A stretch of DNA of 64,000 nt from Sulfobacillus benefaciens (lineage in GTDB: Bacteria; Bacillota; Sulfobacillia; Sulfobacillales; Sulfobacillaceae): contig PXYT01000004.1 of the NCBI GenBank assembly GCA_003023725.1, positions 1 to 64,000 of the forward strand, given 5' to 3'. Positions 1 to 64,000 of this stretch are shown one piece after another (the first letter of the stretch is position 1; each line of letters opens with the position of its first letter). A program made the position numbers and the translations under genes. The notes beneath the pieces were generated by a model. The model was given only the letters and a program-made list of their open reading frames with translations, ran no database searches and was not told the DNA's origin.

Positions 1-166
1 TGCTCATGTCCGGCAGCGCCACATTGACAATACTGGCATCCAATGCCGCCATAAAAGCGCCAATACAGACGGTTGCCACCACTAGCCAAATATAGTTCTC
101 GCGTGTGGTAAATCGTGTCAGAGGCAAGGACTGCCACACATTTCGAATACCAGTTGCCTTAGCCAC
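1..166 (-). CDS. MFS drug exporter, DHA2 (EmrB/QacA-like) family, N-terminal part
   Basis: This is the first 55 codons of a gene that runs off the left edge. The GTG start at 166 has a GGAGGT site about 6 nt upstream. The translation ends in a first membrane helix carrying FMAALDASIVNVALPDMS, the typical TM1 motif of 14-helix EmrB/QacA proton-driven exporters. It begins 37 nt after the stop of the DmsC-like gene on the same strand, so it may be the last gene of that operon. Family assignment is good; the substrate cannot be judged. Confidence 0.8.
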   Translation of the reverse strand, partial: MAKATGIRNVWQSLPLTRFTTRENYIWLVVATVCIGAFMAALDASIVNVALPDMS

Positions 167-202
167 GGCTTGCACCTCCAAGAATTATCTTTATCGTAGC
201 CG

Positions 203-1147
203 TTAGAACACAACTTGGGAAGACCTTTTCGGCTCGTCGGTAAACCAAACCCGAGAACTGTGGGTCGCATCGCCAAAAAACATCCAACGTTCCACAATGA
301 GGCCAAGACTTTCTGTTACGGCCGCAATAAGGTGAGAGACAGGGTCATTCCATACAGTCAGAGCTATCACGGGAACCAACCACATCAGAACCGCCATAAG
401 ACCATAACCCCCAATTCGTTGTGAGCGGGTTAGGGCTGGCCAAATCTGAGTCTGGTAGCGGTAGGGAGCCCTGGTCGTTCCGGTATCCATCACCCGGTAC
501 GGTTTTTGGGAAAGTCCCGTTCCCGTGGTCGACATGACCAAATTCTCCGCCTCGCGAAAGTTCCGGACCTGAAGTATTTTGAAAACCGCGGCGATGGCCA
601 GAACCACCCCAAATGTCAGAGCCAAACCCGGCACGCTCCGATGCATGACGGTAGCAATTCCCCATCCCCACGACGTCCCGCTTAGGGCCGATGCTCCGAA
701 AAACATCAGAACCGTCAGCGGAGAGTGCCAGCTTCGCATGGCCCGAATCGTCGCGTAAAGCATAGCTGTGATGTATACGGCAACTATACCAAGAAGTGCC
801 GCCAGCACACTGAGCGTCACCCATACCCCTTTCGGCGACACCATAAAAAGGCGGGACAGTACGCTCATCCCCACCACCATCGTATACACACCCGTACTGA
901 GTGCCTCACGGCTTAACCAAGAAGTTTTTAGCCGCCGCATGACATATTTTCCGGCCGACAGCCTGTGCATGTGAAAAATGGAGGCAATGCCACCGATCGC
1001 ACCTGCAGTGAAGGCCGTGAGCTGGCACGCAAAGACCAGCGAGGAATCAACAGGATGGGTAAACATTAACACAGCCGCCACACTCATTAATCCTACAGAC
1101 AAGCCTTGCAACAATGTCAGTGCCAAAAGCGGCCACGTCGGTTTCAT
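203..1147 (-). CDS. DmsC/SoeC-like membrane anchor subunit of a molybdoenzyme
   Basis: A 314-residue hydrophobic protein with about eight predicted membrane helices. It matches the DMSO reductase anchor (DmsC) type that exchanges electrons between an iron-sulfur subunit and the quinone pool. Its start overlaps the stop of the ferredoxin-like subunit by 4 nt, so the two are probably translationally coupled. The C-terminal tail after the last helix is short and polar. Sequence conservation in this family is low, so the call rests on hydrophobic pattern and its position as third gene behind the catalytic and Fe-S subunits. With its partners it would form a quinone-linked cytoplasmic enzyme of the SoeABC kind. 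Confidence 0.8.
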   Translation of the reverse strand: MKPTWPLLALTLLQGLSVGLMSVAAVLMFTHPVDSSLVFACQLTAFTAGAIGGIASIFHMHRLSAGKYVMRRLKTSWLSREALSTGVYTMVVGMSVLSRLFMVSPKGVWVTLSVLAALLGIVAVYITAMLYATIRAMRSWHSPLTVLMFFGASALSGTSWGWGIATVMHRSVPGLALTFGVVLAIAAVFKILQVRNFREAENLVMSTTGTGLSQKPYRVMDTGTTRAPYRYQTQIWPALTRSQRIGGYGLMAVLMWLVPVIALTVWNDPVSHLIAAVTESLGLIVERWMFFGDATHSSRVWFTDEPKRSSQVVF

Positions 1148-1809
1148 GATTGGTTCGCCTCCAAAACCTCGTCAATCTCATCTTCGTCGACGTCATGGGG
1201 AATTGGCCGCCTAGGCAAGTAATGCACGGACGGCCTGGCGCCCAGTTCGGGCAACAAAGTAAATCCCTGCCTGCGCGCCACCAATTTCGACACTTCGGAT
1301 TCGGGATCATCCAGATCGCCGAATGTTCGCGCATGAGTGGGGCAACTTTGCACACAAGCCGGCTGTCGGTCCTTTTCGGGCAATGTTTCGTCCTCAATCC
1401 GGTCAATACACATCGTGCACTTCTTGACTACCCCTTCGTGCTCATCAAATTCCCGCACCCCGTAAGGGCAAGCCCACATACACAACTGGCACCCGATACA
1501 GGAATCATAATCGATTAGTACCACGCCATTGTCTTGACGCTTATACGAGGCACCCGTCGGACATACCGGTACACAAGGGGCGTCATAACAGTGCATACAG
1601 GCTTTGGGCAAATACATTACAGAAGCCTGGGGATACTCGCCGGCCTCAACGGACAGAACCCGGTTCCACCACATCCCGTCGACTTCCCGGTAAGGTTCAT
1701 GATCCGGAACCGCGCCAAAATCTCCGGAGGTATTGTGTTCCTTACAGGAAACCTGACAGCTTTTACAGCCGACACATTTATTGAGATCTGTAATGATAGT
1801 TAACTGCAT
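1144..1809 (-). CDS. Four-cluster ferredoxin subunit of a DMSO-reductase-family enzyme (DmsB/SoeB-like)
   Basis: A 221-residue protein with four cysteine groups for four [4Fe-4S] clusters. The first is C12-x2-C15-x2-C18-x3-C22. Later groups are seen around CMHCYDAPCVPVCP, CIGCQLCMWACP, and CTMC with CVQSCP. This is the usual electron-transfer subunit between a molybdopterin catalytic subunit and a membrane anchor. It lies 6 nt after the catalytic gene's stop and overlaps the anchor gene by 4 nt. There is no signal peptide, as expected for the family. Close relatives serve sulfite, polysulfide, thiosulfate or DMSO enzymes, so substrate follows from the catalytic subunit. Confidence 0.9.
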   Translation of the reverse strand: MQLTIITDLNKCVGCKSCQVSCKEHNTSGDFGAVPDHEPYREVDGMWWNRVLSVEAGEYPQASVMYLPKACMHCYDAPCVPVCPTGASYKRQDNGVVLIDYDSCIGCQLCMWACPYGVREFDEHEGVVKKCTMCIDRIEDETLPEKDRQPACVQSCPTHARTFGDLDDPESEVSKLVARRQGFTLLPELGARPSVHYLPRRPIPHDVDEDEIDEVLEANQS

Positions 1810-1815
1810 CAGCTA

Positions 1816-4689
1816 TTAGCCCCCTTTCCGCGTTGAATAGCCAAAATACGTGAGTTGCGTCATTTCAACCTGCCGCGGCTTCCTCGCCGCAACTTTCGGC
1901 CAAACCTCATGGAGTTCGGATGGATAAATCCGAACTCGCGTGTCATACCATCCTGCTTGCCCCGTGATGGGGTCGTTGTTGAAAACTGTCCCTTGAAGTT
2001 TTCCCGGCGGCAGGGTATCGGGAATGATGTGATTCACGAGAATGGCCCGCTGGCTTTCCGGGGCGTTCGGATCCAGCCCCCATGCTCCCGGGGCCTTGGC
2101 CACTGCGTTCCACGTCCAAACTGTTCCGGGTTCCACCGCATCGGAATACCGTAAAACAGCAGTCATCTTCCCTTGTCGCGACTCCATCCATACCCATTGC
2201 CCTTCTTTCAAACCCAGTCTTTCAGCCGTGGACGGATTCACGAACAACGGATTTTCATGCAACAGTTGACGAAGCCAAGCATTTTGTGAACCCCAAGAGT
2301 GATAATGGGTCATAGGTCTCTGCGTAATCAGAACCAGCGGATATTCCTCTCGGTTACTCGCTTCCAGCTCCAGGGGCTGATGCCAAAACGGCAAAGGGTC
2401 GAAGTACGTCGCCAGACGTTTTCTCAAAGCCGGATCCGACGGCTTTTTCCCAGGCCACAATCCTTGGCCCGCAAGACGAAACGTCTGTAAGACCTCCGAA
2501 TAGAAATTCAATATGATAGGATCGTTCGTAGCATTGAACTTCACATCCCGTGCCCAGTTTAGATACTCCTGGTTAGCCATGCGATAATATTTCCGGCTTT
2601 GGGGCAAAGGCTGGAACCAGAACGCCTTGTTCCTGGCATAGGCCTCCAATTGACGAGGATTGGGTTCGCCCACAAAGGCGGAACGCCCGTCACGTCCCCG
2701 GAATCCAGCCAGAATGCCGACCTTGGAACCGGGAGCTGTTTCCCATAACTGGATAAAATCCTTATACGAGTGGTATCGCACCGTGCCATTCTCCACAAAG
2801 CCGGGCAACTCAAGACGGTTCGCCAGTTCAATCAAAGTGTCTGCTGCGGGATGGACGTCTTTAGGCGGCTCGACAGCTGGCTGTCTGATAGAATCGGCTG
2901 GCCCATCGGGTTCGGAAATAGGACGGTCCTGCAAAGATGCAGCGTCCCACCGTTCCAAGTATGTGGTGTCCGGAAACACGACGTCAGCGAAAGCTACAGT
3001 TTCCGAGTCGTAAGCATCAAGAACGACCACATGTGGAATCTTGTAGTTGCCATTTTCATCCTTGGCCGTCAGCATTTTACGCGTTTCCAGGGTGTTCCAG
3101 CTCGAATTCCATGCAATATTGGCCATATAGATCATCAGCGTGTCGATGCCATAGGGTTGCTCGTCATGGGCGTTGCGGATGACATTCTGAATTACACCGT
3201 GAGCCGCCAGCGGATACTTCCATGAATAAGCTTCATCAATCCGGATCGGCTCATCCTCTTCCACCAGAAGATCATCAGGAGACAAGGGGTATCCGAGTAA
3301 GGGTTGGGGGGCCGCCTGATTTGGCTGATAATCGGAGCGGTTGGGAGCAGGAGATACCGGTGGCGGAGCCGGTTTGGGGTAAGGACTCTTGTAGAGAAAT
3401 CCTCCCGGCGTGTCGATAGTGCCCAGAATCATCATGAGGTCGAAGAGGGCTCGGATTGTCTGAAATCCATTGGTATGAGCCGCAAGCCCGCGCATGGCAT
3501 GAAATGCCACCGGACGTCCCGTCGTTTCTGGATGGCGGGTTCCGTAAAAGTCCGTCCAGGGCTGCTGCAACACCACTGGGTGATTCATTGCCATTTTCCC
3601 CATCTCCAATGCGAGACGTACGATGGTCTTGCGAGGAACATGGGTAATCTCTTCGGCCCAAGCGGGGGTACAAGTCTCGAGGCGATCCTTCAGAATCTGA
3701 AATGCTGGCCTAAAAGTTCGGCCTTGAAACGTGTAAACACCTTCAAGCTGTCCCTTCCCGTCCGCTTTTCTGAAAGGAGAGAATTCCCCGTTGGGCAGCA
3801 CTGTCATCATGTCCCCGTCGTCACTTCTCCAGATTCGGCCGTCGCGTTCCGTACCGGGAGCTTCTTCAACCAAAGCCGCTGCGTTGGTATACCTCCGTAA
3901 GAACTCAGCATCGTACAATCCCCGTTGCACTAATACCTGCATAAAAGCCATGAACAACGCGCCGTCCGTTCCCGGATGAATGGGCACCCATTCGTCAGCC
4001 AGAGCACCATATCCGCTTCGCACCGGATTGATGACAATAAAGCGTCCTCCCCGATCCTTCAACTTCGCAATCGCAAGTTTTAGCGGATTCGACGGATGAT
4101 CTTCCGCCACGCCAATCAGAATAAACAAACGCGCATGCTCAACATCCGGCCAGCCAAACTCCCAAAAACTTCCACCAATAGAATACATGCCGCCAGCGGC
4201 CATATTAACAGAGCAAAAACCGCCGTGGGCAGCCCAATTGGGACTGCCAAACTGCTTAGCCCAATACCCGTTAAAGGCCTGCATCTGATCTCGTCCTGTG
4301 AAATAGGCCAAGCGGGAAGGATCGGTCTGGCGTATGTCCCTTAGCCATTCCTCCACTGTCGACAGAGCTGTTTCCCAGTCTACGGGAACAAACTCTCCCT
4401 GCCCGCGCTCTGTTCCAGGCGCACGCATCATGGGACTGGTCAGCCGCGCCGGCGAATATTGCGTCATGATGCCGGCACCGCCCTTGGCACACCAGACTCC
4501 TTGATTCACCGGAGACTCCGGAATTCCGGAAATAAACCGGATGCGTTCGTTTTCGACAGTCACCTCAATGCCGCAACGACACGCACACATATAGCAGGTG
4601 GTGTGAACTTTCCGGCTGGATGCTGATTCTGGTTTGGTCTCTTGATCAGCATCCGGAGTTCGTTGCACCTTTTCGGCGTCTACGGCCAT
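1816..4689 (-). CDS. Molybdopterin oxidoreductase catalytic subunit, cytoplasmic, SoeA-like
   Basis: A 957-residue molybdo-bis-PGD enzyme. The ATG at 4689 is chosen because ACCTCC (minus-strand GGAGGT) sits 7 nt away; the longer frame lacks a site. C32-x2-C35-x3-C39-x27-C67 binds the N-terminal [4Fe-4S] cluster. C159 in GGFCSVNMA is the likely Mo ligand, so there is no selenocysteine here. The end carries the dinucleotide-binding C-terminal domain. There is no Tat signal, placing the enzyme in the cytoplasm. Cytoplasmic location, length and an A-B-C operon with a DmsC-type anchor fit sulfite:quinone oxidoreductase SoeABC better than periplasmic polysulfide, thiosulfate or tetrathionate reductases, but I cannot exclude those. 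MoaE and MoaD genes for its cofactor are at 39-40 kb. Confidence 0.85.
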   Translation of the reverse strand: MAVDAEKVQRTPDADQETKPESASSRKVHTTCYMCACRCGIEVTVENERIRFISGIPESPVNQGVWCAKGGAGIMTQYSPARLTSPMMRAPGTERGQGEFVPVDWETALSTVEEWLRDIRQTDPSRLAYFTGRDQMQAFNGYWAKQFGSPNWAAHGGFCSVNMAAGGMYSIGGSFWEFGWPDVEHARLFILIGVAEDHPSNPLKLAIAKLKDRGGRFIVINPVRSGYGALADEWVPIHPGTDGALFMAFMQVLVQRGLYDAEFLRRYTNAAALVEEAPGTERDGRIWRSDDGDMMTVLPNGEFSPFRKADGKGQLEGVYTFQGRTFRPAFQILKDRLETCTPAWAEEITHVPRKTIVRLALEMGKMAMNHPVVLQQPWTDFYGTRHPETTGRPVAFHAMRGLAAHTNGFQTIRALFDLMMILGTIDTPGGFLYKSPYPKPAPPPVSPAPNRSDYQPNQAAPQPLLGYPLSPDDLLVEEDEPIRIDEAYSWKYPLAAHGVIQNVIRNAHDEQPYGIDTLMIYMANIAWNSSWNTLETRKMLTAKDENGNYKIPHVVVLDAYDSETVAFADVVFPDTTYLERWDAASLQDRPISEPDGPADSIRQPAVEPPKDVHPAADTLIELANRLELPGFVENGTVRYHSYKDFIQLWETAPGSKVGILAGFRGRDGRSAFVGEPNPRQLEAYARNKAFWFQPLPQSRKYYRMANQEYLNWARDVKFNATNDPIILNFYSEVLQTFRLAGQGLWPGKKPSDPALRKRLATYFDPLPFWHQPLELEASNREEYPLVLITQRPMTHYHSWGSQNAWLRQLLHENPLFVNPSTAERLGLKEGQWVWMESRQGKMTAVLRYSDAVEPGTVWTWNAVAKAPGAWGLDPNAPESQRAILVNHIIPDTLPPGKLQGTVFNNDPITGQAGWYDTRVRIYPSELHEVWPKVAARKPRQVEMTQLTYFGYSTRKGG

Positions 4690-5184
4690 AACGATTACCT
4701 CCAATCGCAACCTAAATTATCACGACCTTTTCTAACATTAATTCTAACTAGTTCTAATTGCTGTGGCGTGCAGAATACCTGATAGCGACACTCATCATTT
4801 CTTATGGCTACTTTGGGTTGCCTATTGGATGGTCATGTTCGATATTTCTGAACTTAAATTCACTTCAGAACTAGTTCCAATGGAGATCTGAGGCCTAATG
4901 TTGCTTTTCTCTGGTAGCCGTTTGTCACAGAGTGATTACGAGTTGGAACAGAACTTTATTTTGGCAATACATGCCAGATAAAATCCGCTTTGAATAGAAC
5001 GTTACTGACTGTTCTTTTAGTCAAACGACGATTATACTAAAGGGTAAGTTTTCAATTAGCGTAAAGGATTAGTAAGCAATAGAGAATTGTCGGATTGTTT
5101 CATCCAACAACCCAAGGTGCCACGGGAATAGAGCGGGATGTTGGTCAAGTGCTGGGCAGGTTGTATATGCAAGGAGTGAATGTC
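4690..5184. promoter_or_regulatory. Intergenic region upstream of the SoeA-like operon, with a repeated AACTAGTTC element
   Basis: An AT-rich 495-nt spacer between the divergent SoeA-like operon and a small plus-strand gene. It holds two direct copies of a 15-mer, AACTAGTTCTAATTG (4746-4760) and AACTAGTTCCAATGG (4869-4883), 13 of 15 bases identical and 123 nt apart. The second copy contains the 10-bp palindrome GAACTAGTTC. Near 5000 an AGAAC...GTTCT inverted pair is also present. Paired palindromic elements upstream of an operon suggest regulator sites. No coding sequence is apparent. Confidence 0.4.
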
Positions 5185-5430
5185 GTGCTGCGATATCTGA
5201 TATTGGTTACCCCGATTCTTTGGGCTGTCGTATTTTATCTGATTTGGCAAAGAAAAAAACACGGACACGGCTTACGTGGGACGCGGGCGAACCGTAACCC
5301 CTCTCGATCGTCTTTAAAGGCAACCGCATCCACGTCCCATAAGCGGAGCAGGCCGGCCCCAGTCATTACGTTGTTTCCAACATCAACGTCCCCGCGAAAA
5401 GCCCGCCCCAAGGAGGACCATTCGGAATAA
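5185..5430 (+). CDS. Small single-span membrane protein with a basic tail, unknown
   Basis: An 81-residue frame starting at GTG 5185 with AAGGAG about 8 nt upstream. One strong membrane helix lies near residues 4-22 (LILVTPILWAVVFYLIW), followed directly by RKKHGHG and a long Lys/Arg/Ser/Pro-rich tail, so the tail should be cytoplasmic. The frame is open further upstream, but only this start has a good ribosome site. I recognise no family. It is divergent from the SoeA-like operon across a regulatory spacer. The tail's biased composition leaves open that only the first half is real. Confidence 0.45.
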   Translation: MLRYLILVTPILWAVVFYLIWQRKKHGHGLRGTRANRNPSRSSLKATASTSHKRSRPAPVITLFPTSTSPRKARPKEDHSE

Positions 5431-5854
5431 GCTCGGGAACATTTTTTAGTCACCGTATTGGCCAGTCCGTTACAATCGGCTTTTCATAAACAAATTTTTG
5501 TGTACAGTCATGAAGAAAACTAAACTCCACCATCCAGCCAAGCAACGGGAGAAGGCCTCGTAGGATTGCTCCTAACTCTTCCTGGACGAAAAGTAGCCAT
5601 GTCTTGTCTTATGTGCATAGGAGGGCCCCTTCCTCCCAAATCGTTAAAAGGCACATTCCCCGCTGCAATGCATTCTTATGCGCTGATTGCAGATGCCTAA
5701 ACTGGAATAGCCTTTCACGATTATCAACACTTTCAAGCCTCAATATCTCCAAAGGACGAATGCTTGGTTGATGTTTGCGGGAGTTTGCCATGGAACCATC
5801 GGCTAACAATTAAGATAGTTTAAGTAGGCAACGGGGCCGCAACTCCCGTGCTAC
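5431..5854. other. Intergenic stretch without recognised features
   Basis: About 420 nt between a small membrane gene and a convergent dehydrogenase gene. Short open frames lack ribosome sites and family resemblance. I see no hairpin followed by a T-run, no RNA gene and no repeat. Confidence 0.5.
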
Positions 5855-6793
5855 CTAATAGTGTTGTTCACGGTTGACGAGCCCCACAAGAGGTTTATGA
5901 TCAAGATACTTCCGAACATTATTCAAAAAGAACTGGGCCGTCTTCTCATCCAGACTTGGCCCCGCAATATGAGGTGAAACCCTCACGTTAGGCAATTCCC
6001 ATAGTATATCGTCTGCAGGCAGAGGCTCTGTCTCGAATACGTCCAACACGGCTCCTCGGATTTGATGCATTAACAAGGCTGCCGTCAAGTGCTCCTGATT
6101 GATGACATCACCCCGTCCCACATTGACTACAATGGCGTCAGACTTCATGTGGGAGAAAACCTGACTATCCACCACGTGCCTAGTTTCCGGGGTCGAGGGA
6201 AGGGTAACAACCAAATAATCCAAGGTTCCAACAAATTCTTGCCACTGAGACGCAGAAAACCAATGATCCACGACATTCCGGCGGGGTGTCCGGCTCAAAC
6301 CGAGCACTGTCATGTCAAAAGCCTTCGCTTTTCGAACCAAGTCACGTCCAATGGATCCAAGACCGGCAATACCGAAATGCCGTCCTTCAAGTGACTCTAC
6401 GGGGAACGGTTGCCAACGATGCTCATTTTGTTGTTGCCTGAGACGGTCGATATGGCGGACATGCGCCAGCAATTCCGAAAAGACGAACTCTGCAATAGCA
6501 GGACCAAATTGTCCGACAATCCGAGTAACGACCACCGAAGGCGAAAGATGGGGGTTGGATACCAAGTCGTCGACCCCGGCTCCCATAGACTGCACCCATT
6601 TTAGATGAGACGCCTGAGCATAGAGATGTGGAGGAATCCGCCATCCAAAAATGATCTCGGCTGCAGGTATTACCACTTCGAGCTCTTTTACATTATGGGG
6701 AGCGATAATGTCGCCGGGACAATTCATCACTCGGAGCCTCTCGGCCATTTCCTCGTGACCTTCACAATATATCACTATTTTGGGATTTGCCAA
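5855..6793 (-). CDS. D-2-hydroxyacid dehydrogenase, NAD(P)-dependent
   Basis: A 312-residue member of the D-isomer-specific 2-hydroxyacid dehydrogenase family. The NAD-binding motif is GLGSIGRDLV in the middle of the protein. The catalytic triad is visible as Arg in VNVGRGDVIN, Glu in DVFETEPLP and His in SPHIAGPS. The family oxidises or reduces D-2-hydroxy acids such as glycerate, lactate or phosphoglycerate; the short N-terminal lobe fits the glyoxylate/hydroxypyruvate reductase (GhrA-like) group, though substrate is uncertain. The start is TTG with AGGTGG 6 nt upstream. It stands alone, with a decayed tnpB behind its start and no operon partner. Confidence 0.85.
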   Translation of the reverse strand: MANPKIVIYCEGHEEMAERLRVMNCPGDIIAPHNVKELEVVIPAAEIIFGWRIPPHLYAQASHLKWVQSMGAGVDDLVSNPHLSPSVVVTRIVGQFGPAIAEFVFSELLAHVRHIDRLRQQQNEHRWQPFPVESLEGRHFGIAGLGSIGRDLVRKAKAFDMTVLGLSRTPRRNVVDHWFSASQWQEFVGTLDYLVVTLPSTPETRHVVDSQVFSHMKSDAIVVNVGRGDVINQEHLTAALLMHQIRGAVLDVFETEPLPADDILWELPNVRVSPHIAGPSLDEKTAQFFLNNVRKYLDHKPLVGLVNREQHY

Positions 6794-7106
6794 TGACGAC
6801 CACCTACATTTGATAACGATCCTACGAACAAAATATCACATCTTCGACAGAATCAGTATATCCGCCTTAAGATTCCTTTCCTTGCATCTCGCATACCAGG
6901 GGGTTCCCGGCTATTTGACGAGTTTGAAATCATGCCCCAGGAGTGTACTAACCCGATAGCAAAATAAACCCGATTTCATCTGCATCCGTTACAGAAAACT
7001 TGCCTAAACCTACTCAGGCACCTTTTCCACTTATTGTTCGCACTCTGAACGGGGTTCCACGACAGTCTGCCGTTCTAGAGCCAGGCCGTTAACGGTGAGC
7101 CGCATC
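6794..7106. other. Intergenic flank between the dehydrogenase start and tnpB remnant
   Basis: About 310 nt with no convincing gene. The dehydrogenase promoter should lie here on the minus strand, and the end of the tnpB-carrying element probably lies near 7000-7100, but I could not define its boundary or a target duplication. Confidence 0.4.
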
Positions 7107-8319
7107 CTAGACAAGTGAGGCGTCCTTCACAACCGGCGCTAGGGTTTCCCCCGTGATTCGGGCATGGCGTTGATCCAAGATTGTCTTGATGGCCTCTTTC
7201 TTCATCCACAATTTGATCTCCGGATCAGTGCTCCGCTTTAAAATCACCTTCGCTGCATTGCCATCGGCGGTATCGACCGTGCCACACCATAAGCACCTGA
7301 AATGGTCCCCGTGACGGTTATCTTTCGCCGTGTACCCGCACTGAGAACACTCCTGACTCGTATACGCCGAAGCGACCGCTTGTTGGTGCGAACCTCGCAC
7401 CTTCATCTTAAAATCCCGTCGTTCTTGCAAGATGCTGCGCGTCCACAAGGACACTTGCCGCGACATTTTTTGCCTTGGGCTTTGCCGCGCATATGGCCCA
7501 AGTCTTCCACAATAACCTGCTCGGGATCTTGGGCTAGCACGCCATGGATAGCGTGGTTGATCGTGGTGGCCACCGCCGCTCGTGCTTGTTTCTGCCGCCG
7601 CTTTTGCTTTTTCTGTCCGAGATTGTGTTTTTTTGACTTTAGCTTGATGGCGCTGGGCCGCCGATTCATCCGCGAATTTCATATGCCTGGCCGCATGCCG
7701 AATTCGATTGCGTTTCTTGCCGGTGTCCACCAGACGTTCATCAACCTGTGCCACAATTTGTCCATATTCCGTCCCATAGCGCTCGCCACGTTGATCGGTG
7801 AACACTTCCGTGATGCCCGCATCCAACGCTAAGACTTTCACCCGAAAGGGTCTCCAGCAGACCTTCACCGGTTGGGTCGTCTGGACTTCCCAATGATCGT
7901 CATCCCACACCAGCCGGATGGTGCCCCATCAGGACCTCAGCGATCTGATCATATTGTTGAATCAGGCGAAAATACGCATGGCGTTGCACGGCATCCTCCG
8001 TGCTTGGGAAGTGCCGAAAAATCTGGGCCTTCCACTGATCCAAGGCTTTGGCACTTTCGACCCAACGGATCATCGTGTCACACGCATCAAAGACGCACTG
8101 GTCTTCGATATGCGCCGGGAGTTGGTGAAAACTAAACCGCCGTGCAAAAGCCCGCTTATCGGCACGGTGTAATCTCCAAAGCACCCCGTTTTTGGCCTTG
8201 GCCAGTTCGACTAAGTACGCATCTTTCTGGCGAGCATACGCCGTGGCTAACGCGTGAAGTCGTTGGTTTTTACGCTTATTTGGTGGAAGGGTCATGCGCC
8301 TCCGAGTACGCATCAGCAT
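7107..8319 (-). pseudogene. tnpB: IS200/IS605-family tnpB (OrfB) with three frameshifts
   Basis: The RNA-guided nuclease-type accessory protein of IS605/IS1341 elements, split over three frames. The N-terminal part (8319 to about 7915) breaks near a GGGG run; frame -1 then resumes as TIRLVWDDDHWEV and RuvC motif I VLALDAGITEVF. A second shift falls at a 7-A run (minus strand, near 7630). It moves into the frame carrying RuvC motif II VIVEDLGHMRGK. A third at a 6-A run (near 7470) returns to SLWTRSILQERRDF and the zinc ribbon CSQCGYTAKDN...CLWC. All catalytic motifs survive, so the lesions are recent or are homopolymer sequencing errors. No tnpA is beside it. Confidence 0.85.
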
Positions 8320-9047
8320 CAGGAACCACCTCTTTCATTCGTGCGATATACTTTAGTGAAGAACAAGTAGTATTTTAGTTACTGATTATAGCCCCTCCCC
8401 AAGACAGTTCACACCAATCCGTCTTTCCTCACACCACTGCTTTCTTACAATAAGTTTACGACTCACGTGGAGTGGTAGTTGCTCGCCTCCGGCAAGAGAT
8501 GTCCAGCCCTCTGGTTGTTTCGAGTACCTTTGTCACCGCATCATCTTACATTTCGCCACCGGGCTGTGCTTTAGTTCAACAGAGCATAAACAACTGTGGC
8601 AAAAATGGTGAAACCCGTAAAAATCGCTGTGATCAAACCGATTGTCTATTCCCCCTCTGTCCTGTGATCCGTCCTGTCAATGATTATTCATTTATCATAA
8701 CATTCGTTACAGATTCTTATCGTCATTTTAATTATCAATTTTCGGAATCCTTCTTTAACTCCTTTACTGAAACTCGGACAAAACGAAGGACATCCGGCCG
8801 AAAACCACAGACTTAAATGCTAGAGGAATAAAAATGAAGAAGAGAGTCTTTGTGGTAACATAACATTAACCTGTTCTTTGCGGCTGTGGGACTACAGCGA
8901 TCCCACAGCTGCACAGAAGAGGGCTTTTATTGGGCACGGAAAATCGGATCTTTGTTACCATTTGCCTTTCATGGCTCTAAACCAATAAATATACAAACTA
9001 ATGAACCCGGATATTGCGGGAGTTAAGAATTGAGGTGCGGGCACTCC
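8320..9047. other. Intergenic region with a 9-bp hairpin upstream of the ABC exporter
   Basis: About 730 nt between divergent tnpB and the ABC operon. Frames inside are unlike real genes. A perfect 9-bp inverted repeat GCTGTGGGA / TCCCACAGC occupies 8883-8891 and 8901-8909 with a 9-nt loop, followed by a weak T-rich stretch. It lies 140 nt before the exporter start, so it could be an attenuator-like hairpin, an operator, or the end of the tnpB element. Confidence 0.4.
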
Positions 9048-10790
9048 ATGGGTCATCGGCTCGTTCGCAGATTTTTTCGCGAGCACATCGCTCAGTATGT
9101 TCTGGCTATTGTGAGTATCGGTCTGGCGAAAGTGATTCAAGTTCAAATCCCTCACATTATCGGTGATTTTATCAATAGGTTTCACGAACAGATCGGCCCG
9201 GTGATCATTGAAAGTTATGCTCTCAAAATCGCCGGAATTTCCGCTCTTTACGTCGTCCTTTTCGGGATCGGCCAGTTTACCATCGGAAAACTGGCCAGGA
9301 TTTTCGAAGGCCATTTGCGTCACCGTCTGTTCGAGCACTGGGAGTTGTTGGACGCCGAATATTTTAGTCAGCATACGGTGGGAGATCTGCTCTCGCACGT
9401 GCTGAATGATGTCCCCGCCATCCGTCAAGCACTGGCTGGCGGGATCAATCAGAGTCTTCAGGCCGTCTTTTTGTTTTCGGCCACGTTGGTGATGACGGTT
9501 ACGGATATCAGCTGGAGACTTACGGTCATAAGCCTTGTTCCCCTGCTACTGATCCCCGTAGTAGTCGTGAGGTTGGGTCCCAGAATTCGCCGTCAATCCC
9601 GGGTTGTCCAAGAATCATTATCCCGGATGTCGGATCTGACTGAGGAGAGCCTGCAAAGTATCCGGTTAATCAAATCCACCGGTAACGAACCGATTGAGCG
9701 GATGCGATTCAGCGGTAAAGTGAACAGCGTGTATGAGAATTCCATGAAACTCGTCCGTCTAAACACCACCTTCCAAGCCCTCATCCCGCTTCTGACAGGA
9801 ATCAGCTTCGCGGTGACCCTCATGTACGGAGGATATCTGACTATTCACCATGACATTACCTTAGGTTCGTTCGTGGCCTTCACGGTGTATTTGAGTATGA
9901 TGGTCCGTCCATTAATGCAGTTCGGCAATGTCATCAACATTTTCCAGAATTCCTCGGCTTCGCTTCTCCGTATCCAAACATTGCTGGAAGCGGAACCGCA
10001 CATCCACGATCCCCTACGGCCCGGACAGTTGGACGATCAGGGCACCATCACCATTAACAATCTGTCATTTTCTTACCCGCATGCCGACCATCCGGCTTTG
10101 GAGCACATCACCCTCACGATTCCCGCAGGCGGCGTCCTCGGAATTGTCGGACGGGCCGGCGCGGGAAAAACCACGTTAATCCGTTTGTTGCTGCGCGAAA
10201 TCGACCCTCCTGCCGGCACCATAAGAATTGGTGCTACCGATATCCGACAGGCGGCCCGCTTCATGTTGCGTGATTACATCACCTATGTTCCTCAAGATGG
10301 GTTTCTGTTCTCTCTGAGTATTGGACAGAACATTGCGTTCTCCGCGAGCAGCGAAGAACCCGGCGTTATACGGCAGGCTGCGTCCCGAGCCAATATTCTG
10401 GCTGCCATTGAGTCAATGCCCTTAGGGTTTTCCACGGTTGTGGGAGAACAAGGACTCACATTATCAGGCGGACAGAGGCAAAGAATCGCAATAGCCCGCG
10501 CCTTAATGAAAACCCATTCCCAGGTGATCATCCTCGATGATTCCTTAAGTGCCGTAGACAGTATGACGGAGTCTGTGATCGTGGATACTCTGCGGCAACT
10601 GCATGAACAAGGACGCACTCTCATTATCATCAGTCACCGCCTTTCGGCCCTCAGGCTAGCTGATCACATTGTCGTGCTCGATGAAGGCCGCATCAAGGAA
10701 GATGGCACACCTGCCGAACTTCTGGCACGAGACGGAATATATGCCCGTCTGTACCGAATTCAGTCACAAGGAAGTGAAGTACATGCCTAA
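9048..10790 (+). CDS. ABC exporter half-transporter with a degenerate ATP site (BmrC/TM287-like)
   Basis: A 580-residue half-transporter: six membrane helices (about residues 1-310) then an ATPase domain. Walker A is GRAGAGKTT and the signature is LSGGQRQR. Walker B reads VIILDDSLSAVD, with Asp where the catalytic Glu normally stands. That replacement marks the non-hydrolysing site of heterodimeric exporters such as BmrCD, LmrCD and TM287/288. ATG 9048 is preceded by GAGGTG at 10 nt; a TTG at 9030 with GGGAG is an alternative. The next gene overlaps by 8 nt and supplies the partner subunit. Drugs, lipids or peptides are possible substrates. Confidence 0.9.
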   Translation: MGHRLVRRFFREHIAQYVLAIVSIGLAKVIQVQIPHIIGDFINRFHEQIGPVIIESYALKIAGISALYVVLFGIGQFTIGKLARIFEGHLRHRLFEHWELLDAEYFSQHTVGDLLSHVLNDVPAIRQALAGGINQSLQAVFLFSATLVMTVTDISWRLTVISLVPLLLIPVVVVRLGPRIRRQSRVVQESLSRMSDLTEESLQSIRLIKSTGNEPIERMRFSGKVNSVYENSMKLVRLNTTFQALIPLLTGISFAVTLMYGGYLTIHHDITLGSFVAFTVYLSMMVRPLMQFGNVINIFQNSSASLLRIQTLLEAEPHIHDPLRPGQLDDQGTITINNLSFSYPHADHPALEHITLTIPAGGVLGIVGRAGAGKTTLIRLLLREIDPPAGTIRIGATDIRQAARFMLRDYITYVPQDGFLFSLSIGQNIAFSASSEEPGVIRQAASRANILAAIESMPLGFSTVVGEQGLTLSGGQRQRIAIARALMKTHSQVIILDDSLSAVDSMTESVIVDTLRQLHEQGRTLIIISHRLSALRLADHIVVLDEGRIKEDGTPAELLARDGIYARLYRIQSQGSEVHA

Positions 10791-12600
10791 GCCCAGAATT
10801 GCCCCACAACACTTAAGACCCCATCCCTTCAGACAGTTGCTCGGCTACGCCCGGCCATTTTCCCGGTTATTCGCCGGTGTGATCGTTCTCGTTATCATTT
10901 ACAATCTGACCCAAGTCATTCAGCCCTATCTGGTGAAAGTGGCCATCGACCGCTACTTGCTGGTAAACACTCCCGCGTTGGCTCCTCTCATCCAAATTGG
11001 CGCAGCCTATTTAGCCATGACCTTAGTGGGACTTCTGGCCAATTTGTACCAGACCCGGGTGATCGCGTCAGCCGGACAGCAAATCGTCCGGCAAATCCGT
11101 ATCGACCTGTTTTCCCACATCGAATCCTTAAGCATGGATTACTTTGAAACCCATGACACCGGCCGTTTGATCACCAACGTAGCCAGCGACACCACCAGAA
11201 TTAGTCAATTTTTTACCCAGTTTTTGCTCAGTGTGATCCGTGACGGTGTCACCATTATTCTGGTTATGGGCGCCATGCTGTTTTTAAACTGGAAGCTAGG
11301 TTTGCTCAGTGCTCTCGTGATCCCGTTAATCGTCGTGATTTCTGCCATATTTCGTCCGCGTCTGCACAAAATTTATGACATCACACGATCCCGGCAGTCA
11401 CGATTAATCGGCTTTATCGCGGAAAATTTATCCGGTATGCGCATTACCCAGATATTCCACCAGGAAGCCAAGCAACTTGAGGCATTAACGCAACTCAATC
11501 TTCCTTATCAAATGGCCAACGTCAATGAATTTCGCTGGGATGTCTTTTTCAATCGCACTCTGGATCTGTTGGGCAACCTGGCCGTGGCGTTTATGGCCTG
11601 GGCCGGCGGCCTGGCCGTTTTTCACCACGCCATAAAAATCGGTGTGCTGTACGCTTTTATTTCTTACATTCAGCAATTCTTTGAACCCATCAATTCCTTG
11701 ACACAAAACTGGAACACGCTCCAGTCCTCCATGATCTCCTTCGAACGTGTCAGTCAAGTTCTCACTACCCCCAGCACGCTGGAGGATCCGGTAGCCCCTG
11801 TCCCCTTGGAACAATCCGGAGACATCCACAGGATCCGGGGACAAATCGACTTTGACCGGGTCTCTTTCGGTTATGACCCAGAACACCTCATTCTCCAGAA
11901 TATTACGATGCATGTGGCCCCAGGGCAGTTTATTGGCATTGCCGGCGAAACCGGGGCAGGGAAAAGCACCCTGATCAGTCTGCTCGCCCGTTTTTATGAC
12001 GTGAGCTCCGGAGCCATCCGAATTGACGGGATAGACATCCGTACTTTGCGCCAAGAGGACTTGCACCGTCTTGTGGGCGTCGTGCAACAAGACGTCACCA
12101 TTTATTCTGGGACCATTGCTGACAATGTCCGGTTGTTTCACAACGACGTCGGGCGGCAGCAAATTGTCTGGGCCTGCAAAATCACCGGAGCCGATTCCTT
12201 TATCCGCCAGTTCCGGGAGGGTTACGACACCTGGTTAACGCCTCATGGTTCCAATTTGTCAGCTGGGCAACGACAGTTGCTCGCCTTTGCCCGCATTATT
12301 CTTCTGAACCCAAAAATTTTGGTATTGGATGAAGCCACAGCCAATTTGGATGCCCTTACCGAAGCCACTGTGCAAAAAGGGCTGATGGAAGTGGCAAGGG
12401 AGCGGACCACTGTCGTCATTGCACACCGTCTTTCCACGCTTAGGCACGCCGACCGAATTTACCTGCTCGATCATGGCCGCATCGTGGAACAGGGAACACA
12501 TCAAGAACTCTTGGCGCTCAATGGATTTTATTATGCCATGCTCCAAAAGTCGGTCATCATGCCCGGCGCGGGTCCGGAACGGCGAGATGCCGTGAATTGA
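10783..12600 (+). CDS. ABC exporter half-transporter with the catalytic ATP site (BmrD/TM288-like)
   Basis: A 605-residue partner of the preceding gene, starting at ATG 10783 inside its last codons after AAGGAAG. It has six membrane helices, Walker A GETGAGKST and a canonical Walker B ILVLDEATANLD with the catalytic Glu. The signature is LSAGQ instead of LSGGQ. In the heterodimer this altered signature would face the degenerate site of the first subunit, while its own Walker motifs face that subunit's intact LSGGQ. This is the expected arrangement for asymmetric exporters. The 8-nt overlap suggests coupled, equimolar translation. Confidence 0.92.
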   Translation: MPKPRIAPQHLRPHPFRQLLGYARPFSRLFAGVIVLVIIYNLTQVIQPYLVKVAIDRYLLVNTPALAPLIQIGAAYLAMTLVGLLANLYQTRVIASAGQQIVRQIRIDLFSHIESLSMDYFETHDTGRLITNVASDTTRISQFFTQFLLSVIRDGVTIILVMGAMLFLNWKLGLLSALVIPLIVVISAIFRPRLHKIYDITRSRQSRLIGFIAENLSGMRITQIFHQEAKQLEALTQLNLPYQMANVNEFRWDVFFNRTLDLLGNLAVAFMAWAGGLAVFHHAIKIGVLYAFISYIQQFFEPINSLTQNWNTLQSSMISFERVSQVLTTPSTLEDPVAPVPLEQSGDIHRIRGQIDFDRVSFGYDPEHLILQNITMHVAPGQFIGIAGETGAGKSTLISLLARFYDVSSGAIRIDGIDIRTLRQEDLHRLVGVVQQDVTIYSGTIADNVRLFHNDVGRQQIVWACKITGADSFIRQFREGYDTWLTPHGSNLSAGQRQLLAFARIILLNPKILVLDEATANLDALTEATVQKGLMEVARERTTVVIAHRLSTLRHADRIYLLDHGRIVEQGTHQELLALNGFYYAMLQKSVIMPGAGPERRDAVN

Positions 12601-12629
12601 CACTCTCAAGACGGGTAGCATATAACCTG

Positions 12630-13379
12630 TTACCATTGCAGGCGATATCCTTGCTCTTTCAGCCATTGCTTCGGGCTTTCATAGCCGGGAAGGACGAGCG
12701 ACAGAGCCTGCCAAAATCCATTTTGATGATGAGGATGGGTTAGATGTGTCAACTCATGAACCACTACGTAATCGACGACAGGACCCGGCGCCTGGACAAT
12801 GCGCCAATTTAAGGCAATCAGGCCATCTTGCCGGCAATATCCCCAACGTGTCCGGTATTCATGAATTTTGACCCGGGAAGGATAGCGTCCCACACGTCGG
12901 GCCCAGAAATTGACCCGGGGCAATAACTGCGACACAGCCTGAGTCCGGTACCAACGAATCAGTTGGTTCCGGACGTTTTCCAAGGCAAATTCCTCTCGCC
13001 CTGGAATCTCCACAATCAAGTCATTATTGTCCGTGATAACCCGAGCCTTCGATGCTTCGCGAACAACAAGCGTTAATGAGATCCCTGCTAAGAAAAACTG
13101 CTCGCCCGATAAAAAAGTCTTAGGTTGGCGATCGCGGTACTTGTGATAGTTCCGCAAAATCCACGGAGTGTTATGCGCAACAAATTCCTGGACGTGATCC
13201 AGAGAATATCCGGGAGGCACCAGTACCTTTAACGCGCCGTCCTCCCCAAATTGAAGGACGGCCCTGCGACGTCGGGGGCGACAAACGACTTGGTACACAA
13301 TCCGTGTCGAACCAATACACAATTCTTGGGACCCCGAGATCTCTTCTCCCGTGGTTCTGCCACTCACCCGCAACCTCAT
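12630..13379 (-). CDS. YgjP-like (WLM/DUF45) zinc metallopeptidase
   Basis: A 249-residue protein with HELTHLTHPHHQNGFW near residues 208-223. This is the HExxH plus downstream His zinc site of the YgjP/SprT-like family, commonly annotated M48-type metal-dependent hydrolase. The N-terminal half (VYQVVCRPRRRRAVLQF, KVLVPPGYS) matches the beta-rich leader of the family. No signal peptide is seen, so it is cytoplasmic. The cellular substrate of these proteins is not settled. It faces the ABC operon tail to tail and has no operon partner. The start is uncertain because AAGGG directly abuts the ATG. Confidence 0.85.
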   Translation of the reverse strand: MRLRVSGRTTGEEISGSQELCIGSTRIVYQVVCRPRRRRAVLQFGEDGALKVLVPPGYSLDHVQEFVAHNTPWILRNYHKYRDRQPKTFLSGEQFFLAGISLTLVVREASKARVITDNNDLIVEIPGREEFALENVRNQLIRWYRTQAVSQLLPRVNFWARRVGRYPSRVKIHEYRTRWGYCRQDGLIALNWRIVQAPGPVVDYVVVHELTHLTHPHHQNGFWQALSLVLPGYESPKQWLKEQGYRLQW

Positions 13380-13639
13380 CCCTTCATCTCAGCAATCCGC
13401 CTGACTCAGATGCCTTTAGCTCATGATCAAAATCCGACAAACGGATGCCGTGGGCAGATGCTTGTCATTATCCCATTAGTATAGCAGGCACAAGGAAATT
13501 GTTCGCCATTCGAATTGCGTCTTTTCTGGCATCAGGACACATCTGTGGCACAATGAGAATAAGCCTTTCCTCACAAATCATCCCGATTGCGCTGGCAGTC
13601 CGCGGCCGATACCACTAAAAATGACACGGAGGGTTCTTT

Positions 13640-14740
13640 ATGAATAGCACGCCATCCCCGCCATCTTCACCCCCAAGCCGCCTCACCACCATCAAGGACA
13701 GTTTGATGGTGGTGATCCTAGCCGGAATAATTTTGTTTGCCACGGAAAGAGTATTAAGCCGTTTGCATGAAGTCGTTGTTGTTGTACTTTTGTCTTTAAC
13801 TCTGGTCATCGTCTTAAATCCCTTGGTAAAACTGCTCACTCATTGGGTACCCAGAAACTGGGCTGTTGTCATCGTGGTGGTAACAGCCTTGTTGATCTTC
13901 TTCGGGAGCGTGGGAGGTTTATTATCTGTGATCGTCTTGCAATTGCAAGTTCTAGCCAAGCAACTGCCAAGCGACATAGAGCGGTTGACACCTCTGTTCC
14001 TCACGTTCCTCAAAAATGCCGGAATTCAGCTAAACATAACTCAAATCAAACACACCGCCCTGCAACACGCCTCCGTGGTATCGACCCAAGCCATTCACGA
14101 CACGGTACGCGTGTTGAGAGGCATTGTCACAGGGGTAGTCGACACGGTGCTGATTATCATCCTCACGGTATACATGCTCCTTGATGCTCCTCGTATCGCG
14201 TCGTCACTCAAGCACCTCATTCCCTCGGATCGCCTACCTGCGGTGCTAGCCGTTGAACAGACTGTGGCTCATGTCGTAGGGGGATACGTTCGAGGACAAC
14301 TCCTATTGTCTCTGATCATTGGGGTGGCCTTTGGCTTGGGTACCGCCATTATTGGCCTTCCGGATGCGATTACCATCGGTGCCATTGCCGCTGTCAGCGA
14401 GCTGATCCCTCTACTGGGTCCCGTGATTGGTTCTTTATTGCCATTGATTTTCGCCCTGTTGAATCATCCCGGAATCCATGTTCCGGAAGTTCTCGTGATG
14501 CTGCTAGGTATTCATCTTCTCGAGTCGGATGTGTTGGGTCCACGTATCATGCGGGACCAATTGGGGCTGCATCCCGTTATCTCCATCATCGCGCTCTTGA
14601 TTGGGGCGACTTGGCTGGGAATTTGGGGTGCGTTATTCGCGGTTCCGGCTGCAGGCATCGCGGTGGCGGGAATTCGCGCCGGATCGGGAGCCTGGCGTGC
14701 TTATGCCAATACGGTCCCCAAGGGACCGGAGTCCCTGTAA
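13640..14740 (+). CDS. AI-2E family transporter (PerM/YdiK-like)
   Basis: A 366-residue membrane protein of the AI-2E exporter superfamily, ATG at 13640 with GGAGGG 6 nt upstream. It has two N-terminal helices, a soluble stretch around residues 100-160, and then a helix block with LLGPVIGSLLPLIFALL and the late motif VLGPRIMRDQLGLHPV typical of the family. Proposed roles include export of the AI-2 signal, lipids or ions; only the fold family is supported. It is a single gene followed by a two-component system of the same strand 158 nt later. Confidence 0.88.
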   Translation: MNSTPSPPSSPPSRLTTIKDSLMVVILAGIILFATERVLSRLHEVVVVVLLSLTLVIVLNPLVKLLTHWVPRNWAVVIVVVTALLIFFGSVGGLLSVIVLQLQVLAKQLPSDIERLTPLFLTFLKNAGIQLNITQIKHTALQHASVVSTQAIHDTVRVLRGIVTGVVDTVLIIILTVYMLLDAPRIASSLKHLIPSDRLPAVLAVEQTVAHVVGGYVRGQLLLSLIIGVAFGLGTAIIGLPDAITIGAIAAVSELIPLLGPVIGSLLPLIFALLNHPGIHVPEVLVMLLGIHLLESDVLGPRIMRDQLGLHPVISIIALLIGATWLGIWGALFAVPAAGIAVAGIRAGSGAWRAYANTVPKGPESL

Positions 14741-14898
14741 AGAGTCTGGGAACCCCAAAGCATCCGGTTCGGTGCCTGATGATGAATTTTGGGTGATTCA
14801 ATTTGCCCTAGGACTTTGGTCTTAGCCCGGCACCCCATCGATGCCAAGAAGGTTATAATCGAAAAATGAACCGAAGATTTGTTCGAGGAGAAATAGCT

Positions 14899-16497
14899 GT
14901 GACACCCACACTAGGCAATTCAGACCGCTTACGGTTACTCAAAACCATTGCCGAAACACTCAACGAGGCCGCCGACATGAACGCCGCCATCCATACACTG
15001 TTGCGTCACATCGTTCATTCACTGGGACTCCAAACCTCCTGGATTTTCCGTTATGATCCCAAACGGCTATATTTCGTAGAAATGGGGGCAAGCGGACTCC
15101 CCCCCGCGCTGGCATGTCATGATGCCGAGTCGCTCAAATCAGGTTGGTGTGAGTGTCAGGACCGCTTCGTCCGGGGCCGTCTTCACACGGCCGTAAACAT
15201 TGTCCGCTGCAGTCGCTTGCGTGACGCCCAGGGAGATACTCAGGGCTTGGTATTCCACGCCAGTGTTCCCTTGCGTTCACAACCCGGGTCTAAAGCCTTG
15301 GGAATTCTCAACGTGGCATCGCCTGGGAAAAAGCCATTTTCCCCGGAAACCCTGGGCCTTCTAAGAACTATCGGGTATCAAGCCGCAGTTGCCTTGGATC
15401 GGTCAACCCTCTTGCTGGAGCAGTCCCGCTATGCGGAACGTTTGCGTTCCCTGGCTGCGCTCGCCAACCAGCTCATCTCGTCATTGGATACCGGCACAAT
15501 CCTTTCGGAATCCTGTCAACACTTGGTGGAAATATTAGGCTATAGCGCAGTGGGCATCTTCAGTCGCCAGTCTCCAGCAACGCCCCTGGTCAGCCGAACC
15601 ATCAGCGAATCTTCCGCGGATCAAGGTTACCAGTACGACCAGGTGGCGTCTGTCCCGGTGATGCCCGAAACTGAACGTCTCCTGCTTCCCGATTCCGTGT
15701 CTGGTCTCTGGCAAGATATCCCTCAAACACCCTACCGAATTCGCGCCGAAAGCCGACAGATTCGTGCCATTCATCCTTTAGATCAGGACTTGCTCATCAC
15801 CGCCGCATGGCAAATTGCCGCGGCTCTGGAGAACGTTCAGGCTTACAGAAAATCAAGGGAAGATGCCCAACATCAGACCAGACGCCTTGTGGCATCCCAT
15901 CTCCACGATTCCGTCAACCAACGTCTATTTTCCGCGCAACTGCTGACACGAAGTGCCGCAGTCATGTGGAAAGCCGAGAAGGACAATCCAAAAATTGAAG
16001 AGTTTTTGCAGCGGATCAGTACACAGTTAGCGCACAGTCAGGTGGAAATGCGTCGCCTCATTGGCGCACTCCGACCTCCTTTAGCCAAAGAATGGATCGT
16101 CCGGCTTAAAGAGGATCTGTCCCATTTGCAACTGTCCACCGGCGTTACTTTCGACTTGGCCCTGCCGCAAGAACTGCCCGACGATTGGGATCAAGATGCC
16201 CTGTATGTTCTTAAAGGCATCATCGATGAAAGTGTCCACAACGCCCTGCAGCACGGAGAAGCCAAGTTTATCGGTATAACGCTGAGCTATGATTGCCACA
16301 CACTGTTGCTCATAATTCAAGACGATGGGAAAGGCTTTGACCCGGAACATACCAAAGCGGGGTACGGATCTCAGACCACGGACGAACGGGCAGCCTCGTT
16401 AGGGGGCACAATGTCCATTGAAAGCCGGCCCGCTCAGGGAACCCGCATTACCGTCTCAGTACCCCTGAACTCTTTTGTCAAGGAATCTACCGTATAA
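14899..16497 (+). CDS. GAF-domain sensor histidine kinase, NarX/HisKA_3 type
   Basis: A cytoplasmic 532-residue kinase without membrane helices. Two GAF-like regions fill residues 1-310. The HisKA_3 phospho-acceptor is the His in SHLHDSVNQRLFSAQLL. An ATPase domain follows with DESVHNALQHGEA (N box) and DDGKGFDPE (G1). GTG 14899 is chosen because GAGGAG lies 8 nt upstream. The earlier in-frame ATG at 14866 has no site and sits just after a TATAAT (14854-14859) that may be the promoter. The cognate regulator begins 17 nt after the stop. Cys residues in the first GAF (SGWCECQ, IVRC) might bind a ligand, heme or cluster; this is speculative. Confidence 0.88.
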   Translation: MTPTLGNSDRLRLLKTIAETLNEAADMNAAIHTLLRHIVHSLGLQTSWIFRYDPKRLYFVEMGASGLPPALACHDAESLKSGWCECQDRFVRGRLHTAVNIVRCSRLRDAQGDTQGLVFHASVPLRSQPGSKALGILNVASPGKKPFSPETLGLLRTIGYQAAVALDRSTLLLEQSRYAERLRSLAALANQLISSLDTGTILSESCQHLVEILGYSAVGIFSRQSPATPLVSRTISESSADQGYQYDQVASVPVMPETERLLLPDSVSGLWQDIPQTPYRIRAESRQIRAIHPLDQDLLITAAWQIAAALENVQAYRKSREDAQHQTRRLVASHLHDSVNQRLFSAQLLTRSAAVMWKAEKDNPKIEEFLQRISTQLAHSQVEMRRLIGALRPPLAKEWIVRLKEDLSHLQLSTGVTFDLALPQELPDDWDQDALYVLKGIIDESVHNALQHGEAKFIGITLSYDCHTLLLIIQDDGKGFDPEHTKAGYGSQTTDERAASLGGTMSIESRPAQGTRITVSVPLNSFVKESTV

Positions 16498-16513
16498 AGT
16501 GGGAGCGAGCACT

Positions 16514-17149
16514 ATGACGGTTTCATCTAAATTGAAAATCCTGGTGGTCGACGACCATCCTGTCGTTCGCGAAGGCTTACGAACCTTTCTTGGACTCCTG
16601 CCTGAAGTCATCTGGGTAGGGGAGGCACAAAACGGGGAAGAAGCCCTGGCCATGGTGTCCTGTGAACATGATATTGATGTCATCCTCATGGATTTAGTTC
16701 TTCAGGGAGACATCAGCGGGATCCATGTTATTTCGCGTTTGAAACAGATCCATCCGGAAATACCGGTGATTGTGCTCACGTCGTATCAAAATTCGGAACG
16801 GATTGCCGCGGCGATGAGTGCGGGCGCCAGAGCGTACCTCGACAAAAGTATCGATCCCAGCCGTCTTGTGGATGTCATTCACACCGTACTACAAGGAGAT
16901 ACATCAAACGACCTTTTCACGGCGTCAGCTCTTCCGGCCCCCTTGACAATCGGGTTAACACCCAGGGAATACGACGTACTACAAGCCTTAAGCCGAGGAA
17001 TGTCGAATAAAGAGATCGCGGCTCATTTGAAGATTACCGAGAAAACCGTCAAAGTACACATGTCTCACATCTTTGCTAAGCTAAGCGTTTATGACAGGAC
17101 TCAGGCACTCATCGTCGCCATTCGTTGTGGACTTCTCAATTCGTCTTAG
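16514..17149 (+). CDS. NarL/FixJ-family response regulator
   Basis: A 211-residue regulator: receiver domain at residues 1-125 with acidic pocket VVDDHP, phospho-acceptor Asp in VILMDLVLQGD and Lys in YLDKSID; LuxR-type helix-turn-helix in the last 65 residues (LTPREYDVLQALSRGMSNKEIAAHL). ATG 16514 follows GGGAGCG. It lies directly after the HisKA_3 kinase, and together they form a cytoplasmic signal-sensing pair. Targets are unknown; the adjacent permease or GH31 locus are candidates only by position. Confidence 0.92.
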   Translation: MTVSSKLKILVVDDHPVVREGLRTFLGLLPEVIWVGEAQNGEEALAMVSCEHDIDVILMDLVLQGDISGIHVISRLKQIHPEIPVIVLTSYQNSERIAAAMSAGARAYLDKSIDPSRLVDVIHTVLQGDTSNDLFTASALPAPLTIGLTPREYDVLQALSRGMSNKEIAAHLKITEKTVKVHMSHIFAKLSVYDRTQALIVAIRCGLLNSS

Positions 17150-17164
17150 CTAATTTGAAAAATT

Positions 17165-17183
17165 CCCCCCCTTTCCCAGGGGG
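17165..17183 (-). terminator. Rho-independent terminator of the small membrane peptide gene
   Basis: A run of C at 17165-17171 pairs with GGGGGG (17179-17184) around a short loop; on the minus strand the stem is followed by AATTTTT. It lies just past the minus-strand stop at 17207 and also separates this gene from the convergent response regulator gene. Confidence 0.7.
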
Positions 17184-17206
17184 GATATTACCGGCGGCAG
17201 ACCGTT

Positions 17207-17371
17207 CTAGGCGACAACATGAAAGAACGAACTCAATCCCGTGACGATGAGGCCCAGCACCGACCATCCTCCCGCCAGCGCCAATCCTCCCAGGACAACA
17301 ATAACCAGTTTGTCGACAAAGCTTTGGGGTTTAGACTCATTAGTGTTTCTCTGCGGAATCTTGCTGGCCAT
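17207..17371 (-). CDS. Small 54-residue membrane peptide, unknown
   Basis: ATG 17371 is preceded by GGAGGAGGG at about 6 nt. The product has a polar Lys/Gln-rich head (MASKIPQRNTNESKPQ) and then hydrophobic segments rich in Gly and Leu (VIVVLGGLALAGGWSVLGLIV) ending in SSFFHVVA, so one or two membrane spans. A strong terminator follows on the same strand, which supports it being a real transcription unit. No family is recognised. Confidence 0.6.
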   Translation of the reverse strand: MASKIPQRNTNESKPQSFVDKLVIVVLGGLALAGGWSVLGLIVTGLSSFFHVVA

Positions 17372-17549
17372 TTCTATCCCTCCTCCCACGAAACCAAAGA
17401 ATCGTACATCCACAACAACTACATATAAGTTCAAGTTAATTGTTTCACAATCCATGATAATTCAATTCATTCCCAAGTGAAAGAGTAGAATATCTATGTT
17501 TGAGAAATTTGGTGATATAATGCCCCTGGTGCCGAAATGAGGTTTTGCT

Positions 17550-19958
17550 ATGAAAGATACCCAGCCACACATTGCCTGGCAACTCGATGACAAATCAGCG
17601 TCTCTAACCATAATGTATGGTGGCCGAGTGTTAATACACTGGGATCTGTCAAAATGGGCCGCGGTAACTCCCGGTCGACTAGCCGTCAGGCGCGTCATAG
17701 CCTGGGATTTCGTCAAGACCTCGCACGACCGGCACCATCCCATGACCTCATGGGATGAAACCTTGGAAAACCAGCAGACGGTTATCCGCCTCTCGGATCG
17801 TCTGTCCCGTCACCATATCACACTCACCTTCACGGCTCTTGGATCCTGGCATATAGCCATTAGGATAAAAACGTCGCATCCGGACCAGTTTATACGCATG
17901 GTCTGGCTAACCGAAGAAAATGATTCATGGCAAGGCTTTGGAGAGCACACACACAGCATCCGTCCTCCAGCCCGGTTCGACAGTTGGGTTGAAGAAGGTC
18001 CTGTAGGATGGGGTTTCCTTTCCCGGATTTTCAAGCATACTCCATGGTTTCCTTTTCCCAAGGGGCCGTATGCGTCCTACGCATCACTGCCGCTATGGCT
18101 CAGTTCCGCTGGATACAGTGCGTGGTTCACATCCTTCGAGCGCATACGCTGGAATCTGCAACAAACCATGCGGTCGGCTACTGTCTGGGGTGCGGACACA
18201 ACGCTCCATGTCATCGCTGGCCATACCCCCAAACAGGTGTTAAGCCGGCAATTTTTGGTGCTCGGTACCCCCTCACCTCCTGGTCCATGGGTCCTAGCAC
18301 CATGGAATGACAGTATTCAGGGACAGCAATCCGCACTCACTTTGGCACGTTTCTTACGGGAACATCGTATACCCTCCGGAACTCTTTGGATTGAGGATTG
18401 GATGGGATCCCATCAAGATGATCGCAGATTTTGGATGCGGCCTTTAACCCACCAGGTCGACACGGACCTTTACCCGGACCTTCCCGACTTGTCGCAAACC
18501 TTGCATGCCCAAGGATTCCGCCTTTTGGGCTATTTTTGTCCGGAAATTACGGAAGGCACCGATTTGTATCACCAAGCTCTCAGAGACGACATTCTGGTCA
18601 AAGACAGAGTAGGGAATCCCGCCGTCATCAAAATTCTCGGCATTAACCACGGCCAATTGGACCTGACCCACCCCTCGGCGTTCACCTGGATTCATGATCA
18701 TCTTCTCTATCCCGCTCTTCAGCTCGGGTTTGACGGTTGGATGGCCGATTTTGGGGAATATTTGCCGCTCACCGCCAAACTGTCTGATGGCACTTCCGGA
18801 ACTGTATCCCACAACCGCTACCCCCTGTTATGGCAGGCCATTCATCGGCAGTTTTGGCGCCAATACCGGCCCGATGACGAGTACGTATTTTTTGTGCGTT
18901 CCGGATGGATTGGAACACACCGCCTGGCTCCAGTTGTATGGGGCGGGGATTCGGACACCGATTTCGAAGAAGGCGACGGATTGCCGACCGTCATTCCCGA
19001 GGCCCTATCCGCGCAAGTCGCGGGGTTTTTCTACTGGGCAACCGATATCGGCGGCTACATGACCTTTGGGTTAACCCGCCCTTCCACCAAATCCTTGTTT
19101 ATTCGGTGGGTCCAGGCCGCCTCCCTGTTACCTGTGATGCGCACCCATCATGGTACTGCGGCCCCGCGAAACTGGCGGCTGGATCGGGATTCAGAAACGT
19201 TGGAAATATATTCCCGCTATGCCCGTCTACACACAGCACTCTATCCTTATTTTCATCATCTGTGTACCCTTGCCGAACAGATGGGCTGGCCCTTAATCCG
19301 GCCGCTTTATTTGGAATTTCCGGAGGATAAGACGTCATGGCGACTGGACCAGGAATTCATGGTGGGTGACGGTCTAGTGGTAGCACCGGTTCTCACCTCT
19401 AGCTCTTCCTCTCATCCCATTTACCTCCCCTCCGGAAAATGGCGTTCATGGTGGACCAACAAAGTCTATGAAGGACCGCAATGGATAAGCGAGAACGTTC
19501 CTCTGGATCAACTTCCAGTATTTATCCGTGATCCCTTCTTCGTGCCTCTTCTGGAAGGAGTTCCTGCGACGGGGACGGATGCGGGCATCTCCCAGATGGA
19601 AGGAGTGGTGGACTCCCTAAGCCCTATTACCACGGGTCCCGGAGTCGGTTTGAACCGGGCGCTGGATTATCTTGCCTTATATCTTTGCGTTTCGAACACA
19701 GCCTACCAGAAACTTTTTCGGCTGCCAGACGGCGGATACCTCCGTTTAGAATTTCAACCTCTTCCTCAAATCTTCTCGAAACCACTCCGGCTTCCGTCTC
19801 CCGTTTTCTCGGATCATTTTCCGCAATTCGCCTCTTTTGGAACAACTGTTCTCTTGAAACCGGGAGAGAGCCATGAGATTCGCATCAACCACGGGATCAT
19901 GACTCTCAGCGCCTCCGAAGATAGCCGAAAACGCCAATATATCTTACGCTGGTGGTAA
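17550..19958 (+). CDS. Glycoside hydrolase family 31, YihQ-like subgroup
   Basis: An 802-residue retaining alpha-glycosidase. The nucleophile is D400 in WMADFGEYLP and the acid/base is D467 in WGGDSDTDFEEGDGLP. The 67-residue separation and the sequence around both resemble E. coli YihQ (sulfoquinovosidase). Of the sulfonate-pocket residues recalled for YihQ, an R-x-x-W (R292-W295) and Y503 (in DIGGY) appear in place, but the Gln before DW is Glu (E282). So an ordinary alpha-glucosidase or xylosidase is at least as likely. The first 230 residues are the family's N-terminal beta domain; there is no signal peptide. A GPH symporter follows 26 nt later. Confidence 0.88.
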   Translation: MKDTQPHIAWQLDDKSASLTIMYGGRVLIHWDLSKWAAVTPGRLAVRRVIAWDFVKTSHDRHHPMTSWDETLENQQTVIRLSDRLSRHHITLTFTALGSWHIAIRIKTSHPDQFIRMVWLTEENDSWQGFGEHTHSIRPPARFDSWVEEGPVGWGFLSRIFKHTPWFPFPKGPYASYASLPLWLSSAGYSAWFTSFERIRWNLQQTMRSATVWGADTTLHVIAGHTPKQVLSRQFLVLGTPSPPGPWVLAPWNDSIQGQQSALTLARFLREHRIPSGTLWIEDWMGSHQDDRRFWMRPLTHQVDTDLYPDLPDLSQTLHAQGFRLLGYFCPEITEGTDLYHQALRDDILVKDRVGNPAVIKILGINHGQLDLTHPSAFTWIHDHLLYPALQLGFDGWMADFGEYLPLTAKLSDGTSGTVSHNRYPLLWQAIHRQFWRQYRPDDEYVFFVRSGWIGTHRLAPVVWGGDSDTDFEEGDGLPTVIPEALSAQVAGFFYWATDIGGYMTFGLTRPSTKSLFIRWVQAASLLPVMRTHHGTAAPRNWRLDRDSETLEIYSRYARLHTALYPYFHHLCTLAEQMGWPLIRPLYLEFPEDKTSWRLDQEFMVGDGLVVAPVLTSSSSSHPIYLPSGKWRSWWTNKVYEGPQWISENVPLDQLPVFIRDPFFVPLLEGVPATGTDAGISQMEGVVDSLSPITTGPGVGLNRALDYLALYLCVSNTAYQKLFRLPDGGYLRLEFQPLPQIFSKPLRLPSPVFSDHFPQFASFGTTVLLKPGESHEIRINHGIMTLSASEDSRKRQYILRWW

Positions 19959-19983
19959 AAGACGAGAATGGAGGTGTTTTGCC

Positions 19984-21255
19984 ATGATTCGGCCGAGATG
20001 GTACGCATTGGGAAACCTCGGCAGCAATATCTTCAGCCAAGCCTTTGCGACATTCATCCTGTTCTTCTATATAGACCACCTGCATGCTCCCCTGGCGGGG
20101 ATAACCATCGCCATGACGATCCAAAGCGTATGGCACGCAATCCTCAACCCCATAATTGGACAAATATCGGACCGGACACGAACGCGATACGGTCGGCGCA
20201 TGCCCTATATTGCCGCCCTAAGCATTCCCTTGGGCGTGATCTTTTTTCTGCTATGGCATCCTATCGTCCCGAGTCGCTGGTTGAGCGTTTATTTCCTGGT
20301 TATGGTCCTGCTCTTTGATTTATTCTATCTTAGCGTAGTCCTGAATTGGACCAGCTTATTCCCGGAGATGTATCAAACCATTTCGCAACGTACCCAGGCT
20401 CAATCGCCCCGCCAAATAGTGGGGGTCATCGCACTGTTGATTGGGGTCGCCGCACCCCCAATCCTGTACGGTCACTGGGGATGGTCGTGGATGGGAGCGA
20501 TACTTGGAGTTATTGGCACTTTAGGCTTCCTGTTATCTCTTCACGGCAGCCAGGAGCGATCTCTCACGGCTTTGCCTTCCTCACGGATTTCGCTTACGGA
20601 AAGCTGGAAACTGCTCACAGGATTCAAAGGATTTCGCAGATTCCTATTGATGAATTTCCTGGTACAGCTGACATTGGGATTGATTCCCGCGGTTCTGCCG
20701 TTTTATGCCAAATATGTGCTTCACATTTCCCATACTGTCCTGTCTCTTTTGTTAGCCAGCATCTTTGTCACCGCACTGATTGCTATTACCCCCTGGAGTC
20801 ATTGGATCAAACGTCAGGGATCGCACCGCGGAATTCGCTGGGCCATTGTCTTCCTCATTATTGGACTTTCCCCTTTCTTTGTTCCCAACAACACCGGCGT
20901 CTTTTTGGCTGCTGTCCTTCTGGGGGTGGGTCTCGGAGGATTTTTGGTTTTGGCCGACGTCTTGATCGCGGAAGCCATCGATGTGGATGCCCGCTTACGA
21001 GATTCCAGGCGCGAGGGCGTCTTTTACGGGATAAACGGATTCATTCTGCGCCTGGGGGTTTCCGTTCAGTCGCTGCTGCTTTATGCCGTTCTCCACGGGA
21101 CTCATTTCCAGCCTAACAGGACTGGATACGCGCCCATGGCCGTGCAAGATGGTTTTCGAGTCCTGATTAGTTTAATTCCCATGGTTCTCTTGGTCATGGC
21201 GTATCTAGTTATTCGGCACCATGATGTGCCTGAAAGCCAAGCAACAATGTCATGA
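19984..21255 (+). CDS. GPH-family glycoside:cation symporter (MelB/YihO-like)
   Basis: A 423-residue, 12-helix major-facilitator protein. SDRTRTRYGRRMPYI between helices 2 and 3 and the late motif IDVDARLRDSRREGVFYGINGF are typical of glycoside-pentoside-hexuronide symporters. A GGAGG site precedes the ATG. It follows the GH31 gene by 26 nt, so the pair most likely imports and hydrolyses one alpha-glycoside in the cytoplasm. In enterobacteria a GPH transporter (YihO) partners the YihQ glycosidase, which parallels this arrangement. No sugar catabolic enzymes are adjacent. Confidence 0.9.
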   Translation: MIRPRWYALGNLGSNIFSQAFATFILFFYIDHLHAPLAGITIAMTIQSVWHAILNPIIGQISDRTRTRYGRRMPYIAALSIPLGVIFFLLWHPIVPSRWLSVYFLVMVLLFDLFYLSVVLNWTSLFPEMYQTISQRTQAQSPRQIVGVIALLIGVAAPPILYGHWGWSWMGAILGVIGTLGFLLSLHGSQERSLTALPSSRISLTESWKLLTGFKGFRRFLLMNFLVQLTLGLIPAVLPFYAKYVLHISHTVLSLLLASIFVTALIAITPWSHWIKRQGSHRGIRWAIVFLIIGLSPFFVPNNTGVFLAAVLLGVGLGGFLVLADVLIAEAIDVDARLRDSRREGVFYGINGFILRLGVSVQSLLLYAVLHGTHFQPNRTGYAPMAVQDGFRVLISLIPMVLLVMAYLVIRHHDVPESQATMS

Positions 21256-21538
21256 CAAAATCGGTTCTAGTCTCGAAAGATCCACACTTGTAATGAAAAA
21301 TAAAAGTGTGATGTTTCCTGTTCCAGGCCGCGGATCGGATCTTTGTGGTGTCAAGGGGTTGGGTTAAGAATACGACCCGTCGGCAAAAGAGCGAACATAA
21401 GAGAACATCCTCCCTATACATATTTGTTGAGGATTTTCAGAGCGGATCCAGCCAGTTGGGAATTGCACAGCTTGATGCATGAGTCTCCATGGGTTTCGAC
21501 ATAATAAAGAACACAACTTATCTGACAAAGGAGCCTTG

Positions 21539-22036
21539 GTGAACATGGATGACGAATGGCAGAGTGCAGGGAGTGAAAATGCGGCGAATGCAGAGCTTGT
21601 TTCTTCAGCTCCCGTGGACGCCAGCGTCGACAGCGAGGAAAGCCGAATCATTTTTCAGACCAAGAGAGTAAATTTGGCGATTGCAGTGCTGCCCAACGCA
21701 TTTGACGATGCCCGTTTCCACATCGGCGGCATGGATGATCCCCGTATCATCACACCTTTGGGATCGGAAATCGTCCTGAATGTATACAATCAGGATGGGC
21801 TGCGCTCCCATGGCTGGAAATTAATTCGCCGGACCCCCCCCTTCCCCAGTCCCGAGAAAGCCGCATCGGACCCGCCAGCCTTTCAGGGTGCCGAAATCTC
21901 GCACATTCCCCCCAATGAACAAGGAACGGCGCATTTCATTGTCGATCAACCGGGTGTGTACACTTATATCTGTCCGGAATTGAACGATCATGATATTGGG
22001 CTTTACGGAATTTGGGAAGTAGTACCGGGACATTAA
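21539..22036 (+). CDS. Sulfocyanin-like cupredoxin without signal peptide or axial Met
   Basis: About 165 residues. GTG 21539 (AAAGGAG 5 nt upstream) or ATG 21545 can start it. The C-terminal 110 residues read as a type-1 copper fold: FHIGGMDDPRIITPLGSEI, a first His in LRSHGWKLI, and VYTYICPELNDHDIGLYGIW. The latter gives C-x5-H-x3-L where sulfocyanins have Cys, His and Met, so the axial position looks like Leu (or Tyr), as in high-potential laccases. The acidic N-terminus (about 50 residues) has no hydrophobic helix, unlike membrane-tethered sulfocyanins, implying a cytoplasmic protein or an exported one lacking a visible signal. It could alternatively be a non-metal cupredoxin fold. Confidence 0.65.
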   Translation: MNMDDEWQSAGSENAANAELVSSAPVDASVDSEESRIIFQTKRVNLAIAVLPNAFDDARFHIGGMDDPRIITPLGSEIVLNVYNQDGLRSHGWKLIRRTPPFPSPEKAASDPPAFQGAEISHIPPNEQGTAHFIVDQPGVYTYICPELNDHDIGLYGIWEVVPGH

Positions 22037-22870
22037 TACGGACAACGTTGCGGCTTGGCCGCACCGGCCAAAGGAGGCCACGGCACGCCAATGAGGGTTC
22101 CTAAGCATCGAACCTGTGGAGGTTCTCTTCGCCCCACCCAATCCGTCATCCAGCTAGCCCGTCTCTGACTTCGTCTGTCAGATCAAGTCATTTCCATAAC
22201 CGGGGTCAACTGCTTGAAGGATAATGGAGTGGTCCAAAGGGAACGAGGCTTGTAAACGTCATTTTCTTGTGTGAGCGTAGGATGAGGAGCAACCTCATCT
22301 TTCTGAGGTGACGGAATTCAGCCGCTCACGCCGCTGGAACCTCGGAACCACAAAATACCGCCGTATCTACCGAGTGATCAAACTTGGCATGGTGAAACCG
22401 ACGAACATTAAAAACCTTCGCGGTAAACTACTTACTGCAATCCCCCCATAAGGGAACGATGGAGCGCACCGCTGTCGTTGCCCCTACGGCTCGGCCGTTA
22501 ACCGCCTTTAAAAGACCCTCTGTTTCATACTTCGGCTATTAAAGGGTGCCTCACGGTTTCCTGGGTCACCCTTTCCCTTTCCTCACCAGTCCTTAGCCGA
22601 CGGCCATTGATTGCCGTCAGTCCTGACACATTCTGGTAAAAGCACGTGCGCAACTCCTGGTAATTTGCCATGGTTGTCTCCTTATCCCTTCTCAACTGTT
22701 CTACCGTGTCTATGTCGCCGAGAGAAAACAAATCTATGCAATGTCAGCCTAAGGGCACACCTTGTTGCCTGGTTCCTCGGTATCATGGACGGCTTGATTC
22801 CAGAGAACAGACCCAGCATGTAAGCGGCATAGCAGGAAAGAGCATCAAAGTTCCCAAATCGGATGAGTGC
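22037..22870. other. Gene-poor region with short frames
   Basis: About 830 nt. A 7-bp hairpin TTGGCCG/CGGCCAA (22055-22071) follows the cupredoxin stop. A plus-strand frame at 22281-22451 encodes WNLGTTKYRRIYRVIKLG, a protein-like but unrecognised stretch, possibly a gene remnant. An 8-bp inverted repeat AAAGGGTG/CACCCTTT lies near 22543-22575. Nothing here can be named. Confidence 0.35.
22525..22671 (-). CDS. Possible 48-residue peptide, unknown
   Basis: A short frame starting MANYQELRTCFYQ, with AAGGAG 6 nt before the ATG at 22671. The product is polar and Arg/Glu-rich, without membrane span or known motif. The good ribosome site is the only support. Confidence 0.3.
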   Translation of the reverse strand: MANYQELRTCFYQNVSGLTAINGRRLRTGEERERVTQETVRHPLIAEV

Positions 22871-23299
22871 TTAAGAGAACAGACGGCGGAATATAACCAA
22901 AGCAATAAACAGCACGAATAACGGTATCACGGACAACATCAGCAGTTCCTTAGCGACGATGTAGACGAATGGTAAACCAATGACCACTACAATCCACGAA
23001 CGAACTGCACGCAATCTCAGTGCAGGATTATGGACGGCGGCTTTAGAAACGCGCAGCGGATACGACCAAAGAGGAAATAAACCTGGTGTTTTGGCCGTTC
23101 GGTCGTGCCTGGCGGTTTCAGATTCCAAGGTGTCCGCAAGCAGGATATCTCGGGCTTTTGTCAGAAGCCGAAATTGCGATGCCACTCCACCGCCATCGGG
23201 ATGAAGACGCCAGCACTGCTGCCGATACGCCTGGCGAATCACATTCTCCGGCGCATTTACCGGAATGCCGAGAAGATCCGCAGCATCTTGCCGGGTCAT
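22871..23299 (-). CDS. J-domain protein with C-terminal membrane segments
   Basis: 142 residues from ATG 23299, which has AAGGAGG 9 nt upstream. The N-terminal 65 residues form a DnaJ J-domain: LLGIPVNAPENVIRQAYRQQ then LHPDGGG with the HPD motif needed to stimulate DnaK. A basic linker is followed by two hydrophobic segments near the C-terminus (VVVIGLPFVYIVAKELL, SVIPLFVLFIALVIF), so it should be anchored in the membrane with its J-domain in the cytoplasm. It lacks the Gly/Phe and zinc domains of DnaJ and would recruit DnaK to the membrane. It is divergent from a methyltransferase gene. Confidence 0.82.
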   Translation of the reverse strand: MTRQDAADLLGIPVNAPENVIRQAYRQQCWRLHPDGGGVASQFRLLTKARDILLADTLESETARHDRTAKTPGLFPLWSYPLRVSKAAVHNPALRLRAVRSWIVVVIGLPFVYIVAKELLMLSVIPLFVLFIALVIFRRLFS

Positions 23300-23461
23300 G
23301 GGACAAGTCCTCCTTCGTAACAATTTCTCCATCCATTATAGAATAAACGGAAATTCCCCGCATCCGACCGAGGTCTATGAATTATCTCATCCTTATCGTA
23401 CTGTATGATAAACACAGCGCAAGATGCTAAATTCCCACATAAGAGAAGAGGGTGCCAGAAA

Positions 23462-24202
23462 ATGTCTTTGTCCGGTTATGATGCTTTTTCGTGGTTGTAT
23501 CAGCGGTATTGGGACGACTACACAGACATCGTCTGGCCACTCATACAATCGTCCGTATTACCACAAATTGGTTCCGGTTCCCGAGTTCTGGATTTATGCT
23601 GCGGAACCGGTAAGATGGCTGCCAAACTCAGCGGACAAGGATTTCAAGTCACAGGGATCGACAATTCCAAGGAAATGATCAAGATCGCCCGGATTCATGC
23701 ACCTGAGGCTACGCTGTTATGCCAAGACGCACGCCGGATTCATATGGAGCACCGGGTTCAAGCGGTCTTTTCGCTCTTTGACAGTCTGAACCACATGCCG
23801 ACTCTCGACGACCTGGCCACCGTGTTTGAGCAGGTTTGGTCGGTTCTTAATCCTGGTGGTCTTTTCTTTTTTGACATGAACGGCGTTGAGAAATACGAAT
23901 CGCGCTGGCCGGGACGCGATGCCATTATTTGCCGCGATCATGTTGCGGCCATATCCACCCAGTACGATCTCAAGACCAGGGTCGCTACCTTTAACGCCGC
24001 AGTTTTTCGCTTCGTAGAAGGACAATGGATTCGCGATGATGTTCACTTGACCCAAACGGCATATTCCACCGGTGAAATTCGACAAGCACTGGAACACACA
24101 GGGTTCCAACCCGTACGCATTCTCAATGGATCACAAGGCAGATCCCCGGCATCCTTTTACGGACGGCTATTTTTCTGGGCTCACAAACCCGAGAGCGCTT
24201 GA
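23462..24202 (+). CDS. Class I SAM-dependent methyltransferase
   Basis: A 246-residue Rossmann methyltransferase starting MSLSGYDAFSWLYQRYW. Motif I is VLDLCCGTGKMAAKL, followed by acidic motif II (VTGIDNSKEM) and motif III (LLCQDARRI). The family is the Methyltransf_25/11 type; the opening Y-D-x-F-x-W-L-Y resembles small-molecule methyltransferases with a following DUF-like C-lobe. The substrate cannot be inferred. ATG 23462 has only a weak purine stretch upstream. It is a single gene. Confidence 0.85.
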   Translation: MSLSGYDAFSWLYQRYWDDYTDIVWPLIQSSVLPQIGSGSRVLDLCCGTGKMAAKLSGQGFQVTGIDNSKEMIKIARIHAPEATLLCQDARRIHMEHRVQAVFSLFDSLNHMPTLDDLATVFEQVWSVLNPGGLFFFDMNGVEKYESRWPGRDAIICRDHVAAISTQYDLKTRVATFNAAVFRFVEGQWIRDDVHLTQTAYSTGEIRQALEHTGFQPVRILNGSQGRSPASFYGRLFFWAHKPESA

Positions 24203-24504
24203 TAGTTGGTCCCTGAACCGGAAGAACGGGGATTGCCGTGTTCATCGCGTTTCCCCGTCTGTGCAAGTTGCCGTGCGGTCATCGCGTCGATAGCCTCTCG
24301 ATAATGACGGACAGTTTCCTGACGGGCATCTTGGGTCAACCATTGGCGTTCTGGTAGCGCTGGTGATAACCAAGGGTCCTGACGGTTAAGACAATCCTGC
24401 CTCCGTTGATATCTGAAGCAAGGCAAAACATGTTCACGGAGAGTGCCTATAGGGATCGCCTCCAAATCTGCCTCCCCTGCCATCCATCTAACAACAAAAC
24501 GCAC
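24181..24504 (-). CDS. Doubtful hypothetical frame overlapping the methyltransferase end
   Basis: A 107-codon minus-strand frame with a polar, Arg/Gln-rich product (HYREAIDAMTARQLAQTGKR). A GGTGA lies upstream of a possible GTG start. No family is recognised. Its composition is protein-like, so it may be the remnant of a lost gene; it overlaps the last 22 nt of the methyltransferase. Confidence 0.25.
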   Translation of the reverse strand: MRFVVRWMAGEADLEAIPIGTLREHVLPCFRYQRRQDCLNRQDPWLSPALPERQWLTQDARQETVRHYREAIDAMTARQLAQTGKRDEHGNPRSSGSGTNYQALSGL

Positions 24505-24978
24505 TGAGCCGGCGGTTCACCTCCGGATTGACAGATCCCAAACACGGCCTGAGGGCGATTCTGGGTCATCCGCTCACCCAAAAGAGCCGATTCTCGCCAC
24601 GCTGTCAAAATCCTGCACGTGCCATGGAACCATTAACCCCGCAGAATCCACACAAAAAGCCAACAATATCGTGCATAATATTGTTGGCATCTAGAGAACC
24701 TTTCTACATCAAACAAGGAACACCTGCCGTGCAACGTTTCCGGTGAGGCACTGTTGTGCTTCTTCTCAGGCATCATAAGAATGCCGCGCAAATGGTCGCA
24801 ACCCGATATCGCACAACACGCTTTCTCCCCCATTTCTGTTCTGTGTTCTCTAAGTAAGACAGCCACGCATGATATCGAGAGCAGGAGCTATCAGTGAGGT
24901 AGATATGCCGAAGGGTTATAAACCGCGTCACTTCCTGATTTCTGGACCGAAGCCAACGTACGTGGGCCGCACCCCTCA
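24203..24978. other. Gene-poor region with a perfect 11-bp palindrome
   Basis: About 775 nt without a convincing gene apart from the doubtful frame above. The clear structure is the inverted repeat at 24659-24688, listed separately. The HtpX-like gene reads into this region from the right. Confidence 0.4.
24659..24688 (-). terminator. Perfect 11-bp inverted repeat, terminator-like on the minus strand
   Basis: GCCAACAATAT (24659-24669) and ATATTGTTGGC (24678-24688) flank an 8-nt loop. On the minus strand it is followed by TTTTT. It may end a transcript from the HtpX-like gene 290 nt upstream. The AT-rich stem makes an operator or element end possible alternatives. Confidence 0.45.
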
Positions 24979-25899
24979 TCAGTCCCAGTAGCGCTGGAGG
25001 CGGGAAATACGCTGTCTGGTTGCCGGATGGGAGGATAGAAAAGACCATTTGGTTACACCGCTCCAAGTGAACCCTACCACCTGCGCTGTTTGTACCGAAC
25101 GCAGATCTTTGGCGAGAGCCGAATCATGGCGTCTGGTCTGCGACTGACGTCCCTTCACATACCGTTGGTTAATAACGTCGCAGCTTTCCAGGGCCCGAAT
25201 GAGGTGGAAGGGAGTTCCCAGCAATATCGAAGCTGTCTCATCAGCAGCCAGTTCGCGCTGACGCGAGAACATTCGAACCAAAAGAGTACTCACCAGCCAA
25301 GTCAGGGTGATCCCGGCCATAACCAATCCTAACGGATTGCTGGCATTGCTGGAACCCCTAAACGACATAAGATTCCCTAAAATCCACCAGCGCTGTATTA
25401 GAGCGCTGAGAATGAGATTCAGACTGCCGGCGACTAAAATCATGGTAATATCATGATGTGCGATGTGGGCGAGTTCATGGGCTATGACGGCATCGAATTC
25501 CTCTTCCGTCAGATTATTTAAAAGGGCACTGGTAACAATAATGGCATAGCCTTTCCCCGTCCAGGACCTCACGGTGAAAGCGTTCGCAATCGGCGAAGAC
25601 ACCATGTAGAGCGTGGGGACAGAAATATCTGCCAAAAAAGCCAGGCGTTCCACACGCTCTTGCCACTGTGGATCCAGAGGCTCGCCAGCCTGTTCCATAA
25701 AGAGCCGGGGAGAGAGAACAATGCCGCCCAGCATCATTACAACGGCCACGATGACCCCGACCATGGCCTCGAACAACCACGGCCATTGTAGTTCATGGTG
25801 AATGAACCAAATAAAGAGGATGTCCAACCCCATAATTCCCGCCAATACCATAAGCATCCGCGATATAAGCGAAAAATCGGGACGCTGCCACGATTTCAT
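24979..25899 (-). CDS. HtpX-like M48 membrane zinc protease
   Basis: 306 residues from ATG 25899 with AAGGGGG about 9 nt upstream. Two N-terminal membrane helices are followed by the zinc site AVIAHELAHIAHHDI (HExxH), then two more hydrophobic segments, and the third ligand Glu in SRQRELAADETA. This is the HtpX/M48B layout: a membrane protease that clears misfolded membrane proteins under heat or envelope stress, with the active site on the cytoplasmic side. It stands alone on the minus strand. A terminator-like repeat lies downstream. Confidence 0.9.
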   Translation of the reverse strand: MKSWQRPDFSLISRMLMVLAGIMGLDILFIWFIHHELQWPWLFEAMVGVIVAVVMMLGGIVLSPRLFMEQAGEPLDPQWQERVERLAFLADISVPTLYMVSSPIANAFTVRSWTGKGYAIIVTSALLNNLTEEEFDAVIAHELAHIAHHDITMILVAGSLNLILSALIQRWWILGNLMSFRGSSNASNPLGLVMAGITLTWLVSTLLVRMFSRQRELAADETASILLGTPFHLIRALESCDVINQRYVKGRQSQTRRHDSALAKDLRSVQTAQVVGFTWSGVTKWSFLSSHPATRQRISRLQRYWD

Positions 25900-26179
25900 G
25901 AAACACAACCCCCTTGCTCTTTCTTTGGCCCCTTACCTTGACGAAACAACTTCTTTACCCGTTATTTTAGCAGATTTTTCGGAAAATCGTCATGCCGATC
26001 TTTGCCTGCAAGGCAAGGCCGTTACCGAAATGTGATCCAAGCACGGCCGACATGTCGTGTCCGCCGTGCGCCGGAGGGACAGCCTAGATTTTGTCAAGAA
26101 ACCAGACACCAGCCAGATTCGCCTTACCGGGCTTTTCTTCTCCCTTTTGTCTCTATGTCTCTGTGTCTTTTTTTCTTTC

Positions 26180-28324
26180 TTAAAGATAGTTTTGAAAAAA
26201 CTCACTGCGCTTACGGGCAATCATATAGAGTACATCGAACCCCCGAGGCATGTGGCGGGTTTTGGGCAATGCCAGCAACGAAAAATCCTTGTGTTGCGCA
26301 ATTAATGCATCGGCTAAAAGAGCCGTATGGCGAAAGTGAACATTTTCATCCAAGAGACCATGAATGACCAATAATTTTCCTCTCAGCTGCGACGCAAAAT
26401 TGTTCACGGACGCTTGTTCATACCCGGCATGATTGGTCTCATCGGTTCCCATATACCTTTCGGTGTAGGCGGTGTCATAATACCGAAAATCGGTCACAGG
26501 AGCACCGGCCACCCCGACCTTGAAGACATCGGGTGCCTTCAAGAGGGCACTCAAGGTCATGAACCCCCCATAACTCCATCCATAAATTCCTACGCGTTCG
26601 GGGTCAGTGGCGTAATGCTGGTGGACCCACTCTAATGCGGCAAGTTGGTCTTCCAGTTCGACCGTGCCAAATCGCCGATACAGAACACGCTCGAAATCCT
26701 TGCCTCGGTTGGCGCTTCCCCGGTTGTCGACTTTCAGCACTAAGTACCCATGCTGCGCAAAGTACTGTGCCGACAAATCCGCTGTCAAGTTCCATCCATT
26801 GATAACAAGCTGTGCGTGAGGGCCTCCATACACCGCCACTATCACCGGATGTTTCGATGCCAAGGAGGGGTCTGGGGCATAAGGGGTATACACCGCTCCG
26901 TAAAGACGTGTTCCGTTCGCCAAATCAACACTGACAATATCCGGTTTCTTCAGCCCTAGCGCTTCAGCATTCACCGCCTCAGGGCCGAGAAGAATATCCT
27001 CCGTGTCCTTGTTTTTAAGCTCGATCAACACCGTACGGGGGCTCATGGACAACGAAGAATATTGATCCACCATCCAGCGAAAATCCGACGACAGAACAGC
27101 CCGGTGCGTGCCTGGGAGAGTAGTCAGGCGGGTAATATCGGAAGAGATCAAATCCACCTGATAAATATGGCGTTCCACCGCCGACTCCTTAGTGGCTTGA
27201 ATCACGGCTTGTCCTCCATCAGGGCTGACCCCCAGAACCCCCGTCACCATCCACTGGCCTTCCGTAACCCATTTTACGGTGGAGCCTTGGGCATCTCGTA
27301 TGACAAGATGCCGGAATCCGTCCCGGTTGCCTTCGCTTGTGGTTAGGATATCCCCGGAAGGCAGAAAAAAGAGATCATGTGTGACGTTAACCCATTCCGG
27401 TGCGGTTTCAATCCACAATATCGTGCGCTGTTTTTCAGCGGGATTATAGCGAAGAACGATCAAATTTTTTTGATCCCGGGTCAAAACCTGTACGATGATA
27501 TCGTGAGAAGAAGGCGACCAGCGAACATCGGTGATATAACATTCGCCGAACTCGTCCCAATGAATCCAGTCCACTTCTCCGCCTGACAGAGGCATGATTC
27601 CAAGACGGGTGCTGGCGTTGGATTTTCCCACAAAGGGGTATGGATGGCGCTCACCCACGAGAGAATCACTAGTGAGATCGGTAATGACATAACGAGGAAT
27701 TTCTTGTGTGTTGACTTCCTCGAAAGCTATCCATCTCATATCGGGACTAACAAAAAATCCGTGGGCCCGGTCGAATTCTTCCTGGGCCACGTACTCGGCG
27801 AGACCGACGCTCTTCTGCGGATGATCGGCAGAAAAGAGGCACCGCTCCTTACGGGTCCTTCTGTCAAAGGTGAACAGCGACTGGTCCCGGACGTAGACAA
27901 TTTGCTGAGCATCCGGCGTTAAATAAGGATCTTCCACCCCGGCCAAGGAGTCAATGACGTCGTATTCACGTGTGGTTAAATTTAGAACGCTAAGCGCAGA
28001 CGCGTGAGGAATGAGAACATATCGAGGGGTACCCGATGCAAATTGGTACCCTGTGATGCCTTCCCACGGCATGCGCTGCCGTTCCCGTCTGAGTTCATCC
28101 TCCAGTGTTCTTCGTCCCCCTTGTTCAGGGGCTCCGGCCAATTTCTCAGCTTCCCGTGTCGATAAATTGACCGCCCACAATTCTAGACGCGAAGATCCCG
28201 GAGGACTCAGCAAATAAGTCAGATGCGCGTTATCGGGACTAAACTTCATCTCCACGGGAACCTGCATTCCCGCCGGGGGCATGGATGCAATATCGTCCCA
28301 GCTGATGTTGGCATACGATTTCAA
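26180..28324 (-). CDS. S9-family prolyl oligopeptidase (DPP IV/acylaminoacyl-peptidase-like)
   Basis: A 714-residue serine peptidase. The first 430 residues form the beta-propeller domain; the last 260 are an alpha/beta hydrolase. The nucleophile is S584 in GIYGWSYGGFM, the oxyanion region is AVYGGPHAQ, the acid is Asp in HGLLDENVHF, and His is in PKTRHMPRG. No signal peptide is visible, so it is probably cytoplasmic and trims proline-containing or N-blocked peptides. The DPP-IV-like N-terminal motif VAQEEFDRAHGF (paired acidic residues) suggests dipeptidyl activity. A long pyrimidine tract on the plus strand (26139-26186) lies at its 3' end. Confidence 0.9.
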   Translation of the reverse strand: MKSYANISWDDIASMPPAGMQVPVEMKFSPDNAHLTYLLSPPGSSRLELWAVNLSTREAEKLAGAPEQGGRRTLEDELRRERQRMPWEGITGYQFASGTPRYVLIPHASALSVLNLTTREYDVIDSLAGVEDPYLTPDAQQIVYVRDQSLFTFDRRTRKERCLFSADHPQKSVGLAEYVAQEEFDRAHGFFVSPDMRWIAFEEVNTQEIPRYVITDLTSDSLVGERHPYPFVGKSNASTRLGIMPLSGGEVDWIHWDEFGECYITDVRWSPSSHDIIVQVLTRDQKNLIVLRYNPAEKQRTILWIETAPEWVNVTHDLFFLPSGDILTTSEGNRDGFRHLVIRDAQGSTVKWVTEGQWMVTGVLGVSPDGGQAVIQATKESAVERHIYQVDLISSDITRLTTLPGTHRAVLSSDFRWMVDQYSSLSMSPRTVLIELKNKDTEDILLGPEAVNAEALGLKKPDIVSVDLANGTRLYGAVYTPYAPDPSLASKHPVIVAVYGGPHAQLVINGWNLTADLSAQYFAQHGYLVLKVDNRGSANRGKDFERVLYRRFGTVELEDQLAALEWVHQHYATDPERVGIYGWSYGGFMTLSALLKAPDVFKVGVAGAPVTDFRYYDTAYTERYMGTDETNHAGYEQASVNNFASQLRGKLLVIHGLLDENVHFRHTALLADALIAQHKDFSLLALPKTRHMPRGFDVLYMIARKRSEFFQNYL

Positions 28325-28612
28325 TCGGAAAGACTCCCTTCGCCTTCTTGAGCGTCAAAGTTAATAACAGGCCATGAATGACCCGTTGCAGCCATTGCTT
28401 CGTGTTCCAGGCAAGACGCCACGACTCCTCACAATGAGATTCGGAACGGGGGAATGGCCGATTCCCCCGTTCCTCGGCGCCCTCTCTTGTCACGCGTCAC
28501 GTAAATGCTTTATGGTTCAAGAGGGTATTCGTATTCCGCCCTTGCCAACGAGTAAAATTCTTTCATAACATCTAGTATTAACATACAACATAAAGAGAGG
28601 AGTTCCCTGCCC

Positions 28613-29185
28613 ATGATTATTCTTTCGAGTTTCCTTGGCAGCCTATTCGCCTTTTTAGTGGTTTGGGCCATTCTCCGCCGTTCGGAAACCATCGCCGTCA
28701 GCCATTCCGAGTCCTCCCCTCCACGAGGGCCGTGGTGGCGGCTGGCTGTTCTCCTTCTGATAATGGCTGTGATTGAAGAAGGGGTCTTCCGTTGGCTCAT
28801 AATCGGTCAAGGTCAGCACATAATCGGCCTGGGACCCGCCTTCATCTTGTCACTCGTCCTCTTTGCCGTCGCTCACCGCCAAAATGGCCCGTTGACATTT
28901 TTCACCACCATAAATCTTGTATTGGTAGGACTTATCCTGGGTGTTATTTTCTTGTGGTGGGGAATTTGGGCCGCAGTGGCCGCTCATTTCGGTTGGAACT
29001 TCGCCGAATGGATAACCGGCTTTACCATCAGCGGAGAAAAGACCCGATCCCTTCTCCCTGCTCCGCTGGAACGCCGCATTCACGGCTACCCTTATGGTCC
29101 GGAATCTCACTGGAGTGCAACCTTGGTAATGATGATCTGCCTCAGCATTCTTATTATTCCTGGTCTCAGCCGAATCGTCGGATAG
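28613..29185 (+). CDS. CPBP-family intramembrane metalloprotease
   Basis: A 190-residue membrane protein with AGAGAGGAG upstream of the ATG. It carries the three CPBP (Rce1/Abi) motifs: EEGVFR (EExxxR), FAVAHRQNG (FxxxH) and HFGWNFAEW (HxxxN). The family cleaves within the membrane; bacterial members have been linked to bacteriocin immunity and signal processing. It is divergent from the S9 peptidase and convergent with the Nudix gene 9 nt away, so no partner is implied. Confidence 0.88.
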   Translation: MIILSSFLGSLFAFLVVWAILRRSETIAVSHSESSPPRGPWWRLAVLLLIMAVIEEGVFRWLIIGQGQHIIGLGPAFILSLVLFAVAHRQNGPLTFFTTINLVLVGLILGVIFLWWGIWAAVAAHFGWNFAEWITGFTISGEKTRSLLPAPLERRIHGYPYGPESHWSATLVMMICLSILIIPGLSRIVG

Positions 29186-29194
29186 CCTTGCCAA

Positions 29195-29689
29195 CTAAAA
29201 GGAGTGGTTGGCCGCCTCAGAAGGCCACGCCGCCCTGAATGGCACCGAGGCGCCGGAATAGGCATCCAAAGTGCGTGCCAAAAACTGTGGCCGGGTCACC
29301 AGCTGTTCAAAGGTTTGGGGAGAAGGGTCCACAAATCTGGCAGCCTTAGTTTCGGTCGAAGTCCTTAAACGGCCTCCCGTCATTTCACCGATAAATATGA
29401 CCACCACGACCCCGGTTTGTCTATTTTGATACACCCCGCTGACACCCTGCACATTCACTTCAATGCCGCTCTCTTCCTCTACTTCCCGAATTACCGCTTC
29501 TTCCAGGGTCTCTCCTTCTTCAACTTGTCCGCCCGGCAATTCCCAGGTATCATGCCGGTGATAAGTCTGAACTAACAGGACTTGCCCTTTAATATTGGTA
29601 ATATATGCTGCCGCAGCGACCGTATGCTTTGGTATATCCGTGAATATCCTTCCTCTCTGCTTCTGTGCTTCCCCGCTGTCATCCATCAT
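29195..29689 (-). CDS. Nudix hydrolase
   Basis: A 164-residue protein with a complete Nudix box, G-x5-E-x7-REVEEESGI, in the stretch beginning GGQVEEGETLEEAV. The N-terminal part AAAAYITNIKGQVLLVQT is the usual first strand pair. The family hydrolyses nucleoside diphosphates linked to other groups; MutT-like 8-oxo-dGTP cleansing or ADP-ribose hydrolysis are possible but not separable here. It is convergent with the CPBP gene. Confidence 0.88.
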   Translation of the reverse strand: MMDDSGEAQKQRGRIFTDIPKHTVAAAAYITNIKGQVLLVQTYHRHDTWELPGGQVEEGETLEEAVIREVEEESGIEVNVQGVSGVYQNRQTGVVVVIFIGEMTGGRLRTSTETKAARFVDPSPQTFEQLVTRPQFLARTLDAYSGASVPFRAAWPSEAANHSF

Positions 29690-30204
29690 TGGTCAAATCC
29701 CTGGTCATCTGGTTCCATGCTACCATTTTTTAAGGCAGTCCTGAAAAATGATTGCACTTTTTGTGCAATCACCAGGACTAAGCCATGCGGAGCCGCGTCC
29801 GACTCCGCACCGACCGCCCCCTTAGATCAGCATGCCTAAGTGGTGTAATGAAGACGGTTTCTCTTGGACTCTTCAAATGCCGGAGTGTTCGCCTAATTTT
29901 TGTGATCCAGTATCAAAAGCCAGCATCGTTTGACGGGATAGACTTGTTGTATAGGGTGGGGATGTTCATTATGGACCGTGTGGTCCGCGCTCGACTCTTT
30001 CAACCCGGTCTTCCGGGAATTTGACAGTGTGCCAGCATTTTCTCTCACCAACTGGTGTCGGACTCATTCTCTATCGCTTTATCCCGAGGCTGCCTTACCT
30101 TGATAGTGTATCCCAACGCAGTATGTGGTAAGCTCATGAAAGGCAAATTGAAGCATTGTCGTCCGCACCAAAAAGGGATAGGCCTAAAAAGGGGAGTGGT
30201 TATC
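29690..30204. other. Intergenic region with consecutive hairpins
   Basis: About 515 nt upstream of the SHOCT gene without convincing coding sequence. It contains the nested inverted repeat and neighbouring hairpin listed at 29737-29808, and a smaller CTTAG/CTAAG pair just after. Confidence 0.45.
29737..29808. repeat. Nested inverted repeat followed by a second hairpin
   Basis: AGTCCTG (29737-29743) pairs with CAGGACT (29773-29779). Inside, TGATTGCAC (29749-29757) pairs with GTGCAATCA (29763-29771) around a TTTTT loop, leaving a 5-A bulge on one side. GCGGAG (29787-29792) then pairs with CTCCGC (29803-29808). It may be a small structured RNA, a transposable-element end or a regulator site. 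Confidence 0.5.
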
Positions 30205-30483
30205 ATGCCGTCAAGGGAGATTTCCACGGCGATTTTTAATGTTTTTATGTTCTTGCTGTTGTGGCGATTTACTATACGCCTTTTTCAGCGCCCCAGGCGT
30301 TCCAGGCGCTGGCTGACACAAAATTCTTCTTCCTATACTGCACTGTCTCCCCGTGCAATGTCGTCGCCGTCTCCACTGGAAATTGCACAAGATCGCTATG
30401 CTCGAGGAGAAATCGATGCGAAGGAATTTGAACAAATCGTGGATCATCTCTTAAAATCGCGCTCACCGTCGCAAGAGTGGTAA
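30205..30483 (+). CDS. SHOCT-domain small membrane protein
   Basis: A 92-residue protein from ATG 30205, GGGGAG 8 nt upstream. One membrane helix (IFNVFMFLLLWRFTI) near the N-terminus is followed by an Arg-rich stretch and a C-terminal SHOCT domain (LEIAQDRYARGEIDAKEFEQ). SHOCT modules are short oligomerisation or anchoring motifs found at the ends of many small bacterial membrane proteins. No specific function can be assigned. It converges with the phosphatase gene downstream. Confidence 0.75.
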   Translation: MPSREISTAIFNVFMFLLLWRFTIRLFQRPRRSRRWLTQNSSSYTALSPRAMSSPSPLEIAQDRYARGEIDAKEFEQIVDHLLKSRSPSQEW

Positions 30484-30514
30484 AACGCTATAATTTGGAA
30501 GTCACTGGAGTTAT

Positions 30515-31102
30515 CTAACCGGGTTCGTCGCAATTGCCGTTTTGCGAGTATTCGTTTAGTTTTGGTGATAAAAAGCCTCGGATTACTTTCCATTGGTCTA
30601 CGTCAATCACCGACACCCCGGGCAAGGGGATGCTAAACCATTCCAACAAGCTGATTTTCCTTTGCAAGATGTGAGAGTAGAAGAGGGCCAGAATTCTCGC
30701 GTGGGAAATGATGCCAATAGTCTGTTCCTTGTGCCTTTTCACTAATCTCAGAATACAGTCTACAATGCGATCAGTGGCCTCTCGGGGATCCTCGCCAACA
30801 TACCGTGTTCGATCGGCGCGAGAGAGGACGGATTCCGGCGCCGGAGAGAGAAGAGGGCTGACATCGCGTAAATCAGCCAGCGGCTGCAAAGGAATTCCCG
30901 TTATCCGCGAAATAATTTCTCCCGTCTCCCGTGCCTTAAGCTCTGGGCTATGATATAACTTGCCGACACCTCTCCAGTCTTCGCCGCGAGCCAGTTCAGC
31001 GGTGCGCAGCGCGCCGGAGAGAGACAAGGGCCACAGTTCCGGAGGAACATCCGGTTTTCGCTCGACATGCCCATGCCGAATCACGAAGAGCTTTGTCGTC
31101 AT
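30515..31102 (-). CDS. Histidine phosphatase (phosphoglycerate mutase-like)
   Basis: A 195-residue member of the histidine phosphatase superfamily with the phospho-acceptor His in KLFVIRHGHVERKP, Arg/Glu region SPELKARETGEII, and the second His in IGIISHARILALF. ATG 31102 (MTTKLF) is chosen over longer frames because GGAAAGGATGG gives a usable site. Members act as cobalamin-pathway CobC phosphatases, broad phosphatases or phosphoglycerate mutases; the substrate is open. Confidence 0.85.
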   Translation of the reverse strand: MTTKLFVIRHGHVERKPDVPPELWPLSLSGALRTAELARGEDWRGVGKLYHSPELKARETGEIISRITGIPLQPLADLRDVSPLLSPAPESVLSRADRTRYVGEDPREATDRIVDCILRLVKRHKEQTIGIISHARILALFYSHILQRKISLLEWFSIPLPGVSVIDVDQWKVIRGFLSPKLNEYSQNGNCDEPG

Positions 31103-31554
31103 TACTCCCATCCTTTCCTGTCCTAACGGCAAACTGTCTGTGCCGTGGTTGCCAAAAGCACCTCGATCTGCTGGCTTCCCCAATATTCGCTCTGATGCGG
31201 CGATCCTCATCTTCCCTTGATGAACCACGAAAATCATCCATACTGAAAACCACCGCAGGCCCCTGAGGATGGATGATCAGATAGCTCTGATATGGGATGA
31301 ATCTTGATTCTGCGCAATTATTCGTTATTTTACCAAATGTTCGTCATAAAGTCTGTGGCCGCCCGGCTTCGGCCCACATCATGCCAAGACCTTGACATCA
31401 CCTGGCAGCATGTTAATGTGAGAGTATCGGGATTCTGCGAATGATGCAGGCTTGATTTGGAGGGATTGCCCCACGCTGTGAGACACAGTTGCCGTTCCCG
31501 ATGTTGTTATTCGGTCAGGGGTAATCCAGTGAAACAAGGAGGTGATATCATTCC
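31103..31554. other. Intergenic region upstream of the TGA-containing disulfide oxidoreductase
   Basis: About 450 nt separating divergent genes. A short inverted repeat GTGGCCG/CGGCCCAC sits at 31355-31377. No coding sequence is supported. It ends in a strong AAGGAGGTGAT ribosome site for the gene at 31555. Confidence 0.4.
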
Positions 31555-32205
31555 ATGGCATATTTGGACGAGAAGATTCGCGGGCAAGTCAGCCAATTTT
31601 TTCAGGATCTAAAGGACCCCGTGACCATTCAGATTTTTCCGGGCCCGAACAGTGAACTATCTCAGGTGTTTATCGAGTTGTCCAACGAAGTGGCTGATCT
31701 GTCGGATCTTGTCATGGTGACACAAACTACGGAAGTGCCACCTTTGGAACCTGGTCATTCGGGCGACGAAAATATTTCCGGGCCTATTGCGATGTTGTTG
31801 GATAACAGTGGTCATCCAACCGGAATCCGGTTTGTTGGTATTCCCAGCGGTCATGAATTTGGTGCCTTTCTAGAAGACATTAAGGCTGTTTCCACTCACC
31901 ATGTAGGACTCAGCGAAGAAGGCCAGCAAGCGCTGTCGCAGATTCAACAGCCTGTTCACATTCAGGTGTTTACCACCCCTACGTGACCATACTGTCCCCG
32001 GGCGGTACGCCTGGCACATGAAATGGCACTGCATTCTCCGCATATTGTGGCGGATATGGTTGACGCCAGTGAATTCCCGGATCTGGCGGGAAAGTATAAT
32101 GTTTATGGCGTCCCCAAGTCAGTCGTCAATGGCAAACTGGATGTGACGGGAGCAGTTCCGGAAAACCAGTTGTTGAAGGTTGTTTTGGATTCGATCGCGT
32201 CATAG
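31555..32205 (+). CDS. Protein disulfide oxidoreductase (two thioredoxin folds) with in-frame TGA, probable selenoprotein UPYC
   Basis: Read through one TGA (31984-31986), this frame gives 216 residues from ATG 31555 (AAGGAGGTGAT upstream) to TAG. The N-terminal thioredoxin-like half lacks a CxxC (IQIFPGPNSELSQ). The C-terminal half reads VHIQVFTTPT-[TGA]-PYCPRAVRLAHEM. The TGA falls exactly at the first Cys of the CPYC motif, and the fold continues through the cis-Pro loop YNVYGVPKSVVNG. Two-domain PDO proteins normally have Cys there. Sec144/Cys147 is the natural reading. A hairpin 11 nt after the TGA (31998-32014, 3-nt loop starting with G) could be the bacterial SECIS. A premature stop is less likely because the next gene has the same feature. 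Confidence 0.8.
31998..32014 (+). promoter_or_regulatory. Candidate bacterial SECIS hairpin
   Basis: CCGGGCG (31998-32004) pairs with CGCCTGG (32008-32014) including one G-U, around loop GTA. An outer TGT/ACA stem (31993-31995 and 32016-32018) extends it. The loop lies 19-21 nt after the TGA and starts with G, in line with published rules for bacterial SECIS elements as I recall them. Being inside a coding sequence, chance pairing is possible. Confidence 0.5.
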
Positions 32206-32233
32206 GATGGATTAGCAATCGGCACCGACAAAA

Positions 32234-32269
32234 CGAGCAAGGCCACGAATGTGCCTTGCTCGCGTTTTT
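32234..32269. terminator. Bidirectional Rho-independent terminator between convergent redox genes
   Basis: CGAGCAAGG (32234-32242) pairs with CCTTGCTCG (32254-32262); an inner CAC/GTG extends the stem. TTTTT follows on the plus strand (32265-32269) and TTTT on the minus strand, so it can end both the oxidoreductase and the glutaredoxin transcripts. Confidence 0.85.
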
Positions 32270-32504
32270 ATTCTCGAACGCCCAACGTTCTGGCCAATTT
32301 CGGCCGATTAAATCCAACAATAACGGTTCCATTGACAATTATCACCGGCACGCCGGTTTGTCCGGACTTGCGCTGCAGTTCCTGAGCCCCTTGGGAATTT
32401 TTGCTCACGTCGACCTCTTTAAAGGGCACCTTGCGTTCCTGAAGGAACCGCTTTGCACTCCGGCAATGAGGTCACGTGGGTGTCGTATAGACGAGAACTG
32501 CCAT
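32268..32504 (-). CDS. Glutaredoxin-like protein with in-frame TGA, probable selenoprotein UPHC
   Basis: Read through one TGA (minus 32474-32472), the frame gives 78 residues from ATG 32504 (GGGGTGG 5 nt upstream) to TAA. It reads MAVLVYTTPT-[TGA]-PHCRSAKRFLQE, then the cis-Pro loop QTGVPVIIVNG and VIVGFNRPKLARTLG, the standard one-domain glutaredoxin-family fold (YruB/NrdH-like). The TGA occupies the first active-site Cys, giving Sec11/Cys14. No other lesion is present. A GTTCC-TTCA-GGAAC hairpin begins 23 nt after the TGA; its loop lacks the early G usual in bacterial SECIS. It would reduce disulfides, peroxides or glutathione-like mixed disulfides. It faces the disulfide oxidoreductase gene. 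Confidence 0.8.
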
Positions 32505-32654
32505 AAAGCCACCCCCATTTTCGCATAAATACCTGGCACATTATACCCCGATAGGTATGTGACCATCAAGACGGGTGCTCCCTTCCATTGCGTCTCATGC
32601 ACACTTTGTGCATCACTTGTATACCGTGATTAGGACCGAGCGGAGGTGACAGTG

Positions 32655-33689
32655 ATGACGGAAGAGAGCATCCCCTTGTTGGCAGAGTCTTATACCGCGT
32701 ACGGAAAACAGTCCTTTACCCGCAATTGGGTCCGCACAATGCGTCAATCGGTAGTCATTAACGGCGATAACAGCACCGTCTCCGCCATTTGTCACGGATT
32801 GCTGAAAGCCCTGGATTCCCACGTCACCTGGACCCTCTCACGAGCCTTTAATCCCGGGTTACTTTCAGGAATTATATTGCCCAACGAAAAAATTGCGATT
32901 ATTGGTCATTCAGGACGCCTGAGTCCCTGGACCCAACACACCGTTAGCCATACTCTTATCATTCCCGAAAACCACCAAGCACAGTTGGACGGGCAGGACC
33001 CGCAAGTGCCGCATAGCGTCTATCGCCACCTTTTCATTGCCAAAGAATATTTGCAAGATTTGGAGAATCTTTGGACGGGCGTTCATTCTCTGACTGGGCG
33101 GATTGAAGCCCTGGAGCACGATCTCATTCGGTCATTGAGTCAGTCTGCGCCACCTTTCTCGTCTTCTTCCGTCGAAACGTACCACGCCTTTCGTTCTTCC
33201 CTCACTTCCCGTGGTCCCTTTTCATTTGCACACAACGACGGGGCACGAAACATTAAACGGACTCTCATCGCAAGCCCGCTCGGATCCGGTGTTCCTGCCA
33301 TGCTAAAACGACTCGGCCAGAAAGCCAGGCAAATGGGATACCGTGTCTTGTTGCTGCATTGCGGACTCGACCCCTCCCACATTGACCACGTATATTTTCC
33401 CGATGTATCTTGGCTTGTGAGTCACAACATTGCGCCTCACAGCACAGTTCCAGCCCCCTATGACAAGGTCATTGACCTCACCGACGGCTTTGGCGCCGAT
33501 TTAAAAAACCTTTCGTTAAAAATCGAAAAGTTCTCCTACCTGTATGCTCAGGCTTATAATCACGCATGGGAAGATTTCTCTCGGGTGCCTGGTTCGTGCT
33601 GCCTTAGAAACTACTCCTCTGATGCCGGGTTCTGGATTCAAGAGATTTTATCCTTGGCTCCGCTACAGTCCTTCACCCATAACCGTTAA
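32655..33689 (+). CDS. Degenerate tandem P-loop protein related to PRK06851-type ATPases
   Basis: 344 residues from ATG 32655, GGAGG 8 nt upstream. The second half contains TLIASPLGSGVPAMLKRLG followed by GYRVLLLHCGLDPSHIDHV, PDVSWLVSHNIAPHS. That sequence resembles the conserved core of PRK06851-family nucleotide-binding proteins, which carry two P-loop domains, each with a His-Cys-x-x-Asp stretch and an ending near PH. The first half repeats the layout (QSVVINGDNSTVSAICHGLL ... LLSGIILPNEKIAII). In both copies the GxxxxGK[ST] Lys is missing, so ATP binding in the usual way is doubtful. Assignment is from memory of the family pattern and is moderate. Function unknown. Confidence 0.5.
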   Translation: MTEESIPLLAESYTAYGKQSFTRNWVRTMRQSVVINGDNSTVSAICHGLLKALDSHVTWTLSRAFNPGLLSGIILPNEKIAIIGHSGRLSPWTQHTVSHTLIIPENHQAQLDGQDPQVPHSVYRHLFIAKEYLQDLENLWTGVHSLTGRIEALEHDLIRSLSQSAPPFSSSSVETYHAFRSSLTSRGPFSFAHNDGARNIKRTLIASPLGSGVPAMLKRLGQKARQMGYRVLLLHCGLDPSHIDHVYFPDVSWLVSHNIAPHSTVPAPYDKVIDLTDGFGADLKNLSLKIEKFSYLYAQAYNHAWEDFSRVPGSCCLRNYSSDAGFWIQEILSLAPLQSFTHNR

Positions 33690-33745
33690 AAGGGCGCCCA
33701 TTCATGCCAAACAAGAGAATCCCCAATTCATCATTAAAGAAAACA

Positions 33746-33767
33746 CCCGCCGGGATAATCCGGCGGG
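33746..33767 (-). terminator. Rho-independent terminator of the APC permease gene
   Basis: CCCGCCGG (33746-33753) and CCGGCGGG (33760-33767) form an 8-bp GC stem with a 6-nt loop; on the minus strand it is followed by TGTTTTCTTT. It lies 26 nt past the permease stop and may also end the convergent upstream gene. Confidence 0.8.
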
Positions 33768-33792
33768 CGAAGATATATCTCTACAAAACGAC

Positions 33793-35403
33793 CTAGATGG
33801 CGCCAGCGTCCTTAGTTTCCTCCAGCGCATCAAGAACTTCTTCCACATCCTTTGTCTTGTATCCGCTAGCCACGCCCCAGTAATAAAAGATAAGGGAGCC
33901 CACGGCAATCACCACAAGATCCAAGGGGTAATGGATAAGTCCCTTTCCATGATTGAAAGGCGCACCAAACACCGACGACCCGTAATAAGACATTCCCAGC
34001 ATGAAAAGCAGATAAACAATCATCCAGATGCCGGACTTTAGGGATTGCGCAGTAGGCCGCTGAATCTGATCCGGAGCCACCAGAGTAGCAATCCCGTACA
34101 AAACCAATCCCACCAGCATAGCAATCAATAAGGGCAGGTTCACTACCCATCCCGTCCAGTAAATAATCAAGGAACCCCCAATAAAGGCCAGAGGAGCGAT
34201 AATGTGCATTCCGCCCAGTTTCACCGGCCTCTTGGCGTTCGGCGCAATGCGGCGGAACACCGCTGCAGAGACTGGGCCGATAATATAGGTTAAAACAGTG
34301 GCCGAGGACACAAATCCGACCAGTTTCTGCCAAGCCGGAAACGGCGCCAAGAACAGTAATCCCATAATTAAAGCAGTAATCAATGCTACATAAGGAATTC
34401 CGGTTTTGCTGTCGACCTTGGTCAACGCCCGCGGGAAATAGTGGTTATTGCCGAGTGCATAGAGAACTCGTGTCGTTGAAGCCATGTAGATATTTCCGGT
34501 CCCTGCAGGGGACAATATGGCGTCGGCGTACAGAAGCGTGGCGAACCAGCCCAAACCCAGCGTCATAGCCAGTTCGGCAAACGGGGCCGAATAGTTCAGC
34601 GTTGACCATCCTTTGGACACTTGAGAAGTCGGCACGCCGCCAATAAAGACCAGTTGCAAGAGAACATAAAGCAAAATGCCGATAATGAGAGAATACACAA
34701 CCGCACGGGGCACATCACGCTGCGGATGTTTGGCTTCTCCAGCCAGATCCACTGCTTGCCGAAATCCCAAAAAGGAAAACACGATACCAGCAGTCGAAAC
34801 CATCTTCATCATGCCCGACGATTTGTACGGCATGAAGCCATGAGAACCCAGGTTGCTCCAATGCATCCCGATAAACAAGAAAATCAGCACCGTCGCCGTG
34901 GGCATGATGAACTTGATCAGGGTCACCGGGGTATTCACCCGGGCAAACGAACGAACGCCATAATAATTGATGACGAAAAACACCACCATCAAAGCAGCAG
35001 CCACCAAAAGCCCCAGCGCGGAAATGTTGCCGTTGGCCGCTTTAAAGGCCGGTATATAGCTTTGCGCATAGGTGACCACACCTTCTGCTTCCACCGACGG
35101 TACCGAGGCATAAGCTAAAAATGCCGCCCACCCCATGATAAAACTGGTCAAATGGCCATGAGAGTAATGGGGATAGCGGGCAATTCCTCCGGATTCCGGG
35201 ATTAACCCACCCAACTCTGCGTAGACGAGGCCGATAAGCATAACGACCACGCCGCCAATTACCCAGCTGAAAATCGCTGACGGTCCCGCACCCTGTGCAG
35301 CCGCTTCGCTGGCTAATAACCAACCTGACCCGATAATCGCTCCCAGTGAGGCCATCGTTAAATCGAGAAGAGATAATTCCTTTTTCAGGCCCTTATTGAT
35401 CAA
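33793..35403 (-). CDS. APC-superfamily amino acid permease
   Basis: A 536-residue transporter with about 12-14 membrane helices. TTG 35403 is chosen because AGGAGG lies 7 nt upstream; the longer frame has no site. The start of helix 1, LDLTMASLGAIIGSGWLLAS, carries the GAIIGSG substrate loop typical of amino acid-polyamine-organocation permeases. It resembles the aspartate/proton or general amino acid symporter type; substrate open. It is a single gene with its own terminator. Confidence 0.88.
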   Translation of the reverse strand: MINKGLKKELSLLDLTMASLGAIIGSGWLLASEAAAQGAGPSAIFSWVIGGVVVMLIGLVYAELGGLIPESGGIARYPHYSHGHLTSFIMGWAAFLAYASVPSVEAEGVVTYAQSYIPAFKAANGNISALGLLVAAALMVVFFVINYYGVRSFARVNTPVTLIKFIMPTATVLIFLFIGMHWSNLGSHGFMPYKSSGMMKMVSTAGIVFSFLGFRQAVDLAGEAKHPQRDVPRAVVYSLIIGILLYVLLQLVFIGGVPTSQVSKGWSTLNYSAPFAELAMTLGLGWFATLLYADAILSPAGTGNIYMASTTRVLYALGNNHYFPRALTKVDSKTGIPYVALITALIMGLLFLAPFPAWQKLVGFVSSATVLTYIIGPVSAAVFRRIAPNAKRPVKLGGMHIIAPLAFIGGSLIIYWTGWVVNLPLLIAMLVGLVLYGIATLVAPDQIQRPTAQSLKSGIWMIVYLLFMLGMSYYGSSVFGAPFNHGKGLIHYPLDLVVIAVGSLIFYYWGVASGYKTKDVEEVLDALEETKDAGAI

Positions 35404-36032
35404 TGGTTTTCCTCCTAACGGTTTAGCTGAATTATTGTGAACAGGAACCCTTGAAATGGAGCCAAATGGAACGCAGTATACCAACTGCGAATAATTAACT
35501 TCGACATAACTCTCAAATATCCTGCCTAATCAGATATTTTATTTTAATGCTTGCAACAGTATTTTTTTCCGGGATTTTGTGGTATTCGCGAACTTTTGAG
35601 GAATTTTCCATATCGTCCGGGAGCTCCAATACGGTTCATCACTTCGCAAATATGAATAATTTTCCTGGATTGCGGTGCCCAACTTCCGCTATCCCCATCT
35701 TGCCATAGTCTTACTGTGTGACCTTTTAATGCCCTGGGAGATTTCAGGCCAGTTCTATACGACTTTACAGAGTTCACCCCAGGTTACAGTAAGGCTGCTA
35801 TACCTTAAGGGAAAAGCCAACCAAACAACAACGACGTACTGCATTTTGATTCACTGCCACGAGGCATGCCTCCAATATCTTCCAAGTTTCGTGACTTCTA
35901 CGAGATATTTTTAGTCTTCCCAGCTTACCTACAATCTTGCACACAGCCCGTTCCTCACCGTCTTGTCCGACCACAAACCCGACGTGGTAAAGTGATAGCA
36001 CGAGATCATTTGCTAAGGGGGTAAAGAAGTCC
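35404..36032. other. Intergenic region without recognised features
   Basis: About 630 nt between divergent genes, AT-rich near 35480-35580. The promoters of the permease (minus) and the nicotinamidase (plus) should be here. I see no gene, RNA or clear repeat. Confidence 0.45.
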
Positions 36033-36650
36033 ATGAGAAACAACTTGGATCTATCATTTACAGCACTGATTGTTGTCGATTTTCAAAATGATTTTTGTCC
36101 GGGCGGGACTCTGGCGGTATCCGAAGGCGACCAAATTTATCCGGTCGTTCAAGATCTTGTCAATGAGTTTGAAGACCGCCACCGGCCCATCGTCTTTACG
36201 CGCGACTATCACCCCTCCAACCATATCTCCTTTGTGAACAGGGGCGGTCCTTGGCCTCCCCACTGTGTTCAAGGAACCTATGGTTTTGAATTTTTTCCAA
36301 AACTTCGGATTCCGGATAATGCCGCTCATTTTTTCAAAGGATACCTCAAAGATGCCGACGCCTACAGTGGCTTCGAAGGTTGTCTGGCCACAAACGGTAC
36401 AATTACCGGGATCACGTTGGAATCGTGGCTGCATTCACAAAATGTCCATCAAGTGTATATCACGGGGTTGGCCACCGACTACTGTGTCAAAGCCACGGCC
36501 ATCGACGCTACGCGTGCCGGATTCGACACAATCGTCATTACCAATGGCGTCAAAGGAGTCAACGTCTCGCCTCACGACAGTGAAAGAGCGCTCAACGACA
36601 TGAAGCAGGCTGGCGCATGCCTTTTGGAATGGCCGGCTAGACATGGATAA
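36033..36650 (+). CDS. pncA: Nicotinamidase
   Basis: A 205-residue isochorismatase-fold amidase that converts nicotinamide to nicotinate for NAD salvage. The catalytic triad is visible: Asp in VVDFQNDFCPGG, Lys in HFFKGYLKD and Cys in GLATDYCVKATA. The metal ligands are present as the Asp/His pair in TRDYHPSNHISF. AAGGGGG precedes the ATG. The next gene overlaps it by 8 nt and is a related hydrolase, and a LytS-type kinase follows, so the three may share a transcript. Confidence 0.88.
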   Translation: MRNNLDLSFTALIVVDFQNDFCPGGTLAVSEGDQIYPVVQDLVNEFEDRHRPIVFTRDYHPSNHISFVNRGGPWPPHCVQGTYGFEFFPKLRIPDNAAHFFKGYLKDADAYSGFEGCLATNGTITGITLESWLHSQNVHQVYITGLATDYCVKATAIDATRAGFDTIVITNGVKGVNVSPHDSERALNDMKQAGACLLEWPARHG

Positions 36651-37215
36651 AAAACCCGCCGTCCTGGTTATCGACTTGCAAGAAGTCATTGCCCGTCCCC
36701 GGTCCGCTAAAGATCCCCGGCACCGGGTATTAGCCGCCAGCCAGGCCGTGATCCGCCAAGCCCGCTTACAGTCGGTGCCGGTAATATTTACAAAAACGGT
36801 CAGCCGCCCCGACCACAAGGGGTCGATCACCGCGGTGATCGACCGAGATAGGCGCCAGCCTTCATCGCCTGCACAATGGGACTTTGGCGAGATATTGCCC
36901 GAATTGGGCCCTTTAGCCCACGACATTGTGGTTTCCAAATTTCAATGGAGCCCTTTTTATGGCAGTCCTCTGGAAATGTTTTTGAGGCGCTTAGAGGTTA
37001 ACACCTTGCTATTAATGGGAATCCCCACCAATTTGGCGGTGGAAAGTACGGCCCGCGATGCTTATGATAGAAATTACCATTGTATTGCGATTGCGGACGC
37101 GATGATGGGAACGACACCTGAAGAGCATCGTTTCAGTTTAACTTATGTATATCCTCGGATTAGCCGGGTTATGAATTCAACAGGAATCATTGCCTGGCTT
37201 GCCGCAAAGCATTGA
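36643..37215 (+). CDS. Isochorismatase-fold hydrolase lacking the nucleophile Cys
   Basis: A 190-residue member of the same superfamily as PncA: Asp in VLVIDLQEV and Lys in VSKFQWSPFYG are present. The usual Cys site reads GIPTNLAVESTAR, with Ala in place of Cys, so amidase chemistry through a thioester is not possible. It is closer to isochorismatase-type or non-amidase members. It starts within the last codons of pncA and is similar to the protein at 61721, suggesting two paralogues. Substrate unknown. Confidence 0.8.
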   Translation: MDKKPAVLVIDLQEVIARPRSAKDPRHRVLAASQAVIRQARLQSVPVIFTKTVSRPDHKGSITAVIDRDRRQPSSPAQWDFGEILPELGPLAHDIVVSKFQWSPFYGSPLEMFLRRLEVNTLLLMGIPTNLAVESTARDAYDRNYHCIAIADAMMGTTPEEHRFSLTYVYPRISRVMNSTGIIAWLAAKH

Positions 37216-37227
37216 GGGGTGAATCCA

Positions 37228-38544
37228 ATGAAACCGCGTTGTCTGGTTATCCTGGGCGTCCCAACACTGGCCATCATCGTCCTTTCGGCCACCCTTCCGC
37301 TTGCGGGGTGGCAATGGGCTGTTGCCCTCATCGGAATTCTAATTCCGTGGGGATTATACTTCAAAAAAACTGGGAAAAAGCCCTCGGCCTTGTTGCAGGA
37401 AGACGGATCGGCAGCCACACTCGATGCCGCCGAAACCACCTTCCAGATTGGCCATGCAGCCTTGCCCCATCTGCGACAGGGCTTGAACCGCGAGACCGCG
37501 CAGTATATTGCCAATATTATTCAACGCACGGTGGGCGTGGAAGCCGTAGCTATTACGGATACCCATATTGTTCTGGGATGGGCCGGAAAAAAATGCCCCC
37601 AGCATGATCCCGGCACATTCTTGTCTCGCACCACCAAGGAAGTCATGCGGGACAAAGTTCAACGTATTTTACAAACCGAAGAACTTCAAGGCGACTATGA
37701 AGAATGTCAACTCGGCGTTGTGGTCATCACTCCCTTAGTGTCTCATAACCAGGCAGTCGGTTCGGTCAAGCTCTACGTCGCCGAACAGAGCATGCTTCCC
37801 AAACGCGTCGGCCGTTTGGCCGAAGGGATTGCCCAACTTCTATCCATTTTGCTGGAAGTCGCAGAAGTGGACCGTCAGCGCAGCTTAGCCTCAGCAGCCC
37901 GCCTGGAAGCTCTTCAGGCTCAAATCCGCCCACATTTTCTCTTTAACGTTCTGAATACCATCATCTCGTTTTCACGTACAGACCCGGACAAAGCCCGGGA
38001 TTTGCTGATCCAACTGGCGTCATTCTTCCGCCGCTCCCTCTCCCATAAAGGATCCACGGTCCTGTTAAAAGATGAGATCGACTATGTCCAAACCTATTTA
38101 AACCTGGAGAAGGCCCGCTACGGTGACAAATTGCGGTACCGCCTGCGTATCCAACCCGAGTCCCTACACCGCTCGGTACCGGTGTTAATTATCCAACCGC
38201 TAGTTGAAAACGCGGTAATTCATGGCATTGCAGAAAAGGAAGGATCGGGAATGGTCAGCGTCAGCATCCGCAATCGGGGACGGGACACGATCATTTACAT
38301 TTCCGACAACGGACGGGGCATTCCTCGCTCTAAACAGCGGGAAATTTTTCAAATGGGCGAGGGGCAAGGTATGGGTCTCGGCCTGTCCAATGTTTCCGAA
38401 AGACTGGTGGGCCTATATGGAAACAAGTATCGGTTGCGGTTGCGCTCTTCCGAGAACAAGGGAACAACCGTGCGTCTCGTGATACCCGCTACCGTTCCCC
38501 AGGATCTCGATCAATCCGAAACCGTGCGCACGGCTTTTAGTTAA
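37228..38544 (+). CDS. LytS-type sensor histidine kinase with GAF domain
   Basis: 438 residues from ATG 37228 (GAGGGG 8 nt upstream). Two membrane helices in the first 45 residues, a GAF-like domain at about 70-215, the His_kinase signature ALQAQIRPHFLFNVLNTI with phospho-acceptor His, and an HATPase domain (PLVENAVIHG, DNGRGIP, GLGLSNV). This short-anchored layout differs from classical LytS with a 5TM receptor domain. It is followed 60 nt later by a LytTR regulator, forming a complete pair. The signal is likely cytoplasmic through GAF. Confidence 0.88.
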   Translation: MKPRCLVILGVPTLAIIVLSATLPLAGWQWAVALIGILIPWGLYFKKTGKKPSALLQEDGSAATLDAAETTFQIGHAALPHLRQGLNRETAQYIANIIQRTVGVEAVAITDTHIVLGWAGKKCPQHDPGTFLSRTTKEVMRDKVQRILQTEELQGDYEECQLGVVVITPLVSHNQAVGSVKLYVAEQSMLPKRVGRLAEGIAQLLSILLEVAEVDRQRSLASAARLEALQAQIRPHFLFNVLNTIISFSRTDPDKARDLLIQLASFFRRSLSHKGSTVLLKDEIDYVQTYLNLEKARYGDKLRYRLRIQPESLHRSVPVLIIQPLVENAVIHGIAEKEGSGMVSVSIRNRGRDTIIYISDNGRGIPRSKQREIFQMGEGQGMGLGLSNVSERLVGLYGNKYRLRLRSSENKGTTVRLVIPATVPQDLDQSETVRTAFS

Positions 38545-38604
38545 TGCGCACGCAAAATTGACAGCTTTTCATCTCTTTTTCATCTCTATAGATGGAGGTT
38601 CGCC

Positions 38605-39336
38605 ATGCTTAAAGCGCTTATTGTGGAAGACGAATATCCTGCGCGTCAAGAACTCCGGTTTCTATTGGAGCCATACCACGACGTCATAGAAATCATTGGC
38701 GAGGCCCAATCGGCTAAAGAGGCTCTGTCGCTGATTAAGGCACTGGATTACGACGTCGTCTTTTTAGACGTCAAAATGCCGGGAATGTCCGGGGTGGAAC
38801 TAGCCCGTTTGCTCAAAGAAGACCATCCCCACCTAAAAATCGTGTTTGTCTCCGCCCATGAGCAATACGCCGTTGACGCTTTCACCATTCAGGTGGTGGA
38901 TTATTTACTGAAACCGATATCCAACGAACGAATTGCAGAAACGGTGAGGCGACTGACCCAAAATGAAGCGGCCGACCATGTGAGACCACCGGTAGACCCT
39001 CTGACCTGGGTCCCTTGCGAATCCAACGGACACACCATCCCGGTGAATGTCCGCGACATCATCTTTATCATGGCCGAACACGAGATCATTTATATCTACA
39101 CCTATCACGAACGCTACCCGACCCGCTTCACCCTGCAAGAGTTACAGGAGCGTCTTCCCCCCGACACATTTTTGCGAACGCACAGGAGTTTTATTGCCAA
39201 TATGCATCAGGTCAAAGAAATTATGCCCTACTTTAACGGCACTTTCCTCCTAAAAATGAAAGACCGTCAGGGGAGTGAAGTCGTGGTGAGCCGTTCGAAT
39301 GTCAAAAAAGTAAAAGAGCTATTCAACATTACCTGA
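38605..39336 (+). CDS. LytTR-family response regulator
   Basis: A 243-residue regulator: receiver domain with EDEYPARQE acidic pocket and phospho-acceptor Asp in VVFLDVKMPGMSG; LytTR DNA-binding domain from about residue 135, including FIMAEHEIIYIYT and FLRTHRSFIANMHQVKEI. GGAGG precedes the ATG. It pairs with the LytS-like kinase before it. Its last 18 nt overlap the end of the convergent moaE gene. Confidence 0.92.
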   Translation: MLKALIVEDEYPARQELRFLLEPYHDVIEIIGEAQSAKEALSLIKALDYDVVFLDVKMPGMSGVELARLLKEDHPHLKIVFVSAHEQYAVDAFTIQVVDYLLKPISNERIAETVRRLTQNEAADHVRPPVDPLTWVPCESNGHTIPVNVRDIIFIMAEHEIIYIYTYHERYPTRFTLQELQERLPPDTFLRTHRSFIANMHQVKEIMPYFNGTFLLKMKDRQGSEVVVSRSNVKKVKELFNIT

Positions 39337-39759
39337 ATGGTCCGGATGGTCGTGCCACTCACTGGAGCCGTCGGCCCAGTGCTCCTTCTTCCAAATGGGC
39401 ACTTCGCTCTTCACCCGGTCAATACCGGCTTTCGCCGCGGCAAACGCGGCCTCCCGGTGCGCAGCCGATACCGCCACCAGAACACTCGCGGCACCCACCG
39501 GGAGCTCCCCAATCCGGTGAATAATAACCACGTGACTTATGGCAAACTCCTGTTTCATGGCCTCGCCGATTTTCTTTAAATGAGTCTGCGCCATAGTCGG
39601 ATACGCGTCATAATACAGTCCCAGAGACTTGCGGCCCTCATATTCGTCCCGCACAGTGCCCAGAAAAATGGCCTGTGCCCCTGTTGCCGGATCATCAATC
39701 ATCGTCAGGGCTTCGGTAATATCGATAGAATCTTCTGTAATAAGATAGTAATCCACCAC
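39319..39759 (-). CDS. moaE: Molybdopterin synthase catalytic subunit MoaE
   Basis: 146 residues. It inserts sulfur from MoaD thiocarboxylate into precursor Z to make molybdopterin. Family motifs seen are AQAIFLGTVRDEYEGR, YYDAYPTMAQ, VVIIHRIGELPVG and PIWKKEHWADG with the catalytic Lys pair. The start is ambiguous: GTG 39759 has GGGAG 5 nt upstream, and GTG 39765 or 39756 are in frame. It follows moaD by 41 nt on the same strand. Its product serves the molybdoenzyme at 1.8-4.7 kb or others. Confidence 0.9.
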   Translation of the reverse strand: MVDYYLITEDSIDITEALTMIDDPATGAQAIFLGTVRDEYEGRKSLGLYYDAYPTMAQTHLKKIGEAMKQEFAISHVVIIHRIGELPVGAASVLVAVSAAHREAAFAAAKAGIDRVKSEVPIWKKEHWADGSSEWHDHPDHSGNVE

Positions 39760-39800
39760 GTTCACTCCCACCCTTAAGAGTATTGAGCCCCTGGCTGCAT

Positions 39801-40049
39801 TTAGCCCCCGCTGACAGGCGGCACAACAGCTAAAGCGTCGCCCGGACGCAGATTGTATTGCGGATCCACCCATTCCTCATTCACGCTGAAGAGCCATGAT
39901 TCCAAAGGCTCTCTAAGACCGGTGGACAAATATTGTTGAAAAAACTCCTGAATCGATAGCGGTTCCGGTAACTCATAGATTTTCTCCCGCGCATTCATAC
40001 GATCCGCCGCGAACGAGAAGAATAGAACCGTAATACCATTATTCGTCAC
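39801..40049 (-). CDS. moaD: Molybdopterin synthase sulfur carrier subunit MoaD
   Basis: An 82-residue ubiquitin-fold protein starting at GTG 40049 with AAAGGAG 9 nt upstream. It ends in VVPPVSGG, the exposed Gly-Gly that is adenylated and thiocarboxylated. ITVLFFSFAADRMN at the N-terminus is the standard first strand. It lies upstream of moaE and is divergent from the transpeptidase gene. Confidence 0.88.
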   Translation of the reverse strand: MTNNGITVLFFSFAADRMNAREKIYELPEPLSIQEFFQQYLSTGLREPLESWLFSVNEEWVDPQYNLRPGDALAVVPPVSGG

Positions 40050-40105
40050 CTGTTTCCGCTCCTTTCCGTTTACATCACTTATCGAAGGAGGCACTCTTAA
40101 GGTTG

Positions 40106-40927
40106 ATGTGGCACCGCCATTTTAAGACCATGTTACTTCGTGCTGTGGCATTGATTTGGGCAATCACGCTCTCGTTGACAGAACACCCGTTAAACACGTT
40201 CGCCAATACCTCTCTCAGTCGTTCCCCGGTATTCTTAGCTCATCCATGGCGAGTGGGCATAGACTATCCTCTGCTCATCAAAATCCCACTATCCATGAAT
40301 CTCTCATCACTTTACCATCATATCACGCTGGCGCCGCACGAGAGCTTTATTTTAACACGATTAACTGACCACGAGTTCGCCTTGCGGCCTCGGGGTTTCT
40401 GGCCTGGATCCACGCTCATCCGTTGCACGTTGAGCACCCCTCGCGGCGTTGTTGAAACTGTGTTCGACACGGATGACGGCAAAATCTTGCGGGTCAGTCT
40501 ATCCACTCAGAGCATGGAAGCTTACGAAGGTGGAACCCTTGTCCGGGTCATGCCCGTTTCTACAGGTACCGCCCCCAATTGGACAACCCCGCAAGGCACA
40601 TTCTATATCTATCGGCGGGTTCTCGATGACCACATGCGTGGTGGCACGCCAGGGACCCAAGACACTTGGGATGTTAGCCATGTTCCCTATGCTCAGTACA
40701 TTTATAAGGCGGTAGCCATCCACGGAGCTTGGTGGAATCATCACTTCGGCATTCCCCGCTCCCACGGATGCATCCAATTATCGACAAAAATCCACAATTC
40801 CCACCCTGCTACCGTCGTCGACAACGCCAAATGGGTCTGGAATTTTACCGACATCGGCACTCCAGTCATAATTTCTGGACAGACTCCGCCGGATCCGGCA
40901 AGGGTTCTGCCTTACCCGGAGGAATAA
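40106..40927 (+). CDS. Secreted L,D-transpeptidase (YkuD domain)
   Basis: About 273 residues with an N-terminal signal (basic MWHRHFK then LLRAVALIWAITLSL). The YkuD catalytic motif is IHGAWWNHHFG-x-PRSHGCIQLS, with Cys as nucleophile in SHGC. The enzyme makes 3-3 peptidoglycan cross-links or attaches proteins outside the membrane. AAGGAGG lies 14 nt before this ATG; a TTG one codon upstream is an alternative. Its 3' end overlaps the convergent lgt gene by 62 nt. Confidence 0.88.
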   Translation: MWHRHFKTMLLRAVALIWAITLSLTEHPLNTFANTSLSRSPVFLAHPWRVGIDYPLLIKIPLSMNLSSLYHHITLAPHESFILTRLTDHEFALRPRGFWPGSTLIRCTLSTPRGVVETVFDTDDGKILRVSLSTQSMEAYEGGTLVRVMPVSTGTAPNWTTPQGTFYIYRRVLDDHMRGGTPGTQDTWDVSHVPYAQYIYKAVAIHGAWWNHHFGIPRSHGCIQLSTKIHNSHPATVVDNAKWVWNFTDIGTPVIISGQTPPDPARVLPYPEE

Positions 40928-41693
40928 TTCGAGTCGCCGACTTGCGCCAAGTGCGCCGCATCATCAACCAGGTAAACACCATAATCGGCGGGGTGAAAAG
41001 CTGCATCAAAGTCGTAAATCCAATACCCCAGTAGGGATTAATGTAGTGAATGATGTATAAAGGATTGTCCCTAGTGGTCTCCCCGATGAATCCTCGCAAG
41101 ATTGCATAATAAAACATCGCCGACCAGAATTGGTAGCCGGGAGGAGGAGTACGGTGGCGTTCCAGCCAAAAATAACGGAGAATTAAAAACACCCCGATAA
41201 AAGATCCCCACAATTGTTCCGGCCACCGTCCAAAACCCAGTTCGGTCATTCGGCCCAAGACTTCGTGATTAAAGATGTTGCCAATGCGCACCATAAAAAT
41301 TCCCAGACCAATCCCCGGAATAGTCCAGTCGACAAGATAATTGAAGGTCAGGGGTTTTTTCCGCAACTGGTACCACAATGCGAGAACGCCGAACCCGACC
41401 GCACCGTCATAGGCGAGACCTCCGTCCCAAATCCTAAGAATCTGCACGGGATCCATCCAAATCCATTGGGGTTCGTTCGCCAAAACGAAGACAACCCGCG
41501 CTCCGATGACTCCCCACAAAACAGTCCACAATGTAATATTGGACAAGCGGTCAGGATCTTCCCCTAACTGCCTTCCCCGTTCAATAAGGTAATATGAGCC
41601 CCCCAAAATAGCCATAACCATAAAAATCCCGTACCAATGCACTCCAATGGGGCCGATTTTAAACGCGAATGGATGTAGTTTCGGAATGTACAT
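40866..41693 (-). CDS. lgt: Prolipoprotein diacylglyceryl transferase Lgt
   Basis: A 275-residue membrane enzyme that adds diacylglycerol to the lipobox Cys of prolipoproteins. It has about seven helices, the N-terminal GVHWYGIFMVMAILGG with the H-x-Y/WYG motif, ARVVFVLANEP, and the family signature region VRIGNIFNHEVLGR, where His replaces the more common Gly after Asn. Its tail overlaps the YkuD gene. A lipoprotein that would need Lgt is encoded at 48.3 kb. Confidence 0.88.
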   Translation of the reverse strand: MYIPKLHPFAFKIGPIGVHWYGIFMVMAILGGSYYLIERGRQLGEDPDRLSNITLWTVLWGVIGARVVFVLANEPQWIWMDPVQILRIWDGGLAYDGAVGFGVLALWYQLRKKPLTFNYLVDWTIPGIGLGIFMVRIGNIFNHEVLGRMTELGFGRWPEQLWGSFIGVFLILRYFWLERHRTPPPGYQFWSAMFYYAILRGFIGETTRDNPLYIIHYINPYWGIGFTTLMQLFTPPIMVFTWLMMRRTWRKSATRIIPPGKAEPLPDPAESVQKL

Positions 41694-41714
41694 AGACTCC
41701 CTTCCTTTTGCCGG

Positions 41715-42983
41715 TTACAAGCCTTGGAACACGCGCTCAGCTACCTTCAGTGTCGACTCTATGGTGGCTTGAGTGTGTGCCGATGATGGAAATGCGGATT
41801 CAAACGGTGACGGGGGAAAGAATACCCCCCCTTCCAGCATACCATGGAAGAATTTTCGGTACCGGGCATGATCGCACCGATTGACCTCATCAAAATTGCG
41901 CGGGGGGGCATCCGCAAAAAACAGGGTAAACATGCCCCCAATCGTGTTTGCGCTGACCGAAACCCCGTGCGCCCGGCCTCGTTCAACCAGTTGATTTGCC
42001 AGTTCCCGGGTCTTTTCCTCCAGCTCGGAATAAAAGCCCGGCTGATGAATTGCTTCGAGCTGAGCCACACCAGCGGCCATAGCCACGGGATTTCCCGACA
42101 GGGTTCCGGCCTGATAGACGGGGCCCAAGGGAGCAATCTGCTGCATGTAGTGTCTTTTGCCGCCCAAGGCCCCCACCGGCATCCCTGCCCCAATCACCTT
42201 GGCCAAACAGACTAAATCCGGATCGAGGCCAAACAAGCGTGAAGCTCCTCCCCATGCGACCCGAAATCCCGTCATCACTTCATCGACAATCCACAAAGAC
42301 CCATATTGTCTGGTCAGATCCCGAATGGTTTCCAAAAATCCGGGCGCGGGCAAGATTGTCCCCATGTTACCGGCGACGGGCTCCGTAATCACGGCGGCTA
42401 TTTCTTCTCCTCTTTCACCAAATACGGCCCTCAAAGATTCCGTGTCGTTATAAGGCACACTCAGCGTCAACGCCGCAAGGGATTCCGGAACTCCTTGAGA
42501 ATCTGGGATTCCCATAGTGGCAGCTCCCGAACCGGCTTTGACCAGCAAAGAATCCCCATGACCGTGATACGATCCCGAAAATTTGACTATTCGCGCCCTG
42601 CCGGTTATGCCCCGGGCCAGACGAATTGCCGCCATCGTGGCTTCCGTCCCCGAGTTCACCATACGTACCATCTCAACACCGGGAACAGCTTCGCAGAGGA
42701 TTTCGGCCATTTTGATTTCCAGCTCGGTTGGAGTACCGTAACTTAATCCTTTGGACGCCTGCCGAGTTACGGCCTGGACCACGCGAGGATGGGCGTGGCC
42801 CAAGATCAGAGGACCGTAACTCATAACAAAATCGATATACCGGGTGCCGTGAACATCCTCTAAATAAGCTCCTTCACCGCGCTCGACGAAAAACGGTTCT
42901 CCTCCCACTCCCCTAAAGGACCGGACAGGAGAATTGACACCCCCGGGTAATAGTTCTTGCGCTCTTTGCCAATAACTTTCCAC
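41715..42983 (-). CDS. hemL: Glutamate-1-semialdehyde 2,1-aminomutase
   Basis: A 422-residue PLP enzyme that forms 5-aminolevulinate from glutamate-1-semialdehyde in the C5 haem pathway. Landmarks are PGGVNSPVRSFRGVGGEPFF at the N-terminus, SGTEATMAAIRLARG, WIVDEVMTGFRV, and the PLP Lys in CLAKVIGAGMPVGALGG. Length is normal. It lies 21 nt upstream of lgt on the same strand, with no other hem genes nearby. Confidence 0.94.
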   Translation of the reverse strand: MESYWQRAQELLPGGVNSPVRSFRGVGGEPFFVERGEGAYLEDVHGTRYIDFVMSYGPLILGHAHPRVVQAVTRQASKGLSYGTPTELEIKMAEILCEAVPGVEMVRMVNSGTEATMAAIRLARGITGRARIVKFSGSYHGHGDSLLVKAGSGAATMGIPDSQGVPESLAALTLSVPYNDTESLRAVFGERGEEIAAVITEPVAGNMGTILPAPGFLETIRDLTRQYGSLWIVDEVMTGFRVAWGGASRLFGLDPDLVCLAKVIGAGMPVGALGGKRHYMQQIAPLGPVYQAGTLSGNPVAMAAGVAQLEAIHQPGFYSELEEKTRELANQLVERGRAHGVSVSANTIGGMFTLFFADAPPRNFDEVNRCDHARYRKFFHGMLEGGVFFPPSPFESAFPSSAHTQATIESTLKVAERVFQGL

Positions 42984-43066
42984 GATTTCGTTCTCCTTGC
43001 CACTAAAATAACTCGCTCCGGATTATGAACCACTCGTTTCCTGCATCTCGCCGACGAGGTTGGCCG

Positions 43067-44134
43067 TCACACATTAAACCGGAAATTTACGACATCTCCA
43101 TCATGCATGATATAGTCCTTGCCTTCGAGACGCACCAGACCTGCTTCTTTCGCTTGCACCATACTCCCGGCCTGGTCCAAATCGTGGAAGGCCACCACTT
43201 CCGCTCGTATGAATCCTCGTTCTATATCGGAATGAATCTTCCCCGCAGCCGTTTTTGCCGTGTCCCCCTGCCGGATTGTCCATGCCCGCACTTCATCTTC
43301 TCCGGCGGTCAGGAATGAAATAAGCCCAAGTTTACGATAAATAGCCTGAGCAACACGAGTCAGCCCCGATTCTTTGATACCCAGATCCTGCATAAACATG
43401 GCTCGGTCTTGGGCACTCAGTTCCTCCATTTCCTGCTCCATCGCGGCAGCCATCAAAACGACAGGAATTCCTTTCTCACCAGCCAAATTCTCTATGGTTT
43501 CCCTATCATCATACTGCCCAGACTGAAAGGCATGGTCATCCAAGTTAATAACCCATATCGCCGGCTTCAGTGTGAGAAACTGATAACCCCGGATCAACCT
43601 CAAGTCTTCCTCCGGTAAATCCATTTGCTCCAGACGTTGATCGTGTTCCAATGCATCAGTGAGCCGCTCAATGAGACTCAATTCCTGCCTTAGTTCCGGC
43701 GTAATTTTTTTTCCAGTGGTAATCCGAGTCCGCCGTTTTTCCAGTAGATCCAGATCGGATAGTCCCAGTTCCAGTTCCATGTCCTGAATATCCTCGAGCA
43801 AGTGAGGAGCCCCCAGTAAATCGGAGGGGAAACCGCGAACCACGTGAACCAAGGCATCGACCATTCTGACATCATTCAAAAACCGGTTGGGCCCGCCATT
43901 TTCCGACCGGCTTAGTCCCGGAACGTCCACGACCGCAATCGTTGCAGAAGTTTTCTTGCGTGGATGATACATCTGGGCCAACCGGTCCAGACGCGGATCG
44001 GGAATGGGCGCCAGTCCCCGGCGCGATTCCGTTTTACCTGCACCAAAAGCATTGGTTTCAGCCTTTAAGTTCGTTAATAAATTAAATACCGTTGTCTTGC
44101 CGGAAAATGGCAATCCAATCAATCCTACATCCAC
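43067..44134 (-). CDS. ychF: YchF/OLA1-family ATPase
   Basis: 355 residues from GTG 44134 with GGGGGACC upstream. P-loop LIGLPFSGKTTVFN, switch motif VVDVPGLSRSENG, and a C-terminal TGS-like domain ending YIMHDGDVVNFRFNV. YchF proteins bind ATP rather than GTP and associate with ribosomes and stress response. The nucleotide-specificity site reads VINLDDH. It is followed by hemL 84 nt further on. Confidence 0.93.
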   Translation of the reverse strand: MDVGLIGLPFSGKTTVFNLLTNLKAETNAFGAGKTESRRGLAPIPDPRLDRLAQMYHPRKKTSATIAVVDVPGLSRSENGGPNRFLNDVRMVDALVHVVRGFPSDLLGAPHLLEDIQDMELELGLSDLDLLEKRRTRITTGKKITPELRQELSLIERLTDALEHDQRLEQMDLPEEDLRLIRGYQFLTLKPAIWVINLDDHAFQSGQYDDRETIENLAGEKGIPVVLMAAAMEQEMEELSAQDRAMFMQDLGIKESGLTRVAQAIYRKLGLISFLTAGEDEVRAWTIRQGDTAKTAAGKIHSDIERGFIRAEVVAFHDLDQAGSMVQAKEAGLVRLEGKDYIMHDGDVVNFRFNV

Positions 44135-44180
44135 GAAAGGTCCCCCATTTCTTTCCCGATTATACAAAAAGGGACAGCAC

Positions 44181-44216
44181 AAAGAAACCTCACGCCTAAT
44201 TGGGTGAGGTTTCTTT
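44181..44216 (-). terminator. Rho-independent terminator with perfect 13-bp stem
   Basis: AAAGAAACCTCAC (44181-44193) and GTGAGGTTTCTTT (44204-44216) pair fully around a 10-nt loop; T-rich sequence runs into the stem on the minus strand. It lies 24 nt after the SASP-like gene and before ychF, separating their transcripts. Confidence 0.85.
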
Positions 44217-44239
44217 GCTCATTTTTCCGTGGCCCGGAA

Positions 44240-44401
44240 TCACGACGGTTCTTCGCTGGCAGAAGGCTTTTTCTCTTGACCGGGTTTTGTCACCTCGTCT
44301 GCAGAACTTAAATCAATTCCCAGTTCGCGTGCGACTTCACTTTGAAATTTTTCTTGATTAAATGTGGCGAGACGTTTCCTTTGCTCTTTCTCATCTGCCA
44401 T
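44240..44401 (-). CDS. Small acid-soluble spore protein-like peptide
   Basis: A 53-residue polar protein starting MADEKEQRKRLATFNQ, with AAGGAGGG 7 nt upstream of ATG 44401. The core FQSEVARELGIDL resembles the first conserved segment of alpha/beta-type SASP, including the SEVA stretch where germination protease GPR cuts between Glu and the next residue. The second conserved DNA-binding segment is absent; the tail is acidic and Lys/Pro/Ser-rich. So this is a diverged or shortened relative, and DNA binding is uncertain. It has its own strong terminator. Confidence 0.5.
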   Translation of the reverse strand: MADEKEQRKRLATFNQEKFQSEVARELGIDLSSADEVTKPGQEKKPSASEEPS

Positions 44402-44503
44402 CTCGGGTCCCTCCTTGGCTGTCTTGACCAATGTTTCAGCCTTAGAGTCTCCCTGCGAATTCACATTTATGCTTCCGAGTAAAGGAACTTTGCTCCTGTC
44501 CGT

Positions 44504-44932
44504 CTATCCATGACCCAAGACTTCCTTCATCTCGTCGTTGATAAATATCCGTGCCTCGATGTCTGCAGATTTGACCAACATCTGTGAAACACTGCAATAT
44601 TTTTCCTGGCTCAGATGAACGGCCCGCGAAATCTTATCCTGTACATCATCAAACGTTGTAAACCGATAATTGAGGATAATTTTTGTAAAAATTTTCGGAT
44701 GCTCGGACGCCCGTTCCGCGTCCATGTCCATAACAAAATTGTCCACTTTCACACGCATCTTCCTGAGAATGGACACGACGTCAATCCCGGTGCATCCGGC
44801 CAAAGCCATCAGAGTCAGATCCATAGGCCGCACTCCAGAATTTTTCCCCCCGACATCCGGGGAGGAATCCATTACGACGGAATGCCCTGTGGGCGCCGTG
44901 GCCACAAATTGCATATCGCCAGTATATTTCAC
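44504..44932 (-). CDS. OsmC-family protein (YhfA-like)
   Basis: About 142 residues of the OsmC/Ohr fold: VKYTGDMQFVATAPTGH, then RPMDLTLMALAGCTGIDV and EKYCSVSQML, which hold the two conserved Cys of peroxide-reducing members. It is most like the YhfA-type OsmC group. The start is uncertain. GTG 44932 is in frame. A strong AGGAAGGGG upstream instead faces an out-of-frame ATG that encodes only MDQNIAR and stops one base before this GTG. It follows the Cas4-like gene by 32 nt. Confidence 0.85.
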   Translation of the reverse strand: MKYTGDMQFVATAPTGHSVVMDSSPDVGGKNSGVRPMDLTLMALAGCTGIDVVSILRKMRVKVDNFVMDMDAERASEHPKIFTKIILNYRFTTFDDVQDKISRAVHLSQEKYCSVSQMLVKSADIEARIFINDEMKEVLGHG

Positions 44933-44964
44933 CTCAACGTGCGATATTTTGATCCATCCCCTTC

Positions 44965-45678
44965 CTAATTGGAATGTTCTGCACGCTCGGAAAGAGACCC
45001 ATAAGATCCCGTGGTAAAAAACTGTTCGGGTAATGGTGGGTTCGGTTCCCACTGGGGATGACTTTGCACCCTTTCGTCTCGTTCCTCCGCTGTCTTAAAG
45101 CAGCGTTGCCAACGGTCACAATAAAGGCACCGGACGCTAATTTCCCGCGAAGGCAAAGTCCTTTGGAGCTGATGGGTCTGCGCCAATTGAATCCGCTCCA
45201 CAATCCATGCCTTCCACTGTGGATCAGGCAGAAGATCCCACCCCAAACGCTCTTCACTCTCCCGGTTGTCAACAATGAGCCGTCCCATGTCATAGTTCCC
45301 CAAATTCACATACAGAGCCAACTGAGCCCAGTGATCAAATACCGGGCCATGTGCCGCAATTTCCCTGAATTTATCATCATGAACGGTCTTGTACTCAACC
45401 GCCACAGTCTGGCCGTTTTCCCGAACTACCGCATCGATTCGGCCGGAAATGCCCAATTCTTCGTTTTTTACAGGAAGTTCAAGCCCCACCACCTCGCCCT
45501 GCCGGGCGATGCCTGCTTGAAATGTCTTGTGCCATGATGCTCCGGCGCGCATGGCGGCTAAGGTATCGTCGGTCATTATGCGCCCAAATCCCAGCAGATC
45601 CATCACCACATATCTCAGGCATCGCCCGGCCAGGGACGGCGCAAACGTTTTGGGTTTTTTCGACCTGGCCGCCGCCAC
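44965..45678 (-). CDS. Cas4/RecB-like Fe-S nuclease, orphan
   Basis: A 237-residue PD-(D/E)xK nuclease from GTG 45678 with GGAGG upstream. The nuclease motif is GRIDAVV then VAVEYKTV (D...ExK). An N-terminal Cys (SLAGRCLRY) plus CLYCDRWQRC near the C-terminus give the four Cys that hold a [4Fe-4S] cluster in Cas4 and AddB-type domains. No CRISPR array or cas gene is in the window, so it is likely a stand-alone DNA repair or exonuclease protein. It is in a minus-strand run with OsmC and the UPF0173 hydrolase. Confidence 0.75.
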   Translation of the reverse strand: MAAARSKKPKTFAPSLAGRCLRYVVMDLLGFGRIMTDDTLAAMRAGASWHKTFQAGIARQGEVVGLELPVKNEELGISGRIDAVVRENGQTVAVEYKTVHDDKFREIAAHGPVFDHWAQLALYVNLGNYDMGRLIVDNRESEERLGWDLLPDPQWKAWIVERIQLAQTHQLQRTLPSREISVRCLYCDRWQRCFKTAEERDERVQSHPQWEPNPPLPEQFFTTGSYGSLSERAEHSN

Positions 45679-45716
45679 GGCATGTCCTCCTTCCCGTCCC
45701 TGAATTTGTTATCTCT

Positions 45717-46424
45717 TTAGTGATATTGCTGTCCAGGCTCAAGAACTTCCACAATGCTGGAACTCTCAGCCAATAAATCCTTTAAAGCGTCCGGGCTTCC
45801 GGTCAGCGCTTCAAATGTCCCGTAATGCATGGGAATGACGACTTTGGGTTCGAGCAGGCCGACGGCATACGCGGCTTCTTTAGGGCTCATGGTAAAATGC
45901 CCGCCAATAGGCAGCAAAGCCACATCCGGCCGATACAAGTTCTTGATTAATGTCATATCACCGAAAACATTGGTGTCTCCGGCATGATAGACACTCAATC
46001 CGTTTTCCATGGTCACAACAAAACCGCTGGCCTCTCCGCCGTAAATCACCCCGGCACTTGTGGAAATCCCGGAACTGTGGTCGGCGTAAACCATCGTGAT
46101 TTTAATGTCACCGAATTCCAAGGTGCCGCCCTTATTCATTCCCACCGTTTTGCTCACGCCCTGTGTTCCCAAATATGTAGCAATCTCAAAATTACTGATA
46201 ACCGGCGCCCCGGTTTTTTTGGCCAAAGCCGCCGCGCTGCCCATGTGATCGAAATGTCCGTGTGTCAAAAGGATGTAATCCGCCTTGTCCCAGTCAAAAA
46301 ATTTTTGCGGACATTTGGGATTTCCCTCCAACCACGGATCAAAAACGATATATTTCTCCCCAGGAGTTTTCAAAACAAACGTTGCATGTCCCAGCCAGGT
46401 TAATTCGGCACCGTCAAGTCCCAT
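45717..46424 (-). CDS. Metal-dependent hydrolase, UPF0173 (metallo-beta-lactamase fold)
   Basis: 235 residues from ATG 46424 with AAGGAAGGG upstream. The metal motif LTHGHFDHMG (HxHxDH) and later His residues in YHAGDTNVFGDM and IPMHYGTF fit the UPF0173 group of the metallo-beta-lactamase superfamily. LTWLGHATFVL near the N-terminus is the group's opening. Substrate is unknown. It is separated from the nuclease gene by 38 nt. Confidence 0.88.
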   Translation of the reverse strand: MGLDGAELTWLGHATFVLKTPGEKYIVFDPWLEGNPKCPQKFFDWDKADYILLTHGHFDHMGSAAALAKKTGAPVISNFEIATYLGTQGVSKTVGMNKGGTLEFGDIKITMVYADHSSGISTSAGVIYGGEASGFVVTMENGLSVYHAGDTNVFGDMTLIKNLYRPDVALLPIGGHFTMSPKEAAYAVGLLEPKVVIPMHYGTFEALTGSPDALKDLLAESSSIVEVLEPGQQYH

Positions 46425-46521
46425 GGTTATTCCCTTCCTTTCGCTGCTCACTGGTTTGTTTGTTGTTTGTATCTCGAGTATTTTGACAAACTGTGTCAGA
46501 CGGTTCAGCATACTGACATTC

Positions 46522-47196
46522 TCAGTTCCCATGCTGATCAGACAAGATACTCATCTGCCACAAAGCATAAAGTTCCGGCCACGAATATACAAGAGAATCC
46601 GCTCCGGATTTCACGAGATCTTCAGCACGAAACGTGTTGTAGCATAATCCTATGGCCAAACATCCCGCTGTTTTAGCCGCCATCATATCATAAGGACTAT
46701 CGCCTACATACCAGGCATTGTGAGCCGGCACCCCCAGAATTTCAAGCGCATGCTGCAGTGGTTCGGGATGAGGTTTATGGTTCTCAGTCGAATCATAATG
46801 AACAATGGTGGCAAACATGCCGTCCAAACCATAAAGTTCGAGACCATGACGTGCCATATCGAGTCGCTTCGAAGTCACCACCGCCATGATCAGCCCTTCC
46901 TTTGACCACTTCTGCAGCACTTCTGCGGCCCCCGGAATCACCGATACCATTTGGTCATGATAGGCGTGGTTGTGTGTCCGGTACAGGGCTACCAAACGCT
47001 GAATCTCAGGTGGTGGCAGCAAGGGACGCATAACACGGAACTGATCGTCCAGAGACTTGCCAAAGTGCACCATGACTTCTTCCCGAGTCACCCTTTGCCC
47101 GAGACCCCGACGGAATGTATAGAGAAAACTTTGAACGATAAGCTCGGTCGTGTCCAAAATCGTCCCGTCCAGATCAAAGAGCAAAGCTTGTGTCAC
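46522..47196 (-). CDS. HAD-superfamily phosphatase (PpaX/Gph-like)
   Basis: 224 residues from GTG 47196 with GGAGGGAGA 8 nt upstream. Motif I is LLFDLDGTILDTTE; motif II MAVVTSKR; motif IV YVGDSPYDMMAA. The helical cap and length fit pyrophosphatase PpaX or phosphoglycolate phosphatase; these cannot be separated. The start overlaps the stop of the HIBADH-family gene (GTGA), indicating translational coupling. Confidence 0.87.
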   Translation of the reverse strand: MTQALLFDLDGTILDTTELIVQSFLYTFRRGLGQRVTREEVMVHFGKSLDDQFRVMRPLLPPPEIQRLVALYRTHNHAYHDQMVSVIPGAAEVLQKWSKEGLIMAVVTSKRLDMARHGLELYGLDGMFATIVHYDSTENHKPHPEPLQHALEILGVPAHNAWYVGDSPYDMMAAKTAGCLAIGLCYNTFRAEDLVKSGADSLVYSWPELYALWQMSILSDQHGN

Positions 47197-48074
47197 GAAG
47201 AATGTCTCCCTCCGGAATTCCATCGTTTGATATAACTTGACTCATCCTCATCCCGAAACCCCTGCTCGGCATGTTCCTGATATAAAGGAAGTGCGCACCT
47301 TCCCAGGTCTGCAGAAAACTCCGTTTGCTCGGCCAGTTCAATAGCCAGGCGAAAATCTTTCAGGCGGTTGGCGACTGAAAAACCCGGTGTATAATCGTTT
47401 TTCTTCAACCGCTCCAGCATCTTGGTCAGTTCATAACTTTGAGCCGAGCCAAAACTCATCACGGTTTCGATATCTTCCAGACCAAGTCCCCGGTTCATGG
47501 CAAATTGCAACCCTTCGGCAGCCGCCATCAAATTCAGTGACGAGACCATATTAGACACCAGTTTGAGAGTCTGGCCCTGTCCGAGCTCCCCAACATGCAG
47601 TATTCTCTGACCCATTTGTCGCAAATACGGCTCTATCCGTTCAAAATCTTGCCGTCGCGCCCCGACCATTATCGTTAATGTACCGTTCTCGGCACCTACA
47701 TCGCCTCCTGTCACAGGAGCGTCGGCCCACCAACATCCCTTGCCCTCTACCAAGCTGGCCATTTCGCGAGTGGTCTTTGGAGAAAGCGTGGAATGGTCCA
47801 GAACCAGGGAATCCGGCTGGATTCCCTGCAACACGCCGTGATCTCCCCGGATGACATCACGCAGCGCATTGTCGTCTGTGACCATTATGAGAATCAAGCT
47901 GCTGGCCCGAGCCAGGTCTTTCGGGGTGTCATACCATGTAGCGCCCTGATCGACAAGATCTCGACCCTTTTCTTTTGTCCGGTTATAAATATTAATCGGC
48001 TGGTGCTTGAGCAGATTCCGTGCCATCCTTTGGCCCATAATTCCCAGTCCAATAAAACCAATACGCTCCTTCAG
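47193..48074 (-). CDS. 3-hydroxyisobutyrate dehydrogenase-family oxidoreductase with a CTG start
   Basis: A 293-residue beta-hydroxyacid dehydrogenase. Starting at CTG 48074 recovers the N-terminal NAD(P) motif (RIGFIGLGIMGQRMARNL), which any ATG start would remove. AAGGAGG lies 7 nt upstream of that CTG and an in-frame stop lies just before it, so CTG is the only sensible start. The catalytic Lys is in GQTLKLVSNMV, with GDVGAENGTLTIMVGA as family core. It could act on 3-hydroxyisobutyrate, tartronate semialdehyde or glyoxylate-type substrates. Confidence 0.87.
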   Translation of the reverse strand: MKERIGFIGLGIMGQRMARNLLKHQPINIYNRTKEKGRDLVDQGATWYDTPKDLARASSLILIMVTDDNALRDVIRGDHGVLQGIQPDSLVLDHSTLSPKTTREMASLVEGKGCWWADAPVTGGDVGAENGTLTIMVGARRQDFERIEPYLRQMGQRILHVGELGQGQTLKLVSNMVSSLNLMAAAEGLQFAMNRGLGLEDIETVMSFGSAQSYELTKMLERLKKNDYTPGFSVANRLKDFRLAIELAEQTEFSADLGRCALPLYQEHAEQGFRDEDESSYIKRWNSGGRHSS

Positions 48075-48346
48075 TGTTTTTCCTCCTTAGCTAGCGTTAT
48101 TTTCGTATGCTGGGAACCTTTTTGGCATTAAAGCATTTTTAGCCTAAATCTCCGGCCATTGCCAAAAGAGTGCTTCTATCATCAGCATACCAGACCCGTC
48201 AACGCAGTAAATGCCGATTATTGTAACCTTAAATCCAGTCTCTGCAAGGCCCAGGGAACCTCTCCTCTTTCTGTTGAGTTGCGTTATAATAACAAAAGAA
48301 GTTTAAGGTCCTTGTACTCGATGTTAATTTTCGGTCAGGGAGGAGG

Positions 48347-48805
48347 ATGGTCAGTACGGCACCATCAAAACACCGTTGGCACCATCTCGTTGGAGTCAGT
48401 CTCATCGTGTTGACGGCACCAGCGCTGGTAGCGGGTTGCGGTCAAACGCCCGTGGCCAGTACCTCCCACAGTGTTGGCACGAAGACTGCTGTTCTAGGAT
48501 TATCCGGGATCAAAATGATCCTAAGTTACCAGCCATCTCCTCCTGTGTCTTTGAAAACATTTCATACCAAAGTCAACTTGGTGGCATCCGGGGGGAAGCC
48601 TATTGCAAATGCCCATGTGACGATGCACTTAAAAATGCTGGAAATGGACATGCCGATTCAGAATGTCCGACTTAAGAGTGATGGCCGGGGCCAGTACAGC
48701 GGACATAGTATATTCTTCATGGCCGGCCCCTGGCAAATGACAACGGATGTCACGGTAAACGGAAAAACTATGAAGGAGTCATTGACGGTCCATGTCGGCA
48801 ATTAA
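48347..48805 (+). CDS. FixH/YtkA-like lipoprotein
   Basis: A 152-residue protein with a lipoprotein signal ending in the lipobox LVAGC. The mature part holds a YtkA/FixH-like domain (VNLVASGGKPIANAHVTMHLKM, Met-rich MLEMDMPIQN, FFMAGPWQMTTDVTV). Such domains accompany copper delivery and cbb3-oxidase assembly. Met residues might bind Cu(I). It opens a four-gene run with a membrane protein, a SafE/UreH2 protein and a FixI-like copper ATPase. Its end overlaps the next gene by 14 nt. Confidence 0.78.
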   Translation: MVSTAPSKHRWHHLVGVSLIVLTAPALVAGCGQTPVASTSHSVGTKTAVLGLSGIKMILSYQPSPPVSLKTFHTKVNLVASGGKPIANAHVTMHLKMLEMDMPIQNVRLKSDGRGQYSGHSIFFMAGPWQMTTDVTVNGKTMKESLTVHVGN

Positions 48806-49370
48806 TACAGATCCCTCAACTGACACCCGGCCCGCGATGGTGCGAGCCGTCAGAAACCGGGAATGGCGATATATTGCGTTGATTTTTTCGCTGGCGGGAT
48901 ATGCCGCAGCGGTTTCTTATCCCATTCAGTCCTTGAGCTATCTCGCCGATCGCGGCGGCTGCGTTGACAATCACACCCTGCAGTATACCGGCATTTTGCT
49001 GGCGGGATTATTAGGGGGACTGGCTTTGGGACCCTGGGTGCTAAAGTGGTCGGCCAGCGCACTCAGAGCCTTACTGCCCCAGGTTTCCGAGGACCTCCGC
49101 TATCGTCGTCTTAAGGCACTCTCCGTGGCATTTATTTTATTGGGAATGGCTATCGACTTTCTGTGGATTGTCCCGTCACTCAATTTGTTTATCGACCGGC
49201 ATACTCCTTTATTGGTGGAAGTGGATTTGATTCTTTATCTTATGGGTGCCATCGCCGGGTCTTCCTGGTACGTTATTTTGGATCGCCAGTCTTGGCTCGG
49301 AATTCTGGTGACCCCGGCCATGTCTCTCATGATTATCGGCAGTGTATTGTCAGGTCACGGATGGTGCTGA
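48792..49370 (+). CDS. Four- or five-span membrane protein, unknown
   Basis: A 192-residue hydrophobic protein with spans around residues 27-45, 63-82, 107-128, 140-160 and 165-185. An extracytoplasmic loop with one Cys (DRGGCVDN) and a final Cys could pair. No family is recognised. Its overlap with the FixH-like gene and position before the SafE-like and FixI-like genes suggest a part in copper or cytochrome maturation. Confidence 0.6.
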   Translation: MSAINTDPSTDTRPAMVRAVRNREWRYIALIFSLAGYAAAVSYPIQSLSYLADRGGCVDNHTLQYTGILLAGLLGGLALGPWVLKWSASALRALLPQVSEDLRYRRLKALSVAFILLGMAIDFLWIVPSLNLFIDRHTPLLVEVDLILYLMGAIAGSSWYVILDRQSWLGILVTPAMSLMIIGSVLSGHGWC

Positions 49371-49455
49371 GAACAAACAGCCACGGCCAGGGAAAGGGCA
49401 AAAACAGCTCTTTGCCGGCTAAAGGGTTAATTAAAGAAGAGGCGAAAGATTAGTT

Positions 49456-50190
49456 ATGAGTGCACTGCTTCTGTGGGCTTTGGGTGTCGGCTTATTACAA
49501 GGGTTCTTACACTGCACGGGAATGTGCGGGCCTTTCGTCCTGGCCTTTAGCATGTCGACCCAAAGCCGTTTCGAATCCGGCGGAAAAACTCATCCGCCCC
49601 GCCGCGTTATTGAGACTCATCTGGCCCACAATTTGGGACGTATTTTATCCTTCGCCGTTTTAGGAGCCATTTTTGGTTTTTTGGGCCACTTCGTGAACAC
49701 CGCCGGCCATATCACCGGTCTCGACGCGGCTGCCGGGATACTGGGCGGCGTCATGATGCTGTTTTGGGCCTTCGACGAGCTCAGAACCGGCCACGGAGGC
49801 AGCTTCATGGAAAAGTGGTCTCTTTTGCAATGGGGACCGGTTAAAAAAGTTTTCCGCCGGCTCATGAGAACTCGTAGCCCGAGGGAATCCTTTTTTGCCG
49901 GGCTGATCCTGGGAATTCATCCCTGCGGCCTGATTTTTGCCATGCTCCTCTCTGCCGCGGCCACGGGCTCTCCCGTGTCCGGCGCGCTAATCTTGCTCGT
50001 ATTCGGCGTCGGCACCAGCCCTGCCCTGTTAAGCGTGGCCATCGCGGGGTGGTACGGCCGCAAAAGACTGCAGAGCCGAAGATTCACATACCTCGCGGCC
50101 GGTTTAATCGCTATAAGCGGTATCATCTTCATGCTGCGGGGATTTGCTGTAAATGGCTGGATTCCGGAGGTGAATCCATGGCTGTTCTAA
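49456..50190 (+). CDS. SafE/UreH2-type membrane protein of cytochrome-oxidase biogenesis
   Basis: A 244-residue, six-helix protein of the group annotated sulfite exporter TauE/SafE or cytochrome c biogenesis (UreH_2). It carries the helix-1 motif LHCTGMCGPFV (HCxGMCG) and a repeated helix motif GIHPCGLIFAM, both typical of members linked to cbb3 oxidase and copper ATPase genes. Cys/Met/His in these motifs may pass copper. The next gene, a FixI-like ATPase, starts 13 nt before its stop. Confidence 0.82.
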   Translation: MSALLLWALGVGLLQGFLHCTGMCGPFVLAFSMSTQSRFESGGKTHPPRRVIETHLAHNLGRILSFAVLGAIFGFLGHFVNTAGHITGLDAAAGILGGVMMLFWAFDELRTGHGGSFMEKWSLLQWGPVKKVFRRLMRTRSPRESFFAGLILGIHPCGLIFAMLLSAAATGSPVSGALILLVFGVGTSPALLSVAIAGWYGRKRLQSRRFTYLAAGLIAISGIIFMLRGFAVNGWIPEVNPWLF

Positions 50191-52619
50191 CCTGTCACTT
50201 ATGCGAACAGCCCGTGTTCACGGAAGTTCCCGGCGACGGTCATGTATTTTGCTGTCACGGATGCCGGGAATTGTGGCGTCTAATGGGCGAGGAAGAGATT
50301 CAGGAATTAAAAAGCCGTCCGGGAGTCAACTGGGAAAACTTGCGGGAAAGCATTCAAGTACCCGCCCCCGTGGTACCCTTAAACGCCGATCCGAAGACAG
50401 TAACCCTCGACATCGATGGCATGTGGTGTGCCTCATGCAGCATCCTGGTCGAACAAGTCCTGACGCGGATGCCCGGAGTGCTGGGGGCTCAAATTGATTT
50501 TGCCACCAGTACCGCGCAAGTTGCGATGGACGGCTCAACCACATCGTCCCACGACGTCGAAAAAGCCATCACCAGGCTCGGTTACGAAGCCAAGGAACGG
50601 GAAAGTTCAGAAGACGGGCTAGAGTTCGACCGGGATTTGTCGCTCCTTCGCCGCTTTGGAATCTCGGCGGTGTTAACAGTGTTTGTGATGATGTTTAGCG
50701 TTCCCGTTTGGTCGGGATACCTGCCCCAGTTTCCCTTGGCACTGCGCGATGCACTCGAATACGGTTTGTGGGCGCTCGCCACGCCTACGGTGTTTTGGAG
50801 CGGCTGGCCTTTTTTGCGCGGTGCCTGGTCGTCATTGCGTCACGGAGTGCCCACCATGGATCTCTTAATTTCCATTGGATCCCTATCAGCCTACGGATAC
50901 AGTATTTATACCATCTTTGCCCACGGAACTTATCTTTACTTCGATACCGCGACGATGTTCATTACCTTTTTGCTTTTGAGCCGTAATTTGGAAGTCGGCA
51001 CCCGCAACCGCGCAGCCGGTGTTGTGCGAATGCTGGCCAGACTTAATGTCAAATCCGCATGGGTTGTCCGTGACGGGCGCGAAGTACAGACTAATATTTC
51101 CCAGGTTCAGGTGAATGATCAAATTGTCATCCGCCCCGGAGAAAAAGTGCCGGTGGACGGCTCGGTGATCCAAGGCCATTCAGCGATCAACGAATCGTTT
51201 CTCACCGGAGAGGCTGTACCCGTGGACAAAGGTCCCAGCGATACCGTGTACGCCGGTACCCTCAATACCTCGGGCCGACTCATTGTTCAGGCTCTGCGAG
51301 TCGCAGAGGACACGATTTTGGCCCAGACGGCGCGCTTTGTCAAAGCCGCACAAGGGGCTCAGGGCCAGTGGCGCAAGTTGGCCGACCGGGTATTACGCGT
51401 TTTCGTTCCGGCCGTCCTGGCGCTGGGCATTCTCACATTCGGGTATTGGGAACTCGTAGCCAAGGCGGGCATGGCCCCCTCCTTACTCAACATGATCGCG
51501 GTTTTCGTAATCGCCTGTCCCTGTGCCTTAAGCGTTGCCACCCCGCTGGCTGTTCTGGCCGGCGCCCAAAGACTCGGAGGGTACGGCATGCTGCTGCGCA
51601 GCGACGATGCCTTAGAACGAGCCAGCGATATCGATGTGGTGGTAGTGGACAAGACAGGAACTCTGACCACCGGCCAAATGACCTTAACCGAATTTTGGTC
51701 CAGAAAGCCTGAAATCATTCAGTGGGTCGCATCTCTGGAAATTGCGTCTGAGCACCCGGTAGCCACGGCTGTCACCAAACATCTTGAACACGAAAGCATT
51801 TCGTATCTGCCCGTTGAGGACTTTACCGAACTGCCGGGATGGGGAATTCAAGGACGGGTGGCCGGCCACTGGATTGAGATAGGGCAACCCGATGGCACGG
51901 AATTCTGGCCCGAAGACATGAATGCATTGCGAAGAGGATGGCAGGAAGAGGGGCGAACTATTGCCAAGGTCGTCGTGGACGGAGAAATCGGAGCTATTTT
52001 CAGTGTGGAGGACAGGCCCCGGCCCCAAGCCAAAGAAGCTATTGGTAGTTTGATACGCCAAGGCATCGATGTCATCATGGCCACGGGAGACTCTGAGGAG
52101 GCCTGCCGGGTCCTCGCGGACAAATTGGGGATCTCCCGCCATTTTTCAAGACAGAAACCGGTAGACAAAGCTGAACTCGTGGAAACACTGACAAAAGAAG
52201 GACATCACGTGGCCTTTGTCGGAGACGGAATTAATGACGCCCCGGCGTTGGTCAAGGCCCATTTGGGTATTGCCATGGGAACGGGATCCGATATCGCAAT
52301 CGAAGCGGGACATCTTACTATGACCCGTCCCAATTTGATGAGTCTGGCCGATACATTGACCACTGGCAAACAGGTCACCCGTATTATTAAACAGAATCTG
52401 CTGTGGGCCTTGTTTTACAATGCCTTGGCTTTGCCTGCGGCAGCATTGGGCTATACAGGCCCCTTTATCGCTGCGGTTGCCATGCTGCTGTCATCCGCCT
52501 TTGTTTTGGCCAACTCTCTGCGCATCCTCGGATTTTCTCCAAAAAGGTATATTGTCGGCGCGAGTGTGGCGATCGGAGTCGGAACGAGTCTGGCTTTTCT
52601 GGCCTGGTTTGGTTTGTAA
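50178..52619 (+). CDS. FixI/CcoI-like copper-transporting P-type ATPase
   Basis: 813 residues from ATG 50178 (CGGAGGTGA upstream). An N-terminal CHLCEQPVF...FCCHGCREL zinc-finger-like motif, typical of FixI, is followed by a heavy-metal domain with MWCASCS. The transmembrane ion site is CPC in VIACPCALSVATPLA. ATPase motifs are DKTGTLTTG (phosphorylated Asp), SEHPVATAV and GDGINDAPALVKA. FixI-type pumps export Cu(I) for assembly of cytochrome oxidases rather than for copper resistance. The FixH-like and SafE-like genes before it match a CcoGHIS-type setting, but no oxidase genes are here. Confidence 0.9.
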   Translation: MAVLTCHLCEQPVFTEVPGDGHVFCCHGCRELWRLMGEEEIQELKSRPGVNWENLRESIQVPAPVVPLNADPKTVTLDIDGMWCASCSILVEQVLTRMPGVLGAQIDFATSTAQVAMDGSTTSSHDVEKAITRLGYEAKERESSEDGLEFDRDLSLLRRFGISAVLTVFVMMFSVPVWSGYLPQFPLALRDALEYGLWALATPTVFWSGWPFLRGAWSSLRHGVPTMDLLISIGSLSAYGYSIYTIFAHGTYLYFDTATMFITFLLLSRNLEVGTRNRAAGVVRMLARLNVKSAWVVRDGREVQTNISQVQVNDQIVIRPGEKVPVDGSVIQGHSAINESFLTGEAVPVDKGPSDTVYAGTLNTSGRLIVQALRVAEDTILAQTARFVKAAQGAQGQWRKLADRVLRVFVPAVLALGILTFGYWELVAKAGMAPSLLNMIAVFVIACPCALSVATPLAVLAGAQRLGGYGMLLRSDDALERASDIDVVVVDKTGTLTTGQMTLTEFWSRKPEIIQWVASLEIASEHPVATAVTKHLEHESISYLPVEDFTELPGWGIQGRVAGHWIEIGQPDGTEFWPEDMNALRRGWQEEGRTIAKVVVDGEIGAIFSVEDRPRPQAKEAIGSLIRQGIDVIMATGDSEEACRVLADKLGISRHFSRQKPVDKAELVETLTKEGHHVAFVGDGINDAPALVKAHLGIAMGTGSDIAIEAGHLTMTRPNLMSLADTLTTGKQVTRIIKQNLLWALFYNALALPAAALGYTGPFIAAVAMLLSSAFVLANSLRILGFSPKRYIVGASVAIGVGTSLAFLAWFGL

Positions 52620-52624
52620 AGAAA

Positions 52625-52975
52625 ATGGACGTATGGTACCGCGTGACCAAAGAGCATGTCAGAAGCTACGACGAACCTCTGAAATTGCGTGCAGGTGAAC
52701 GAGTGACGGTAGGCCGGCAGGACACGAAATGGGTCTCGTGGCTCTGGTGCACAAATCTGTCGGGTGTCAGTGGCTGGGTGCCGGAAAGGATACTGGGCCA
52801 TCGTGACGCTTCAAGCGCAGTCATTACGGCCAACTATAATTCTATCGAATTGACTGTCGCAAGCGGGGAACTTGTTGTTGGATGTCATAGTCTTGAGGGA
52901 TGGATATGGTGCAAAAACGGGTCGAACGAGGAAGGATGGCTTCCTCTCGAAAATCTGCGACGTGTTCGGGATTGA
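52625..52975 (+). CDS. Tandem SH3-like domain protein
   Basis: A 116-residue protein beginning MDVWYRVTKEHVRSYDEPL. Two similar halves each end in a W-x-WC-x-N stretch and GWxP/GWLP (SWLWCTNLSGVSGWVPE and GWIWCKNGSNEEGWLP). This is the variant SH3 fold seen in small bacterial proteins. No signal or membrane span. It starts 5 nt after the FixI-like gene, so it may be co-transcribed. Function unknown. Confidence 0.72.
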   Translation: MDVWYRVTKEHVRSYDEPLKLRAGERVTVGRQDTKWVSWLWCTNLSGVSGWVPERILGHRDASSAVITANYNSIELTVASGELVVGCHSLEGWIWCKNGSNEEGWLPLENLRRVRD

Positions 52976-53066
52976 CTCGACTAATTTCAAACAACGTTGC
53001 TACACAACATAAAGGAATAAGCATGTCCGAAGAAAATCTTACATAAATGATCTTTCTTTTTTAAAT

Positions 53067-53085
53067 GAAAATGATTATCATTATT
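53067..53085. promoter_or_regulatory. Fur box upstream of the FTR1 iron permease
   Basis: GAAAATGATTATCATTATT matches the 19-base Fur consensus GATAATGATWATCATTATC at 17 positions; the palindromic pattern continues to about 53095. It lies 42 nt before the FTR1 start, where Fe-Fur would repress in iron-rich conditions. Confidence 0.85.
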
Positions 53086-53126
53086 ATCATTCAGATAATC
53101 CCGACGACGCAAAGGGGCAATAACAT

Positions 53127-53954
53127 GTGCTTGCTACCGCTGTAATCTTTGCCAGAGAATCTCTGGAAGCCAGTTTAATCGTGGCCATTATCTTCAGCTA
53201 CCTAAAAAAGAGTTTTGCCCAAAAACCGTTGTACCGCCAAGTATGGCTGGGAATCGGCACGGCTCTCGTGCTGGATTTCATTTTGGGTTTCGGAATCTGG
53301 ATCACCATTCATGCCTACAGCGGAACGGTTTTGCAGACCGAGCTGGAAGGAACGACCTACTTTCTGGCCGCTGTTCTTTTGACGGGCATGAGTTTCTGGA
53401 TGAAGCGTGAGAGCCGCTATCTGAAGCACCATCTGCAAGAAGCGGTCGAAAAATCGCTGCACCGCAACGGATGGGCACTATCTGTCCTCGCGGGTATCAC
53501 CGTCGGCCGCGAAGGGCTTGAAACCGCAATTTTCGTCTTGGCGCTAAGTTTTCACACAACGCCCTTTTCCATGCTGGCAGGGGCCCTAATCGGGATGACC
53601 ATGGGCGTCTATCTCAGTTATGGCATCTACCGACTGGGAAGTGTCATTCCACTCAAAACATTTTTCGAGGTCTTTGGCACGCTCTTGTTAATTTTTGCCG
53701 CAGCACTCATTGCCGACGGAATCGAAGATTTCCAGCAAGTTCGCTGGCTTCCCGGCGCTCACTGGGTTTTATGGCATACCGCCCTACTTCTCCCAGAATC
53801 CAGCGTATTGGGGGATATTCTCCATACGTTTTTGGGCTATGCCCAATCTCCCACGGCGCTTCAAATGCTGGCTTATGCAGGATTTTTGGCCATTACCGTT
53901 CCCCTTTATTTAAAAGGCCGTACACCAGCCCCGTCAAAAACAGCCCAGGAATGA
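53127..53954 (+). CDS. FTR1-family iron permease (EfeU-like)
   Basis: A 275-residue, seven-helix permease with the two iron-binding RExxE motifs: ARESLEASLIVA in helix 1 and VGREGLETAIFVLAL in helix 4. The family takes up ferric or ferrous iron across the membrane. GTG 53127 follows AAGGGG; an out-of-frame ATG one base earlier gives only a six-residue peptide. The Fur box just upstream indicates iron repression. EfeO and EfeB partners are not adjacent. Confidence 0.9.
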   Translation: MLATAVIFARESLEASLIVAIIFSYLKKSFAQKPLYRQVWLGIGTALVLDFILGFGIWITIHAYSGTVLQTELEGTTYFLAAVLLTGMSFWMKRESRYLKHHLQEAVEKSLHRNGWALSVLAGITVGREGLETAIFVLALSFHTTPFSMLAGALIGMTMGVYLSYGIYRLGSVIPLKTFFEVFGTLLLIFAAALIADGIEDFQQVRWLPGAHWVLWHTALLLPESSVLGDILHTFLGYAQSPTALQMLAYAGFLAITVPLYLKGRTPAPSKTAQE

Positions 53955-54037
53955 GATTTGTGACAAAGGGCTGGCACGAGCAAAAGAGAGCACCCCGGAA
54001 CAAGGCTGTAAAGTCAAAACATTATGCCGCACAGTGG

Positions 54038-55447
54038 CTACGGACTGAAGTTCTCTCCGCCAAAATCATTATGACGCATAAGCCAGCTTTGGGCTTCCTC
54101 TATCTGCTCACGGACGCGGCTTGTGGCTGTGGCCATAGGTTGTGTCCTTTTTTCTACCAAATCAGATGGGCTAAGGTGCTTCAGCCACTCCGGGCGGATT
54201 TCCGGTACGACGTCCTTCAGCCACTTGGCATCCACATCCTGAAATCCCTTGCCGGCGGCTTCAAGAAGGCTCACAAGGCGTCCCACCAAATGATGGGCCT
54301 CGCGAAACGTCATGCCCTTCGTCACCAAAAGATCCGCCAAATCCGTGGCCGCGGTATAGTCGTTGCCCAGCCGTCTTAGAATCCGCTCGCGATTGACACG
54401 CAGGGTTGTCAGCATGGGGGGCACAACCGTCAACAAGCTGATCATGGTATCAACAACGTCAAACACCGCCTCTTTGTCTTCTTGCATATCCGAATCATAA
54501 GCTAAAGGCAGACCTTTCATGGTCGTCAAGAGTCCCTGCATCCTGCCTATAACCCGCCCCGCCTTGCCCCGTGTCAATTCAGCCACGTCAGGGTTGCGTT
54601 TCTGGGGCATAATCGAGGATCCAGTGGAATACTCGTCTGCAATCCTGATGTAACCGAATTCCTGACTGGACCACAAGACGAGTTCTTCGGCCAGGCGACT
54701 CATGTGAATCCCGGTCAAAGAGGCCCAGCTCAAAAATTCCATCAAGAAATCCCGATCCGATACCGCATCAATGGAGTTGTCATACACCCGTTTCAGGCCT
54801 AAAAGCTCCCGGGTCCTCTCCGGATTGGTTGGATAGGGAGTGCCGCTTAACGCTCCTGCCCCCAAAGGCGAACAGCTAGTCCTGTCGTACCACTGTTCTA
54901 GCCGATCATAGTCGCGAACAAACATGCTCTTATAAGCCATCCAATGATGAGACAGCAATATCGGTTGAGCCGCCTGCATATGGGTATACCCAGGGATAAT
55001 CACGTCCAAATCTTCTACAGCTCGCTGTACCATAGCCGCGATCAGAGCATGGAGACCGGCTTTTAATCTGGACCCGACTTCGAGCATATACAGATGCATG
55101 TCCAAGGCCACCTGGTCATTGCGGCTGCGGGCGGTGTGCAGCATGCCGCTTACCGGCCCAATAATTTCGTTAAGCCGCCCCTCCACATTCATATGCACAT
55201 CTTCCCACTCCAAATGGGGAGACAGCCGGCCCGTCTGCCATTCTTCCAGAACCTGGTTAAGCCCTGCAATAATGGTCTTGGCGTCGTCGTTTGCGATAAT
55301 TTGTTGTTCAGCCAACATCGTAACATGTGCTATGGATCCTTTGACATCAAAAGGTAAGAGACGCCAGTCAAAAAATACTGACGCCGTAAAACGAGCCGCC
55401 GTCTCGTCGAGTTGCGTCTTAAGCCTGGGGCCGCGGGCCATGTCCAT
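54038..55447 (-). CDS. argH: Argininosuccinate lyase
   Basis: A 469-residue fumarase-fold enzyme, last step of arginine synthesis, releasing fumarate. The family signature GSSIMPQKRNPD is present with the catalytic Ser; HTARSRNDQVALD and GYTHMQAAQPILL are further landmarks. The ATG overlaps the argG stop (TGATG), so translation is coupled. It is the last gene of argCJBDGH. Confidence 0.95.
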   Translation of the reverse strand: MDMARGPRLKTQLDETAARFTASVFFDWRLLPFDVKGSIAHVTMLAEQQIIANDDAKTIIAGLNQVLEEWQTGRLSPHLEWEDVHMNVEGRLNEIIGPVSGMLHTARSRNDQVALDMHLYMLEVGSRLKAGLHALIAAMVQRAVEDLDVIIPGYTHMQAAQPILLSHHWMAYKSMFVRDYDRLEQWYDRTSCSPLGAGALSGTPYPTNPERTRELLGLKRVYDNSIDAVSDRDFLMEFLSWASLTGIHMSRLAEELVLWSSQEFGYIRIADEYSTGSSIMPQKRNPDVAELTRGKAGRVIGRMQGLLTTMKGLPLAYDSDMQEDKEAVFDVVDTMISLLTVVPPMLTTLRVNRERILRRLGNDYTAATDLADLLVTKGMTFREAHHLVGRLVSLLEAAGKGFQDVDAKWLKDVVPEIRPEWLKHLSPSDLVEKRTQPMATATSRVREQIEEAQSWLMRHNDFGGENFSP

Positions 55448-56670
55448 CAGTGCTCACCTCGCTTGTGCAGGAGATGATGGCGCACGGCCAGGGGCAATCC
55501 AAAAAGATGGATAAAACCTTCGGCATCTCGGTGATCATATTTTCCGCCGTCGAATGTTGCTAAATCTGCAGAATATAATGAAAAAGGTGAGCTTTGAGCA
55601 TGCACTGTGACCATCCCCTTATACAACATCAAGTCCGTTTCTCCAGTGACCACCTCATTGCTTTTGTCGACAAAAGCCATCAAAGACTCCCGGAGCGCGG
55701 AAAACCAAAATCCATCGTAAATAAGACGAGCCATCCTCTGAGCCACACTTTGCGCAAATGCCATTGTTTCCCGGTCCCAGGTCAGAGATGTCAAACCCTG
55801 ATGGGCGGCATAAAGGATTGTTCCGCCCGGGGTTTCATAAACCCCGCGGGACTTCATTCCCACCAGGCGATTTTCTACCATGGTAATACGTCCAATCCCA
55901 TGCTTTGACCCCAGTCTGTTCACGGTTTCCATCAATTCCACGGCACTCAGGCGAGTGCCGTTTACACTCACGGGAGTTCCCGATTCAAAGCCTATGCGGA
56001 CCCATTCCGGCGTGTCCGGAGCTTTTGCCGGATCTGTGGTCCAAGTATAGACGTCGGGCGGTGTTCTCATCCCGGGATTTTCGAGTATGCCGCCTTCGTG
56101 GCTAATGTGCCAGAGATTCTGGTCCCGGGAGTATGGGCTTGAAGGGGTGGCTGATACAGCAATCCCATGGTCTTGAGCGTAAACCATGGCCTCATTTCTC
56201 CCAGTGATGGTCCATTCCCGCCAGGGAGCTATGATTTTCAGATCCGGTGCCCATGCCATAACCCCTAATTCGAACCGCACTTGATCGTTACCTTTGCCGG
56301 TGGCGCCATGACTCACAGCCGATGCGCCTACCTCTCGCGCCACCTCCACTAGGTGTTTGGCAATAAGTGGGCGGGCAATGGCCGTACCCAATAAATACAC
56401 ATTTTCATACACGGCCTCGGATTTTAGCATGGGAAAGGCATAATGGATTAGAAATTCTTCCCTTAAATCCTTAATCACGACATCCTGAGCTCCTGATTGC
56501 AAAGCTTTTTCCCTGATTTTCTCTAAGTCATCGCCTTGTCCCAAATCGGCACAGAAGGCCACGACACGAACACCATAGTTTTCCTTAAGCCAGGGAATAA
56601 TAATCGAGGTATCGAGCCCTCCCGAATAAGCCAATACCACTGTGTCGTCAGCTTTGACGCCCTCTACCAT
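55447..56670 (-). CDS. argG: Argininosuccinate synthase
   Basis: 407 residues; joins citrulline and aspartate with ATP. P-loop VLAYSGGLDTSIIIPWL; family motifs GATGKGNDQVRFE and APWREW. ATG 56670 is chosen because GAAGGAGCG lies upstream; the longer frame overlaps argD's end. It overlaps argH by one base. Confidence 0.95.
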   Translation of the reverse strand: MVEGVKADDTVVLAYSGGLDTSIIIPWLKENYGVRVVAFCADLGQGDDLEKIREKALQSGAQDVVIKDLREEFLIHYAFPMLKSEAVYENVYLLGTAIARPLIAKHLVEVAREVGASAVSHGATGKGNDQVRFELGVMAWAPDLKIIAPWREWTITGRNEAMVYAQDHGIAVSATPSSPYSRDQNLWHISHEGGILENPGMRTPPDVYTWTTDPAKAPDTPEWVRIGFESGTPVSVNGTRLSAVELMETVNRLGSKHGIGRITMVENRLVGMKSRGVYETPGGTILYAAHQGLTSLTWDRETMAFAQSVAQRMARLIYDGFWFSALRESLMAFVDKSNEVVTGETDLMLYKGMVTVHAQSSPFSLYSADLATFDGGKYDHRDAEGFIHLFGLPLAVRHHLLHKRGEH

Positions 56671-56689
56671 CTGTTTTCGCTCCTTCACA

Positions 56690-57853
56690 CTATTTTTCGG
56701 CACGCTGCAGAACCTTCGTCATGATCGTGTAAAAGGCATCGACCGCCTCTTCATCTATGATAAGAGGGGGCAGTAGCCTAATCACATCTGGTTTTGGAGC
56801 ATTGACAATAAGACCCTGATCCAATGCCTCTTTGACTATCCAGGTTGCAGGAGTCCGAACCACGAGTCCCCACATAAGTCCTTGTCCCCGGTATCCTGAT
56901 ACCAAATCGGGAAACTCTTGGTGCAGCAATCTCAGTGTATTTTCCATTACCGGAGCCATCTTGCGGATGTGATCCAGACCCTCGGTGGCCAGCCAGTCCA
57001 ACACTTCGAGTGCCACGGTAGACGCAAGCGGATTGCCCCCGAAGGTCGACCCATGCTCTCCCGGCCGGAAATACTGGGCCACCTCTTCTTTGGCCAGCAT
57101 CCCGCCAATGGGGATGCCGGCCCCGAGTCCCTTGGCCACCGTGATAATGTCGGGTTCAATCTTTTCGGTCTGAAATCCGAACCATTCGCCGCTTCGCCCT
57201 ATTCCCGTCTGGACTTCATCAATTAAGACCAGACATCCTGCGTCGTGCGCCACTTTCACGGCTTGCGACAAATATCCGGGAGGAAGGGGCACCACCCCTC
57301 CTTCTCCTTGAATAGGTTCCAGCAACAATCCGCACGGGTGAAAACGGTTTAGAGCCTCTTCCAGCGCCGTAATGCTTCCTGCCTCCACTTCGTGAAAGTC
57401 GGGAACCAAAGGGGTGAACGGATCTTGATAAGCGCTCACAAAGGTTGCGGATAAAGATCCCATGGTTCTGCCGTGAAAGCCATTACTAAGGCTCAAAATA
57501 GCCGAACGACCTACACTCTTCCCATACCGGCGCATAAGTTTGATTCCGGCCTCATTGGCTTCAGTCCCACTATTGACCCATAATGACAAATATCCCCCGG
57601 TGATTTCCGCCATTTTATTGCTCAGATCAATTCCCGGATGATGCCAAAACAAATTGGAGGTGTGCAATAGGCTCTGGGCCTTCTCCAAGGCCGCCAAGAC
57701 CCGTTTATGACGATAACCAAGGGAGTTCACCCCAATGCCGGCGAGGAAGTCCCAGTAATGTTTTCCATTGTCATCCCACACTTCGGCACCCTGTCCATGA
57801 CTTAAAGTCACCGGATATCGTCCGTATACGGGGATAAGGTGGTTCTTGCCCAT
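56690..57853 (-). CDS. argD: Acetylornithine aminotransferase
   Basis: 387-residue class III PLP aminotransferase. PLP Lys in TVAKGLGAGIPIGGM, cofactor Asp in VLIDEVQTGIGRSG, and NSGTEANEAGIK. ATG 57853 with AAAGGGG upstream is preferred to a longer frame running back toward argB. It sits between argB and argG on the minus strand. Confidence 0.94.
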   Translation of the reverse strand: MGKNHLIPVYGRYPVTLSHGQGAEVWDDNGKHYWDFLAGIGVNSLGYRHKRVLAALEKAQSLLHTSNLFWHHPGIDLSNKMAEITGGYLSLWVNSGTEANEAGIKLMRRYGKSVGRSAILSLSNGFHGRTMGSLSATFVSAYQDPFTPLVPDFHEVEAGSITALEEALNRFHPCGLLLEPIQGEGGVVPLPPGYLSQAVKVAHDAGCLVLIDEVQTGIGRSGEWFGFQTEKIEPDIITVAKGLGAGIPIGGMLAKEEVAQYFRPGEHGSTFGGNPLASTVALEVLDWLATEGLDHIRKMAPVMENTLRLLHQEFPDLVSGYRGQGLMWGLVVRTPATWIVKEALDQGLIVNAPKPDVIRLLPPLIIDEEAVDAFYTIMTKVLQRAEK

Positions 57854-57932
57854 GGCTTGCCCCTTTCCTGTTACCGTTCTTTCGTCGTCCCGCATGGACC
57901 GATCCGCTTCCTCACGCCGATAGCAGACGACC

Positions 57933-58685
57933 TCAAAAAATTCTGGTAGCCGGTTCGTTTCCATAAAACGAACCGATGAGAACTTCTGATACCCCGTGCT
58001 CCAGAGCTCCCCATGCTGCCTGCAATTTGGGGATCATGCCTCCTGTAGCTCGACCGGTCCGAATCCATTGCTCAATTTGATGCCGCGACAATTCCCTGAC
58101 CACGTCAGCGTCATCCTCCGGATTCATCCGCAATCCGCCTGTAACGGTGTAAAATATTAACAAATCCGCTGCAATTGTCGCGGCGACACCTTGGGCTACC
58201 CCATCGGCATTGCAATTGAGGATTTCCGCATGATCCCGGGTGGATGCCAATGGCGCTATCACGGGAATCATTCCGTGGGACCAAAACATCTCAACAAATT
58301 GGGAATCGACCATGATGACGGTTCCAACAGATCCCAAATCATAAGGAGGCAAATGTTCGGCAGTCATGAAGGTTCCGTCTATCCCGCTCAGCCCCACAGC
58401 GTTCAACCCGTGCCGGTTGAGCGTGTTCACCAAGGAGGCGTTGATCTCGCCTCGCAGAATGCGCACAACGTGGCGCAAGACCTCTGGACTGGTAACACGC
58501 TGCCCTTGATAAAATTGGACAGGCACCTGCGCCTTTTCGAGACTTTGAGAAATAGCGGGACCTCCCCCATGAACAATGGCCACCTCATGACCCGCCTCTA
58601 AAAAATTACGGAGTTCAACAACCCAGGGTGGTGTTCCGCTGACGTCTGTCAGCACGCTGCCTCCGATTTTCATGACGATACGCAT
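57933..58685 (-). CDS. argB: Acetylglutamate kinase
   Basis: 250-residue amino acid kinase. MKIGGSVLTD and VAIVHGGGPAISQSL form the ATP and substrate loops; ILNCNADGVAQGVAATIAA is the acetylglutamate site. The usual LTDVEG stretch reads FYTVTGGL, a common variant. The N-terminal helix that makes arginine-inhibited hexamers is not seen, so the enzyme may not be feedback inhibited; in that case control would fall on the ARG box. Confidence 0.93.
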   Translation of the reverse strand: MRIVMKIGGSVLTDVSGTPPWVVELRNFLEAGHEVAIVHGGGPAISQSLEKAQVPVQFYQGQRVTSPEVLRHVVRILRGEINASLVNTLNRHGLNAVGLSGIDGTFMTAEHLPPYDLGSVGTVIMVDSQFVEMFWSHGMIPVIAPLASTRDHAEILNCNADGVAQGVAATIAADLLIFYTVTGGLRMNPEDDADVVRELSRHQIEQWIRTGRATGGMIPKLQAAWGALEHGVSEVLIGSFYGNEPATRIF

Positions 58686-58717
58686 GACTATCCATCCTTA
58701 GACCCTTAATCAAAAAA

Positions 58718-59956
58718 TCAGGTGCGATAATGGGCGTTGATTTCGACATAGCGTTCCGTCAAATCACAACCCCATGCCTCCTCTACACATGATCCTTGCC
58801 CCAAATCCACAATGAACACAACTTCGTGACGGCTCATGACTTCGCTCGCCTTATCTTCGTCGAAATCGATAGGAATTCCCCGCTGGAACAACACCATAGG
58901 CCCCATAGTGATTGTCACCTGGTCCACGGAAAAGGGTTCACCCACCGTTCCTATCGCCGCCAGAACTCTTCCCCAATTGGGATCCTGCCCATAGACAGCA
59001 GCTTTGACGAGGTTGGAACGCACCACCGCACGGGCCTTCTCGGCGGCATCTTTTCCCGACGCCGCTCCTTGTACCCGGCAACTAATGAGATGAGTCGCCC
59101 CTTCGCCATCGGCGGCGATCATACGGGCTGCCTGGCGCAGGAGATGAGTTAAAGCGGACTGAAATCGGGAAACTGCCTCTGGCGTCTCAATGCGAACGTG
59201 ACTGACGCCATTGGCCAGCATGAGCACGGTATCATTGGTGGAGGGATCACCATCCACAGAAATCCGATGAAAGCTACGATCGACAGCGTGGCGTAACAAA
59301 GTGTCCTGCAACGGCTTTTCCAAATCCGCATCTGTGGTGACGAAGGCCAGCATCGTGGCCATATTCGGGTGGATCATTCCCGACCCCTTTGCCATGATGC
59401 CTAATCGTACCCGGCCTTCAGGCAAGTCGATTTCTGCCGCCAAAACTTTAGGGACCTGATCCGTGGTGAGAATCGCTTCACTCGCTCCCTTTGCGTCATC
59501 CGGGCTATGCCGCTTCCAGTCAGCCAGCAGTTTGTCAATCCCCACGGAAACCTTATCCATCGGCAGCGACACCCCGATAACGCCAGTCGAAGCCACCGCC
59601 ACAAAAAGCGGCGGCACGCTAAGGCCTCGGGCAATTTTTTCCTGAATCCAAGCTGCATCCTTTTCGCCTTGAGGACCGCTGGCCGCGTTGGCATTTCCCG
59701 CATTGACCACGATCGCCTGACACAATCCATGATGAACAGTTTTTCGTGTCAACAATACCGGCCAGGCCTGAACCTGGTTGGTGGTAAACAGGCCCGAAAC
59801 AACAGCAGGCTTGACGGACCAGATCAAAGCCATATCCGGACGTCCTGGTACGATATCGGCCTCGGCTGCGAAAGCCTTAAATCCCGCCGGGGTATTAAGG
59901 GTTCCTTCCAGCCATGTCATATGCGGCAGAACGGGTTCAATAACATCGTTGATCAT
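58718..59956 (-). CDS. argJ: Ornithine acetyltransferase / N-acetylglutamate synthase
   Basis: 412-residue bifunctional enzyme that recycles the acetyl group. The self-cleavage site is in [18 protein letters not shown], where Thr becomes the nucleophile. The presence of argJ instead of argA/argE shows the cyclic pathway. Whether it is mono- or bifunctional cannot be read from sequence. It follows argC by 12 nt. Confidence 0.94.
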
Positions 59957-59968
59957 CGCGATTTATCA

Positions 59969-60961
59969 TCACTCCAAACCGAGTTCCGTAGGCCAGTTCA
60001 TCCAGCGATTGACGTGCTGCACGGCCTGACCTGCAGCACCTTTTTGCAAATTATCCAGAACCGAATACAATACCAGCGTGCGTGAGCGCTCATCCCAAGC
60101 AGATCCCAGTTCCACCCGGTTCGTACCCCTGACTCGTCGGGTGTGTGGTTTCTGCCCTTCCGGAAGAACCGCAACAAAGGTGTTGCGAGCATAACGCTCC
60201 CGCCAGATATCTGCGGCATCCCGGGAGGATATCGGGCTGTTGGGAATATAAATCGTTAGCTCGAGCCCCCGTGACATGGGCATGTAATGAGGCTGAAAGA
60301 GAACAGTTGCACCGGTTACGCGTTCCATTTCCAGAGTATGGCGGTGCTTGCCTGGTTCGTTGTAGGGTGTCACATTTTCTGCCATCTCGGCCATCATCAA
60401 GTCTTCCCGGGGCCCTCTCCCCGCTCCGCTCACCCCCGACTTGCCGTCGACAATGACAAAAGGATATGACAAACCGGGTGCCGTCAACGGGCCCATGGCC
60501 AAATAAAAAGCCGTGGGATAGCATCCCGGATTGCCCAAAATGCGCATGTTTGCCGGATAGAACATATTCGGATCATCGGCGTACCCCTGTTGAGACAAAG
60601 CAATTAACTCGGGCGCCGGGTGTTCACCATAAACTTTTTCGTACAGGGCCGCATCAGGAAAACGAAAATCCGCGGACAAATCCACGATACGCGCTCCCTG
60701 GGAAATCCATTGCGAAAAATATGGCGCCGCTTGTTTCGGCCCCAGGCAACTAAATACCCAACTGGGCTCACTCTTGCCCACATCCTCGATCCCCACGTAC
60801 TTCTCGGGTCCCTGAGTTAAGAAAGGGAACAGGATGCGGACATCCTCTCCCTGTTGCCGATTCGACGTAAGGGCCACAATCTCGAACTGCGGATGTCTCG
60901 AAACTATACTCACAACTTCCTGCCCTGCATATCCCGTGGCTCCTACAACTGCAACGCGCAT
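59969..60961 (-). CDS. argC: N-acetyl-gamma-glutamyl-phosphate reductase
   Basis: A 330-residue enzyme, first gene of the operon. NADP motif VVGATGYAGQEVV at the N-terminus, catalytic Cys in LGNPGCYPTAFYL, and PHYMPMSRGLELTIY. The TGAGGTGAC ribosome site precedes the ATG at 60961. The promoter and ARG box lie 19-48 nt upstream. Confidence 0.95.
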   Translation of the reverse strand: MRVAVVGATGYAGQEVVSIVSRHPQFEIVALTSNRQQGEDVRILFPFLTQGPEKYVGIEDVGKSEPSWVFSCLGPKQAAPYFSQWISQGARIVDLSADFRFPDAALYEKVYGEHPAPELIALSQQGYADDPNMFYPANMRILGNPGCYPTAFYLAMGPLTAPGLSYPFVIVDGKSGVSGAGRGPREDLMMAEMAENVTPYNEPGKHRHTLEMERVTGATVLFQPHYMPMSRGLELTIYIPNSPISSRDAADIWRERYARNTFVAVLPEGQKPHTRRVRGTNRVELGSAWDERSRTLVLYSVLDNLQKGAAGQAVQHVNRWMNWPTELGLE

Positions 60962-61720
60962 GCTGTCACCTCAGGAATGATTATACACACGTATGCATTA
61001 TTATTCAAATATAGAATCGTGCTGTTTGAATTCCCTATGCCCCAGGGATCACCCATGTTCCGCGAGAAGAGACCAAGCGTATCCGTCCCACGGATACTAT
61101 CCAAATGCAGTTGCGGGTTCCCTTGACAAAGATCTAACGATATGATTAAAACCCCTGACTTGATTGTAAGAGAGTAAATGCCAGCGACCAAAACCGATTG
61201 GCCACTCCATGTTCACTTAGGCGCACCTTCTTCAGTTTCCAGATGACGGAAACAGTGTAAATCCCGGGAGGAGATCTGGCTGTGACCGTCATCAAAACCC
61301 AGACAGGGAAGGACTATGGCGTCTCACACACAATATCGTGCCATGATATCAATTTTTAGCAGATCCCGGCCATTCAGCTACTCCCTCGCATTGTCGCGAC
61401 CGGCAGTTAGCCGAATCTCCGCCAAATTGTCCTTATGACTGCCCCCCTCGACTTCTCTCCCGAAATGTCTTTATTTTCTGCGCATCCAAAACCTGTCGCG
61501 GCTTTCTTGGGCGAACTCGAACCCCATCTTAGCTTCGGTATTTGACAGTAGCACCGGCCGTGTCCCGAAATTGGCGAAGAGTATATGGCCAAACAGGTGT
61601 CCCTTAGAAGCACCAGGGAAGCATGCAGACGACTCAGCCGACAATTGAAATCTCGCGCTTGAGGGCAATGATGGTATAATGGCTACGGAATATCGATCGA
61701 AATGAGGGGAAAGCATAAAG
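60962..61720. promoter_or_regulatory. arg operon promoter with ARG box, then gene-poor spacer
   Basis: On the minus strand -35 TTGAAT (61008-61003), 17-nt spacer and -10 TATAAT (60985-60980). The 18-mer TATGCATTATTATTCAAA (60992-61009) matches the ArgR/AhrC consensus TNTGNATWWWWATNCANA at every defined position and overlaps the -35. Beyond 61100 I see only a 25-codon frame near 61280 with GGAGGAG upstream, too short to support. Confidence 0.85.
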
Positions 61721-62299
61721 ATGGCCAACAAACTGGAACTCATTGCTCAACGCACAGCGCTGGTTGTGATTGATTTACAGAAAGGCATTGCCCAGATGCC
61801 GGCTGAGCCCCATACTGGGCAATCCGTAGTGTCTCGGGCAGGGCAGCTGGCAGATCGTTTTCGCAGCGTGGGTGCCTTTGTCGTATTAGTTCATGTCGGA
61901 CCTTCTGAGGATGGGGGTGACGCACTTCATCCCATCACAGATACAGAAACAACTTGGCCAACACTTCCGCCGGGCTGGGATGAAATCGTGGCGGAGTTGG
62001 GACCTCAGAAGGGGGATCATGTAATTCGCAAGCGGCAGTGGGGTGCATTTTACGGAACCGACCTCGACCTGCAGCTGCGTCGCCGCGGAATTGATACCAT
62101 CGTGTTATGCGGCATCTCGACGAATATTGGTGTGGAAAGCACAGCTCGGGCGGCCTACGAACACGGATATCAGCAGATCTTCGTTGAAGATGCGTGTTCT
62201 GCTCGATCGTCAGACGAGCACCATTTTACCTTCCAACATATTTTCCCGCGTATTGGCCGAATTCGCTCGACTCGAGAGGTGCTAGACGCTTTGGCATGA
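61721..62299 (+). CDS. Isochorismatase-fold hydrolase lacking the nucleophile Cys
   Basis: A 192-residue relative of the protein at 36643. Asp in LVVIDLQKGIA and Lys in HVIRKRQWGAFYG are present. The Cys site reads CGISTNIGVESTAR, with Gly in the nucleophile position, as in non-amidase members such as true isochorismatases. Substrate unknown. The ATG follows GAGGGGAAAG. It is divergent from the arg operon and ends in a terminator. Confidence 0.85.
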   Translation: MANKLELIAQRTALVVIDLQKGIAQMPAEPHTGQSVVSRAGQLADRFRSVGAFVVLVHVGPSEDGGDALHPITDTETTWPTLPPGWDEIVAELGPQKGDHVIRKRQWGAFYGTDLDLQLRRRGIDTIVLCGISTNIGVESTARAAYEHGYQQIFVEDACSARSSDEHHFTFQHIFPRIGRIRSTREVLDALA

Positions 62300-62305
62300 G
62301 ATGGG

Positions 62306-62330
62306 AGACGCTCTCTTATTGAGATCGTCT
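62306..62330 (+). terminator. Rho-independent terminator of the isochorismatase-fold gene
   Basis: AGACGCTCTC (62306-62315) and GAGATCGTCT (62321-62330) pair with one mismatch around TTATT, followed by TCTCTTATTT. It starts 7 nt after the stop codon. Confidence 0.7.
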
Positions 62331-62601
62331 TCTCTTATTTGCAGCAAGAAGTCTTAACTCTTTTCTTCAACATGACCGACGTTTCTGGCTTATCTATCGG
62401 ATTGGTGACGTCTCTCCCCTGCCCAAGACCTATTCAGACCACACGGAACCGAAGTCATCACAAGAAGAATGAGTGAACGATTGGCTCACGGTAGTGACGT
62501 GTTTTCGGCTCGGTTGTACGGGAAACGGTCGCAAGAGTTTCGGCACAAGACAAAACCGCTCATCGACGAGATGGCAGGGGGGAAGACGCCTGGCGAGGTT
62601 A

Positions 62602-64000
62602 GTGAAAACGGTAAAGATCGGCATCCATAAAGAACTTCATGCCGGAAAACGGCAAGCGATCTTGGCGACACAAGCTTTATGCAACCAAACGATTGCATTT
62701 TACCTGGAATTTTTCGTTGGACATTTAGCCGTGCTGGATGCGAAGAAGACGGATCACCGCAAGGACGGCACACCGTATGAATGGCCCTGGACGAATCAAG
62801 AATGGCTCACGTTCGCAGAAAACGCATACACTTCGACACCAAGACGCATCCTGACCCTTTGCATTCGTTGAGGGAAACCTTGCCAAGTGCGCGCACCATG
62901 CCTGTCAGCCTTCGCCGTGCGGCTATTAACCATGCCATAGGCACAATGAAATCATGGTATAGCTTGCTCAAATCGTGGGAAGCCACTGATCGCAAAAAAC
63001 TTCCACCCCAACTCGCTCAGCCGAACGAACCGACCACGGTTGATGCCGATATGGTGGACTATCCCGATGTGGATTTAGCGATTCAACGTCCAGTTCGCCA
63101 TGATTTTGTGGCCGTGACATTGTTCTACGATGATGCTTGGCAACTCGTGCCACTGCCTGTAATTCTTCATCACCAAGCCCAAATCACGTTGGCGGAATCC
63201 CAAGCGGAGGCACGGATCGGCGAAATAAAAAGCTAGATCACAGCGCGCAAGGCTCCAAAAGAGCCGTGGACATCCGAAGAACGAGCAGGAGTTCGTCCTC
63301 GAACGCGGCGTGCCTTATCTCTTTCCCTTTATGCCAAACGAGACAAGCGATACCCCGGTGAATGGCGGTTTGCGTTACATGTACCGTTTGAAAAGTGGGT
63401 GGATACACCGCAAAAAGCCAAAGTGCAATTGGCGGCCAATCCCGAAATACCGATCGTTACGGTGGATTTGGGTGTCAATCGTTTAGCCGTCATGGGGGCG
63501 TTCCTCCACGACAAACTGACGGCAACCCAATTCATTCATGGCGGTAAACTGAATCATCATCGGCATCAATTGTTGAATGTCATTGCGAACAAACACCGCC
63601 AAAGCGGTAAGCTTCAAGCGAATGTGAAAGATCACGTGGTTCTCTGGAAAAAAGTGCGAAACATCGACGAGAACGCGGCGCGGCAGGTTGCCCGTCAAAT
63701 CGTCGATTTCGCCATCGCCTATGAAGCCCCAGTCATTGTTTTTGAATAATCTCTTCGTGGGTACAAGCTGCCCCAAGAACGGATGAGCCGATCAGGGCGT
63801 AAGAATCACAAACGAGCCGATTGGCTCCGCGGCTAGATCATTAAAGGGGTGCGCGACCGAGCGTTCCGTAAAGAAGGCATTTTAACGGTCGAGTGCAATC
63901 CAGCGTACACATCGAAAATGTGCCCGCATTGCCACACACAAGGCGAGCGAAATGGTCATCATTTGACCTGTCAAAATTCCGCGCACACGGATCATGTGGA
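62602..64000 (+). pseudogene. tnpB: IS605-family tnpB with a frameshift and three in-frame stops, runs off the window
   Basis: A plus-strand TnpB remnant, different from the copy at 7.1 kb. It begins VKTVKIGIHKELHAGKRQA (GTG near 62602), shifts frame near 62825, and continues to a TAG at 63234. The same frame then carries RuvC motif I IVTVDLGVNRLAVMG, motif II APVIVFE followed at once by TAA (63747), a further TAG (about 63832), and the zinc ribbon CPHCHTQGERNGHHLTC. All core motifs persist despite the breaks, so it is a decayed gene. The element's right end is outside the window. Confidence 0.85.

Follow-up and report, generated by a model that had tools for sequence, protein, structure and literature searches.

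The N-terminal domain of AhpF consists of two thioredoxin folds, and only the second of them carries an active CxxC. A selenoprotein family named "homolog of AhpF N-terminal domain" in the selenoprotein literature (UxxC, ABB15282.1) was listed as a UxxC selenoprotein already in a 2006 survey (PMC1794560), and reviews list the same family (PMC9312934, PMC13188914), with thermophilic hosts among those in the literature. The family of 2006 is equated here with TIGR02187 on the strength of these reviews, where its domain is given as TIGR02187. Selenoproteins of the TIGR02187 type were reported in Carboxydothermus hydrogenoformans and Symbiobacterium thermophilum. For Sulfobacillus, earlier reports describe a putative selenocysteine (Sec)-containing formate dehydrogenase and, in S. 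thermotolerans, a peroxiredoxin with Sec (PMC4378227, PMC7409299). In the open-access literature, no paper naming a selenoprotein of the protein disulfide oxidoreductase (PDO) type in Sulfobacillus was found. No biochemical study of the Sec form of the TIGR02187 family was found in the literature either; the family is a predicted one.

In the window (the whole analysed stretch of Sulfobacillus benefaciens DNA, 64 kb), a gene of this family, hereafter seleno-PDO, is located on the forward strand at 31555..32205. Its frame starts with ATG at 31555, ends with TAG at 32203–32205 and encodes 216 aa; a Shine-Dalgarno sequence, AGGAGGTGAT, graded strong, lies 5' of the ATG on the same strand (31538..31547). 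The frame contains a single internal TGA (31984..31986, forward strand, codon 144), read as selenocysteine. This TGA occupies the first Cys position of the CPYC motif and is followed by 72 sense codons, which confirms the description given in the earlier note. The deduced protein matched the NCBIfam model TIGR02187.2 (PDO_seleno_TRX) with 206.7 bits at a cutoff of 185, over residues 6–211 and profile positions 2–207 of 209. Its stretch TTPT-U-PYCP aligns with CPYC of the relatives.

The above-cutoff match, the UxxC in the C-terminal thioredoxin fold, and the interchange of Sec and Cys are common to seleno-PDO and TIGR02187. The locus differs in its host lineage (Sulfobacillus relatives) and in the tight linkage to a seleno-glutaredoxin; moreover, a single genome contains four members or relatives of the family that carry a TGA. 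The earlier note had suggested that Sec was undescribed in two-domain PDO proteins; the name of TIGR02187.2 and the listing since 2006 contradict this. The family itself is therefore not new, and the gene is a further, well-supported example of it.

Solved structures in the PDB that are related to seleno-PDO include protein disulfide oxidoreductases as well as the N-terminal domain of AhpF. Tandem thioredoxin folds, the TPTxPYCP motif, and the length range are shared with the Pyrococcus-type two-domain PDO (1a8l, 1j08) and with the glutaredoxin-like proteins 2ayt and 2ywm, all of which have Cys where seleno-PDO has TGA. Furthermore, the N-terminal fold of 1a8l and of Thermococcus-type relatives contains a second CxxC that seleno-PDO lacks: the sequence PGPNSELS is found where the Thermococcus and Tepidibacillus relatives have CQYC and CDYC. 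Judging from this alignment, the CxxC of the N-terminal half has been lost, and the protein represents an AhpF-NTD-like form with one active site. A classical PDO with two active sites is ruled out by the lack of CxxC in the N-terminal fold. Sequence similarity to the AhpF N-terminal domain (1zyn) extends over most of the length; however, seleno-PDO is a free-standing protein with Sec and without flavoprotein fusion.

The open run after the TGA proves little alone, because 7.6% of the TGA triplets that occur in the window also precede a 72-codon open run. Matches to seleno-PDO were present in 49 of the 61 genomes searched (its own and those of relatives), and most of the best matches contained one internal TGA. 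A scan of GTDB genomes yielded 61 loci, the nearest belonging to Bacillota MAGs (84–89% identity) and Sulfobacillus thermotolerans Kr1 (80%). At 94 loci, a tally that includes duplicate records and three paralogues from the same genome, the codon-144 column held only TGA (53), TGC (28), or TGT (13), and neither a different stop nor a different amino acid occurred; the Cys to be looked for at this site in homologues was thus found at 41 loci. The deduplicated set comprised 38 TGA genes and 41 Cys genes. Values of dN were far below dS both 5' and 3' of the TGA, and in the relatives compared the 3' part was more conserved (lower dN) than the 5' part. Downstream of the TGA, comparison with an 88%-identical relative (L022) gave a dS of 0.69 and a dN of 0.023. 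In those parts of the window that have relatives, only scattered matches to other conserved in-frame TGA codons were detected besides the PDO gene and a neighbouring glutaredoxin-like gene; we read them as frames opposite or overlapping genes.

A SECIS-type hairpin, CCGGGC-GGUAC-GCCUGG (31998..32014, forward strand), begins 11 nt after the UGA, and its loop lies 17 nt after it. The published bSECIS model (PMC13188914) assumes a stem of 4–16 bp, a loop of 3–9 nt with G in the first two loop positions, a distance of 16–37 nt from the UGA, and an MFE at or below −7.5 kcal/mol. With a stem of 6 bp (7 bp with a smaller loop), the loop GGUAC, and the distance of 17 nt, the hairpin lies within these limits; our own fold of the 47-nt stretch holding it gave −15.4 kcal/mol. 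Taken from the window sequence alone, its stability was not exceptional compared with shuffles (z = −1.2), and RNAalifold found no consensus fold on the full divergent TGA set, so that pair counting was used and the support for the hairpin rests on comparative counts. All six pairs were formed in 33 of the 38 TGA genes (five lacked the full set in this register) vs. none of the 41 Cys genes. Among 22 distinct sequences, 90.2% of cells paired vs. 84.0% in shuffles, none of 500 shuffles being as high, and in a slid register at most 48.5% of cells paired. Compensatory two-sided changes occurred at two pairs of the hairpin; the fourth, for example, changed from G-C to C-G and to U-A. Synonymous sites in the stem were frozen: in the TGA genes, the identical-codon fraction was 0.69–0.89 at stem codons 148, 149, 152, and 153 vs. 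a background of 0.40, and the loop codons 150 and 151 varied freely (0.23 and 0.32). The same stretch of the Cys genes had no excess (0.32 vs. a background of 0.45). The stretch is under amino acid constraint as well, yet the related Cys proteins lack the hairpin.

The source genome encodes SelA (482 bits), SelB (358 bits), and SelD (358 bits), together with a tRNA-Sec (68.9 bits, 96 nt, anticodon UCA, discriminator G73); the genes whose presence the earlier note had left to a genome search were all found. The reading frame of the SelD gene (L116, contig C84, 19770 onward) likewise contains a TGA, close to the N-terminus (SKSG-U-GCK); SelD is therefore probably a selenoprotein itself. The machinery in the genome, the interchange of Cys and Sec, and the covarying SECIS-like hairpin make the selenoprotein reading of the earlier note well supported. 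Comparative sequence data strongly support Sec insertion at codon 144; the in-frame TGA is real and almost certainly makes selenocysteine the catalytic residue of this thioredoxin-fold enzyme.

Other explanations of the TGA were weighed against this reading. TGA terminates 12 of the 32 long ORFs of the window, so the genetic code is not reassigned, in agreement with the earlier note. The assembly is a draft of 155 contigs, and nothing further speaks for a sequencing error or a recent inactivating mutation that would make the gene a pseudogene. Purifying selection persists 3' of the TGA, and separately assembled genomes share the TGA at this codon, namely the seven others of the genus without exception and the majority of the family; this conservation rules the explanation out, and its probability is practically nil. 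A UGA that mainly terminates, with a 143-residue N-terminal fragment as the relevant product and only minor read-through, would agree with UGA being a working stop in this organism and with the competition between Sec insertion and termination in general. Such a fragment would be without any CxxC, and the part of the gene 3' of the TGA is the more conserved one, which makes this version extremely unlikely.

Reading of the UGA as cysteine by an opal-suppressor tRNA, e.g., a selC* tRNA-Cys with UCA anticodon, would fit the Cys found at the codon-144 site of homologues, and a review (PMC7609411) describes selC*-type tRNAs from several phyla, Firmicutes among them. However, the sole tRNA-Sec-like gene over the cutoff has G73, whereas selC* tRNA-Cys has U73, and the genome contains SelA, SelB, and SelD. 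Moreover, the hairpin occurs in TGA genes only, as expected for SelB-guided insertion, and many other genes end in TGA. We consider cysteine insertion very improbable.

A second gene with a TGA at the same kind of site lies about 60 bp past the stop of seleno-PDO, in convergent orientation (32268..32504, reverse strand); the earlier note recognised seleno-PDO and missed this neighbour. It encodes a glutaredoxin-like protein of 78 aa (MAVLVYTTPT-U-PHC..., Uxx-star/YruB-like). Its in-frame TGA (32472..32474, reverse strand, codon 11) corresponds to the first Cys of CPHC, in the TTPT-U-P-x-C site also seen in seleno-PDO. In linked relatives, the TGA column contained TGA (22) or TGC/TGT (5) and no other codon, and dN downstream of the TGA was low. 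The protein scored best with GlrX_YruB TIGR02196 (87.9 bits, 0.65 below the cutoff of 88.55) and passed the cutoff of Uxx_star NF041212 (68.4 bits, cutoff 66). Set against the Uxx-star, YruB, and glutaredoxin selenoproteins of these models, it keeps the second Cys (UPHC) and is thus a UxxC glutaredoxin. The PDO and glutaredoxin sites of linked loci were combined as TGA/TGA, TGA/Cys, and Cys/Cys; since TGA/Cys occurs, the two sites can differ in one genome. S. thermotolerans Kr1 is among the strains that possess both the PDO and the glutaredoxin-like gene. Folding of 14 sequences revealed no common hairpin as SECIS of the glutaredoxin-like gene, and a short hairpin was present in some relatives only.

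Between the two convergent genes, there is a strong inverted repeat (32234..32263) whose tails are T-rich on either strand. On each strand, one of 200 shuffles folded equally well. The repeat was absent from the listing of a consensus scan; it is probably a shared bidirectional terminator. A 347-aa ORF in the same part of the window (32646–33689, forward strand) had no Pfam match and only weak similarity to PRK06851 hypothetical proteins. Elsewhere in the same genome, three distant PDO-like paralogues (L112, L113, and L114; contigs C1, C65, and C68) have TGA at the catalytic Cys, in the sites VTPT-U-PHC, VSPT-U-TRC, and TTPS-U-PKC.

According to our interpretation, seleno-PDO is very probably a Sec-containing protein disulfide oxidoreductase of the TIGR02187 family, in which UGA 144 is read as Sec via tRNA-Sec and SelB. 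The ribosome would decode this UGA under the guidance of the hairpin just downstream, and the predicted product would have two thioredoxin folds with the active site (UPYC) in the C-terminal one only. From knowledge of the family, we infer its redox chemistry: the Sec selenolate would most likely attack substrate disulfides, and the partner Cys147 would resolve the selenenylsulfide. The presumed electron donor is a flavoprotein of the thioredoxin reductase type, which would re-reduce the Sec/Cys pair, and disulfides are the presumed substrates. A thioredoxin reductase above the cutoff is present in the source genome. Relatives of Sulfobacillus might even possess a dedicated selenium-based dithiol relay, in which the linked seleno-PDO and seleno-glutaredoxin are partners and the Sec-type PDO paralogues share out tasks, although we regard this as rather unlikely.

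Ordinary ORF calling truncates at least two linked redox genes here at the catalytic residue. The linked seleno-glutaredoxin and the three more TGA-bearing relatives in the genome add modest interest. Together with the Cys versions that occur naturally in relatives, the pair of seleno-PDO and seleno-glutaredoxin is a handy set for testing the contribution of Sec. By this gene, a known selenoprotein family now extends to bioleaching bacteria of the Sulfobacillus type.
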